From contig NC_069135.1 of NCBI RefSeq assembly GCF_026914265.1, positions 3,055,001-3,119,000 on the forward strand: a stretch of DNA of 64,000 nt, written 5' to 3'. Made by a program: the position numbers and the translations under genes. Of this stretch, positions 1 through 64,000 are shown piece by piece. The stretch comes from Mya arenaria (taxonomy: Eukaryota > Mollusca > Bivalvia > Myida > Myidae). The notes beneath the pieces were generated by a model. That model made no database searches, was not told where the DNA came from, and saw only the letters and a list, made by a program, of their open reading frames with translations. The first letter of the stretch is position 1. Each line of letters opens with the position of its first letter.

Positions 1-170
1 TTTCATTTGTCTTGAAATACCCATAAATCATTGAAAATCAATTCATTCTGGCGAGCTTGTCCATAGAGAAAAAAGTCAGCGGGAGGGGGGATATGCCCCC
101 GGGACCCCCCCCCCCCCCCGACTTCCTCGGTTTAAAATATGCCTATGGTTACGGCGTTGCACGTTAGTTA

Positions 171-1101
171 GTTGTGGCCACAACTTAGTAACTTGAGACC
201 AATCAAAACAGCTGTGTCATATTTGACGCTTTATTACCGGAAATAGTGCGGTACTATAGATGCATCGTATATTTCGCCTGTACAAACCGGCCTTATTTAG
301 TCCTGATGGAAGCAATAGGAAGAAGAAAGAGGATGGAACGCTGTCATGGTGGCGAGTGATGGTTGTGGACATGGACGATAAACTCAAACCTTACGGGGGC
401 GTAGCTAGGGTCTAAAAAGCTTGTAGGCCCGATGATTCTATGTGAGTTTGTGGACTTTTATATGCATATTACACACACTCAATTATACATTACAATTGCA
501 ATGATTACAATAAAACCAAGCAAAACACTCTGCACGTAGTTTAAAAATACAACACCAAAATTGATTTCGTTAAAATAAAGCAGGCTTTTGAGTTGTTCAA
601 AGTGTTTGAGAAGTTTTTGCTACATTTTTGTGTTATTCAAATTTTCCAAAAAAGTTGTAGGCCCGGGCCTACAAGGCCTATATGTAGCTACGGAACTGCC
701 TTATGCTCAATTCATTCGCCTAGCACCGTTGTCGCATAATTCTAGAACCATGATTGTGTCAAGAATGCTCGATCACGTTGTCAACAAAGTCACTAACAGA
801 AAGAGCGTTATTGTACTCTCTTCGGCTTAACGTCAACGATCTCAGTACTGTGCAAATGACGTAAACATATTTGAATTACTAGTATATGACTTTTCCTCAA
901 AACTGTTACAATATTAGCATAAGAAATGCCTTCCTGAAAGTAATCTGATTATAATACTTTCCCTGTCTGCGTCCATATCATTCACCGTTTGCTGGGTACA
1001 AATAGCGTTTTAGTATCAGGGTTGCTTACTGTGTCATAATCGTGAAACTCGGTTTAAATTTATTAAGTCGTGGCCTCAAGTTACTAAAATGTGGCCACAA
1101 T
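171..1101. mobile_element. possible DNA-transposon relic bounded by 30-bp inverted repeats
   Basis: Bases 171-200 and 1072-1101 are imperfect inverted repeats of each other (26 of 30 positions agree by eye), each holding the palindrome TGTGGCCACA and the stretch TTAGTAACTTGAG. The pair frames about 0.9 kb with no transposase-like reading frame, as a non-autonomous DNA transposon would. Inside, around 400-430 and 655-705, two further short segments share the string TTGTAGGCCCG and may be another old repeat. No target-site duplication was identified, so this may be two separate solo repeats facing each other. Confidence 0.35.
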
Positions 1102-1407
1102 TTAGTAAGTTGTGCCCCAATATAAATTAAGTGTTGCAGATGTCACCTCTGTAGTACCGTATAAACGAGCGTATACAAACTTTAGGATACAAATGTATTC
1201 TGTAAAGTGGGTTTTAAACCCTGTTCCAAAGTACTGAGTTTCAGCCCGTGCAATTTAAACGACCATCATTGGTTCTTCCTCATACTTTTAAACGTACACA
1301 AGTATGTGTGTGATGTGTGATGATAACAGTAACTTAAACCAGTTAAAATCATGTTGAAATGGAGTCCATCTCTTTAATCTGGGTGTATTTATGGAGTTTA
1401 TTACAGT

Positions 1408-1412
1408 AAAAA
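1408..1412 (-). terminator. RNA polymerase III terminator of tRNA-Ser
   Basis: Read on the minus strand, a run of five T lies about five bases after the discriminator base of the tRNA-Ser gene. A run of four or more T is the usual stop signal for RNA polymerase III. Confidence 0.6.
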
Positions 1413-1417
1413 GATTG

Positions 1418-1499
1418 CGTTGTCGGCAGGATTCGAACCTGCGCGGGAAGATCCCAATGGATTTCTAGTCCATCGCCTTAACCACTCGGCCACGACAAC
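1418..1499 (-). tRNA. tRNA-Ser (anticodon AGA)
   Basis: An intact 82-nt type II tRNA. Read on the minus strand it has a perfect 7-bp acceptor stem (GTTGTCG with CGACAAC) followed by discriminator G. The D arm is GCC/GGC, the anticodon stem ATGGA/TCCAT closes the loop CTAGAAA (anticodon AGA), the long variable arm GGGATCTTCCC is typical of serine tRNAs, and the T arm is GCAGG-TTCGAAT-CCTGC. The internal A box (TGGCCGAGTGG) and B box (GGTTCGAATCC) match the RNA polymerase III promoter consensus. It has no intron and no CCA in the DNA, as expected for a eukaryotic nuclear gene. It delivers serine at UCU codons, and UCC by wobble if A34 is inosine. No mismatch suggests a pseudogene. Confidence 0.97.
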
Positions 1500-2214
1500 T
1501 CTTGATTAAGCTTGGTTAAAAATAGATTTATATTCAAAATATAGTTTTACCTGTACTCTATACATACTATCTTCATATTAAATCAAGTACTTTGTAAACT
1601 GAATATTGTAATGAAAACAATTAGTGCGTTATGCTTCCATTATTTATTATCAATTTATGTTATATAATATTCTTATACCACATTATACCTGGGACCAATA
1701 TGAATAAGTCAGTATTATTACTTCAACTTGTGTATATCTGTATACTGTACTGTAGCCAAGGGTTATGTCAACTTTAAATAAGTCAAACATAACCTCTGAT
1801 GTATCGTTGTTAAAAAACGCATTGTATTCATTTCTTCAAAACGGTATATATAATTATACAAACTTTGAATCACTCAATGCATGCATATAAAAATTTTAAT
1901 GTTTGCCATATATTTGGCCTACAGTATAGGGGACACATATAAACTAGCGAGTTCCAGGGAGGAGCATCTGGCGCCCCCACCCCATCCCAACAAATCGTCA
2001 GAATTTACTTTTAAAGTTAGTATTGGAGAAAAAATGTAACAAAATACGCTCTTGAAAAATGCAACATTTCGGACCATAAAATGATTGGGAGCGTATCCTC
2101 AAACCCCTAGGCATACATTTCCTTTTGTTTATCATTTTTTATTGTTTTATTTAAGATTGGTTATTAATACTTTAGTTGTGTTCATGCCAGAAGGCCACAT
2201 TTAAATAAGACGTG

Positions 2215-2216
<2 letters not shown>

Positions 2217-2290
<74 letters not shown>
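2217..2290. repeat. (ATT)n microsatellite
   Basis: About 24 near-perfect copies of the trinucleotide TAT/ATT in intergenic sequence. Confidence 0.95.
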
Positions 2291-2635
2291 GATTACTTTC
2301 ATTGAAGGTATGTCATGAATTATTATGACTCTGAACGCCAATACGACAATCTTTGACCAGTGCCAACACCCCGAAAAAGTTACATATGTTTCAAATTACA
2401 TCCTTAATTAATTTTTTCCCTAATTTCGAGATTTCATATGGGAACCAAAATTTATTTGCTGTACGCCCGGGGCGTTCTCGTGATCGTCCCTGTGTTTCTG
2501 TGTTGATATTGTGCGTGTTTTCTGTGGGAGTAACTTCCCTCCTGACAACACTGCGTACTGAATATACTAGTCTTCATTTTCAAAAAAAATCCTGTGCACA
2601 AAGTAATACTTATGCACCAGTCAGCTGTAATCACG

Positions 2636-2869
2636 CCCCCCCCCCCCAGGTCCGGGGGTATACCGGGGATAGCCGGGGAAATGGGCCGTGTTTTTACCTT
2701 CCAAGTGGCCCCACAGTGCCGGGTGAATGCGGTGGTTTTGTCTGCGGGCCAAAAATAGCGGGGACCTAGGGTCCACGGTGGGGAGCGAGGGCATTTGGCG
2801 GGAATTTTACCAGTAGTTCGTCCCCGCAGGACCGGGCTCTTCCCCGGACCTGGGGGGGGGGGGGGGGGG
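2636..2869. repeat. C12 and G18 homopolymers bounding a GC-rich block
   Basis: A run of 12 C (2636-2647) and a run of 18 G (2852-2869) flank about 200 bases that are unusually rich in GGGG and CCCC for this AT-rich window. Facing C and G runs could pair as a hairpin stem. They are also places where sequence length is error-prone. Confidence 0.7.
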
Positions 2870-3095
2870 CTGGTTACAACTGACTGGTGCGCAACCTATT
2901 TAGCAAATAATGTCAAATCGTGTGATGTTGGCGTACTGCCTTCCATACCACCATCATTGCTTTGTCCCGACATTTCAGCCCGAGAAGCCACCGAATACCG
3001 TTGAAAGTTTGAACAAAATAAGATTGCAATAATTAAATATGGGATTGTGATGTTTATCTACATGTTATAAAAGACGTATATTTGTGCGGTATAGC

Positions 3096-3129
<34 letters not shown>
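3096..3129. repeat. (AAT)n microsatellite
   Basis: About 11 copies of AAT in intergenic sequence. Confidence 0.95.
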
Positions 3130-3132
<3 letters not shown>

Positions 3133-5086
3133 TCCATATGGAATGGAATATAATTAAGTGGGTTTTTTTCGTGCTGAAACAACAACAAAAACAACCCAAA
3201 CTAATGACAAGATTCCCGCCACGAATGCTTCCCATTATTCAGCCAGATGTTTTGAACAATGCAAATATCTATTTGTCTCACATTAACACGACTGACTGAA
3301 ATCCCTGATGTTCAGTATAACAGCCCTTTAGGCAGCTTATAAAGAATTATGACCATTCATCTAATTTTCCGATACCTAGGCAGGCGATAATACATCGATA
3401 TCGATTTATGACCAGGCTCTGTTATTGAGATGTTCCAAACCCTGTAGGTGCCCCGAGATTCCACACAAACCAGCTGCGCCAGAACGATCTATAGTATTCT
3501 CATAGAAAACTGTGCCAGCAGTTTGTGCCTATTTTTATATGTTCTTCAGGAATATTTAGATCTCCAAAAAGGTTTGTGCTGATTTGTTTTTTCTGTGTCA
3601 CACAGGGTCGCGTTTCCTATGCTTTAAATCATCCTATTAACCATGATGATGTTTCCAGAAAAAAATCAAATTATGAAGAAATCTTTGACTGATGATTGGA
3701 AACCATGTCTGCTCTACTTATAATCGATATCATCAGTACACATGAAGGTCACACAGCTTTTATGATGATAGTGCTGTTTTAGCAGTGAGCTTTCAAGTAA
3801 AAACGTTCTGATGAATTGTGAAATGTATATAACGGTTCTTGTGCCATAAGTAACAGATCATCTTCTATTCAGTGTAGACTTTGGTGTTCTGTGTAAGATC
3901 AAGATCAACAATTATGGCATATGGAAAATATTCCAAACCAAATTGCAGCTACCCTTATTGTGTTTCAATCAAGCAATCTTATATTAGCATATCAACCTCT
4001 TTTATTCTTTCCAAACTAATGCTTTGCTCGATTTCTTGAGTTATTTGAAAAACAATACGCGATATATGTCCCGACAGATTCGTCCCTGGATGTCATTGTG
4101 GCTTGGTAAGCGAAATCGCGACACCGTTTGGTTCTAATCTACTAGTATATATGGTGTGTGGTTTTCATTTGACCTTGACGTTGAAGGACACCAACATTCC
4201 ACGCCTGTGTTCCCAAGATTCTTTGTCTTTTTTATACAAAAAGATCTGTGATTTATCACCCAATTAGATAGAATGAAATGATGTATTTATGTACGAGGCG
4301 GTAGTGTTGTTGGCCAGTAAACCGTCTGAGGATAAATTCAAGATATAGGTTGTTGAATGGAATTCATTATAAGTCTAATTTACTTCGAATCTGGTCAAAA
4401 ACGTTATCATTTATACGTAACTGAATTATCCCGGACAATGGAGCGACAATGTTTGATCAAATGTTATAACTCCCTGAAAATACAATTCTCTACAAACACA
4501 TGGCATCATTCCCTGCCCACATGACGCAAAGAAACACAGAACGGACGTCCTTATCTCGATCCTACGAGATTAAGCTGGAAATGACGACCTTATGCCTTGG
4601 GATTGTTTACAAATAGCAGACATTGCCTGACCGGGTAGGGACATTGCAGACTGCGCCTCGAAATAAGGCTAACAATGACGTCTGGAAGCAGTCATGTGCC
4701 TTCTTTTTAATTCAAAGAGTGAAACTGTATATAATTGTGTTTTATTCTAAGGCCAATCAACAATCACCGTGTATTGCTCTCGATTTATAACATTTCGTTC
4801 CACTTTATTTTCCTACTTCACTCTTCTTATCGGTTTATCGGTGGGATATGGAGAGAGATATTTTGCTAATCGATATCTACAATCTCATGAGTGTTTTCAG
4901 CTCATATATGTGTTCAGACGTCAACCTGGTCTGCTTGTGTGATAGATAACAGTTGGTATGACTCTACATCTCCTCTTAGGTTGTCCATGTACAAACAGAC
5001 AATGACATGCAGCCTTTCTTCATCGCTAAATACCAATACATATGAACGAATGTTTTCATTATATTTTGCAGCCCAACTTCATAGCC

Positions 5087-8000
5087 ATGGGGATGAAGAC
5101 AATGCTCGCTTTATGTGTTGCCATGGCAATAGTGTTGACGGCAGCTGCAGAAGAGACCGTTGGTAAGTTACAAGGCCTTTGCATCTTCATCATCGAGTTT
5201 TAACTGCTGTCGCTTCAAGTACGCTGTTGTCTCACGTAGGGTGTTTCCGCAGAACCCCCTGGGCGAGGGTTGGAATGAACCTTTTTTACACTGGCGGCCA
5301 CATGTTTTTCTCCCATCTCAGTTAAACAAAATATAGTAGAAACGTATTTTGATTTATTTCTACATACAGGCACTTTTTATCTTTGCCCGTGGACAATATA
5401 TAGGTTTCCAGCTTGGCAAAATAAATGTTTCTGGTAATATGGGGTGGCAAACAACAACATTCGATATTTCTCTTTTTCGCAAGTTTTGTCAAACAAATAC
5501 AGGCCTAGTATGTTCTTCATGACGGTAAACACGCAATTTGCTACGCATTACTATAACCATAAAGTGTTAAAGAGTAACAAGTACAGCAGGGTATTTACAG
5601 GCAGGACAATCCAGGTCCACTGAGTCGAAAAACAAAATGGTTTAGATTACACGGTTTCAAACTTAAAGTAATTTTGTTTTTGTTTTCAGTGCACATGGAC
5701 AAGATATCCGGGGAGAGCCAGTGTGGCAAGGTGTTTGTGCTGAGTCCCGGTCACGACGTTCGACTCAAGTCCCAGGGGCTGGCTCCCGACGGTTACTGCG
5801 GGGTGTCTGTTTTTACACCCAGGGAAATAAACAACTACACGTGCGATGGGTTGTGCGTCACATTCAAATCAGCGTCCGTCAACGTATGCGACATCAAGTT
5901 GAAGTTCATAGGACACAGATTTGGAAAGGGAGGCGATTATATTAGGGTAAAGTTCTCTGTTGTTTGTTTCAATTTTGTTCTTCGCATTTGAAAAAATAAG
6001 ATAACATTAAAACTAATCCAAATCCCCATTTTAGGAAATAAATTTCCAGACCATGTTTTTTGCCTTCGTTTGCCTTGATGTGTCGATCTTTCTTCAAACA
6101 GATTGCAAATGAAGTAGAATACAATTACGGAGAGAAAAAGCAATTAATGTCTCCTGAGAAAAATCGTGGAATGGAAAAATAACTGTTGATCAGTATCAAT
6201 CGAAAACTTTGGACAGACAATCTAAGAACTCTAGATATGCAAGTCTTTTCTGGAATAAATTACATATCTTGTTCTAAGAATGTCTGTCTCCGTGTACATT
6301 TGACACTGGGTCATACACCTCCGCATCAGAGGCCTTAGTTTCTGAGAAAGTATTTACTGCCATGCTGATTTTATAGTATTTCATTACTGTATGCTTTTTA
6401 TGTGGAACAATTCATCGGTTAAGTTCAAAGAAGCTCCTAGTAACGTTTTCATTTTATAGATCTACGAATGAGGATTTTTCTATTTATATCTCCTTTATAA
6501 TCGGATAATGAGGTGGTTCGATTAGTGAGGTTTAATTATGAACACTATTGGCAGACAAAATTGTTCTTCAGACACTGATATGATAGATGTAACACATATA
6601 ATACGATGGAAATTTCAGACACTTGCCAAGTAATCAAACATAGAAAATACACTGTTTAAAGGCAGAATGCTTTATAACTGTACCATTAATGCCCTATAAC
6701 CGTACACTAAACGATTTATAACCCTTCCCTAAACATCTTATAACCGTTCACTAAACATCTTATCAACGTACACTAAACATATTATAACCGTACACTAAAC
6801 ATCTTATAACCGTTCACTAAACATCTTAAAAACGTAAAACTAAACATCTTATAACCGTTCACTAAACATCTTATAAACGTACACGTAACATCTTATAACC
6901 GTTCACTAAACATCTTATAAACGTACACGTAACATCTTATAACCGTTCACTAAACATCTTATAACCGTTCACTAAACATTTTATAACCGTACATAAAACA
7001 TATTATAACCGTTCACATAACCGTTCACTAAACATTTTATAACCGTTCACTAAACATCTTATAACCGTTCACTAAACACCTTATAAACGTACATTAAACA
7101 TATTATAACCGTTCACATAACCGTTCCCTAAACATCTTATAACCGTTCACTAAACATCTTATAAACGTACACTAAACATATTATAACCGTTCACTGAACA
7201 TCTTATAAACGTACACTAAACATACTATAACCGTACACTAAACATACTATAACCGTACACTAAACATACTATAACCGTTCACTAAACATATTATAACCGT
7301 TCACTAAACATCTTATAACCATTCGCTAAACATCTTATAACCGTACACTAAACGATTTAGAACCGTACACTAAACGCCTTAGAACCGTACACTAAACGCC
7401 TTAGAACCGTACCCTATACGCCTTAGAACCGTACACTAACCGCCTCAAAACCGTACACTAAACGAGAGACATACTTCTTGCAAAAAGACAGATAGCCGCT
7501 CAAATATAAACATACATATGATAATTGAATTCACGGTGGAGTTACCGCCTTTGAACACTCAGCGAAACTTATTCTCACTGGAAGGTAAATCAAAACTACG
7601 TTTACGTGTATAGAAGCCTTCCGTACATTTCAGGAGTTCACCTGCCACAACCAGAACCGCGACGCGTTCTGCTGGGAGGTGAGCTCCGTGCGTGTCGAAG
7701 TGATTGAGAGCTACAAGTATTCCTACGAGGCACAGAAACCCAACTACGAGTTTGACGTCGACGTAAACGCTAAATGTAGCCGCTTCGGGATCGAGGAGAG
7801 GAAAGGTATGGCTGGATTGTGGTACGGAGAGACATTTTGTCAGTGTTAAAAAATAACTTAACAACAAATGTTATTTTTATAATAACCTACATTTCCAGCC
7901 AATAAAATCTCCAATCGGCCTTTAATAATTCGTAGCTTGGTTTCCAGACTGTTCTAACATCATCTGTTAGTGTTTTGAGAAAATTGAGTTTAAAGTTTAA

Positions 8001-9918
8001 AGTTTTTATAATTTTTTGTTTGTAAACGTAATTTCACCAAATCTTTACAGACCATTTAAAGTGCAGTGTGTCGATGATTTATAAAAAAAAATAAACATGC
8101 AGTTATTTATTTTTTTAGAATAATTACTTTTATAAAAACGAAAATGACCACAAATGTCACGCTTTTGTTAAGTTAAATGATTTACATACTGTTCTAATTG
8201 AGATAGAACAGTTTGTGTATGTTATATCGTACATGCATTTTTGTTATTAACTCACTGTGTTGGTCAAGTGTTCCAAACTGTTTTAAGCATTTTGGATTTG
8301 TTAAAGAAATTAATCACTAGTCGTTACGATGATTTCATTGGCCAATTTAAGACTGAGAGCAGTCTTGAAGTTATGAGAGCGGGAGATTTTGAGATAGAAC
8401 ATAAGGGAAGGATGAATACTAGTAACTATTAATTTGACTTACTGACTGTAGTAAGTCCAACTACATCAAATAGAGTTTGAAAAGACGAAACCAGCGGTAT
8501 AAATTTCTCTATTTAACCCCAAAACACACTGAGAACAGTCTGGAACCTAAGCTTCACAACTTAACAGCAGTGATTTATCTTAAGGAATAAAACAAGACGC
8601 ATCTGAGTCATTAGTTTTCTTTCATTGAATTATTCCAGCCATGTGATATACCTCACTGCCGTGTGGAAGTGACATTTGAATCTGAAAGTATTCTATCTCT
8701 AAACCCCAAATTGTGCAGATGAAGCCCCAGCTTGCATGTCTGGTAATATAGACTGGTATGATTCAACACAGTCTAGGACTTGTTTCATGCAACAGATGTT
8801 GTTTTAACGAGTGTTCAAATTCCTTTCCTCATAATAGCTGCAATAAATATGCGTTGCCACGTACTGTAAAAATGCAAATTCTACTAAATGTGTATGAAAT
8901 AGTATAATACGTGTACCGCCTTTTTCTCGACAGCGTTCGCATGGTCCCGTGCACGACTTGATGCGGACGAGCACCAGACGTACGTGGAGGGTATAGCGGT
9001 GGGCGTGTCCCTGGCCTGCGTCTTCCTCATCGTCCTCTTTATCGCCTGGTGTTATACCAAACACCAGGCCGTCTCCGGGACCCGCTCAAATGACCGACCC
9101 GCGCCCGCCAAGTCCGATCCATCCAAAAAAGGTGGGCTTGTTTTTAAATTTCAATAATTATGTTATGGTTGAGAGTTATTTTGCAATATACTTTTATAAC
9201 AGTAATAAGAAGCGCTCTGTCCACACGTATGTCAAGCGTATATACCGGTACATATCGTATATTGTATTTTAACTGGAAAAACGTTAACTTCGAGTATATA
9301 ATACTACTTTATCAAAGTATATTACGAAACCCTTACTACTTTTTCATCACTTTGAAGTAGTCTTTACGAAATGGAAAATTGTTTAACCATTCATTAATTC
9401 ATGAGAAACAAAGTCACTGCAGGCAATACTAGTTGTTTTTAAGCAGTAGCATTGATTTCGCCCATCGATTTTTATTAGTTGCCAGTCCCAGCCAGCAAGG
9501 TCTGTAGCTTTGTTTGGGAGTGTTACATTTTCTACGATAATACTAGCATGTAAATTGTTAACTAATAGCTTTGGGTGATTGACAGGTTACCGAATATTAA
9601 ACTTTAGCGGCAAGTCTCCGCATCCCCAGCCAGAACATGTATAACCAGGTCAGAGCGCACGAGCATATGTTCTGCATGTGAGCCTTTGTTGGCGTCCTCT
9701 GCTGTATAAACCCCCTCTAATCCCTTGGTTAGTTCATTTCAAGACACCCGCAAGGGCTGCCAAGTGATGAAACCAGGACTGGTGTGGACCGATTATTCAC
9801 TAAACATGTTCAAAACTGGCAGCATTCGGAACTCCTCGGCCATTTTTATCGAAAACAACCTCGGATATATGCCGGTACATCAGTTGAAGTAGTTTCATAA
9901 AATTTTGAATTATATCAT

Positions 9919-9977
<59 letters not shown>

Positions 9978-12900
9978 CAACAACAACAACAACAACAACA
10001 ACTTTACTTAACGAAGGTTACATACTAAGTGTACAATCATTTTTCATGAATTGTATCATATAAAATGTCCAAAGCAAAGTTTGGATCTGCTATTGAATCG
10101 ATAAGGATCAGATTCGAGTTAACTAAATCTGCTTTAAAAAGATCTTTATCGAAGCTTTTATAACATCGATATGTTATTGAATCGTGACTGTTTTTCACTT
10201 GTTTCGTTTTTTACTAATCTCGTGAAAGCGATAGGCAAGTGGTCGCTTATGGTATAATTATATACAGCAATATCTGAGATGAGATCTTTTCTTGTTGCAT
10301 ATATATGGTCTATAATAGACGAACCATTTGTATGAATCCTAGTTGGCGTTTCAATGATTTGAGAAAGTCCAAACTTGGAAAGAAAATTTTCGCATTTTGC
10401 ATTATTGAATTTATTTCTTTTGTCTGGAAAATAATTGATGTTAAAGTCCCCTATAGCATATATTTCACTATCCTTGCTTCCTAATTTGTTGTATTGGGTT
10501 TCAAATAGATCTATCCAGTTTTGTGAAGAATCAGGAGGTCTATATACAAAGTTTACTAAAAACAATTTACTTCTGGGTAAAGCGATTTGAACCCAGATGG
10601 ATTCTAAAGTGTCGGACTCTAAATCATATCGCCTAACATATGAGAGTTTATTTGAAATGTAGACAATTATACCCCCGCCCCCTTTGTCGAGGCGATCTTT
10701 GCGCACGAAGCTATATCCAGGAATAACTCATTCATTATCATGTACACTGGGTGTCAAAAACGTTTCACATAAACCAATTATATCAATGTGAAATGACTGA
10801 AATAAATGAAATTTCAACTCATCTCGCTTGTTTAAAATGTGTTGAATATTTAAACTGACTATGTGTAAGCCTTTATGATTCTTTTTGTCATGTTTAATTG
10901 GCAAAGTCGAAATATTATTATTAAAGCCTGTATTTCTTATCAAATCAGTTTGGGTATTCACCGTACATGACGTAAATGGATATATATTTTGAGGCTGACC
11001 CGTAGGTTGTAACAAATAGTCAGAGTTACATGCATTTGTATTCGCACTTTTTATTGCGATTCCTGATTGAAATTCCTTCATTATACTTGTTCATAATATT
11101 ACAGAATTTACTATATATATACAATAATTGTAATGGTATCATTATAAACGTATTACGTGGAATAATTTGAAAAACAGTTTCATTACTTTGATTGTGTTTG
11201 TCGGCGGATTCCTAGTATTTCCGGTAAGAGCTAGAACTAAAATGTGTATTTCCAGCATGCCACCTTCGTCCACACTCGCTGGTATTGTGGTTCTGCATTC
11301 TGCAGTGTGTACACCATTTATTACGATCTACGGGTATATCTCGTTCTCTGTCAATGCCGGCAACATTTTGCCGAGGGTATTTATTGTTTATATTGTCCAA
11401 GTGCCTCCTTGTTCTTTACCGCATTGTCCCGCAGATTTTCTTTCACGACCCGTCTTATAAGCTGCATCGGGTTTATGTGTGTTTCTCACTGCACCGCCGA
11501 TTTCGGAGTGATAACTTCCTGCGTCTGTTGACCTTCGAATTATTTTCACCGACGTGTTAATTGCACGAACCAAAGCACTTGTTCCTTTTTTGTTCAAATG
11601 AATACCGTCGTGGTTGTAATACTCCGGAATTGAGGAACCGTCACCGAATACAAACTTATTAAATGTATTAATAAGTTTGGCTCCCGTTTCTTCGCACAGC
11701 GCTGCCAGCATTTTATTAGCCTGGCTAACCTCACAGTCCGCTCGGGAACAAATGGTGCAAACGTACATTTCGCAGTACGGATTTCTACGTTGTACTGATT
11801 CTATTCCATTTTTCAGTTGTTTATACATTTCGCGAAGATCCTGGCCATCAGATACATCGTTCCCACCGATATACAGAATAACGTTTTTCAAGTCGTCTAC
11901 TTCCCATTTTTCCAACCTTAAACCAACATGGTTAACTTTTCCCCCTCTTATCATTCGAATTTCAACATTTCCTAGTCCTCTAGAATTTACATTCTTGAGA
12001 ATAGAATCTCCTATCAACAATGTTGTCTCTGGAAGTAATTGTACATCTTCATTGCAAGTTGCCTCGTTATTGGTGTCTATTGTAAATTCGGGACTTTTTA
12101 TTTCACGCCGACTCTCTGATTTTCCTTGACGAGATTTCAGTATATCCATAATTGACTCAATTTTGCTGTCAGTACTAGAGAATTTAGCCTTTTCAAACTA
12201 ATAACTTCATCACTCAGTCTTTGAAAATTAGAGTTTGTATTCTCAATATGACATAGTAATATGTCTTTCCGATCGGCCATGTCTGCCTGTAAATTTTTCA
12301 GTAGACGTGTTTCATTGTTAGGTTCCGTACATGTGTCTACAGTTTCGTTTAATGTACTCTCGTCACACGAGTTATCCGCGCCAGTTTCTTCCAGTATTAT
12401 AAGTTCATCTGGATCAAGTTCACTCAGTATTGAGTCGTTCGATTCAGTATTATTCTGGATAATTTGGGATGTGTGTTGCGAAGTATTTTCTGCATCAGAA
12501 ACGTCTGACAATGTTCTAATGATTTTCTGTCGTATTTTCTCATTAAAATCGTCGAGCGTGATGCCTTCTTCATTAAGTCTGTTTTCAAGTTTTGACAAAA
12601 TTTCACACATATCTTTTGTCATAAACTGCTGTACACCTTTTCCATTTAAAGGCATTGAACTAGTTGTATGGTAGAAGTTAATTGTATAATGCTCGAAGTC
12701 ATCAATTACTACTCTATACCGGGTTTCAACAATGTTCTGTTTTTTTATCAGTTGCGTTAGTGCAATCTGCTTTCATTTCGTCTGACGTATAATACTGATA
12801 AGCTGTATGTCTTAGCTTTTACTTGTTGACCTGAATTTAAATTGATTGCCAGTGAAGTTTATTATAGCAAACATTATTAAGATTCCAAAGAACTAATTAG

Positions 12901-15585
12901 TCATGAAATTTAGCTGCTAAATCAAATAACTACGCGATCTACTTGCAGTGAACTTAGAAAGACCCGATTTCTGACATTGGATACTGTCCATATACATCCG
13001 AGGTTGTTTTCGATAAAAATGTCCGTAGAGCTCCGTATTTACTTGCAGTAGAAGTCACACACGGCTTTACGTGCTTTAGCAAAACTCTTCAAGGGACTAT
13101 ACACCAGATTGGCACCACAAAAAAAATGTTGTTTTTTTTTGTAACGAATCTCAGGACAATTATTTAATAAAATGTTTGTTACTCTTTGATATCATACTGT
13201 AAAAAAGTACCAAGATGTAAAAAAATCGAGTCGGAGATCGAGTTCGAACCGGTGTCGCCAAAATTACAGTCCGGTGCTATATCCATTCTGCTACGAAGGC
13301 TTACCCTAAACAGTTGGAATATTTAAGCTTTATACCTAACTTGGTAATATCACGTGATGACATCGACTAGCCAATCACGCATAAGGAATGAATTCTACTA
13401 GGTAGACATACCTAGACTTTTTTAATGGAGGAATACGAACAAACTGCGAAAAAATAAAATAAATGTTAGCTATGAGGTACTTCTGTTAGTAAGATCCAAT
13501 GCATTGTACACATCGATATCAAGTTTATGTCAGTTTTCGAAAATTTTCTTTTTTTCGCTATTTCATCATACAGAGTACAGCCCCTTTAAAGCAGATGAAC
13601 GATCGAAAGTCAATTACTGGTTCGTATGCTAATGTATGTAAGGTACATGTACGAGCCAAATACGGAAACATCGTACGTAAAACATTTCATAGAGGTAATA
13701 ATGATATCTTTATCACAGAAATTGTCGGAATGAGCTCTCTTTAGGCGATAAATTCCATTCATGAGTATCCTTGAAGTTATATGTTAAAGTAAGCAGACGC
13801 AACCCAATTACTTCAACTGAGTCAGGCGTTGTTTCATATGTGCAAAAGGACAATTTTTATTCCGCTTTAAAATTAATATATTTAGTTTTCGGTTATCTTA
13901 AATGGCATTTTGACATCTGAGATGACTTGACAACATAACCGTTTCAAAAATGGCACCAATATTTGATTGAGCATGTTTGCATATGAAGAACAGCACGCGA
14001 AGATAAGTGGTATTGCTTCACCTGTATGTAATTTGTAAAGCACGTTTGACCAGAATGAAGAGGAGGAGAGGTTTATGAAAATACAAAATATTGTTATTCC
14101 GTCCATCATTCGAATTCTATCAACTTACTTCGGTAACGATAGCTTAATTATCAGGAAGTTTGGTTAAAATTATTATTCATATTTTACAAATTATAATACA
14201 TTATTGCATTTAGTCGCAACGTGTGGTAGCAATATACTTATGTCTATAGATTTAATCACTAAAACATTTACATACACTTTTTAAACCACGTGCTCTGTCT
14301 TAGCATTTTATTTTTAAAACAATCGCCAAAACTCTTCATGCATTAGTTAATATACTCATCAAAAAATATGAGAAGACGTCAAGTCATAAGTCTATGTATT
14401 TTGAATGGCCCACGTAACTGTAGATTTTAGAGGGATTCTGCCAACAGCTCCACGACTTTTCTTACCCGCTTGTATAAAAAGTGTGCCGCTTCAAAAACTA
14501 AAATAAACGACATCACATAGGCAGATTAAAAATGGGTAATGCCATGGGACGTCGTTAATTTTACATATTCCCGCAAGCTACATTAGTGGGTTTTTTTCAA
14601 ACTCTTTGTACATATTCTATATAACAGGCACATTCCCGCCTGTACGGACTCACTGTCACGCAGCCTAACGCTTGCTTAATATGCTTACAACAATCATCAA
14701 CTAGACGTACAGTACTAACTGAATGATATGAAATACTAATATTATAAGAGTAACATTTGATATATTAGCTGTTATGTTCATTTAATCAAGGCACATTATT
14801 ATTATTAAGTTACACTCACATTCAAAATCCATACATAACACGTGTATAACAAACACAATTTTGAGTGATAAACCTTGCACTTCTTACTTAATAATGCATT
14901 CATGGAAATTATTACACTGTAATCGTGTATTTAATAGGCAAAAACGCAAACAATATTTAATGATTGGTGAATGCTAAAATAATTACTGTGATCTACTGCA
15001 GTCTCATAAGATAGAAATACCGTGTTTGCTGCCCATTTCCTTCAAATTAAACTCGGTATCCTTCATAAGGACCATTATTTTCAAAATTATTTATCCTTTA
15101 TGGTATATTTATTATATATCTTATTTGGGAATAATAGTGCATCTTTATAAACGTCTGTAAAGTTGAACTTACTTTTGTATTAATTCGCGTACAAAGCAAT
15201 TTTGGATGGATGGATTTATATACCTTCAGGTAGCATCGTCTCCACATTCCGTAAAAAGTTGAACATTCTGCGGCGGAATCAGAACCAGGACGAAGAACCG
15301 GAAGCTGTGTACCGGCGGACAGACACCGCCGCCGCAGCCACGACGCATGGAATTGAGGGCGCCACGGAACTTCAACCACTCACCGGAAACGGAAAGGAGA
15401 AGGAAACGGAAGCTGAAACGTTTGAACTTGCCAACGAGACTATAGGGGATTCGGAGGGCGAGAAGAAATGCACGCCGGGGGAAGATTCCCCGAAGGACGG
15501 CGGCGCCGAAGCAACCAAACTAGATCCACCGGAAGTCGTTATCGTTCCCGGCACGCCGGAGCCTTCGGAAGTTGAGAGTGATTAA
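5087..15585 (+). CDS. unrecognised type I single-pass membrane protein, five exons
   Basis: I do not recognise this protein. Five exons join with a continuous frame through GT-AG junctions: 5087-5162, 5690-5946, 7634-7805, 8934-9131 and 15230-15585 (1059 nt, 352 residues; intron phases 1, 0, 1, 1). The start is the first ATG after an acceptor-like site at 5071 and opens a clear signal peptide (residues 1-21). Residues 22-187 are an ectodomain with eight cysteines and alternating polar/hydrophobic strands, which resembles a CUB-like beta-sandwich without a recognisable signature. Residues 188-211 (GIAVGVSLACVFL onward) are one membrane span. The remaining 140 residues are a charged, proline- and glutamate-rich cytoplasmic tail with a basic juxtamembrane patch (FRKKLNILRRN) and no known domain. 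A surface receptor or adhesion role is inference only. The 6.1-kb last intron carries a LINE and a SINE. The exon chain is well supported; the function is unknown. Confidence 0.8.
6690..7465. repeat. 22-bp minisatellite in intron 2 of the membrane-protein gene
   Basis: Over 30 imperfect copies of a 22-base unit, of the form TAACCGTTCACTAAACATCT plus TA, with point variants (TTCACT/TACACT, CATCTT/CATATT) and a few 14-16-base partial units. The right-hand units drift to a GCCTTAGAACCGTACACTAAA form, so the array has diverged from one end. It stops about 170 bases before the acceptor of exon 3. Confidence 0.92.
9918..10003. repeat. (AAT)n(AAC)n microsatellite at the LINE boundary
   Basis: About 18 AAT units followed by about 10 AAC units. 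It sits where the 3' end of the minus-strand LINE would be, so on that strand it reads as a (TTG)n(TTA)n tail. Short microsatellite tails are common for CR1-like LINEs, so it may be part of the element rather than an independent repeat. Confidence 0.9.
10050..11081 (-). pseudogene. LINE ORF2 fragment: APE-type endonuclease
   Basis: Endonuclease/exonuclease/phosphatase fold that nicks target DNA to start reverse transcription. The visible landmarks run in order: the N of SLNIQHIL, the E of GLCETF, YRPPDSS, the GDFN motif and the SDHLPI catalytic Asp-His. One in-frame TGA (near 10726) splits it between the CETF region and the GYSFVRKDR region. After SDHLPI the frame changes once and about 40 residues of the post-endonuclease linker can be followed to a stop near 10050. 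The domain is otherwise well conserved, so the breaks look fairly recent. Nothing resembling a YADD reverse transcriptase follows. Confidence 0.85.
11212..12655 (-). pseudogene. LINE ORF1: coiled coil, SGNH hydrolase, CCHC zinc knuckle
   Basis: RNA-binding and chaperone-type ORF1 of the intronic LINE. The N-terminal part (12655-12190) is acidic and ends in a heptad-like coiled coil. The middle part (about 12100-11500) is an SGNH/GDSL hydrolase-like domain with the block I motif GDSI (nucleophile Ser), block III GGND, and the late block V pattern DGIHLN with His. The C-terminal part (11400-11212) holds one zinc knuckle, CTHCRMQNHNTSEC, with CX2CX4HX4C spacing. Two apparent single-base frameshifts, near 12190 and near 11395, interrupt it, so it is a pseudogene, although the catalytic and zinc residues are still present. 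Confidence 0.85.
13080..13310 (-). mobile_element. tRNA-derived SINE
   Basis: On the minus strand a tRNA-like head shows an A box (TAGCAGAATGG, plus-strand 13283-13293) and a B box (GGTTCGAACTC, 13240-13250) at RNA polymerase III spacing. The acceptor stem does not close, so it is not a working tRNA. About 150 bases of non-tRNA body follow, including a GGTGCCAATCTGGTGTATAG segment and A/T runs. The ends and target-site duplication are unclear. It lies in intron 4 of the membrane-protein gene. Confidence 0.55.
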
Positions 15586-15589
15586 TAAA
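15584..15589 (+). other. poly(A) signal overlapping the stop codon
   Basis: The stop TAA (15583-15585) of the membrane-protein gene is the beginning of an AATAAA hexamer, and a GT/T-rich stretch follows within 50 bases. If used, the 3' UTR would be only about 15-30 nt. Another AATAAA occurs near 15766. Confidence 0.45.
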
Positions 15590-17150
15590 CGTTTGAACTT
15601 CTTTGAAAAATTATTTCTGGCGTTCAATGTGTTCAAATTTTACAGAATAAGGGGATAATGCCACACATTTTGACATTGTTCATTTATGTGGTTTTTAGCA
15701 CTGTCGTGACTCAACATGTCGGCAGTATGGCGTACCAAGCGGCTCAAAAGTGTACTATCAACAACAATAAACCTACAGCTATAGATTTAAATCTAAAGTT
15801 GTATTTAATAGCTACAGCTGTATACTTATAGCTGAAGTTGTATTTTACATTTGTAGATTTCTATAAATACATATTTTACAGCTACAGCCATGGAATACAA
15901 AATAGCCACTGCTGTATGTTATTACTTTAGCTATTTATTAGTACACATGGTTGGTGCGTGTATTGGTCTTGGACAACAGTCGGAATGAATTCACATGAAT
16001 AGCAATATCATGATTTAGATTTTTAATGTTTCATACATCAGATGTAGTTTCATTTTCATTACATGTGAACATCTTGTTTCTTTCTCTACAATGGCTTAAG
16101 AAATTTATATGACTCTTACACGCGTTTGGATGCTAGCCATGAGGTTTGATGACAACGTAATTACCAGAAGTATTCACCATTCAGACATACGTTCACGTTG
16201 AAAGCCTAACCATATTCATTGGTCTTTGATCCACATTTCTCGTCTTAACATAATCCGTATCATTGAACGGAGTGACAATACCATAGGATATAGTGCAATA
16301 CATTTCGATCACGTGAGATTACTTCGTTTTATATGTCCGCCAAACTATACTTATATGCCTAAGGAATGGATGGATTTAATGACACACATTGAAGGTTTGT
16401 TCTCACTTTCCCACACAGCACACAATACATCTCCCCAACTCCAACCTCAATTTCCATAGGAAAAATTAGTGGTTGGGAAAGTGGGAACACACCACATTGA
16501 AGAAGTCGTGGCAAATCTGAGGGTAGGAAGTACTGTGTGAACTATTTATGCCAACTTGTAAAACGTTAAACATTAATTACATATTGAGCTAGAAGTCACC
16601 GCAACAATTGTCCGCCTCTACAATTACAGATCTGTGATTCTCATGCATCTAACAGATCTATGCATTTTACTTAATATATTTCAGCCTTTTATAAAACATG
16701 CATTCCGTCAATGTTGTCAATGTTGTTGTTGTTGGATGACAAGAAGATACAGGTAGATATTCATAACAGTCAGATTTTTACACACATCCAGGTAGTTTTT
16801 GTTTACTGAAATATGAATGATGATTGTAATATAACGATAGTTTAGAAATATATAATTGTTATGTGTTTATACATTGTAAGATGTTTTGTCCTTTTTGTTT
16901 TAGTATACATGTTTAATAGTCAATATATTTTATCTTTGAAGTTTCGTGTAATAAAATTTAGATACGTAACATGAGTTTGTATTTACCATCTGACTGCCAT
17001 GACACAGGACTACTCGTCAAATAAAAAAACAAGTCGAATTAAAAAGTAATCAAGAAACGCCGCAATGCAACGAAACCAGGTGTCCAGTGATTTACAGAAG
17101 AACTTCAGCCTTAATTGTGCAATTCAGTTTCAACTGTGTTTAATATTTTT
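15586..17150. other. intergenic region, no gene recognised
   Basis: AT-rich sequence downstream of the membrane-protein gene. Around 15770-15900 the string AGCTACAGCTGTA and related palindromic pieces recur, possibly an old small repeat. An open frame at 16226-16459 has no recognisable content. Confidence 0.4.
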
Positions 17151-17825
17151 CGCAACGGTGACCTCTACATTGGCCCTAGGGGCCCCAAATGCAATATGTG
17201 GAAGTACTCCATAATCTATTCCTACCTACCAAATTTGGTCACATTAAAATAATTCGGAACCAACCGGTTACCGGTATTTATTTTGTGTAACCCTAGGAAC
17301 CCCAAACGAAATCCCTTGCAAGTTCTCTATATATTATTCCTACTTACCAAATTTGGTTTCAGTATTTCAACCCCAACTAAGTCTTTTCAGTTTTGAACGT
17401 TTTTTTTTCTATTTTTAGTAACAGTGACCTTAACCCGAAGGGTCCCAAACTCAAAACCAAGAAAGGAGTTCATAAACTCTTCCAATGTACCAAGTTTGGT
17501 CACAATAATATGCCAATCATAACGTAAGTTATTCAGTACTTGCCATTTTCTATTTTTAGTAACAGTGACCTTGACCATGAATCTCAGGGCCTCAAACACA
17601 GTCCCATGAAAGGTCTCTATAAAATCTTCCTGTATACCAAGTTTTTGTCGCAAAATGTCAACCCCAACTTCAGTTATTCGGATCCAAGCAATTTTCTATT
17701 AAAGAAACAGTGACCTTGACCCTAAGGCTCCATACTCAATCCCATGAAAGGTCTTTATAAACTATTCCTATATACCAAGTTTGGTCACTATATCTCAAAC
17801 CTAACTAAAATTATTTGATACAATA
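17150..17825. repeat. five tandem ~145-bp units with TGACCTTGACC
   Basis: Five diverged units of about 140-150 bases. Each has the order: GTGACCTTGACC-like box, GGxxCCAAACxCAATCCC, AAAGGTCTCTATAAACT-like box, ATACCAAGTTTGGTCAC, and an ATTTT-rich tail. The first boxes start near 17157, 17285, 17420, 17562 and 17710. TGACCTTGA is the complement of TCAAGGTCA, the half-site bound by ERR/SF-1-type nuclear receptors. Similar boxes occur in the dispersed repeats at 21.8 kb and 42.1 kb. Confidence 0.7.
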
Positions 17826-17859
17826 ATTGTTGCCACTCGGCACTCAAAAGCACAAAAAT

Positions 17860-18450
17860 CCCCCCACATCAATCAAGGGTCATAATTTGTAGTCAGGGTT
17901 AATATGAAGTAATGTAATCAAAGTGTGTTTGGTACTAAAGTATGAAAGCCATTTAGTGAATAGTGTTTGAGATGGTAGTTTAAACCAAAAGTAGCCAAAC
18001 TTTTTAAGTCAATCAATGGCCATTATTTGTATTTAGGATAATATGTAGTTATGTAACCTTATTGTTTGATGGCCTAAAACAACTGTGTGAAGTACTAAGT
18101 CAATTGAATGAAGTATAGAAGTAATCCCCAAATGTCCCTTCAACTTAAACCATAGAACAAGAGCACCGCGAAACGGAGCATTATACGCCCGAAGAAGATT
18201 CGGCTTGAGGTCCTTTTAATGTAGTGATGATTTGTATAAAGTTATTTGAAAATCGCTTTATTAGTTACCAAGTTATGGCCCGGACACGAAATTGCTAACG
18301 GACGGACAGACGGACAGACGATGGAGGCCATAACATAATACGACCCTTCGGGCGTATAAAAATGTGCCCTATAACTTTACCCTAGGTTCCTAAGTCAATC
18401 AGAGGCATTATTTGTATTTAGGATAACATGGAGTTAGGTAAACTCATTGT
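17860..18450. repeat. degenerate repeat units interrupted by a MITE
   Basis: Units with AAGTCAATCAATGGCCATTA and TTTGTATTTAGGATAA occur near 17867, 18003 and 18390. The small inverted-repeat element at 18181-18359 lies between the second and third units, so it probably inserted into an older array. Confidence 0.5.
18181..18359. mobile_element. MITE-like element with perfect 14-bp terminal inverted repeats
   Basis: TTATACGCCCGAAG at 18181-18194 is exactly inverted at 18346-18359. The body is 179 bp with no coding capacity, containing GGACGGACAGACGGACAGAC. It matches the form of a miniature inverted-repeat transposon. The leading GAGCACCGCGAAACGGAGCA just outside may belong to a longer element. 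Confidence 0.65.
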
Positions 18451-19123
18451 GTGGCGTTCCTGAACGATAAATAACACATTTTCTTACCATATCAAACTTA
18501 CAAACCTCATATTAAAACACTGGACCTCTTGTTCATATCTTTGTTAAGATAAACAACATTGTTTATGTCATCGTTGTTAACTTTCAAATCCTTATTGCAC
18601 TGTCTACTGTCTTGAAGTTAATTGCTAAACTTGTTGATGTGCAGTATTCCTCACAAGATTTGATCCAACAGATTCAAAGGTACTTGTTTATATTTAAATA
18701 TGTGAGCACATCATGAAATATTTCAACCTGAAAGTTATCAAAGATGTCATTAATCACATTCTTTACTTTAACAAAGTTATGAACAATTGACTCATTGTTG
18801 GTCAGGCATAAAATGTTACACTTAATAAAAATCTAAATTTCATTGCCTTTACATTAGTCACACACATTTATCACCATCAACAAAAAATATTATTTCCAGC
18901 AAAATTCCTGTCAGAAATTCTGCATCAGATATCTTTATGAATTGACAAACTGTTCTTAAACCTGTATCACAAATCAGGACAAACAAAGCTTGGGGCTTTT
19001 TATGAGAGCATGTCAAACTTGATGGGATCCATAGTAAATTTCTTGATATATATTAGTGGGTTAATCTTTAAATTTGGTAATACACAACATAGTTCAGGAA
19101 ATACTTCAATAAATGTATTAATC

Positions 19124-21208
19124 TTTATTAATTCAAATTAAAACAGTGTACATGCTTTATATACAACTTAACAGTAAAACAAGTAACAACAGATGGCAGA
19201 TTAGCATATTTCCATGATTGCTTACCGGGGTAGCACATTCAACGGTCCGAATTACCGCCCACTTACTGGGAGTTATACATGTTCATTTAAGGAATCTGTC
19301 ACTTCAAAGAACTACATGGTAACTCTAAGAACGTATAAAATGCACATACAATACAGAGGAAATATAATTTAAGACTGTTAATCTGTGGGGATGTATCACT
19401 TTGAGTTGCTTCCATAAAGTCAGTATCACACAGCATAGGTAGAGCGGGATGTAACTTTACCCATCCAGCAAGAAATGATACAGTCGCACAGATCAACCGA
19501 CTTCATAAATTTCTTTTATTTCACAGTATGTTTTTAAAAAAATGAGATTATAATTTTCTTAAAAGAAGCATCTAAATTGACAACAAAAATCATATTTGAT
19601 TTGCGTAGGTCAAAAACTTGCAGCTTCAATAGAATGTCTTACTCATGTGTTAGTCCGATGAAATCATTGGTGGATAAGATAACAACACTGATCACTGACA
19701 TTACTACAGAGATCAACTACTGCAAACAACTATTTAGAACTATTGACCTTTATAAAGCCATTTAGTTCCTGTTTGGTAAAAACAATGAGGCAGAAACTAA
19801 AACAGAAGTGCAAGCATTGAGATTCTACAAAATGGTAATTATCACAAGCCACATTAAACTAGACAAACCTCACACACTTAACAATGACAAATACACTGTT
19901 TGACACTAACAGTCAATGGTGTCTGTTTTACAATGCATAATCAACAAAGGGTGCATAACTGTTACAAATCACAATTACACATGTAGGTCAGCAGAGTCTT
20001 AGTAGGATATGATGAGGGTATTATAACCAAACATGTAACTATAGGGGTGTATACAATAACATTTAAGGACTGATCACATTTACACAGTAGGGCATGCAAG
20101 CATATTCCATGAAGCCTGCCTGCGATTCTTAGTCATTTGCTCGCTTGCCCTACTGCATTCATACAGCAAGGAAAAATACCTTCAATACTTAAAATCAAAT
20201 AAATTTACATTATAAATCATTATTCATTATGACTAAAAACAAGCAGCATCTCCTGCAATGGAGTATTTGTTCTGAAATAAATGTAACCAACAACATACGT
20301 TTGTATAAATGAATAGCTGATTTTTGTTACAACGATTAAATGACGTCGCGCTTATCCAATCGGAGTGCAATATTGAAACAAACATAACTCTTTGACTGTC
20401 ATACATTACATATGTCAAGTTTCATCTAAACAAAGGACTCGAGGAGGCGAATAAAAATATATGTAAGTAACTGCAACTTGCTTGATTGGCAACCAATCCT
20501 TCATATAAAATACAGTGTGAATTAAAACATGAGTGCTGTATAAAAGAACCTTTTTTTATATATTCATTCAAAGAAGGGACATAACTTTACTCAAAGATAT
20601 TGAGTTATGGGCCTACATGAACATATGCATATTGTCCATACATTCTTATACCTGTTGGATATCTTGAAAGTTGTTGTTTTTAATTACCGGTATGGCCATT
20701 TTTTTCCCACAATTACAACAATGTCACAAAGATAATCACAAAGCCCTACCTTTTTCTTAGAAAAACATATGAGCTATAAACATAAATTTCATATACGATC
20801 CAGACTGTACATTGGAAATAAGTATAAATTTATAATGCTGATTGAGAACTACCCAGTATTTACTATTAATAAGGTCCCCTTAAATTTGATGACAAAAATA
20901 AATCAAAAGGAAATATGTAAAAGGTATGTTGAGCACAAGCACATATTTTATGGTAAAATAGCACTTATTTACTGCATCAAGAAACATTGCAGTTTCATAA
21001 ATCCACACTGTTTTCGTGGGTAGGAAGGCATTTCTTAGTCTCAATGAAGCCTAGACATTAACGAAGAGTACATAATATTTGTAAAAGTTCATTTGCTTAC
21101 TCTTAGGGTAAAAGGACAGGTATTTTTTGACGAGTCAGACTGGCCACTGCGTGCAAATAATTAACTAAAGATGGCCTGAAGTGCACAATGTCAAGGTCAC
21201 ATGAGAGT
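19124..21208 (-). other. probable long 3' UTR of the FAM185A-like gene
   Basis: Downstream of the FAM185A-like stop there is 2.1 kb of AT-rich sequence without reading frames. On the minus strand an AATAAA signal lies at 19129-19124, followed by A/T-rich sequence. I infer this is the transcript end; nearer, weaker signals cannot be excluded. Confidence 0.4.
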
Positions 21209-24200
21209 TCATGACGAGGCATCCTTGAATATGTTGAGCGAGGCCAGCCAGCTGTAGTACTCAAGACTGATCCGGCCCTTGCCCGTCTTCACTTTAACTT
21301 CCTTCTTCCCGCTGTCCAAGTTGGCCAGAGTACCTGAAGAAGTAGAACTATTAATATCACAGGAAATAAGATTGTGTTTATCCAAAATTATATTCAATAA
21401 GGCATTCTATAGTTATATATTGTAAATTGTATTGTATAAAATTATACTGTACATAAAATTAGTTTGGTTCAATTCATTCATCCCTTGTAATTTAAAGACT
21501 TCAAAATGAACAAGAGGCCTATAAGGGGCTATGCTCTACTGGCATGGCTCTTTTGGTCATTTTCAATCCAGAACATGTATGTATGGGTAAAAGGCAACAA
21601 ACATATAGTTCATGTTTTGTGTTTGGGTTACCTGAAAACATTGCACATTCAACATCTGAGGACAGAAAGTGTTGTAAGCAGATTAGTTGCATGAACTATT
21701 TTAGTATGTGCCAAGTAAAGGTCATCTGACAAAATAAAGTTTCTTTCAAAACTGTACTCATGGTCAAAATTTCATTTCTGTAGCTTTAAAAATAAAAAAG
21801 TTGGTCAAAAGGTCAAAGTCAAGGTCATCCGAGGACAACATTGATGCTCGTTTGCAAAACTGTACACATGGTCCAAATATCATTGCTGTAGTTTTAAAAA
21901 TAAAAAAGGTTTAAAGGGGTTGGGCCAGCTTTGGGACCAGGGGCATAATTTCAACTGTTTTGCTTGAGAGTCATCATATGATGCTCCACAACAAATATCA
22001 AAGGTATGAGCTGTGTTTTGAACACAGGTGCATAATTTGAACAACCATGGTAGCAGACCACTAAATTATGCCTTATTCAAAATAGCAAGTGTCTGCATAG
22101 CTGGTTCAGACAAAAAGATTTTCAAACATTCCCAATTTAAGTATAGCAAACCTGTGAACCCCAGGGGATGGCCAGTAATGACTCTAGGGGCAAAATTTGA
22201 ACAAACATTCACGAGCAATTGTGCTTAGATGGATGTGCCAACACACAAAAAGATTTTCAAACATTTCCCAATTTAAGTATACCAAACCTGTGAACCCTGG
22301 GGCGTGGCCAGTAATGACCCCGGGGGCATAATTTAAACAAACAGTCCCAACCAATTTTGTTTAGATGAAAGCGCGAACTACAGACACTTTGGCCAATAGA
22401 GCTAAAAAATAGCCTTTGGCCTTTCAACAAGAACATGGCAGAGTAATTCACAAAATCAACTGCAGAACCAAAAAGCAAGTAAACCTGGCTAAAAATAGAC
22501 AAATCGCTCATGCAGACTTGGCTAAACATAGGTTAGCTAAAAATAGCATTTTTTTAAAAACTTTCAAGGCCCATAATCTAGGCATGCATGGGCAGATCTG
22601 GCTGGTTTTCAAAGGAACCAAGCTCTGATGGATATCTAAATACTGTACAAGTTTTATCTAGATACAATCAAAACTGAAGACTGTATCATGTTCACAAGCA
22701 ATTGTTTACGGACACACTGACGCACGCACAGACGCACATACAAGGTACACATTACCATTGCATAAGCTCTTCTGGCCTTTGGCCAGTAGAGCTAAAAACG
22801 AAGAGTTCAAATTATGAATAGTGCAGCAATACACCATAACTCTTTAGCTAAAACACCACCTACTATACATTAATTTACATTTTACACATAATTAAGCTAA
22901 ATTTTCAAGAAAAAAAGATCATGATTTAAAGCAAAAGGAAGGAACTCTGTACCAGTAACACTGGTGATGTTGTCAGCTTTTTCAATTTGCATATTGTTGA
23001 GTGCCACTTTCCCAGGATCGATGCTAGTCCCGGTGAGGCTCACCTTTCCTTTTTGAGATTCAGCAACCTTCACACAGACATCACCTACAAATGCAGACAC
23101 AACCTTCACACAGACATCACCTACAAATGCAGACACAACCTTCACACAGAAATCACCTACAAATGCAGACACAACCTTCACACAGACATCACCTACAAAT
23201 GCAGACACAACCTTCACACAGACATCACCTACAAACGCAGACACAACCTTCACACAGACATCACCTACAAATGCAGACACAACCTTCACCTTCACACTGA
23301 CATCACCTACAAATGCAGACACAACCTTCATACAGACATCACCTACAAATGCAGACACAACCTTCACACAGACATCACCTACAAATGCAAACACAACCTT
23401 CACCTTCACACAGACATCGCCTTGGAATGCAGACACAACCTTCACACAGACATCGCCTACAAACAACATTCTCACAGACATCACAAACAAACAACATTCA
23501 CACCAGTATCGCATACAAACATCCTTCAAACAGACATCCCCTACAAACACATTCACACAGACATTGTCTACAAACAACCTTCACACAGACATCGCCTGCA
23601 AACAACCTTCACACAGACATCGCCTACAAACAACCTTCACACAGACATCGCCTACAAACAACCTTCACACAGACATTACATACAAGTGCAGACACAACCT
23701 TTTCAAATATATTGCAGCAATGTACTGTTTTGAATTTTAGACAAAATGCACTGAAATAAATATAAGCAGCAATGTGAATCCTGATTAACCTAAGCTTACC
23801 TATGTTGCTTGAATCGTTCACATTCATACAAAACCAGGTGTGGACATATTTTTCATTCATATTTGTTAGAAATAAGTTTGCAATTATTTCATTAATAGAA
23901 CATGCTGCATTTTCTCACAAAATATATTATACCTGTCCCAGTTTCCATGTTGATGTTGCCCTCTCGTGACATGGCTACCACACTGTCACCCCGCCCCACC
24001 TTAACAGATAGATTCCCATCCAGGCTGCCTGGAGGTAAAAGCACTACAAATCACAAACTAAGCATTTCAAACTTGCTTCATGTAGATAACTACAGCATAC
24101 CTAAATGGTCAATTGCAACAGTAAACTGTTACTTCACCACATATTTAATACAATGCATAAAAGTTATTCCCGTGATCTATTCAAACCAAAATTTACTACC

Positions 24201-27200
24201 CAATACAGTTTGGCAAGGCATAAAAAAGACACATTAAATTTCCTAAATCACCATTTTCTGAGACGTTTCTAATTATATCAAATAGTAACACTGTAGTACT
24301 TACCAACTGTGAGATCACCAATGTCAAGTGTGACCTGTGTGTTACCATGGCAACTGCCCAGGCAGATGTTTCCATGGTGAGTGTGAAAGTGTGATTTATC
24401 AGCATAAACATCCTTCACCTGTATGTTACCATGGCGACCAGCACACTCCACAACCTGACCCTGCACTCGGTCTGCTGTGATGGACTAGAAGACAAATAAT
24501 AGGTTCAAATTAAAAAGCAATAAAGCACAAGAGCGAAACAATCAGTTGCTAGCTTTTGCCTGTTGTTTTTTAAAGTTGTTTTAGGAGCACAATTCATTAA
24601 TCTTTATTGAATGATGCCCTTATAATAACTTGCAAGACTAAGTTTTTGTAGTCAGCATCACCTAGTTACATGTCTCATTTATTTTCCATGTAAAAAATAT
24701 ATATCAGTACACAGTTTTGATTTCTCAGCCTATAAACAAAAACAATTATGCTCACGCACACACACTTATTTGTACATTTGCACACCCAAGCGCACGAAAA
24801 GACAAAAAGACATTATACAAACAGATGTGTAATATTATTTATCTATTTATAAATAGCACAGCTGCACTCAACTATGAAGAAACATTATTGGAACTATAAC
24901 TACTATTGGAAGTATATTTCAAGCAAAGCCTTGGTTAGGATTAAAATTTCCCTCACCCCATCTACCGAGGTCAGCCGAAGATTGCCCTGTAAGACCTTGC
25001 GCCCGACGATGTTGCCTTCCTTTGTCTCTACGTTGATGTTGAAACCCTGGAAGACAATATCTCTGGTGTACATCAAGTTTTATGAGATGGATTATGGTTC
25101 TGTACATATCTTATATTAGATTCTTGTGTACAAATACACGACATTTTTGTGATTTGTTATAAATAAAAGTGGAATACATATGGATTTAATTACAAAAGGA
25201 ATATTTAATTATAATTCATTATGGGACTCTTCTCTTTTCTTTACCAATATCAATACAAACAAATAGCACTGATTACCTTTAGTTTTTAGTGTAATGAAAT
25301 CATACTAATTTTAAAATAAACAGCTGATTTCTCCAAATGCTGTTCAGATGTTCTGCAAAGCAAAATTCTCTATTATAATGACTCTTTGAATCTATGTAAT
25401 AAAAGACTCGATAATTAATACATGATACTCATTACAACTCACTTCCATAACCTAAGATATAATCTATGGTCTTCCAACTGGTTGCTATGTCTGCTGAAAG
25501 TAAAACCAAGTGATACACACAAAAACATACAAAATCATTGTCACTTATGTCTTAACAAACATTGTGTTAGACTGCTGTCATTACAAGGATAAAAAGTCAG
25601 AAAAACAAGCTTTAATAATTTAAATAAAATTATCGTTTATGTGATGTGCTTATTCTCTAACCAAATGTTGCACTTCAAGTCACAAGTATGATTGACTTAA
25701 ATAATAAAAGGTAACAAAAATAAATAATTTTATTTAAAATTAAGCAAATTGCTATTCATAATAGTTGCATGTATGATATATTTATTTTTTATAAACTTTT
25801 CAAATATGAATTGCTGATACATGTAATTAAAGGTGTGCTGTTAAAAAAATCATGTGTTAATCACAAAATTTCTTTTTTTTAAAAACCTAATCATTCAAGG
25901 TCTCTAGATATTTTCTTTCAAAATCATTAATGAAGAGACATTTACAACATTCAATAAATATAAATGGCATTCAATATGAAAATGCTATTGAATGGACTAT
26001 AATTTGGAAAAGGTATACTGCCTTATGCCCTATTTCCAACTGTTATACCTACATCAGATGTTTTTATGTTCATGTATATTATTGGGCCAATTGCCATATA
26101 TCATAAATTACTGAAATTAGACTTTATCAAATTTAGTGTTTTTAAGCAACATTTTTATAAAATAAAATGTATCCTTTAAAATATTGCTAAACTGATACAA
26201 TTGAATCAAGAACAAACTTAATTTCAATTTAAAATGTGACATTAAAATGTTATACATTTAAGAATAAAATCAAAATTGAAGTCAATAATATATCGTGCCT
26301 TTCTGTCAAGTATTGGTTGGTTCAAAATTTAAAAGTAGTCTTAAAAAAATAACTTTAAAAAGATTTTTAAAAATTTAATCTTTGTTAGTTTTCTTGAATA
26401 TGAGGTGTACTTGCACTTTAAATCTTACACACAAATTAATAGCTAACGATGATCCGTATTTTAACAAGAAAAAGCCACTAACATACAGTTCTAGTACCTT
26501 GATGTTTTTCAGGAGGCAATCTCCCTTGTGAGTTTTAACATGGACATTCTGGCCTTCCATCTGTTCCACACATGCTTCGCCAGTATTTGTACAGGACACA
26601 GACACATCTGAAAAACAGAAAGGACATTCATTTTTAATATCACTAAACACAAAATTTCACAATTGGATCATTCTGATTATATCTCAATTATTATCATTCT
26701 CAGCAACACTGACACTTAAAACAGTTTGTGGATGCATTTTTTTTATTTAAAGCAAAATACATTTATTTTCATTTTTAGACAAAATGAGAATTTATTTTCA
26801 AAATTTGAAAATTTATAAGTTTGTAATAGCAACGGGAGTACAGGGGGCAGAAACAAATTATTTTTATCTATTCTAGCCTACATACAAATCAATATACCAG
26901 GATTAAGTAAACATAAAGTACCGTATTGGATTGGCACTTGAATGTGGCAAAGCATCTCCAGCGGACGGCTGATTTTATGGTCAATTTTCAGGTCAATACC
27001 AGTGTTGAATTCTTTGACATCCAAATTTACAATATACTGTTTCGTCAGGTTCTGCAATTCCGATAGGCGAATTTTGTCGTTTCCCATGTACAGTACATTT
27101 ATGAATAATTTATTCATTTCTGGGTATTTTTGTGGGTCGATCGGCCGGATGTGAACATCCATTGGGGAGCTGACTATAAGTTGGCCATGCTTCTGAACAT

Positions 27201-27498
27201 CAAAGTACCACGACTCCAGTACTGTTCCAAGGTCTGGCACCTCTGACTCTATTTGTTCTTGCCGTAGCTGGTTTTTGAAGATGGACCTCTGAGCTGAAAA
27301 AGTCCGCAACTTTCTCGTGCTCACATAACAAGCCCCCTTCACAGCTGTCAAATTACGACGGCAGGAAACGGTACGTGGTAAGTAGCGAAAGACTAAGAGT
27401 TGTACAATGCTTAGTTGTACCATTCTAGAATGATGGCTAAGCTTAGGAAGACGGCAATTAGACAACCTCGCCTGACTTTGTTTTTCTGTAAGCGACAC
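21209..27498 (-). CDS. FAM185A: FAM185A-like protein (DUF4097 beta-helix), seven exons
   Basis: Seven exons on the minus strand with consistent splice sites and frame: 27498-26922, 26607-26498, 25046-24957, 24484-24304, 24028-23933, 23084-22953 and 21333-21209 (1311 nt, 436 residues). From residue 75 the protein is built of short beta-strand repeats with GNI/GxV turns (HGNIQVKDV, HGNICLGS, EGNINMETG, GKGRISLEY), as in the DUF4097 right-handed beta-helix of FAM185A. Human FAM185A is slightly shorter, at about 390 residues. A second start at 27423 opens MVQLSIVQLLVFRYLPR, Arg-rich and amphipathic like a mitochondrial targeting sequence, and may be the real start (411 residues). The molecular function of the family is unknown. 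The exon 6 acceptor lies at the edge of a 36-bp minisatellite whose copies are in frame (see findings). Confidence 0.75.
21505..22800. repeat. composite dispersed repeat in intron 6 of the FAM185A-like gene
   Basis: The block opens with GCTCTACTGGC (21533 on) and closes with the inverse GCCAGTAGAGC near 22782, as a transposon with short inverted ends would. Inside are GGTCAAAGTCAAGGTCATCC-type boxes and a tandem pair of about 140-base units (22110-22215 and 22250-22355, sharing AAGATTTTCAAACATT and AAACCTGTGAACCC). No coding capacity is seen. Confidence 0.55.
23041..23700. repeat. 36-bp minisatellite starting at the exon 6 splice acceptor of the FAM185A-like gene
   Basis: On the minus strand the unit reads TTTGTAG-GTGATGTCTGTG-TGAAGGTTGTGTCTGCA (36 bases). 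At least twelve well-conserved copies occupy 23065-23480, and more diverged copies run on to about 23700. The copy nearest the exon supplies the real acceptor (TTTGTAG, exon from 23084). Some units carry a 6-base insertion (AAGGTG-type), which also keeps the frame. Translated with exon 6, the array reads as repeated GDVCVKVVSAFV without stops back to about 23577. Confidence 0.9.
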
Positions 27499-28669
27499 CT
27501 ACCAAGGGAGGTAGTCAATTCAATAGTCAAAACGGTAATGCGTTATTCCGGTTTTAGGTTTTCTGAAAACAGGAAAGACTATTTATATACTGCATAATAA
27601 CATTGTTTTATTCCATTGCTTCATTGTTAAATAAGTATTCTAGTATTATGCAGCAATTATGAATAATAAGTTTCTACAAGATATATGGCAAGTTGTCATT
27701 GATTTGCAGGCTTTCTGTTTTTTACTTTCTACTTCTTCATTTTGTGTTGTATACTGTATATACATTTTGTAGGATTTCATTTTGTCATTTTTTGGCAATC
27801 TACAGTACTGTAGAGCGATATATGAAAAATAGACATCTGTATCAAGTCACATAGACGACAAAATGCTATATACAAAATACATTATTATTTACACGGTCAG
27901 ATTTGCTCTGAATGATATGGAACTACAGTAAATTATGTTAACCATCAATAATTATTGTCATTGGTGCACAAATTTATAAGTGTGAACGGCAAATTAAATA
28001 CAACTTCAAATCCACACAGTAGAACTAGTAGAGATTATAAAAAAACAAGACAAGGAAGAATTAAAAGCCACAGCATGTGCCGGTCAAACAACGTTTCAAT
28101 TTTACCAGGCAATACAGCATTACCGCTCATCCGGGGGTGCGAGGTATACCCTGGTAGTTCGAAAGCGCAATTTATTTAAAGGTCATCAATTGAGATGTGG
28201 TCGCTATGATACTTAATGGCATTCTTGGTCGATAAATGTTTTTAATCACAGCGGTTCATTATGGTTCGTTCATTATGAATACATGTACATGTATATGACA
28301 CATGCGAGCCGTGCACCATACAAGATAATCAACATCTGAACAAAATGTCATTTCAAAGAATGTTAATGAGGCTTTCGGCAAATTTACAATCTTACGTGTT
28401 GCTTTAGTTTTGTATTACTGCAATATCTCAAGCATTTGTCACCCAGGTCGCAACATGTACCCGGGGGCGTTTAATGGTTGATGCATTGCATACAGGTTGA
28501 CTCCACTAACATTTGCCCCACATTCAACGTTGGATAGCTGATGATGCATTATGTTATTAAATATTAGTCTAAATCACTAATTATGTTCTTTGAACTGTTG
28601 GGATTTTGAAAAAGATCTCTCAATACTTAAACTTTTGAATATATTTCATTTCTAATCTGTGCTTTAGTG
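27499..28669. other. divergent intergenic region between FAM185A-like and PLCXD-like genes
   Basis: About 1.2 kb of AT-rich sequence separating two genes transcribed away from each other. It must hold both 5' UTRs and promoters, which I could not locate precisely. An acceptor-like GTGCTTTAG ends at 28667, so the PLCXD-like start codon may lie in a second exon. Confidence 0.45.
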
Positions 28670-29812
28670 ATGTCTTACGTTCGTTGGATGTCACAGTTAC
28701 CCGCATGGCTGACACACATGCCCCTCTCGTGTCTCGCTATCCCAGGTAAGTTGCTGGTTTCAATATAAAATAATGACTTGATGTACAATGTGGTTTAAAC
28801 TTAATATGGAAATTTACAGCGCCATTGCAGCGTCTGGACATTTTTCTCAAAGATATGTCTACATCAATCCCTTCATTGAAAGGATTTAACAACTTGAGTT
28901 TAATTTCTTTTTCTGCGTTTAGGTTCGCACAACTCCGGCACAAGTGACCTTGACCCCGCCCTAGGTATCGCCGTTGACCAGACGGCAAGTATCCGTGTCC
29001 TTGGCAGCACATGCTGTGGTTCATCAGTGGTCAGACAGTGGTCCAAGACGCAACATTTGTCGATCTTGGAGCAACTAAAGGCGGGTATACGATATTTTGA
29101 CTTCCGTGTCGCTTTGCACCCCCGGACCGGAGATTTCCGGTTTGTTCATGGACTGTATGGTAGTCTTGTAGAACAAACTTTATGGGATATCAAACTTTTT
29201 CTGCTACAAAATCCCCAAGAAGTGGCAATACTGCACTTCTATCGCTTTTACAATGTTGGTATCGAGGCCCATAAGCAACTGTTGGCTTATATAAGAACCA
29301 TCCTTGGCGAGTTATTGGTTCCCCGCCCGTTTTCTGGACCTTCTCACACGATGTGGGGCACCACGCTAAACACCTTATGGCAAACTACACACAGGGTAAT
29401 AGCCGTGTATAATGATGACGGCGGCGCGGACTTTCCCGACATATGGCACGGGGAATATGTGGACTCTCCCTGGCCTAACACGAACAAAGCTAACGATCTG
29501 ATCAACTTCCTGGAAAACAACTACACCAACAAACATCGTTATAAAAATGATACATTTTACAACTGGCAAGGAGTATTAACGGCAAGAACAAAAGATGTCG
29601 CATTGAGCCTTAGTTCAAGCCTTGAGGGGCGACTGGCGTCGTCGGCAACAGCGAGTTTCGTGAAGTGGCTAAGGGGCGGCAAGGTACCGGGACCTCAGGA
29701 GCTGAATATTTGTACGGCAGACTTTGTGGAAAACCACGACTTCATTCCGACCGTTATTGCGCTGAACCAACACATGAGAGATATACCAAGGCCCTTCATT
29801 GCACAAAACTAG
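28670..29812 (+). CDS. PI-PLC X-domain-containing protein (PLCXD family)
   Basis: Two exons, 28670-28745 and 28923-29812, joined GT-AG in phase 1, give 321 residues, the usual length of PLCXD1-3. This family is a stand-alone phosphatidylinositol-specific phospholipase C X domain. Landmarks in order: WMSQLPAWL, the first active-site block CLAIPGSHNSGT, AGIRYFDFRV (active-site Arg region), FVHGLYG (second active-site His), AILHFYRFY, and the C-terminal STADFVE-type strand, here CTADFVENHDF. Both histidines and the arginine are present, but the residue after the first His is Asn where most family members have Asp, so activity on phosphoinositides may be altered. There is no signal peptide or membrane span, so it is probably cytosolic. 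The 3' UTR holds a large palindrome. Confidence 0.9.
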
Positions 29813-29855
29813 CTTGCTTTATAGTCCTTGAATGAGTTCATTGTGTAGGTAAATC

Positions 29856-30389
29856 CAATAGATTGATAACATATTCTTCAAACACTACACTTACTTTTTA
29901 AAGCTGAAATTTTCGTCCAACACTGTGGACATCATCAGAGCAACTGGCCTGACTATCGCTCACTCGCAGCTCTGACACTCGGGACTTCCCGCCGAATTTC
30001 CGTAATCCGGCGAAAAGTGGGTTGTAAATCCCAGAAAGGAAGGCCCCCTCGTCCCGGTTCATAACTGCCCCCTCAGTTTTGATGCAGGGGCAGGGGAGGG
30101 GGCACGCGTAATAGAGAGAGAATCAGACTGGAGAGTGCGAAAAACGAAGGAGGCTATCTGCATCAAAACTGAGGGGGCAGTTATGAACCGGGACGAGGGG
30201 GCCTTCCTTTCTGGGATTTACAACCCACTTTTCGCCGGATTACGGAAATTCGGCGGGAAGTCCCGAGTGTCAGAGCTGCGAGTGAGCGATAGTCAGGCCA
30301 GTTGCTCTGATGATGTCCACAGTGTTGGACGAAAATTTCAGCTTTAAAAAGTAAGTGTAGTGTTTGAAGAATATGTTATCAATCTATTG
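29856..30389. repeat. perfect palindrome with 232-bp arms and 70-bp spacer
   Basis: Bases 29856-30087 are, by direct reading, the exact reverse complement of 30158-30389. The 70-base spacer contains a GGGGCAGGGGAGGGGGC run. A 16-base direct repeat (TTGCTTTATAGTCCTT) lies near both ends, at about 29814 and 30387, with a further 26 unmatched bases on the left. Each arm holds CTGATGA, a GTCC/GGAC stem and GAAA in hammerhead-like order (right arm from about 30308). The structure begins two bases after the PLCXD-like stop codon region and precedes its poly(A) signals, so it would form a long hairpin in that mRNA. Confidence 0.9.
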
Positions 30390-30536
30390 CTTTATAGTCC
30401 TTTAGTAATTGACAGACGTAACATTTGAAATTACTTGCTTTTAAGTATTCTGCGTGCATCTAACATTATTTGGAATGGGTTTACTTCTTATGTTTTAACA
30501 TGTTTTAAACTTTAAATTGATGTTAAATGTAACAAC

Positions 30537-30542
30537 AATAAA
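30537..30542 (+). other. poly(A) signals of the PLCXD-like gene
   Basis: AATAAA followed by two further overlapping AATAAA copies (to about 30550) lies 725 bases after the stop codon and is the first strong cluster after the palindrome. Confidence 0.5.
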
Positions 30543-30549
30543 TAAATAA

Positions 30550-31754
30550 ATTCTACAGTCTTCTCTAATGAACAGGCGTGTTGTGCGCTGCTACATAAAC
30601 GTTCAATTAGGATGCAACGTGTGCCGCGTTAACCTTCAAACGGACACCATGGACTCCCGCAAATTCCAGCGGTCGATCAATTATCTCAGCAGCTCAACTG
30701 CTCAATTATCAATTACGATTACGATCAAGAGTATCCGAAAATAAATTTAAAAGTTGAAATGGATAGATGCCATAATATTAATAGAGATTAACATAAATAT
30801 AAACTATATTCAATGGTAGGAACATACATCATCTTAAAGCGTTAATTACGCCTTAAGCCATAAATTGTTGAAAGGTACGACTACCGCTACTCATTCGATA
30901 CACACTCCCTGTGTCAGATTTTGCGTTGAAAATGTTTCAGCCAATGAGTTTGTATTCTTAGTCAGAAATATGACATGAAGTAATAATTTTAATGATTAAG
31001 CCGATGACAGTTTACTTTAGGTCATCTAACTATTACATAAAATACGAAATGGCTTAAGATTATAAATTCTTAAAAAGAACTGCTTTCTTATATCAAGTTG
31101 TTTCACTTAATATGAAATATGATAAGCTTCAATAAATAAACTGTTAATGTGCATTGTACTATACCATATTACACTGTTCAATATTTGTTTGTCATATATA
31201 GGTAAGACTCAAGTCTATGGCGGCCCCGCGCGTGAACAGTGACAAATCCCTAATATGTGTCCAAATTATGTCACAACCGTGGCCGGTCCCTAAAGCGTCC
31301 CCAAAGGTCGTCACTTATTTTTATATGACGTCATCTGACGTACGAGCTGTCAGGGAAAATAACTTTCAATAGATTAATGATTGGTTTTCTCTCTGAATAT
31401 AATCTTTTTTTAATCATGATTTACAAACAAACAGGGAACATCAATTGTAGGGGGTGACATCCCGACCCCCTCTTGTTGATAAGCGATATTCAGGACATTT
31501 TTATGCAGGGGCTTTCCTTCGAACAACATAACATGATACACACAATCACTGAAATAAAACAAAACCGCAAAACAGACTATAGATAAAACATATATGTGAT
31601 AATGTCTAGCATAAAATTAAATGTTATTAAAATTGGTACCAAAATTCTCAATTTATTCGTAATTGTATTAATAAACCAGGGACACCGTAGTTTAAATGAA
31701 TACAATTTCTGGAATCCTAACCAGGCTAAACCTCACCCTGACACCGTGAATATT
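30550..31754. other. intergenic region, no gene recognised
   Basis: AT-rich sequence except for a GC-richer island at 31215-31350 that holds two TGACG/TGACGTCA-type CRE motifs. No supported gene. Confidence 0.4.
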
Positions 31755-31849
31755 GATAGATAGATAGATAGATAGATGGATGGGTGGGTGGGTGGGTTTT
31801 GGGGTGGGTGGATGGATGGATGGATGGATGGATGGATGGATGGATAGAT
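31755..31849. repeat. compound (GATA)n(GGGT)n(GGAT)n microsatellite
   Basis: Seven GATA units, then GGGT units with a TTTTGGGG interruption, then about ten GGAT units. Confidence 0.95.
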
Positions 31850-32297
31850 TTATTCGTGCATATATGTATGTCATAGTAACAAACCAAATATCTCATAAAG
31901 TTATAACACAGACTGATTAACAAAGTATTAGTGATGATATCTATACTAAAGCGCAACATCTTTAGAATGCTTTGGATACATACGTACGTTAATAAAGATT
32001 TAATTCAATGTGACAAATATATAACACAGGATAACCCATTAAAGTTATTCAACTTATTTCCAATGGGGTCCTTATGACAAATTTAATTATTTGCCAAGAT
32101 CTCAGTTGTAAGCTGTTTAAATTAGGTTTTCTTATACAAAGATAACATGCATGTACTCTTGACCAGTTAAAGAATGATTAAATGTTTGAGATCGAACTTT
32201 TACAGTTATAATGCAACCGGCTGTTAAAACCATATGACACTTTAGCATAATATGACAAAAATCTTTGAACTGATATGCAAGATTAAATGAATAACGA

Positions 32298-33637
32298 TTA
32301 ATAAAATAGGAAATCTTCCATTTCTGCACATTTCATACCAACAATGAGATGTGATTTCACTTCTTTTTTAAAAGTATTCTTCTTTTTTTTCAATTCTTTT
32401 AACTTTATTGGAAGACTGTTCCAGTCCTGGATTGCTTGATAAAAGAAAGTATGTAATATAAAACTGTCAGCCTGTGGCACTTTAAAATTTCCAGCACTAT
32501 GTCTACTGTTGTAAGAATGTGTGGATGAGACTAAAGTAAAATGTTCATGTAAGTATGATGGGAATTTGCTATTAAAGATTTTATGTACATGGTTTAGTCG
32601 TGGTTGCTTTATCCTATTTTCTATATTAAGCCATCCAATATCACTGAAAGCCGAGACTTTCAGGGAAGTTCTACAATCATAGCCATAAATAAATCTGACA
32701 ACTTTGTTCTGAGTGACCTGTAATCTGTTCTTGAATTGTTTAGATATACCACTGTACCAAGATGTTATGCATAGTCAAAATGACATTGTGTTAAGGAGTT
32801 ACATAACAATCTTCTTAGATTCATATCTAAAAAACGATTTTGTCTATATAATTTTTTAGCCTAGAATTAACTTTACTGACAATATTGTTAACAATAGATG
32901 CAGCACTGAGATCATTGTCCAGTATACTTCCAAGATATTTAACAAAATTGTTTAGGTTTTATGAGATGGCCATTGCAGTTTACATTAAAGCTATCAACTT
33001 CTGTTAGTTTTCTTTTAGACCCAAATAAAATACATTCTGTGTTTCCAAGATGCAAAGACAGTTTGTTGTCAACTAACCACTTACTACAGTTTCCAAGTTC
33101 CTTGCCGAGTACATTACTATTAACAGACGTATCTTTGTGTGAGAAAAGGATAGCACTATCATCTGCATATAATATTAATTTACATTTTTCACTTATGCTT
33201 ATACTCATATCATTGACATAGCATAAAAACAGCAACGGTCCAAGTATGCTTCCTTGAGGAACGCCACAAGAGATGTTCATGAATTCAGACGTTGTATTAG
33301 TTACATTGACAACTTGTTTACGCCCAGATAAATATGATTGAAACAACTCAATTGAATCCACAACAATTTCTTTTAACTTCTGACATAGAATTTTGTGATC
33401 TACGGTATCAAACGCCTTTTGAAGATCCAGCATAATCATTCCTGTATTTAGACCTTTGGAATTTTGTTCTTGTATATGAATAACTATATTATAGATCCTA
33501 TAAGACATTATTTTGCGCAAAAATGTATGCTGTATTTTGACGTTATCAACGTTGACGTCATTTAATGTTGACGTCATTTCCTGTTCATTATATACATACA
33601 ACTTGATGAACGCTGAATGGCCGAAACGTTGTTTCAT
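32298..33637 (-). pseudogene. LINE A reverse transcriptase and C-terminal tail
   Basis: Reverse transcriptase core motifs are intact in one open stretch: MLDLQKAFDTVDH, the template-binding GVPQGSILGPLLF and the catalytic YADDSAILF. The upstream part of the domain (33700-34200) is readable only in pieces. The N-terminal residues of the open frame (33637-33479) are not LINE protein but translation of an inserted repeat. A separate frame at 32480-32298 holds the C-terminal WNSLP motif common in CR1-like elements. Confidence 0.85.
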
Positions 33638-33684
33638 AAATAAATAATTTGTGTTGAAGTTGGACTTCTTTAATTATCACCATA
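33479..33684. mobile_element. 206-bp insertion with 14-bp target-site duplication inside LINE A
   Basis: The 14-mer TGTTCTTGTATATG occurs at 33465-33478 and again at 33685-33698, exactly bracketing 206 bases foreign to the LINE. Reading the LINE from one copy of the duplication straight to the other gives uninterrupted reverse-transcriptase sequence, so this is a clean, younger insertion. The insert holds two TGACGTCA palindromes and, on the plus strand, TTGATGA, about 12 bases, then CGAAAC, reminiscent of a hammerhead ribozyme core and of the short ends of Penelope-like retroelements. No coding capacity. The 14-bp duplication points to retrotransposition rather than a cut-and-paste transposon. 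Confidence 0.8.
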
Positions 33685-34212
33685 TGTTCTTGTATATGGT
33701 CGGTCAAATGAATTAGGCAGGAGTCAGTTGAATAGTTACATCTAAAACCACTCTGAAGTTCGTATAATAATCCATGTTTAACAAGAAAAGATTCTAGTTG
33801 GTTGTATACAACTCTTTCTAGGATTTTTTAATCTATACATAGTATGCTTACAGGTCGATAGTTTGAAACATCAGATTTGTTGTTTTTCTTAAACAATGGT
33901 TTAACTTTAGCATTTTTGAGTTCAGATGGTACAATGTTACTTGTGATACTGTAGAGCTGTTTATCAGAAATATTACTGGTATCTTTTAAAATGGTGCAGT
34001 ATTTTTTAAAAATCTTGCAGGAATGTTATCTAACCCTGTGCTTTCTGAACAGTTTAGTTTACATAGTTCCTTGTAAATGTATTCTTCACTAACAGTGTGA
34101 AGTTTAAATTTAACAGAGTCAGGATTTCTATCTTAAAATCGTTTAAAACAGTCAGACTTATAGTTAAACAAATTGAAGGGCAAAGGTAGTTTTTTTTTTA
34201 ATAAAGTTGAGG

Positions 34213-35837
34213 CTACAGTAGTAAAAAAAGTATTAAATTGATTTGCAATCTTACATGGTTCAAAACAATTTTATTATCAATGTTCAAAACAGTATTTGGA
34301 GAAGATTTACTTTTACTACTATATCCAAGATTTTTTAAATCTGACCACAGCTTTTTTGGATCATTTTTATTTTCTTCCAGCTTTTTCGACATATATTCTG
34401 ATTTGGCCTTAATTACTTCTTTCCGGACAAGGTTTCTGTAAAAAAGATATTTATCTAACATCACTGTTTTTTTTGTTGTTTTTTTTAATTTGAATTTGAA
34501 TTTGAAATAAAAAGCATCTCTTTGACTGATGAGTTCCAGAATGTTAGAATTTAACCATGGTTCACTTCTTTGTTTTAGTCTGACTTCCTTAACAGGAGCA
34601 ACAGTGTTCAAAACTGACAGAAATGTTCCTTTAAAAGACAGCCATGAATCTTCTACATTTTTTTGCAATAAACATGTTTGACCAACCGCAAAGTTTAATT
34701 TTTGAATAAAGAGATCTACATTGTAATGTTTCAAAGATCTTATAACAACATTCTTATGCATATTATACGTCCCTTTCTGTGTTTTACGCGTACAAAATAC
34801 AGGCAAATGATCACTGAGACCTATCGGAAGAGTACCAGACTGAAAAATCTTGTCTTGATGGCTACATAAAATGTGATCTAACACAGAAGAGGAGGACTCT
34901 GAGATTCTGGTAGGTTCATTTATGATCTGTTTTAGATTAAAGATATTAAGAACTTGTTCAAACCTTTTAAAAAGAGCTGATTTCTTTGCAAAAAAACAAC
35001 AACAAATGTTAAAATCACCAAGGATGTACATGTACTATTCTGTGTCAGATCTAACCATAGATAAAACATTTTCAAAAATATCAACAAAATCTGTTTGTTT
35101 AGGTGGTCTATAACATGACCCTATTAAAATAGGTTTGGTTTTTGGTAATAAAATATCAGCCCACACTGCTTAAAGATTGTCCTTTTCTAGGTCCCGTCTT
35201 TCGGTAAACGCCAGATCTTCATTAACGTATAAGCATACTCCGCCACCTTGTCTGTTTCGGTCCTTTCTGATCACATTGTATCCTTGAATTTGTATTTCCG
35301 AGTCCATAACTGAATTGTCCAGCCAGGTCTCTGAAAACGTTATGGCTGCAAATCTATATTTTGAATTAAATGTCTCACTTCGGACAACTTTGGTAAAAGA
35401 GATCGTATGTTGAAATGAATAAAATGAAGTCCTTTAAGTTCAAAGCAGTTAAAATTACTACAAGATTCAGCAAAACTATTGTCATGTAAATCTGGCAGAA
35501 TTCTATCATGAATATCGTTTAAATTATCACAAAGATAAAAAGGTAATAATTTAAAAGTACATATCCGACAAGTGAAATAGAAAGATCCATTAGATTTGCA
35601 TACGTTTGAGTAGAAAGAATCACTTATATAACCTGAGCATCTTATATGTGTCCGGATTTCACAAAAATCACAGCTGACAGCTTTACTACGGGCAGTTACA
35701 CCTTTTTCACAAACTGAACAAGGAAATTTAGGTTGTCTCTCATTCTTCATATTTGAAAATCCCGAATTATCAGCATACTTGTCCTGTTCAATAGGTCCAG
35801 GGTGAGGGTGCATGTCACCACTTAGTACAAGGAACAC
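34213..35837 (-). pseudogene. LINE A PHD finger and endonuclease region
   Basis: The 5' part (35837-35340) opens with LVLSGDMHPHPGP and a Cys4-His-Cys3-type PHD finger (CSVC, CDFC, HIRC, CRIC pairs), then the first endonuclease strand (FIHFNIRSLLPK). After a gap with frame breaks, 35031-34213 has the endonuclease GDFN and LSDHLPVF motifs and a lysine-rich linker toward the reverse transcriptase. PHD fingers are known in ORFs of several LINE clades, where chromatin binding is presumed. Confidence 0.8.
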
Positions 35838-36149
35838 AAAAAATTATATCTTGGATTAACCTTGGCATAATACTTCTGAAGGTTTTTAATAGTTCTCATG
35901 GAGGATACAAAATGGCTTCAGGTGTCACTTCAACCACTGGGGGCGAAAGGTACGAAAGAATTTCAAACGTGAAAATACTTTTTTTGTATAGTCGAAACAG
36001 TTGACTAGTGTTTTTTTCGCCTGGAGAATATTTATGTTTTGTTTTAGGCTGGTTGGTATCGTTGTATTCCACTGCTATTAAATATATTTGAAGAAGTATA
36101 CAGGCGACTAAAATTCCACGAAAAGCCACCATCTTGAACGACTAGACTG

Positions 36150-36713
36150 TTAGCTCCTGTATTAAAACGAAATTAAATGTGTCACCATTACGTCCAGAAG
36201 AAAAAGTGACTCTCCACATATGTTGAAAAAATAATTAACTCTTCCTTTTTACTAAGCTTGTAAGTCCCTCTTCGGTAATTTCTACGCCGGGATCCGAACA
36301 CTATCAAGCGTTTACGTTATATCTCCTGTGTAATTGTTGTTCGATTTTGTTGAATTTGTCATAAACGGTATGGTTGTTGGCAAAATGATTGTTCACTGTT
36401 GATTTCCCATCTTTTAAGTTAAAGTTCCGTCTTGTTCCTCTTTGTTACTCGATTTCTTGCGCCGACGTCAAAGCAAATTTGAAGTTTTCCAAAGTTCACA
36501 TTAACCATCTTGATGAAAATTGTACCATAAGACTTGAATTTTAATTTGACATCGTTTGATAATATTTTTTTGAATATTGCTTAAGAAATATTGTTAAAAT
36601 AATTTATTTTTGTTAAAATATATAAGAGCGTCAATTTTTTACAACTTGTTATGATGACGTCATTTCCGATCACTTTAGTTTTTCCACTTCATCACCTTTC
36701 CCGATGTCCCATA
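36150..36713. other. spacer between two LINEs
   Basis: About 0.55 kb that probably contains the 5' UTR of LINE A (its promoter-like leader) and flanking sequence. No gene is seen. Confidence 0.35.
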
Positions 36714-38855
36714 CAATACAATACAATACAATACAATAAGTTTTATTTCAAGTCGGCAAGACACAAACATATGTAACATAAGCTCTGATGAGCTTTTTAA
36801 CCGACCGTTAACAAATGTATATGAGATCAACAAGAGTAAAAATAGCTATAAAAGGAAAAAGTATTAGATATTTCTATATTATATATCATCTAAAAGCACG
36901 CATATTAAGAACATCTAAAGCTGTGGAAAAAAGCTGCTGATCCTAACCAGTGGCCTAAAAACTGCTATAAGAACTTATGTAAATAAAACACTGAATTATC
37001 AATACCAGCACAAAAGTGCGACTGCAAAGAAAACATTCTCAGGAACATATTAAAACATTTAATGAAATCAGAAATAAGATTATACGACACATATAAAACA
37101 GAATGGATGTTATGATGTCCTAAAACAAGTTTACATGCATGGAACAAAAGCAGAAATATTGACTACAAAGATGCAACAACTTTGTCACAAGCAAGCACAA
37201 ATCAAAAATAATAAGCACAAGTTGACATGCAAACATACAAAGGCAAGCATAACGCATAAAATGAATAAGGCAGAAAGCAAACAAAATATTATATGGGTAT
37301 ATACGCACCTGTGCTGTGATTAAGTTAGAAGAAGAGAAAAACAATAATTTAATTTGATGAGGAATTACAGGCAATGCATCTACAGTTTTGACCATTCCAA
37401 GAAGCCATAAGAGATTTAAATTGATTAAAGTTTGAACATGTTCTGTAGTTTTCTGGTAGTGAGTTCCACAGCACAGGGGCAGCATATCTGAAGGAATTCT
37501 TACCAAATTTAGTTGTTTTCACTCTAGGAATATCCAAAATATTTGTGTATCTGAAATTATATTTAGATTTTCTTTTATGTACTAATTCTGATAAGACAGG
37601 AGGTGCTAAGTTACTTAGTATTCTGAAAAGTTTCTATTGCCATGGTTTTCATTCTTCTTATATGTAAGCTTGGTAAGTTACTAGTTAGCTAGTAGGTTAT
37701 TGTAAGTTGATTCATAGTCATTGTAGTCATTGTCATTGTAGACAAATCTTAGAGCTATTTCCTGATTTTTTCCATTTTTTAGTATAATCTTCAGAACAAA
37801 AATGCTATGACATTGGACAGAAGTTAAAATTTGAAATTATAAATGTATGGAATATAGTAAGCTTATTTAATTTACTTAAATTAGACCCCATTCTTTTCAA
37901 AACATTAAGTTGTCTTGCTGCCTTTTTACAAATATTACTTATATGAAAATTAAAATTTAACTGATAATCTATGTCTACACCGAGCGGCTTAACAACTTCA
38001 TCGCAGGTAATATCAGCTGAACCTATATTAAAAGTTTTTTTTTCAAAAGTTCTTTTTCCAACAGCTATAGCCTGAAATTTATCTGGATTAGCTTGCATAC
38101 AATTAAAACTAAACCATTCAATGAGAATTTGACTTTCTTGTTCTAAAACGTTTTTAACTTCATTAAAATCAGGTGAACTAAAAGATAGTGTGTTGTCATC
38201 TGCGTAATTATAAAGTGTTCCTTTCTGTATGAAATAGAAAATATCATTAATAAATACATTAAAAAGTAAGGGACCTAGTATGAAGCCTTGAGGCACACCT
38301 TTCAATATATTTTTCCATGAGCTGACGACATTACCAATTTTGATTTGCTGTTTGCGTCCAGTGAGATACGATTGAAGAAGAGTTGTTGCTGATTCGGATA
38401 AGCCATTGGCGGATAGTTTACTTAATAAAATGTTATGAGGTAGGCAGTCAAATGCTTTTGATAAATCCATTAGGATAGCTGCTAAGTATAAATTTTGGTC
38501 TAAGGCATTTTTCCAATATTCTAGTAATTTCAAAAGTGTAGTTTGGCAACCATGGCCTTTCCTAAATGCACATAAAAAGTTATCAAAGATACTGTCAAAA
38601 TAGTCAGAAAGCTGTAAGGACATAACTTTTTCAAATATTTTAGATGGAATTGGTAAGATACTGACTGGTCTATAATTTGATTTTGTCATTGTGTCGTTTT
38701 TCTTATGTAGAGGAGTAACCTGGGCTTGCTTAAGTTTATCTGGGAATACTTGTGTTGATATTGAAAGATTGACCAGGTCTGTTATTGGTTCAACAAGTGA
38801 CTGCTTACCTAATTTTAATAATTTTACTGATATTTTGTCTGCCCCTGTGGCTTTT
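36714..38855 (-). mobile_element. LINE B: 5'-truncated CR1-like LINE with (TTGTA)n tail
   Basis: Minus-strand LINE, truncated at its 5' end within the region just before the reverse transcriptase (first recognisable residues ATGADKIS, near 38850). It continues through the reverse transcriptase to a C-terminal WNSLPENY motif and a 3' UTR that ends in five or six TTGTA units (plus strand 36714-36743). A 24-base T run on the plus strand (38853-38876) adjoins the truncated end. The family differs from LINE A. At least one frameshift separates the two frames, so it is inactive. Confidence 0.85.
37349..38855 (-). pseudogene. LINE B reverse transcriptase
   Basis: An open stretch at 38689-37805 holds the standard motif order: NYRPVSILP, FRKGHGCQTTL, DLSKAFDCLPH, GVPQGFILGPLLF, YADDNTLSF and the VKPLGVDID strand. 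The C-terminal tail with the RYAAPVLWNSLPENY motif lies in another frame at 37537-37349. The upstream part to 38855 is open but lacks a start because of truncation. Confidence 0.88.
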
Positions 38856-38944
38856 TTTTTTTTTTTTTTTTTTTTACATTAAAATCCCGGCCTTTCTGAT
38901 AATCGGTACCGGGTCCCGGCATATATATATATAACTTCCCCAAA

Positions 38945-41900
38945 ATGGCTGACGAACCTGAACCGGTATTTGGTTTTTAATTTTGGAACTTTTATATTTG
39001 AACATTATATGTGATAACAGCGTTTTTCTTTATACGAAAATTGTATTACACAATATATAACTTAAGTCATAATTATACTCACATTAGGACGAATAAGTTT
39101 TGCTTATTACTTTTGCAATATATTTTCGCGATGATAATTACTAAATTAGAAATTAAAATATTTAGGGTATTGATGCATATTTTGAATACCTTTAAAACGA
39201 CGTTTCTCATGTATATGAATACCATTATATACTTAAATTGTGAAGGGGCTGCATGCTATATTACAAATCTGAAACTTGCATAGAATTCTGTATTTCTCAT
39301 TTTTTAATTTAATAGTTCCAACTTCCATATCTCATAAAGATGTCTTTTTTTGTTTGATTTTATATTTTCAATTAAATTGATCTTATTGTTTGATTATATC
39401 TCCCACCCCTCCAAAAAAATAAATAAGAATAAATCCCTAAGGAGCAGATCGAAATTGCCAGTGCTCCAGCAGTTGTGGGTTTGAGCCCCACGCCTTGCTC
39501 ATTTTTCTATTAAGGATTACTTAACTGTTGTCAGACTTAAACAACAGGAGTGCCTAGATTACCAAAAAGATACTTACTGTTTTAATTCATTGGGTACAGT
39601 GCCTTGTTTAAAATAATAGATGTGTTACACGGGATTCTTCCAATCCCTAACGTCTAAATGGGTTTGTGCAAAAATCGGGGGTGTTTTGAAAAATATTGAA
39701 ATTGTATTAAGCTAAGTTATTTATGGTTTTAAGGTTTATATACATATTTAACCATATAAGTGAGAAGTTATTTTGCACAAAACAAGCATTTAATGCATTA
39801 AAACACGTTATTTAGCTTTTCAATAAAAGGAAAGTTGACTGACACAGACAACAATTATGCCAAGCGGAACATCTTGACCCAATCGTAATAACTCTGCCAC
39901 CTCCGACAAGCTTCGAGATAGACCTCGTAAATACAAACGTAACAACTCGGCCATGGCCGATATGTTCCGATTGCTTTAATATTGTGCCCTGAAGCCTTGC
40001 AGGTGCCCTTCATGTATATATCGATATGTTTTGACAGCAAGAAATGGGGAAAAAACATCTCAAACTCATAATTATTCGTAGGATATGACATTTTTATAAA
40101 ATAACGAATTTGGTAATATTTCTTGTTTTAGTGATATTTTTTAGATGCTAAATGCTTTAACCCGGAATCTCAATCGGAATAACTACCCACTTTTGATACT
40201 AAACAATTTGTACGTGAAGGATTTGCCATATCAAAAATCATACAAAAAATCCGTTAACGTACAATTATTTGGACTAGTACAGTGCCTTACTAGTGTTATG
40301 GCAGTGTTGGTTCTTGTAAAATTATCTTGGGAGGCTTGTGGCTCAAACCTACTTCCTGGGACTCCTGATTGCCTCTTTTTGGAAATTTTAACCAGTCATT
40401 TTTCAAGCAATTTAAGCTTTTCTATTTATCAAATTCATAAAGTCAAGTTTATATAATAAAACCCACAAGCCCCATAAAACCCACAAGCCCCATAAAACCC
40501 AAAAGCCCCATAACTCTGGCATTATTGTTGAATAATGTACCATTTTTCAATTGTAAAATATGGTACAAGGGTTCACCCTGCTGCACTCTTGACTTAAAAA
40601 TTGTCTTTGTAATTTTCATAGGGAAGGTTCAAGATGCCACTAGTTTGAGCAAAACTAACTGCCTTTTTGGTCATGTTCTTCTTTCATTTAGGAGTGTAAA
40701 AAAATCAACCTTCTTTATTACATGTAGGTGAAAAATCCAGTAAACTGCAGTACTGGTAAGGGTTTCACTCAGAAATGAAGGTTTTACTTGAAAATTTACA
40801 GGCAGAAAATTAGGCTTCTTAACTCAAAATCAGAAGAATAAAATGTATGATGTTTCCTTTTTTTAAGTATGAAATAATATGCCAGAAATACTAATTAAAA
40901 TCACTGAAATACACATACAATACCAATAATTTGCCCGACCTAGGAAATAGTAATTATTTAGAAAATCTGAAAAAAGTACTCGACAACTAAATTATAATAG
41001 ATCTTTCTACTTTGTAGGATAAACATGTTGCTGTGTTTGAAGGAGTATTTTTGGGTGAAATGTTTCCCTTTTTTGTTGAGTGGTAGAATTCAATAAACCA
41101 CTGCTGCAAATTTTTATATGGTGTTACCTGGTGCTAATAAATTCGTCATTTTAGAGAATATTATTTTTCTATTCTAAAGCTTTATTTTAGCACAAAATGT
41201 CTTTTGTATAAAAAAAACCCCTATCATAACAGAATTGTTCAACTATGATTTTTTAGGCTGGGCAAATAATTTGTATGGGTGAAAAAGTGGTCCCTAACCA
41301 GTACATTCTCCAAAAAGAATAAAGGAGGCTTGAGTGACGCAAAACTGAAACACTATGGAACTTCAATTTACTTGTAGTTTTTAGTTGATCCATACCATTA
41401 GTTATCTGTTTAATTTTGTGTTACAGCCAGTTGCTCAGCAGACAGTGGAGGAACCCCTGGATCTGATACGCCTCAGCCTGGATGAGAGGATTTATGTGAA
41501 GATGCGCAGCGACAGAGAGCTCAGGGGCAGACTACATGTATGCTTATATCTGCTTATACTTTTTGTCGCCTGAAAAGGCAACATATGGGTGTTACTTTGG
41601 CGTTGGTTGCCGTGGCGTGATCAACATTTTATGTAGAAAATAACGAAGATTTTATTGCCCACTCATAATGAAACTTGTTGACAGTGTTAAGTCTGTGGGC
41701 AGAATGTGTCATTCAATATCAGTTGTGGGGTTAATTGCCTCAGTAACTCCATAGTTATTAACCTTCTACATTTATAATATGGCAATGGCTTACTTATGTT
41801 GTTGTTAAATAGTACGACAATCAGACAAAGATTTCATTATACTAGTTACTACCAAGTTGTTCATCAGAATTGGTATAATAATTGGTTTGACTGCAATTGG

Positions 41901-43534
41901 TGCTCCAAACAGGTCATACATCCAATTGCATGGAATTCTAGTTAAAACAAAATCATTTTTCAAATTTTCTACAATTCACAAATCATTTACAAATCATTTT
42001 ATTATGCCCCCAAAGGGATGCATATAGTTATCGGACCTTCTGTCATTCCCCAAGACTTTGGCATAATATCTGAAGAAAGCTTTAGGCCCCTGGACCTCAA
42101 ATTTAGTATGCAGGTTGGTCATGACCAGCAGATAAACCTTATTGATTTTGAGGTCAGTGGGTCAAAGGTCAAGGTGATAGTGACCATTAGCTGAAGTTCT
42201 TGTACTTGTACTGAGTAATGTACAATAGTTTCAACCAAATATCAACACTATTATGCTATAGTACATTCATCTTTCAACTCTGAATGCTGGTGTGTTGGCT
42301 TTCGAACCCTGGAATGTTCAACAGTTTTTAGCATGGTGTTCGCTGTTGTTCAGGAGTTTACAGCATGATATTGTTCCCAAGATTAAGATATTTGTTATGA
42401 TTTTTGTGTATTAAAATGTATGTTTGATACAATATTACAAACTTCATACTTATTTGATATATATTTATCATTTTATATCAGATTTAAAATTTTGCATTAT
42501 ATTAACAGCATTAAACCATAATTTCGTGACTTTCAAATATTGACTATTGTTTAATCCATGATTATTTAATATTATTCGATTGATAAGACTGACTTAGACT
42601 ATTTTTATTTAAATCAAGGTCCCAGTTTGGGAAGGTTTTTATATGATACAAAAAACTACACACCCATGATGGCTTTTGGTTAAAGTTTTAGTTTAAGTTG
42701 AGATTTTCATTATACATTGTATATGATAATGTATGATGATTTTTAATTGATCTTAGGTACAAATTATGACCCTTTATTGACTTATAAATATTTACAAAGT
42801 TGATGGGAAGGTAGTATAGGTCACCATGGAAATATGATGGATACTGAAGGCTATCTGTCACATTTCTTTTAATAATTATCATCACAAGAGCTCTACTTAT
42901 AACTTTTGGAGATTTGGTTTTATTGTAACAAGCATTTTGTTCATATTTCAAATGATTTTTTTTCAATTCCGGACCCCTTAAGACATGACAGAGGCCCTTT
43001 GAAATACATGAGAATTGTTGTGTTTCAGGCTTATGACCAGCATCTGAACATGATCATGGGAGATGTGGAGGAAACTGTCACCACTGTGGAGATTGATGAG
43101 GAAACATATGAAGAAATATACAAGGTAATGATGAGGACTGTTGCCTGATATTGAACTCTTTATTTGGATAAGATGGCTGATATATATGCAGTCAGTATAC
43201 CGGTAGTAGCAATGAGCAAATTATCTTTGTATAACTATTTAACAGAGGTTAAACAGTATCCATGTTGCTGAACATGTTTTTGAATTGTCACATTCACTTT
43301 CTTAAAAATGGTATAAATCCACATTGTCATAGATAATGCCATCTTCAGGGTTGAAATGCTCGAAATTAGCAACAAAAATAGTTGAAATCATATTTTTATG
43401 GTTTTCATAAAATTATGAGAGTTCACCAGTATGCTTTTATAATGTTTCAGTCGACCAAAAGGAACATCCCGATGCTGTTTGTGCGTGGCGACGGCGTCAT
43501 ACTTGTCTCTCCGCCCATGAGGACAGGGACATAA
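38945..43534 (+). CDS. LSM3: U6 snRNA-associated Sm-like protein LSm3, four exons
   Basis: Subunit of the LSm2-8 ring, which binds the 3' oligo(U) of U6 snRNA in the nucleus, and of the LSm1-7 ring, which promotes decapping and decay of mRNA in the cytoplasm. Exons 38945-38965, 41427-41537, 43029-43124 and 43451-43534 all join in phase 0 to give 103 residues (human LSm3 has 102). The Sm1 motif lies in [20 protein letters not shown] and continues through [17 protein letters not shown]; the Sm2 motif is [15 protein letters not shown]. The sequence is nearly identical to vertebrate LSm3 across the core, so identity is secure. Exon 1 encodes only seven residues (MADEPEP) and sits about 90 bases from the end of LINE B. 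An ATTAAA near 43606 is a likely poly(A) signal. Confidence 0.97.
42000..42188. repeat. dispersed repeat in LSM3 intron 2
   Basis: Opens with TTATGCCCCCAAAGGGATGC and ends in GGTCAAAGGTCAAGGTGATA. It is non-coding and shares the AAGGTCA-type boxes of the repeats at 17.2 and 21.8 kb. I believe it belongs to a family dispersed in bivalve genomes, but no second full copy lies in this window. Confidence 0.5.
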
Positions 43535-43611
43535 CTCCAGCTGAAGGTTTCATCTCATCATAGATTAACTCCCTTGATCCACATTTCATGTCGTAGTTTT
43601 GTATAATTAAA

Positions 43612-44204
43612 ATGTTTAACTGATGATAGTTGTATTTAATTAATTACCAGCTTGTTTACCTCAAAGGCTTGTCTTCAAAGATGACATCCCAAAATGTGCA
43701 TGTAGTTGTTCGCCATGTCCTTAAGCCTTGAAGGTTGATAAATCATAAGTTTGTGTTAAAGCTTAAAGCTGGGAGTAGTATTAATGGTCCTAGGTTAAAG
43801 GCAGGAAAGTTCATTTTAATAAAAAAAATCTGGAAAAGATGCCTATGCAAAGGAAGTTTCACAAAAAAATCAAATTCGAAATCGGCAAAATTTTTAACAC
43901 ATAAAACAAGTTAAATAAATTGGGTTTTTCATTTTTTGCTTAAGATCCGAGCGATCTATTTTTAGATGAAATACTGTCTTAGTAGTATTTTCGCTCTTAC
44001 ATTAAAACTGGGCAAACCGCTTGGAGCACTGATGATGTTATCAACTGCACAGTTAAAAAGTGTTTCACTAATTTGTAACTTTTTAAACTTAATATTAAAT
44101 AAGCAATTGAGCTTGAGTGCCTTTAATTTATCATTGTGTCACACTGACAAATTATTTAACAATGCCGTTTGGTCACAAAAGACCGTTTACGTGCTTTTCA
44201 ACTG
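43612..44204. other. intergenic region downstream of LSM3
   Basis: AT-rich sequence with no supported gene. An open frame at 43966-44205 has no recognisable domain. Confidence 0.4.
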
Positions 44205-44215
44205 AAGAAAAGGAT

Positions 44216-46220
44216 GAGCGTTGCCGCGCTGTTCAACAAATACAATTGGTCTGATGATGGCTTTATTTAATTGAAAACACCAATGAGCGTTGGCAAGAAG
44301 TTGGGCATTGTTCAACTGAAAAAAAAGAATGAGCGTTGTTCAACTGGAAAAAACGGATGAGCTTTGGTGCGATATTCAACCAAGAAAACGGGTAAGCGTT
44401 GGGCATTGTTCAACTGGGAAAACGGCTGGGCGTGAGGGGCAGTTAAATGTAGAAAACGGGTGAGCTTTGGCCTTGTTCAACTGAAAAAATGGGTGAGCGT
44501 TGGGCGTTTTTTTTAACTAAGAAACCGGATGAGCATTGGGCGCAGTTCAAACGCAAAAGCGGATGAGCGTTTGCCGTTGTTTAACTTGGTAAACTGGTGA
44601 GCGTTGGGCATTACTCATCTGAGAACACGGGTGAACGTTTGGCGTTGTTCAACTGGGAAAACGGGTGAACGTTTGGCGTTGTTCAACTGGGAAAACGGGT
44701 GAAGTTTGGCGTTGTTCAAGTGAGAAAACTGGTGAACGTTTGGCGTTGTTCAACTGGGAAAACGGGTGAACGTTTGGCGTTGTTCAACTGGGAAAACGGG
44801 TGAACGTTTGGCATTGTTCAATTGAGAACACGAGGGAGTGTTTGGCGTTGTTCAACTGGGAAAACGGGTGAACGTTTGGCGTTGTTCAACTGAGAAAACG
44901 GGTGAACGTTTGGCGTTGTTCAACTGAGAAAACGGGTGAACGTTTGGCGTTGTTCAAGTGAGAAAACTGGTGAACGTTTGGCGTTGTTCAACTGGGAAAA
45001 CGGGTGAACGTTTGGCGTTGTTCAACTGGGAAAACGGGAGAACGTTTGGCGTTGTTCAACTGGGAAAACGGGTGAACGTTTGGCGTTGTTCAACTGAGAA
45101 AACGGGTGAACGTTTGGCGTTGTTCAAGTGAGAAAACTGGTGAACGTTTGGCGTTGTTCAACTGGGAAAACGGGTGAACGTTTGGCGTTGTTCAACTGGG
45201 AAAACGGATGTACGTTGGACATTGTTCAACTGAGAAAACGGATGAACGCTGGGCATTGTTCAACTAAGAAAATTGGGCGCTGGGCGTTGTTCAACTAAGA
45301 AAACTGATGGGCGTTGGACATTGTTCAACTAAGAAAACTGGGCGTTGGGCGTTGTTCAACTAAGAAAACTGATGAGCGTTGGACATTGTTCAACTGAGAA
45401 AACTGGGCGCTGGGCGTTGTTCAACTAAGAAAACTGATGAGCGTTGGACATTGTTCAACTGAGAAAACTGGGCGCTGGGCGTTGTTCAACTAAGAAAACT
45501 GATGAGCGTTGGACATTGTTCAACTGAGAAAACTGGGCGTTGGGCGTTGTTCAACTAAGAAAACGGATGAGCGTTGGACATTGTTCAACTGAGAAAACGG
45601 ATGAGCGCTGGGCATTGTTCAACTGAGAAAACTGGGCGTTGGGCGTTGTTCAACTAAGAAAACTGATGAGCGTTGGACATTGTTCAACTGAGAAAACAAG
45701 TGGGCGTTGGGCGTTGTTCAACTAAGAAAACTGATGAGCGTTGGACATTGTTCAACTGAGAAAACAAGTGGGCGTTTGGCGTTGTTCAACTGGGAAAGCG
45801 GATGAGCGTTAGACATTGTTCTACTGAGAAAATGAGTGGGCGTATCGCGTTGTTAAACTGGGAAAACGGATGTTCAACTGAGAAAATGAGTGAGTGTTGG
45901 GCGTTGTACAACTGAAAAAGCGGATGAGCGTTGGGCGTTGTACAACTGGAAAAGCGGATGAGCGTTGGGCATTGTTCAACTGGGAAAACGGGTGAGTGTT
46001 GGGCGTTGTTCAACTGGAAAAGCGGGTGAGTGTTGGGCGTTGTTCAACTGGGAAAACGGATGAGTGTTGGGCGTTGTTCAACTGGGAAAACGGATGGGCG
46101 TTCTGTGTTGTTCAACTAGGAAAACGGAAGAGCATTTGGCGTTGTTCAACTGAGAAAACGGAAGAGCATTGGGCATTGTTCAACTGGGAAAACAGATGAG
46201 CGTTGGGCATTTTTCAATAA
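44216..46220. repeat. 34-bp minisatellite, about 2 kb
   Basis: About 55-60 copies of a 34-base unit, GTTGTTCAACTGGGAAAACG followed by GGTGAACGTTTGGC, with many variants (GGGAAAAC/GAGAAAAC/AAGAAAAC; GAACGTTTGG/GAGCGTTGGG). The central part (44640-45210) is most uniform and the ends are degenerate. Between 45260 and 45730, higher-order blocks alternate full-length and shortened units, so expansion also happened in multiples. Confidence 0.95.
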
Positions 46221-47040
46221 ATGGACAAACAGTTAATATGTGCATGTCGTAAATGTAACATGAACAAATCGTGTGGTTAACAATTAACTGTTACTTGTTC
46301 GTAAATTACATCAGTGTTGCAATATCATCGTCCGGAACATTTTAGCATGTGTCGGCAGATTGATGAGAATAAATGCATAGATAAAAGTAAAGCTAATCAG
46401 CAGCGGTTCTTCTGTGTGTGTGGGGGGGGGGGAGGTATTGCAAACAATTTTTACATGCTTTCAATGTAAGCATTTAAACCTGTACATATAAAGAGGTTGT
46501 CGTCGACTGTGACGGGCGGTCACCAGTTTACTGATGTTTCAGTAATTATATTCATCTTTTCATCCCACGTTATCCCGGCAATAAACAAGAGTGGTGTTTT
46601 CTCCTCCCTGGGGCCTGGTAATGGAGATGAAATAACGAGTGGGACAATTGTATACATCACCAACACACTCCATTACATAGTTCATCTACTGGGGCGCTAA
46701 AAATAATCAGCTGCATATTGCAATGATATTAATTTCAATTAAATACAATAACTATCATTTTTATGTGATGGAGCCAGTAGGCCTCATTATTAAAACACTT
46801 CAGAAAAAAACCGACTTCAACCCCACTCTAGAATACGGAATCTTGATCAATTCTCTAACAGATGTTTCCTTATTTTGATGTTCATTTGATACACTGCGAA
46901 CTTTGCTATGAAATAAATCAACACATCCAGCAGATGTGTATCAGAACGTTCAGGCTATGCTTGCAAAAGTAGACTTCCGCTGTGTTAAAGATGAGTACCA
47001 TTTCCTTTCATTCATAGGATTTAAGGAAATGAAGCGTTCC
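46221..47040. other. spacer between minisatellites
   Basis: No gene is seen. A G10 run lies near 46422-46431. Confidence 0.4.
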
Positions 47041-47044
47041 AAAC

Positions 47045-47820
47045 ATATGTATGTGTCACATACAGCGCCCCATATAGGATAGAACGTACCAGAAATATTC
47101 ACCACATATAGGAGATGTGTCGGGTACCACGCCCCATATAAGATAGAACGTGTCAGAAATATACGCCACATATAGGAGATGTGTCGGGTACCACGCCCCA
47201 TATAAGATAGAACGTGTCAGAAATATTCACCACATATAGGAGATGTGTCGGGTACCACGCCCCATATAAGATAGAACGTGTCAGAAATATACGCCACATA
47301 TAGGTGATGTGTCACGTACAACGCCCCATATAAGATAGAACGTGTCAGAAATATACGCCACATATAGGTGATGTGTCACGTACCACGCCCCATATCGGAT
47401 AGAACGTGTCATAAATATACGCCACATATAGGTGATGTGTCACGTACCCCGCCCCATATCGGATAGAACGTGTCAGAAATATACGCCACATGTTGGTGAT
47501 GTGTCACGTACCACGCCCCATATAGGATAGAATGTGTCAGAAATATACGCCACATGTAGGAGATGTGTCACGTACCACGCCCCATATAGGATAGAACGTG
47601 TCAGAAATATACGCCACCTGTAGGTGATGTGTCACGTACCACGCCCCATATAGGATAGAACGTGTCAGAAATATACGCCACCTGTAGGTGATGTGTCACG
47701 TACTACGCCCCATATAGGATAGAACGTGTCAGAAATATACGCCACATGTAGGAGATGTGTCGGGTACAAGGCCCCATATCGGATAGAACGTGTCAGAAAT
47801 ATACGCCACATGTAGGCCCG
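47045..47820. repeat. 64-bp minisatellite
   Basis: Twelve or so copies of a 64-base unit containing CCCCATATAGGATAGAACGT, GTCAGAAATATACGCCACAT and GATGTGTCACGTACCACG. The left units carry CGGGTACCACG and TATAAGATAG, the right units CACGTACCACG and TATAGGATAG, so sub-families are arranged in blocks. Confidence 0.95.
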
Positions 47821-47965
47821 TTATTTAAATCCGTCAGTATTGAATCAAATTTGATTGGCAAAAACTATATTCTTATATAACGGGAAAGTTACATATCTCA
47901 GGTCCGAAGGTCAAGGTTACGATATTTGCTTTGATTGAAATAAAGCTAAGGCAATCCTATCAACA

Positions 47966-48440
47966 ATCACTCAGGTAAACAATCACTCAGGTTAACGTTC
48001 ACTCCAGTTAACAATCACTTCTGTTAACCTTCATTCAGGTTAACAATCACTCCTGTTAACCTTCATTCAGGTTAACAATCACTCATGTAAACAATCACTC
48101 CTGTTAACTTTCATTCAGGTTAACAATCACTCATGTAAACAATCACTCCTGTTAACCTTCATTCAGATTAACAATCACTTATGTAAACAATCACTCCTGT
48201 TAACCTTCATTCAGGTTAACAATCACTCATGTAAACAATCACTCCTGTTAACCTTCATTCAGGTTAACAATCACTCATGTAAACAATCACTCATGTTTAC
48301 CTTCACTCCAGTTAACAATCACTCATGTAAACACTCACTCATGTTTACAATCATTTATTTAAACAATCACTCATTTAAACAACCAATCCTGTTAACAACC
48401 AATCCTGTTAACAACCAATCCTGTTAACCATCGGTCCTGT
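47966..48440. repeat. ~16/48-bp minisatellite
   Basis: Short units of the form CAATCACTCATGTAAA, CAATCACTCCTGTTAA and CTTCATTCAGGTTAA alternate to make a higher-order repeat of about 48 bases, with degenerate copies at both ends. Confidence 0.9.
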
Positions 48441-48929
48441 TGACAACCAATCCACAAGTTGAACGCAGGTGAACAGCACTCAGTTTTCTGTGGTTTAAAA
48501 TCGAAGACAGAACTGTAAGAAAATTTAAAGAAATTAATTGTAATATTATGTAAATCAATTATCATTAAGGCTACATGGACGAAGTACATCCCAAGTCGTT
48601 CAAACCGTTTTTCGGACAGTGTGTCCATATTAATCGAGTTTTGGTAATAAAATACAAAAACTCGTTGGGTGTTTGTGCTTTGGGCAAAATTTGGTAGCAT
48701 CGCTTCCAAATTACGGCGTTACAGTTATGCATGTATTTATTTATTATATAGGCATGTACACTTTGTTCTACGTGTCGTGTACTATGTATTTTTCCATAGA
48801 ACATGATATGTCATTTATCAGTACAAATTTACCGTTAGCCATATGTGGATAAAGCAATTAAGATACCATCAATTTCATTAATATCGACCTTTACCAGATG
48901 GCAGGGCAAGGGCGGTTCCAGTGTTCGGT

Positions 48930-49260
48930 GTGAACTGCCGTGAAGTGTCTCTGGGAGGGGAGAGGAGGAGGGCGCGACTTTGTATGGTGATACCTGCTGG
49001 GAAATTTCCCGGGGGGAGGGCGTAATTGTGTACTGTGTAACCGGCGAGGAAATGTCCCGTGGGGGGGGGGGGGGTGTACTTGGGTTCGGTGTTAACTGCG
49101 GGAAAGTGTCCCGAGAGGGAAGGCGTTACTCTGTACGATGTTACCTGCTGGGAAGTTTCCTGGAGGGGGTGAGGCGTTACTGTGTACGGTGTTACCTGCT
49201 GGGAAGTTTCCCGGAGGAGGGGGGGGGGGCGTAATAGGGTACTGTGACCACCGCGGTGAA
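48930..49260. repeat. G-rich ~60-bp imperfect tandem repeat
   Basis: Five to six imperfect units with TGCTGGGAAGTTTCCCGGAG, a G run of 5-12, and CGTTACTGTGTACGGTGTTA. The several runs of five or more G on the plus strand could form G-quadruplexes. Confidence 0.85.
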
Positions 49261-50560
49261 GAACCCCAGAGAGGCGGAGTGGGGTTGGGCGTAACTCGGG
49301 ACACGCTGCTCCTTTTATTCGAAACAAGACTGGGTCTTAACATGATACGTGCTTTGGTCGCCTCTAAACAGTCTGCAATTATTGGCTGAAAAATCAAAAA
49401 TGAGCCACATGGACGTTACAATTGACATAGAACGTGTAAATGAAAAATTGCGGAGACGAATTTGGGATGGGTGCCTCCGACTACATCCGTCAAACGAGTA
49501 TACATACAAATATGCAGGGAAAATGTATAAAACCGCTCATTTTTTTCTGCAAAAGCAGCGATACGGATTATGAATCGGGCTGAGTTTCCCCGAATTTCCC
49601 GATATTCCACGTTGCTATGAATATTATCGAATATAAAGTTATCAATTCAATCACTCATATTTATGTTCTTACAAAACAAGGATACGGAAATGACTTCATG
49701 AACTGATCCTTTTAAGTGTTGAAACAGATACTGCAGAGAGTTTATCGAATAGTGGATACTGGTAATATAAGTTCAAGGTCTGTTGCCAGTCTAAACGATT
49801 CAACAATACGAGAAAGAGCGACACTAACTCCTCGGATACAACCATTTCTGGTAAATGGAAAATAATACGTAACGGTAATATAGGCCGCAGCTTTAATGTT
49901 GTTTTTTCTCTTCTTGGATAACACGGAAATTGAAACTTAATTAAACAAGTATTGATTATTATTGATGAATATCAATGTGCTGTCAAAGTTACTTGCCTAA
50001 AGCATTTAACTAATAACTAATCATAAATAAATGACACAGAGCGTTGAACGTGTATTTCGGAAAGTTGTATTAATAATAATGTTAAAAATATATATCACCG
50101 AGAATATTTTTATTTTGTGTGATCACTATTCCATACTAGTGCGCTAATTTAAATAAACATCGATCTGGACTTTAAAAAGTGACAGGCGGTATAGTTATTT
50201 AACTTATTTTTTTTTTTTTTTTTTGTGATAAATATAGTACGATTTTTTTTCTGTTGTCTGTAAGAAGACACTTTTGAAGAAAAAACGAGTTACTGTATCT
50301 GACTAATACGATGACAAGTGTATCACATATATTAGTGAGCAAATAAATGCATTAATAACTAAATAAATACAGATTTATAAATAGAAAAAAAATATTTTTC
50401 CGAAAGATAAACATTAGATTATTACCTGTACAATGTATCGGCTGGTGGGATTACTCGAAATTCTCGTGCACGGTCCGCTTACAAGCGTAAGAAGACACTC
50501 TTTCAAAAGCTCTGCTGAGGGTATAAACACCATCTAGTACTCATTTCCATTTTGCTTCAG
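49261..50560. other. upstream region of the alpha-mannosidase gene
   Basis: AT-rich, with a T19 run near 50206-50224. No coding region is supported. An acceptor-like TTTGCTTCAG ends at 50560, 33 bases before the mannosidase ATG, so a non-coding first exon may lie in this stretch. Confidence 0.4.
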
Positions 50561-50593
50561 GCGACTCCCTTCAACCCCGTGTTACACTGAGCG

Positions 50594-53500
50594 ATGCTAC
50601 GCTTCCTCTTCCGACGGAGATTCTTCAAGCGTCTGGTGGCGTCCTTGGCGCTACTCTACATTACCGCCGTTTGCATGTCATCTCTGTTTGTATTCTCGCT
50701 CACGGAAAACCCCGACGGCTACCGGAACTCTATTCCGGATATACGTGGTCGCACCTCATTGCGCTCAGTTGACAAATGTGCCCATCCGAAACTTGGAACC
50801 GATAGGATTTACACATATGACCTACCAACCATTACAAACTATGGGTTGGTAAACAATAATGGCAATCCGCGTTTCAAGGAATACAAAATTCCAGTAATAG
50901 ATATTTCAGAGGCATACAAATCTAATCTAGACGAACTGTCTGTTTATGTGATTCCATTTTCTCACGTGGATCCCGGCTACGGCATGACCATGGAGCAGTA
51001 TTTTGCATCTAAATCGCGGCACACATTAGATAACATGGTACGTAAGCTAGAAGAGTATCCTGATCTCACGTTCCAGTGGGCAGAAACGGTGTTCCTCGAG
51101 CGATGGTGGCGGCAGGCCGACAACGGAACCCGCGCCAAGATGAAGCGGCTAGCGGAAGAAGGGCGGTTCGAGGTGGTACTTGGCGGCTGGGTTATGCCAG
51201 ACGAGGCTGTCACGCACTTTGAGGCTGTGGTCGACCAGCTGATCGAGGGGCATACCTGGCTCAAAAAGCACCTGCACGTGTCGCCTCGGAACGCCTGGAT
51301 TAATGACCCGTTCGGTTACTCGAGCACCATGCCGTATCTGTGGCGTCAGGCAGGCATGCGTAATATGGTCATACTGAGAATTCACCAAGCCATAAAGGCC
51401 ACACTGATGCGGAAGCGCGCACTTGAGTTTAACTGGAAACCTATGTGGGAAATGGGTGGTGACACTTATGGTGACATGCTTTGCCATTTGATGTCCTACC
51501 GCGGGTACTGGATCGGAGACGTCTGTGGGCCTAACAACCAACATATATGTAGAGAGTATGCGTTCATGCACGAAAACCCGCGGGACAAGGTTGTCTTTTT
51601 GTCCAATGAAAACATTGCCGAAAGAGCCCGCATCTTGTACGAACAGTACAGAATTACGGCCGAACTTTACCGGAAACATACCTCAACGGAACATCCGCAA
51701 GGGGAACAGCTGTTTTTGCCTATGTTTCTCGGAGAAGACTTTTCGTATGTTACAGCGAAAGATTACGACTTAATATATAAGAATTATAAAATGTTATTTG
51801 ACTATATGAATAAAAAGAGTGAATGGAAGATAAATATCAAGTTTGGCACCATCAATGATTATTTTACTGACATTAAGAAGTACCAAGCCAGTGTTGGCTA
51901 CAGTTTTCCTAATTTGTCAGGTGATTTTTTTCCGTACTCGGACTATCAAAACGATTACTGGACTGGCTACTACTCCACACGACCATTTTTAAAGCAGCTA
52001 TCCAGGGAATTACAGAGTACTCTTAAGTTAGCAGACATGTTGCACACTTACGCCAAGGCAAGGGTTAAAACAAACGATGAATACACGAACCTGAAAGAAA
52101 TTGACGAGCTTCTTCAAACTTCCCGCCGCCACCTTGGCGTGTTCCAGCACCACGACGGTATCACGGGAACATCTCTGCAGTTCGTCATGGACAACTTCCA
52201 GAAAGAGCTCAGCGAGGCGTTGCAGAAATGTAAAACGGCGATGAAAATGATTACCTCTCAGTTATTATCAAGAGGGAGTATGCCAGTTGCAAGTGTACGC
52301 GATGTGCTGGCCAGAGAAGGATCTAAAACCGCGACAACATACACTGTGATGACGGTGCCACCGGGTGGTGCGTTTCTCACCGTCGCCAACTCATTGCCTC
52401 GCATGCGGACGGAGGTGGTAACGTTCCACTGTAGCGAAGACAAAGTGAAGGTATCCGAAGGAGGACGGACCCTGCCGCTGCAGGTACGCGAGGTGGGCAG
52501 CTCCAGGTACGAGGTCTCTTTTGTGGCACAACTTCCGCCGGCCAGCGTGCAATATTATAACGTGACATTGATGATGGAGGTTGGGGCAAATGTTGCACAG
52601 AAATCCAGTCCAAGTGAACATGGTGGTGAAATTTTGATAGAAAACGACTTCTTGAAAGTGCAGTTTAACAATGAATCAGGATTTATAAGTCAAATTATTG
52701 GGAAACATTTAAATAATTTGAAGTTAAACATTCAAAGTGATGTATTAGCGTACACCGCTAAAAGAAGTGGCGCTTATATATTTGCTCCCGATGGCGAGGC
52801 CAAACAATTTCTTAGAGGTAAACCAAAAGTTACACTTACAACAGGGAACTTATATTCTGAAGTCGAAGTGGTTTACTCTTCGGTATTTATCATTACAACA
52901 AGACTGTATCATTTGCCAGGAAGCAAGGCGATGGGCGTGTTTATTGACACAAAATTAGATGTAAAAAGTAACACTCAGTCAATGAATCAAGAAGTAATTT
53001 TACGTCTGAAAACTGATATGAAAACCAATAACACGATGTTCACAGATCAGAACGGGTTTCAGCTGATGGGGCGGCGCACGTACACTGATCGTGCCACGGA
53101 GGAGAACTTCTACCCAATCACAACAATGGCTATTATTCAGGACAGCTCGAGTCGGCTCACGCTTAACACCGCCCAGCCGCACGGCGCCGCGAGTCTGAAA
53201 GACGGGTGGCTCGAAGTGATGCTGGACAGGTCCCTATCACGGGACGACGGGAAGGGGCTTGGGCAGGGGGTTAGTGATAACGTGGCCACCTCGGCACAAT
53301 TTGTCCTTCACCTGGAAAGCATGACTGGCGAGGGCATTCCTGAGACCAAGTACACATATCCCTCCATGGATAGCTTGCTTATAAACGAACAGTTGAACGA
53401 ACCAGTGTACAAGTTGTTTGTTCCTTCCGTTGGGGTGAAGTATATTGCAAACGTTCAGGGAATAGAGGACTCCTTGCCATGTGACACGTCCATAACGGTG

Positions 53501-53752
53501 ATGCGACAGTCGAACGTTGGCACGAGCATGGTGCTCCACCGCTGGGCCACACATTGCCGCTTTCCGACTGTGTCCGAGTGTCGACGCTACCAAGGGGACG
53601 TTACTCTTCGCAATCTATTTAGGAGCGTTGCGAAGGTATCTGCCGTCGAGACGTCCTTGACACATTCGGAACACTTTGGACCAGTGTCCCGAACCGACAT
53701 CCTGGCGCCCACACCAATGCAGCTTAGAACGTTCCTCATTCTTCTTTCATAA
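50594..53752 (+). CDS. Golgi-type alpha-mannosidase II (GH38), single coding exon
   Basis: Glycoside hydrolase family 38 enzyme of 1052 residues. The family trims two mannoses from GlcNAc-Man5-GlcNAc2 during N-glycan maturation in the medial Golgi. The layout is that of a type II membrane protein: a short basic cytoplasmic tail (residues 1-13), a signal-anchor (14-36), a stem, then the catalytic domain. Zinc and catalytic residues by comparison with Drosophila Golgi mannosidase II are His124 and Asp126 (SHVDPGYG), the nucleophile Asp238 (NDPFGYSSTMPYL) and His520 (QHHDGITGT). WVMPDEA (residues 199-205) is conserved. The usual HSHNDPGW reads FSHVDPGYG here, so this is a divergent paralogue and the substrate may differ. 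It is about 90 residues shorter than human MAN2A1. The entire coding sequence is one exon, unlike vertebrate MAN2A genes. The 3' end faces the receptor gene. Confidence 0.92.
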   Translation: MLRFLFRRRFFKRLVASLALLYITAVCMSSLFVFSLTENPDGYRNSIPDIRGRTSLRSVDKCAHPKLGTDRIYTYDLPTITNYGLVNNNGNPRFKEYKIPVIDISEAYKSNLDELSVYVIPFSHVDPGYGMTMEQYFASKSRHTLDNMVRKLEEYPDLTFQWAETVFLERWWRQADNGTRAKMKRLAEEGRFEVVLGGWVMPDEAVTHFEAVVDQLIEGHTWLKKHLHVSPRNAWINDPFGYSSTMPYLWRQAGMRNMVILRIHQAIKATLMRKRALEFNWKPMWEMGGDTYGDMLCHLMSYRGYWIGDVCGPNNQHICREYAFMHENPRDKVVFLSNENIAERARILYEQYRITAELYRKHTSTEHPQGEQLFLPMFLGEDFSYVTAKDYDLIYKNYKMLFDYMNKKSEWKINIKFGTINDYFTDIKKYQASVGYSFPNLSGDFFPYSDYQNDYWTGYYSTRPFLKQLSRELQSTLKLADMLHTYAKARVKTNDEYTNLKEIDELLQTSRRHLGVFQHHDGITGTSLQFVMDNFQKELSEALQKCKTAMKMITSQLLSRGSMPVASVRDVLAREGSKTATTYTVMTVPPGGAFLTVANSLPRMRTEVVTFHCSEDKVKVSEGGRTLPLQVREVGSSRYEVSFVAQLPPASVQYYNVTLMMEVGANVAQKSSPSEHGGEILIENDFLKVQFNNESGFISQIIGKHLNNLKLNIQSDVLAYTAKRSGAYIFAPDGEAKQFLRGKPKVTLTTGNLYSEVEVVYSSVFIITTRLYHLPGSKAMGVFIDTKLDVKSNTQSMNQEVILRLKTDMKTNNTMFTDQNGFQLMGRRTYTDRATEENFYPITTMAIIQDSSSRLTLNTAQPHGAASLKDGWLEVMLDRSLSRDDGKGLGQGVSDNVATSAQFVLHLESMTGEGIPETKYTYPSMDSLLINEQLNEPVYKLFVPSVGVKYIANVQGIEDSLPCDTSITVMRQSNVGTSMVLHRWATHCRFPTVSECRRYQGDVTLRNLFRSVAKVSAVETSLTHSEHFGPVSRTDILAPTPMQLRTFLILLS

Positions 53753-54602
53753 CCTTAAATTATTTAATTTTTATACTGTGATATGAAGCAGTCCCAATGC
53801 TAAATATTTATTAGTTTTTGTATAATTCATGTTATATTGAATGTATTTATTCTGTTATCTACGATTTTAAGTTAAAACTTTTCACTGTAATGGAATAAAA
53901 AATGCTGTAATTATTTTTTCTTTACGTTCTGTGAGTTGCAAATTTTGTTTTAAAACAAACACTTCTCTAGCAGTCAAAGATGTTGGGTACAGCCTACCAA
54001 AAAAATAAGACGGAATATGTTCCAAATGTATTTTGACACACGTAATGTACAACATGACAGCACAACCGGCATGGTTATACACTTACGGCAATCGCTTATG
54101 AATTATGATAAAAAAAGTTGAGTATTAAATGCATTTCTCTCCTCTAAATACAAATAAACAAAGATAAAAGTTGCATGCACAAACAATACTATTATTTAGA
54201 AAAGCACAGTCACATACATGTTATAAAACTGATCATAAACGTGTATACACATATAAAACATGAATGTACTGGTTATTTATATGAATACGTTTTAAAATTA
54301 TATATAGATAAAAATCATGCAATAATTAGCCGATTGACACAAAAACTGTCCACCACATTTTCTATTGCACGTCTCTGGCTGAGTAAAATGTCACCTTTAG
54401 TACCAAATGTATTCGACTTATTACGTCTATTGCAATTCCCTGCAACATTACTAAACGTTCCTCTAACATTAACCTAGTGATTGCAATGGTTGCCTTCGCA
54501 TGCAAACTGAACTATTTAAGTATTCACTGTACTTGAAATTAAAACGTTTGAGCAAATTAATTGATCCGATTTCACATCGCCTTATGTGGTACGGTAGTTA
54601 CA
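53753..54602. other. convergent intergenic region
   Basis: Shared 3' flank of the mannosidase gene (+) and the receptor gene (-). AT-rich with no reading frame of note. A mannosidase poly(A) signal lies at 53894. Confidence 0.5.
53894..53899 (+). other. poly(A) signal of the alpha-mannosidase gene
   Basis: AATAAA 142 bases after the stop codon, followed by T-rich sequence. Confidence 0.6.
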
Positions 54603-57600
54603 TCATATCATGAAGACCCCGTCTTCCTCGATCCCGTGCTGGTACGGACTGTGTACGGAGTTAATGATATCCGGAACATGGGCGCGCGTTCCGCTTTTGT
54701 CTGACTTCCCTGTGAACTGATTGTCTGAACCGTGACATTTCATGTCTACTGGTACATGTCTTTTGTTATATGGGAAGTTTATATTTATTATTTCAAGGTC
54801 ATTAGGTGAGGTTATTACAGTACTGGAGGATGATGTAATCCGTTTATTGCTTGTTGGACCTACACCAGACGGGGCATCCCCAGTCCTCTCTGTGTTTTGA
54901 GATTCCCCTTCCTCCGCGGCGTCCTCCTCATCGCTGCTCCCTCCCTGAAGGTCCCGTGCACTCAGGTACTGTATTTGGGATTCTTGATTCCTAGGGTCCG
55001 ACCTCTCCTCCACCAGCGTGTCTGGCGAATCAGATAAGTCGTCGTCACTCACCGCATTGTGTCGAGTTTGAACGGCCCTTTTAAGTTGACTGTCATTTGG
55101 GTATATGTAGTGAGGGTCGTCTTTATCCCAGCTTGGGCACCGGAAGCGAGGGGAAGAATCGGCACGTGACCGGTAGACAGGCATCGTCGTACTCCCCATT
55201 GGAGCTGAACGCGGTGCTCCAGGAGACTGTTTATATTTGCCCGGCTTTCCCACCAAATCCATCGTCTTATACTTCTGTAAGGCAGGTGTTTTACTGATTT
55301 TGTGTAGACGGGACACAGGCGCTGACGCCACTGAACTTGGTCGTTCCATGGAACTTAAGGCATGAAGACGTAGCAAGTCGCTGTCGGACAGATGGCTTTG
55401 ACCGCGGATGTCCGCGTACTGGACCTGGCTATCTGCCGACGCCGAGCCAATCACTGACCCAGACTGGCTGTGCTGTCGGCCGGTTAAACTGTCCATGTCG
55501 AAGGCTAGATTGCCAAACGTTCGAGTGACGGACGATGGCGAATCATATACATCCAGCTCTTCATCTGAAAATAGATATTCAACCTAGTTTCCACGCTAAA
55601 AGCAATCGCTCATAGTTCCCGTGTTAAATGCACTCTCTCACAGTTCCCATGTTCACAACAAATTTTGTCAAACTTTGTTATTTTAATTTCCTTTATAAAC
55701 AGACACCAAACCGCAGACAGACGTTTGAAAGAATTTTGTTATGCCAAGCCTTAAAGAATTCCATTTTCGATAGCGTCGCTTACGCTTTTCAGGAAAATAG
55801 AGCATTTCGTCACATTTTAATACATATAACCAATCGAGCTCTAACTGTTGATGACCTTTTACCACTGTCACAAATACATCGCTCATATTTATTCGAAAAA
55901 ATGTGAAGGAGTGACTGTAGCCCGTAGCCAGTAATATCAGTTTATCATTGTCCTTAAATATCGTTTACTTATTAAACCGTTTTTAGGCTGTAGGCCGCTA
56001 GGCCTGCAGACTTTTATAACCGTATCTCGGAAATCGCATCGGCAGATCGACATAACATTTTTAACTTTTGGCGAATTAATGCGCGCACGGGCGTATCAAC
56101 GCCCGCGCGGTTAGAATTGCGGTGGTTAACGACCTAATTTTCATTAACATTTAGATCGAAAATACCTAGTTAGCAATCTGCTCTAATAGCTACGGACTGC
56201 ATTCTGCATATTAATTAGCTTGCTAAAAGTAGCGCTGTAATGAGTGTTCAATCTATGTTATGCGGTTAATATAGTTCGAATAAGATGCCTTTTGCATATA
56301 ATATAATATAATTATTTTATTATCGGCGAGTTACAGAACGCAGTATTTAAAGCAGATTCTGCAAATAGTTTAATAATGAAGCGTACTGAATCAAATAAAT
56401 ACAAGTATGTATTTTGTATACCTTTAGATTTTGCTGCGGCCGAGGACCGATAATATCTACATAATATCTACATGTACATTGCAGTTAAGAATAGAATCTG
56501 GGTCATCGCATTCGGACAGGTTTATTCCCCGGAGATAAACTCTGAGCTTAATCCCGGAAAAATATGGATCGCATTATGATGCAATTAAATGCCAAGTATG
56601 CGCAAAATATCAAACAATTATGTGAAAATAGAATTATAATACTTCATTTAATCCTAAATCAGTTTTTTGGTGAGTGTAGTTTATTCATAAGTATATTTTC
56701 TATGTTTTAAATTGCCTAAATCGGCTATTACTTGACATTTTTTTATTGAGATTGTTAGTTCTTACTTGTGTTTGTAAAATATGTGTCGCATAAAACCATT
56801 CTCTTGTGTAAGTACATACTAACAACCTTTTAACCATAACTAAATGAATATTATACACTTTCCCCATTCAAATCAAATCGCGTAAAGCGTGGACAGGCTA
56901 TCGACCTGCTACAATTTGTGGCATAGTCACGTAATGACGAATGAAACGGAAAGTATGTGAATATTTCCCTGTTTGTCTCAGTAATTTCAGTCCAATATCT
57001 TGAGCATGAAGCATAATGCATATGCATATTTAAAAAAATAACTGATGTAAACCTGATCATTTTGTCCACGAGTGGCATATGTTGAGGGCATTATTAAAAT
57101 ACATGTACATCAAACATACAGGGAATTGATACTTTGTGGGTGATATGATCCAGAGGTATTTGGCAATGTAGAAAGAAGCCTTAAACACAAACCTAATTAA
57201 TATTTCCAATGCATTTTGCTGGGATGCATTTGGTTTAGCTGGCATGCCCTGGTAGAAAATTAAATACGCCAAAGTCAAGTGTGAAGTGTAGAGTAGATTT
57301 TACTAAAAACTCCTAAATGCTTTATCCGTGGCAGTGCATTGTTTATGAAACCAAAGCTCCAAATAAGGTCTTATATGATATTGAGAATTACTCCGATACC
57401 TTATAAGTAACTATTTGGCGTATTCCACATGTCAAGTGACTTATACTTCATGATCTCATTGAGAATCAACATTAAACTCTAAAAAAAATCGAGAAGGAAA
57501 TTTTGAGCGGGCATATAATATCTTTAGATGTTTATGTTAATAATTATATTTTACAATTACATGGCTATACTCACGAAACGTTGCAGGCCGAAAGCCATTC

Positions 57601-60600
57601 AACGCTTTAAGCGCTTTGATTTTATTAAGCTTCTGATTCTGACGAAAGACTCGTCACCATGGCAGACAAGATAAATCAGATCGGCAAACGGTTAATTGAA
57701 CTACAAAAAAAAAAATGACAGCGCCAATGTACCTGAGATTGCTTTGGTGGGGGCCGGCGGGCGGTAGACCCGGCACAGGAAGGCAGAAATAAGTACCAGG
57801 ATGATGGCGAACACAGCCAGCAGGGCGCCCAGGATCACCACGATCACCTCCATCCTGCAGGAACAAAACCATCATATTTAAAAAGGCCGTCAGGTTTATA
57901 CCATGCGTATAGGGTTCGACTGTATGTTGTTTTTTTACGGAAAAGAAAATACAACATGCAGAATACTGGTATGTCACGTACGTTTGACTACTTTGCACAG
58001 GCATTGGTGTGGGCGGCGCGGAGGTCGATGTTACGGTGCCGGCAGTGGTCACGGTCGAGTTGATCGGCACGACACATATCATGGGGTCACACTCACTAGT
58101 GCTCAGGTAATTGGCGCAGCGGGTGTAGTAGTAAAACTCCTCTTTCGGGTCCTGCAGGGACACATTCTTTCGATGGTTGTTGTAAAACTTCGGGTTTGAT
58201 GTGAGGGTTAACCGTCCATCCGTCCCAAAGCTGCCGATCTGCGGTAGGAATGGGTTTACCAATGAAATAAGATTTTAAGAACCCTGAGACCACAATTGCA
58301 AACTTATGGCATAGTAAAATAACATATATTTTTAGTTTTAACATCCTTTTATATGGATAAAACGCATTCGCTTGCATTTGCAATTGCTTTATATTATTTA
58401 CAACATTGAAATACGTGTAAGCGTACTTCTTTGTAGAATGCACGTCCATCTGCGTCCAGCTGGATGTTGTGAATGGTGAACCCTATATTTCCGTTTCCGC
58501 TCTCATCAAACAAGCGCTTGCCGCTGATGCTCTGACGCCGGATGCTGTTCACCAGGTCGGTCGGGGAAGTGCGGGCCGCCTGGTAGCAGGGGATGCTGCG
58601 GATTTGGCGTTCAGCACAGAATTGTTTGTAACCGGAAGCCACCGCCTGTACGGCGAGGCCCGTGTGAACACCTCTCTGGTCCTTGACCAAATTGCCGACA
58701 AGCGAATCGTTCAAGTATGTAGTCATCGTCTCTTTTTCACACCTAGCGCCATTACGAAACCTGTCTTTTTCAAATGATGAAATCAAATTGCAATAATTAA
58801 TGTTCTCGAAATAGTTTGGGATCCATTTATTAAAATATGTTTGAGAAATGTTTAAACCAGCTAGGTACTGTCTGTATGAAGTACTTTGGAACTCCTTGGC
58901 TGATACAGTGAACACAAGGGCACCAAGGCTGGCCTTTTCTACTTCCGCCGCTACCAGCTCGCGGTTCGTGCCCCATCCGTCACTAGCTATAAATATAAGC
59001 GGCTTGCCTTGGTTATCGTTGTCTTTAAAGGTAAGAAGTAGTCGACGCGCCAACGTGTCTATTCCAAAATACAACACGACACGTACTTGCTGGGTGAAAA
59101 GCTTGTTAATGACTTTATCTAACTGTGACGTTGTCATATCTTGTGAAATGGGAATTGGGTCTCTAATGCAAATATTTTTAAGTTTAGCCTCATTAAGCAA
59201 TCCTTCTTTCCCGTTTATACCATACGCATCATCAATATATACAAGACCGACGTGGTTGACCTCTAGTTGCACCACCAGCTGTATCATGCCATGAATCTGT
59301 ACTGGATCGCTAGGCACGGTTCGCAGGAAGTACGGGTATCGGATACGGTTGTCTAACTCCATAGAAGACGCACTGTAAGATACTAGCGGAAGGTTTGCCG
59401 CGTTTACAATGTCCCCGATAAGTATCGTTACGGGCGACGACAGAGATCCTACAACCGCAACTACGCGGTCCGCGTCTACCACGTGACCAGTTGTGAAATC
59501 CGTCAAAATCAAACGTTTGTCTAGAAAATTGAAAAGAAAGCTGGTTGTGTTGATTCCGTTGTAACAATCATCAATAGCTAACGCACCGAAATCAATGCCC
59601 GTTGTGTTACGCATTTCTTGCACTGAATGCATAAACGCTGAAACTGTGATGATGTCATTCGTCTCGTTTCGGAGTAACCCGCAGGTGAATGTGGAGTAAC
59701 CATAGTTACGGATGGTAAAGAGGCCGACAATGAGCGCCTCCTCCCCGTGCAAGTACGAGAACCGACCCTCGTCCACGTGCACGCATTTCTCGCAATGTTT
59801 ACGGCAGGCAGAGACAGGCAGCGTCCTGGGGTCGCCTAGCGTGAGCGTACAATGGTCCGCATCCGCATCAGCCTCCCAGACATGTGTGTATATTTCCTGT
59901 AAATTATATGTAAACGCTTAAACTACGTGAAGTGAGAGCAGCATGCCACTACAGACTGGAATTGTAAGACTAAATACTACGACAAAGGTGCCATAGTTAA
60001 TTCTATGTTTTGTTTCAAGTTTGAACACTTTAGATATGAGTAAATATGAAATATTAATAACGATTTTTTGTATTGTATGTATAAGTATTTCCAATCAAAA
60101 ACCATAGCCCATTTCGATTATTATTTAAATTAAATATGTTAAAAATGAAAATTACCTCGACACCATTAGCTTTATCATAGGTACTCATCGATAAGCGAAG
60201 AAAGGAATAATTCTGAAATCCGTTTTTGTTGAAACTTATTTCCTTGGAAGCGTATGGATAAAACTCGAGGTCCTTGAAGAATTCGGTGACATTGACCGTG
60301 TTTGACAGAATGGTCTCAGTAAGAGATTCAACAATGGAAGAGTTTGTCGCCAAGCATTGTTTTATATCAAGTTCCCCGCATGACACGTGAAGAGTGTCGT
60401 TCGCCGCTAGCGCGCCGGCAAGGACGGCGTCAAGCACGTGCTTTGGTTCCAATTCCAGCAAGTGATTGGATGGCAACTGAGAAACCAGATCGGAGATCGG
60501 GCTAAGCTCGAAACCATTACGTATATTTTGAAAATAGGAATAAAAATGCCAGTTTTGGTTCGTTTTGTTGCCGTAGAACGGATGGTCCACGTGAACAACA

Positions 60601-62396
60601 GAGACTTCTCCATGTTCTCGATGAAATTTGGATTTAATGCTCTCGTGTATGGCTGACGTCACTAACCACGTGATACCTGCCGAGGGGCTCGTTGAGTTTA
60701 ACATTGCAATGAATGTCTCAGAGTTCCCGAAATATACCACCGTAAGAGTTGTATCTACTGCCTCTTTTCGAGCGAAAGAGTATATCCGGTCCAACGCCTC
60801 ATGTCCAGCAGCCACGCTCATGGTCAAACAAACACTTGCTGACCGTGCAAGCGCCTGGAAACGTGCAGATGCCGACATACCGTACTCATCCGTACTGTGC
60901 ACTTCCGCCACAAAATTCCAGTCAGCGTTTTTCAACAACGACAGTATTGCCTGAATATTGAAAAGGTTATTATAGTCTACTACAATAAAGGTCCAGTTTA
61001 ATAATTAAAATAATAATAATAAGGAATTGTCATTTTTCCGTCAGCGTCCCTTAGATATGCTCAGTATTCAGAACTGGACACTTGCGCAGTTGCATCTTCA
61101 TGTAGAAAGCGAATGTTCTTGAATGTGTATATATACAATGATCAATGATAGTATTGTCTTTCTACAAATATTCTAATTACATCTTAGGATTATCAAATTC
61201 TCATTCCACATGTAATTGTTCATAAGGGCATATACGTGCCTTGAGTTCTTGCTCCATTGGGACAACTGTATGGATCAATATTGGGTCGGAGACCGACTGT
61301 ATAGCGGCCGGAAGAGGACGGAACACAGGCATACCCCGAACCAGCCGACCAGCCAGTCGACCGCCCTCTACGTCTACCAGCACCAGCGTCCCTGGTAAAA
61401 AACATGAAGCAACAATTATGCACCTTAAGCTTTCGAATAGTTCGTTGAACAAAATGAACTATATACTTACAGACAATCAAAACACCCAACACCTTTTATC
61501 CAACGTCATATCGTAGCTGTCGTACTGTTGTTTTTTCCTTGTGTAATTATTTCTCAAGTGTGGTCAGATATAATAATAATAATAATAAACAAAAACAAAA
61601 TGCATTTGGTAAATCATAAAACATCTGCATCGCACTTATACATTCCTATACAAGAACTTTTGATGTTTTGAATATAATTATTCTATACAAATCATGTTTA
61701 ATTAACATAACAATTATTTCAATATACATACATACAATATATATGTTAAGCCTCATATCTGATCAATAGAGATTAGAGTCTTGACAAAACCAAAAGTTGT
61801 TAAACATAAAAACATATAGCTCAGGGAACTGCATTTATGAAGCTCGTTTTTACTTTCACATATTTAACATGATAATATAGATAATAAATAATTACATTCA
61901 GTATTTGTGAAGGTTAGTTTTCCGGTTTTACATTGACACCTTGCTTTTTGTAGCATCTGCTGTGGGTACTTGTGTATCCCCAAAAAAGCTCATCTAGCAT
62001 TACTATGTTTGAGTTTATGCTGAAATTCATTTCATGCCTTTTCCTGCCTAATACATTTAGAAATTGGAGAAGTGTAGTAAACAAAGAATCGACAGAAAAT
62101 TGTGACCGTTTCTCTGAGAAACTTACAAGTCAAGTATATTTAAAAAAACAACAACATTAAACAGACAACGGGAGATGCTGCTCGGGATTATGTCCATTAA
62201 CCTAAAAACGATTGGACGTTCATGGCATCGGAATATCGGCGAAATATTGCTCGTCTTAGCTTTGTCTGTGAATGGGACTTCTTTTTACCTATAGTGTTTG
62301 TCCGTGCATCCGGCTGGCATGTGGTCGATGGGAATCCTGGGACCAGTAGGGCGGCAATGTGGGCCTCGCTGCTGCACGTGTCAAATATCTCGTAAC
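54603..62396 (-). CDS. tandem Venus-flytrap, single-pass receptor (5' end beyond window)
   Basis: Exons on the minus strand: 62396-62289, 61391-61240, 60950-60156, 59896-58427, 58238-57982, 57854-57733 and 55564-54603. Together they give one frame of 1287 residues to the stop. Residues 1-351 are the later part of a first ANF_receptor/class C GPCR-type flytrap (GYEIFDTCS, then WNFVAEVHSTDEYG). Residues 352-400 are a Cys-containing linker. Residues 405-860 form a second, complete flytrap (IVGLFTIRNYG, VVGSLSSP, YSASS, RTVPSD, ASDGWG). A Thr/Ser/Pro-rich stalk, one membrane span (930-954) and a 333-residue Ser/acidic-rich tail ending GVFMI (class II PDZ-ligand pattern) follow. No 7TM, kinase, cyclase or NCD3G domain is present. 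I infer a cell-surface small-molecule or peptide receptor or co-receptor; the class is not one I recognise. The intron 61239-60951 appears to be GC-AG. The N terminus and signal peptide lie beyond 64000. Confidence 0.85.
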
Positions 62397-64000
62397 CTGG
62401 AAAATACAACATGATTTTGACAAAACGTGCAATGCATCTCGTAACCTGGAACAGCTCACATCACGTGGACAACAGGTGCCACACACCTTGTAAGCTTGAA
62501 CAGCTCACATCACATGGACAACGCGTGCCATACACATTGTAACATTGAACAGCTCACCTTACGTGGACAACACATGCCATACACATTTTAACACGGAACA
62601 ACTCACATCACATGGACGGCACGTGCCATACACATTGTAACATTGAACAGCTCACATCACGTGGACAACACGTGCCATACACATTGTAACATTGAACAGC
62701 TCACATCACGTGGACAACACGTGCCATACACATTGTAACATTGAACAGCTCACACCACGTGGACAGCACGTGCCATAAACATTGTAACATTGAACAGCTC
62801 ACATCACATGGACAACACGTGCCATACACATTGTAACATTGAACAGCTCACATCACGTGGACAACACGTGCCATACACATTGTAACATTGAACAAATCAC
62901 ATCACGTGGACAACACATGCCATACACATTGTAACATTGAACAGCTCAAATCACGTGGACAACTAGCGCCATACACATTTTAACCTGGAACAGCTCAAAC
63001 CACGTGGACATCAAGGGCCATACACATTGTAACATTTAACACCTCACACCACATGGACAACAAGCGCAATACACATTGTAACCTGGAACAGCTCAACTCA
63101 CGTGGACAACAAGCGCAATACACATTGTAACCTGGAACAAATCACACCACGTGGACAACAAGCGTCATACACAGTGTAACCCGGAACAGCTCACACCACA
63201 TGGACAACAAGCGCCATACACATTGTAACATTGAACTGCTCACACCACATGGACAACAAGTGCCATACACATTGTAACATGGAACAGCTCACACCACGTG
63301 GACAACAAGCGCCATACATATTTTAACATGGAACAGCTCAAATCACGTGGACAACAAGTGCCATACACATTGTAACATGGAACAGCTCACACCACATTGG
63401 ACAACAAGCGCCATACACATTGCAACATGGAATAGCTCACATCACGTGGACAACAAGCGCCATACACATTGTAACCTGGAACAGCTCACATCACGTGAAC
63501 AACACATGTCATACACAGTGTAACCTGGAACAGCTCACACCACATGGACAACAAGCGCCATACACAGTGTAACCTGGAACAGCTCACACCACATGGACAA
63601 CAAGCGTCATACACAGTGTGACCTGGAACAGCTCACACCACATGGACAACAAGCGCCATACACATTGTAACCTGGAACAGCTCACACCACATGGACAACA
63701 AGCGCCATACACATTGTAACTTGGAACAGCTCACACCACATGGACAACAAACACCATACACTTTATAACATTGAACAGCTCAAATCACGTGGAGAACACA
63801 TGCCATACACATTGTAACATTGAACAACTCACACCACGTGGACAACAAGCGCCATACACATTGAAACCTGGAACAGCTCACACCACATGGACAACAAGCG
63901 CCATACACATTGTAACATTGAACAGCTTACATCACGTGGACAACAAGCGCCATACACATTGTAGCATGGAACAGCTCACACCACGTACGTATACAACAAG
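62387..64000. repeat. 49-bp minisatellite in register with a receptor splice acceptor, runs off window
   Basis: At least 32 copies of a 49-base unit, for example CACGTGGACAACACGTGCCA, TACACATTGTAACATTGAAC, AGCTCACAT, continuing past the window edge. Variants AACCTGG/AACATTG/AACATGG are intermixed. The 14-mer ATCTCGTAACCTGG at 62387-62400 spans the acceptor of a receptor exon and recurs exactly 49 bases on, at 62436, so the splice site sits inside the first, diverged unit. Many units carry two CACGTG or CACATG hexamers. Confidence 0.95.

What the first reader, a model, noticed from the sequence alone, without database searches (positions are those of the whole stretch)
54603..62396. Receptor with two tandem Venus-flytrap domains, one membrane span and no known effector domain
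Seven exons on the minus strand keep one frame and encode two consecutive class C/ANF_receptor-like ligand-binding domains, a stalk, one transmembrane helix and a 333-residue tail. Known flytrap receptors with one span (guanylate cyclases, NPR-C, Venus kinase receptors) carry one flytrap and, apart from NPR-C, an enzyme domain; class C GPCRs carry one flytrap with 7TM. Two flytraps on one single-pass chain is an architecture I do not recognise.
Basis: partly seen in the sequence, partly recalled or inferred. Interest (0 to 1): 0.75.

Follow-up and report, generated by a model that had tools for sequence, protein, structure and literature searches.

The report
Probable clam receptor with two flytraps
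A gene, probably from a clam, encodes a cell-surface receptor that carries two ligand-binding "flytrap" domains in a row, one membrane span and a long tail with no recognised enzyme, and similar tandem-flytrap genes occur elsewhere in the same genome.

Summary
Seven exons in the window plus one beyond its edge (C14:3122943-3122661) splice in consistent phase into a predicted 1382-residue protein: signal peptide, flytrap 1, Cys linker, flytrap 2, short stalk, one transmembrane helix, 333-residue tail. Pfam finds two ANF_receptor stretches and no effector domain. No class C 7TM or guanylate cyclase match was listed nearby.

It is not a one-off. A diverged gene (C14:41.50 Mb, about 31% identical over flytrap 2) has the same architecture and five matching introns. 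Tandem flytraps also appear on C4, C5, C7 and C10; C4 holds three 7TM modules, two preceded by about five flytraps each.

Flytrap 2 keeps the mGluR amino-acid backbone-binding positions; flytrap 1 has mostly lost them. Best reading: an amino-acid-sensing, effector-less single-pass receptor or co-receptor whose tail recruits partners.

"Unrecognised" is partly right: trypanosome cyclases carry two flytraps on one span, but eight paper searches listed no animal example. There is no transcript evidence, and no other animal genome could be searched.

The parts
62289..62396 (-). Exon 2: flytrap 1, 'GYEIFDTCSS' segment (phase 1 in, phase 1 out)
   Evidence: AG/GT and phase
61240..61391 (-). Exon 3: flytrap 1, lobe 1 (donor is GC, phase 0 out)
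   Evidence: phase and splice sites
60156..60950 (-). Exon 4: flytrap 1, rest of both lobes
   Evidence: Pfam ANF_receptor 1.7e-8 on the open frame; phase 0/0
58427..59896 (-). Exon 5: last strand of flytrap 1, C-x3-C-x2-C linker, whole flytrap 2
   Evidence: Pfam ANF_receptor 4.1e-37; PDB phmmer mGluR4 3e-29; linker
57982..58238 (-). Exon 6: end strand of flytrap 2 ('IGSF') and Cys/Ser/Thr stalk
   Evidence: phase 0 in, 2 out
57733..57854 (-). Exon 7: single transmembrane helix (about aa 1022-1049)
   Evidence: Kyte-Doolittle peak 3.48 over 19 residues
54603..55564 (-). Exon 8: cytoplasmic tail and stop codon
   Evidence: no Pfam match above cut-off; at E up to 0.1 found only here and in the C3 copy
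62397..64000 (-). Part of intron 1, largely filled by a 49-bp tandem repeat that runs on beyond the window; exon 1 lies outside the window at C14:3122661-3122943
   Evidence: sequence read by eye; repeat in L009; exon 1

Best explanation
It is a type I, single-pass cell-surface receptor of class-C-like origin with two tandem flytraps and no effector domain of its own. Shown by sequence: a predicted gene of 8 exons, two flytraps, one span, and a tail without a Pfam domain. Inferred: the membrane-proximal flytrap 2 binds a free amino acid or a similar alpha-amino ligand; the distal, degenerate flytrap 1 serves in dimer contact or allosteric control; closure of flytrap 2 in a dimer is passed through the short stalk and the helix to a probably disordered, Ser-rich tail that recruits cytoplasmic partners, or is passed sideways to a class C receptor subunit that it pairs with. 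My confidence is about 0.9 in the architecture, about 0.6 that flytrap 2 binds an amino acid, and about 0.4 in the co-receptor/scaffold mode of signalling.
For: Gene model and phases. Two ANF_receptor stretches in one protein. Flytrap 2 is closest in the PDB to mGluR4, 3e-29. Alignment to an mGluR of the same genome: of five backbone-binding positions (roles and mGluR1 numbering recalled) flytrap 2 keeps Ser, Asp, Tyr, Asp and has Ser for Thr, while flytrap 1 keeps only the Tyr; of the two side-chain-binding basic residues flytrap 2 has Thr for Arg and Arg for Lys, which speaks for an amino acid other than glutamate or a changed mode of binding. Same architecture in a diverged gene, 30.6% identity over residues 464-937, with five introns matching in place and phase (compared by eye); flytrap 2 of both genes pairs at 100/99 among 21 domains. 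No listed 7tm_3 match within 9 Mb on C14; nearest listed Guanylate_cyc match about 0.46 Mb away. All eight exons intact in the C3 copy.
Against: No transcript or protein evidence was available. Flytrap 1 is divergent, and its place in the trees is unstable (long branches). The two tails show no convincing similarity (score 50; 68 of 500 shuffles reach it), which argues against one conserved recruitment function. Ligand binding is inferred from residues only; the same positions are kept in many other flytraps of the alignment, and the position of recalled Ser186 is Ala in flytrap 2. Differences between the window gene and the C3 copy are few (7 synonymous, 8 not, over the eight exons), so purifying selection is hardly tested there.
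Confidence: 0.6

Rival explanations
1. It is a decoy, scavenger or clearance receptor (in the manner of NPR-C), or a shed ectodomain: it binds ligand and removes or buffers it; the tail serves trafficking only.
For: No effector domain. The tails of the two paralogs are not alike beyond composition. NPR-C is a known single-span flytrap receptor with a short 37-residue tail (PMC3796523, passages; its clearance role recalled and in titles).
Against: The tail is 333 residues, much longer than that of NPR-C. Two YxxPhi-type and no NPxY or dileucine patterns were counted in it, so classic endocytic signals are few.
Confidence: 0.28
2. It is an obligate subunit that pairs with a 7TM class C receptor of the same cell (as GABA-B1 with GABA-B2, recalled), gating it through flytrap contacts.
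For: The same genome has class C 7TM modules behind several flytraps in a row with the same linker motif. Most flytraps form dimers, class C receptors among them (PMC6027212, passages).
Against: No pairing or co-expression evidence. Flytrap 2 is no closer to the C4 array domains than to the C10 ones in the tree.
Confidence: 0.25
3. Two neighbouring genes were joined by the model: one coding for a flytrap 1 protein, one for flytrap 2 with the span.
For: Only sequence supports the exon 4/5 junction; flytrap 1 is much more divergent than flytrap 2.
Against: Exon 5 starts with the last strand of flytrap 1 and the linker. An in-frame stop lies seven codons before it and the first Met is inside flytrap 2. 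The same order and phase-0 junction occur in a paralog, and an upstream flytrap exon was seen in 6 of 9 loci on C10/C7/C5 at E<1e-4.
Confidence: 0.05
4. It is a truncated or alternatively spliced class C GPCR, cyclase or kinase whose effector exons were missed.
For: Flytrap 2 is of mGluR type. Effector exons can lie far downstream. The family searches score only the best candidates (150 of 156, 150 of 207).
Against: The tail exon ends in a stop and is followed about 850 bases on by a convergent gene on the other strand. No listed 7tm_3 or Guanylate_cyc match nearby, and none near the paralog. The span finds no class C receptor helix in the PDB.
Confidence: 0.05
5. It is a decaying gene or an assembly artefact, since a 99% identical copy lies near the start of C3.
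For: The copy is colinear over about 92 kb, sampled at one place on the left and compared from window 45 kb on, as an unmerged haplotype or a recent segmental duplication would give.
Against: All eight exons are open in both copies with 0 exon indels, against 22 indel columns in introns. The architecture recurs in a diverged gene.
Confidence: 0.03

Closest known systems
Metabotropic glutamate receptors and other class C GPCRs (mGluR/CaSR/TAS1R)
   Same: Type I flytrap of mGluR type (best PDB match mGluR4); Cys linker right after the flytrap
   Different: Two flytraps instead of one; no 7TM; no NCD3G Cys-rich domain reported by Pfam
Receptor adenylate cyclases of Trypanosoma (PMC6027212, passages)
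   Same: Two flytraps, one span
   Different: Those have a cyclase catalytic domain; this has none
[quoted passage not shown]
   Same: Extracellular domain (a flytrap, recalled), one span, no enzyme domain
   Different: One flytrap (recalled) and a 37-residue tail there; two flytraps and a 333-residue tail here; flytrap 2 is mGluR-like
Truncated mGluR SmGBP of Schistosoma (PMC3206071, passages)
   Same: mGluR-type flytrap without 7TM, in an invertebrate
   Different: One flytrap; no Cys-rich linker, 7TM or C-terminal domain
Venus kinase receptors (PMC3703292 and PMC4026697, starts of abstracts in a listing)
   Same: Invertebrate single-span receptor with a class-C-like flytrap
   Different: One flytrap and a tyrosine kinase; here two and no kinase
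BvgS-type bacterial sensor kinases (PMC4352136, start of abstract in a listing)
   Same: Tandem flytraps outside the membrane
   Different: Bacterial, kinase domain; flytrap family not compared here
Multi-flytrap 7TM genes at C4:65.11-65.17 Mb of the same genome
   Same: Flytraps in tandem, same kind of Cys linker, several flytrap exons beginning with the end strand of the flytrap before
   Different: About five flytraps and a 7tm_3 domain

Membership tests
Class C GPCR (mGluR/CaSR/TAS1R) | ANF_receptor-type flytrap | tested here: met
   Pfam, two stretches, E 1.3e-45; PDB mGluR4 3e-29 for flytrap 2
Class C GPCR (mGluR/CaSR/TAS1R) | 7TM domain (7tm_3) | tested here: not met
   none in the product; none of 59 listed genome matches near the gene (best candidates only)
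Class C GPCR (mGluR/CaSR/TAS1R) | NCD3G Cys-rich domain | tested here: not met
   not reported at E up to 1; only a C-x3-C-x2-C linker
Class C GPCR (mGluR/CaSR/TAS1R) | residues that hold the amino-acid backbone | tested here: met
   flytrap 2: Ser, Ser for Thr, Asp, Tyr, Asp; flytrap 1 keeps 1 of 5 (roles recalled)
Receptor guanylate cyclase | Guanylate_cyc domain | tested here: not met
   not in product; nearest of 138 listed genome matches about 0.46 Mb away (best candidates only)
Venus kinase receptor | tyrosine kinase domain | tested here: not met
   no kinase family in the Pfam scan of the product or of 9 nearby minus-strand ORFs
NPR-C | single flytrap and short tail | tested here: not met
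   two flytraps, 333-residue tail
NPR-C | natriuretic peptide binding | not testable with these tools
   needs a binding assay
Trypanosome receptor adenylate cyclase | two flytraps plus one span | tested here: met
Trypanosome receptor adenylate cyclase | cyclase catalytic domain | tested here: not met
Ionotropic glutamate receptor | ligand-gated channel domains after the flytrap | tested here: not met
   no such family in the scan of the product
Tandem-flytrap single-pass family (proposed here) | two flytraps, Cys linker, one span, tail without enzyme, shared introns | tested here: met
   window gene and C14:41.50 Mb gene, 2 of 2 genes modelled; the first exon of the second was not found; C10, C7 and C5 candidates were not read as far as a span

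The most novel reading that the evidence does not exclude
This lineage has built receptors by stringing class-C flytraps in tandem (two with a single span and no effector, about five with a 7TM). The single-pass forms are a separate class of animal receptor in which a degenerate distal flytrap tunes a ligand-binding proximal one, and they work as co-receptors for the multi-flytrap GPCRs.
Probability: 0.2. Interest if true: 0.85.

Novelty: new variant of a known kind. Interest (0 to 1): 0.62.

Why it matters
A recent survey gives three ectodomain plans for animal class C receptors: ANF with NCD3G, ANF alone, or Cache with EGF (PMC12716839, passages). [quoted passage not shown] If tandem flytraps are a real and sizeable class in molluscs, they make testable how flytrap dimers pass a signal without a 7TM, and what a receptor gains from several binding domains on one chain.

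Tried and rejected
Descent of the span from helix 1 of a class C 7TM domain looked possible by eye (a Y..KA..EL pattern) but found no support: phmmer of the span with its flanks against the PDB listed no class C receptor at E up to 10 (its best hit, 0.003, is a chain named P22 that matches the tail part), and Pfam gave nothing for that piece. Rejected.

Tail motifs: one ITIM-like VQYADI and C-terminal VFMI (window gene) or ISRV (paralog) that fit PDZ patterns (definitions recalled). The tails do not align above shuffles, so I do not build on them. A Gi-activator-like basic motif in the manner of NPR-C (definition recalled) was not convincing: one short match.

Grouping of win_V1 with par_V1 and C4a_V1 in the first tree was not kept: several C10, C7 and C5 rows there were wrong open frames and were replaced, and the second C17 row was dropped. 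The rebuilt tree joins the three V1 domains only weakly (73/92, long branches); without win_V1, par_V1 moves to the C4 third domains.

The C4 five-flytrap model is provisional: 3 of 13 junctions were not resolved by the splice chooser, its first flytrap lacks a start, and its V4/V5 linker was not read. The other C4 runs were read exon by exon, not spliced.

Paper searches: 10 of 10 used. Eight looked for the architecture; one for the species; one for NPR-C. In the listings of the eight (titles and starts of abstracts, some lists cut) no animal receptor with two or more flytraps on one chain was seen. The library is open-licence PMC only, matching is literal, and no preprints are held. Passages of PMC6267866 describe mGluRs with the ANF and NCD3G domains only.

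Species: 1,216,080,610 bases in 18 contigs fits the Mya arenaria assembly, 1.22 Gb in 17 scaffolds (PMC10663159, passages).
Full report
WHERE IT LIES. The window is C14:3055001-3119000 of a 1,216,080,610-base genome in 18 contigs. [quoted passage not shown] that is an inference.

THE GENE. An eighth, the first, lies 5.3 kb upstream of exon 2 and beyond the window edge (C14:3122943-3122661). Intron 1 is largely filled by a 49-bp tandem repeat (for the part beyond the window; by eye within it). Phases run 1, 1, 0, 0, 0, 2, 1 and all junctions keep one frame; intron 3 uses a GC donor. The predicted product has 1382 residues: hydrophobic leader at about 6-33, flytrap 1 to about 446, linker, flytrap 2 to about 936, stalk, one strong hydrophobic span (about 1022-1049) and a 333-residue tail rich in Ser (15%), Asp and Pro. 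There are 15 N-x-S/T sites, 14 of them before the span. A simple splice chooser given the middle core of each exon and the start codon returned both ends of 6 of 8 exons; the donors of exons 5 and 6 came out wrong.

TWO FLYTRAPS. Pfam reports ANF_receptor in two stretches (E 1.3e-45 overall) and Peripla_BP_6 above its cut-off; CutC is below its cut-off and nothing else appears at E up to 1. Flytrap 2 matches mGluR4 in the PDB at 3e-29. Flytrap 1 matches mGluR3 and TAS1R3 at about 2e-7 to 3e-7. A profile of 19 local flytraps that leaves out win_V1 and par_V1 finds flytrap 1 in three colinear pieces (E 4e-20) and par_V1 (E 1e-21); 0 of 5 shuffled controls were listed, nor was a 76-residue fragment from C5 that I had taken for a flytrap end.

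ONE GENE, NOT TWO. Exon 5 holds the last strand of flytrap 1, the linker and the whole of flytrap 2. Its frame has a stop seven codons upstream, and its first Met is residue 535, inside flytrap 2. The paralog has the same order and a phase-0 intron at the same place.

NO EFFECTOR. The tail exon ends in a stop, and about 850 bases further on lies the 3' end of a convergent GH38 alpha-mannosidase-like open frame. Of 59 listed 7tm_3 matches in the genome none lies near; the nearest on C14 is at 12.23 Mb (150 of 156 candidates scored). Of 138 listed Guanylate_cyc matches the nearest is at C14:2.65 Mb, about 0.46 Mb off (150 of 207 scored). Of 14 minus-strand ORFs of 50 aa or more in 53.9-58.3 kb I scanned 9 and the tail ORF: no Pfam match above cut-off. 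At E up to 0.1 the tail matches only itself and the C3 copy in the genome.

THE C3 COPY. The gene region is about 99.2% identical to C3. The similarity is colinear from window 20 kb (one 1-kb sample) and was compared from window 45 kb to 112 kb in extended coordinates, about 92 kb in all, in blocks of mostly 95-99% with some insertions. Exons 2-8: 14 differences in 3866 bases, 7 synonymous and 7 not, no indel, no stop; introns between them: 25 in 3920 plus 22 indel columns. Exon 1 differs by one base, Leu to Pro in the leader, no indel. It may be an unmerged haplotype or a recent duplication; I cannot tell which.

A DIVERGED PARALOG. Apart from the C3 copy, tblastn finds C14:41497843-41499264 (32%, E 1e-61) as the best match for flytrap 2. 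The region splices into an open frame of 1233 residues, without a first exon found: flytrap 1, linker, flytrap 2, stalk plus span in one exon, tail with no Pfam match. Of its six modelled introns five match window introns in place (by eye) and phase; one extra splits flytrap 1, and the window's stalk/span intron is absent. In the rebuilt tree of 21 domains the two flytrap 2 domains pair at 100/99; the V1 domains are unresolved. Stalk and span align above 499 of 500 shuffles, though shuffling also breaks up the hydrophobic span; the tails do not stand out (68 of 500 reach the score). So architecture and stalk/span are kept, the tail is not.

A WIDER GROUP. A C-x(3-5)-C-x(1-2)-C motif occurs in 14 of 16 linkers or stalks that I read by eye from this genome (shuffles: mean 0.16, most 3). 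The window's own stalk and the C5 linker lack it; the C4 V4/V5 linker was not read; the set was picked by eye, so this is descriptive. On C10, C7 and C5, 9 loci hold a further flytrap-2-like exon. A profile that was trained on seven flytraps of this group but on none of their upstream neighbours finds another flytrap exon upstream on the same strand in 6 of 9 at E<1e-4 and in one more at 0.008; in two it finds none (one of these is found only by a profile trained on its near copy). In 0 of 2 single-flytrap control genes (an mGluR-like gene and a C17 gene) was one found, but only about 1.3 kb upstream was in hand. Two of the C10 copies look broken: C10:49.23 Mb has stops and C10:49.12 Mb is split between two frames. 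No listed 7tm_3 or Guanylate_cyc match lies close to those C10, C7 and C5 loci; their spans were not read. On C4:65.11-65.17 Mb three 7tm_3 modules follow flytrap arrays: about five flytraps before the first (provisional model, 3 of 13 junctions unresolved), about five before the second (not spliced), at least one before the third.

LIKELY FUNCTION. By alignment to the mGluR of this genome, flytrap 2 keeps Ser165, Asp208, Tyr236 and Asp318 and has Ser for Thr188 (and Ala for Ser186); Arg78 is Thr and Lys409 is Arg (mGluR1 numbering and roles recalled). Flytrap 1 keeps only Tyr236. The paralog's flytrap 2 has Ser, Ser, Asp, Tyr and Glu for the last. Many other flytraps of the alignment keep these positions too, so this is retention, not a special signature. 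I expect flytrap 2 to bind an amino acid or a relative, probably not glutamate in the mGluR way, and flytrap 1 to be structural or allosteric. How a signal crosses the membrane is inference: a dimer with a stalk and a disordered tail could recruit partners, act beside a class C GPCR, or only capture ligand.

LITERATURE. Known multi-flytrap single-pass chains: trypanosome adenylate cyclases (PMC6027212, passages); bacterial BvgS has tandem flytraps (start of abstract in a listing). Known flytrap proteins of animals without 7TM: SmGBP (PMC3206071, passages), NPR-C (PMC3796523, passages), VKR (starts of abstracts). A recent survey lists animal class C ectodomains without tandem flytraps in the passages seen (PMC12716839), and an earlier one discarded mGluRs lacking two or more of seven helices (PMC6307864, passages). 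Database annotations of molluscs could not be consulted, so unnamed predicted proteins of this shape may well exist there.

VERDICT. Novelty: a new variant of a known kind.

Noticed in passing
C4:65114136-65127462 (L026, L027) and C4:65142001-65153484 (L028 to 65152000): Runs of about five flytrap domains followed by a class C 7TM domain: candidate GPCRs with five tandem flytraps; a third 7TM at C4:65172492 has at least one flytrap before it.
   Followed up: partly
C10:48.87, 48.89, 49.12, 49.23 Mb; C7:21.61, 21.64 Mb; C5:5.74, 5.76, 5.80 Mb (L035, L036, L038-L041, L043, L045, L048): Further two-flytrap gene candidates (upstream flytrap exon in 6 of 9 at E<1e-4) with no listed 7TM or cyclase match close by; C10:49.23 Mb has stops and C10:49.12 Mb is split between frames.
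   Followed up: partly
C3:82087-175000: Colinear copy of about 92 kb around the window gene, mostly 95-99% identical, near the start of C3: unmerged haplotype or recent duplication.
   Followed up: partly
50591-53752 (+): Long uninterrupted open frame of a GH38 alpha-mannosidase with its N-terminal, middle and C-terminal Pfam domains, convergent with the receptor gene.
   Followed up: no
about 62440-64000 and L009:1-3451: 49-bp tandem repeat of about 5 kb that fills much of intron 1.
   Followed up: no
61239 (intron 3 donor): GC instead of GT donor; the phase-0 join to exon 4 calls for it.
   Followed up: no
20001-21000 (about 20082-20460): Interspersed repeat: dozens of 70-76% identical pieces on many chromosomes.
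   Followed up: no
L009:9309 to L010:4670 (+), about 9.3-14.7 kb beyond the window end: Exons that look by eye like a short-chain dehydrogenase gene upstream of the receptor.
   Followed up: no
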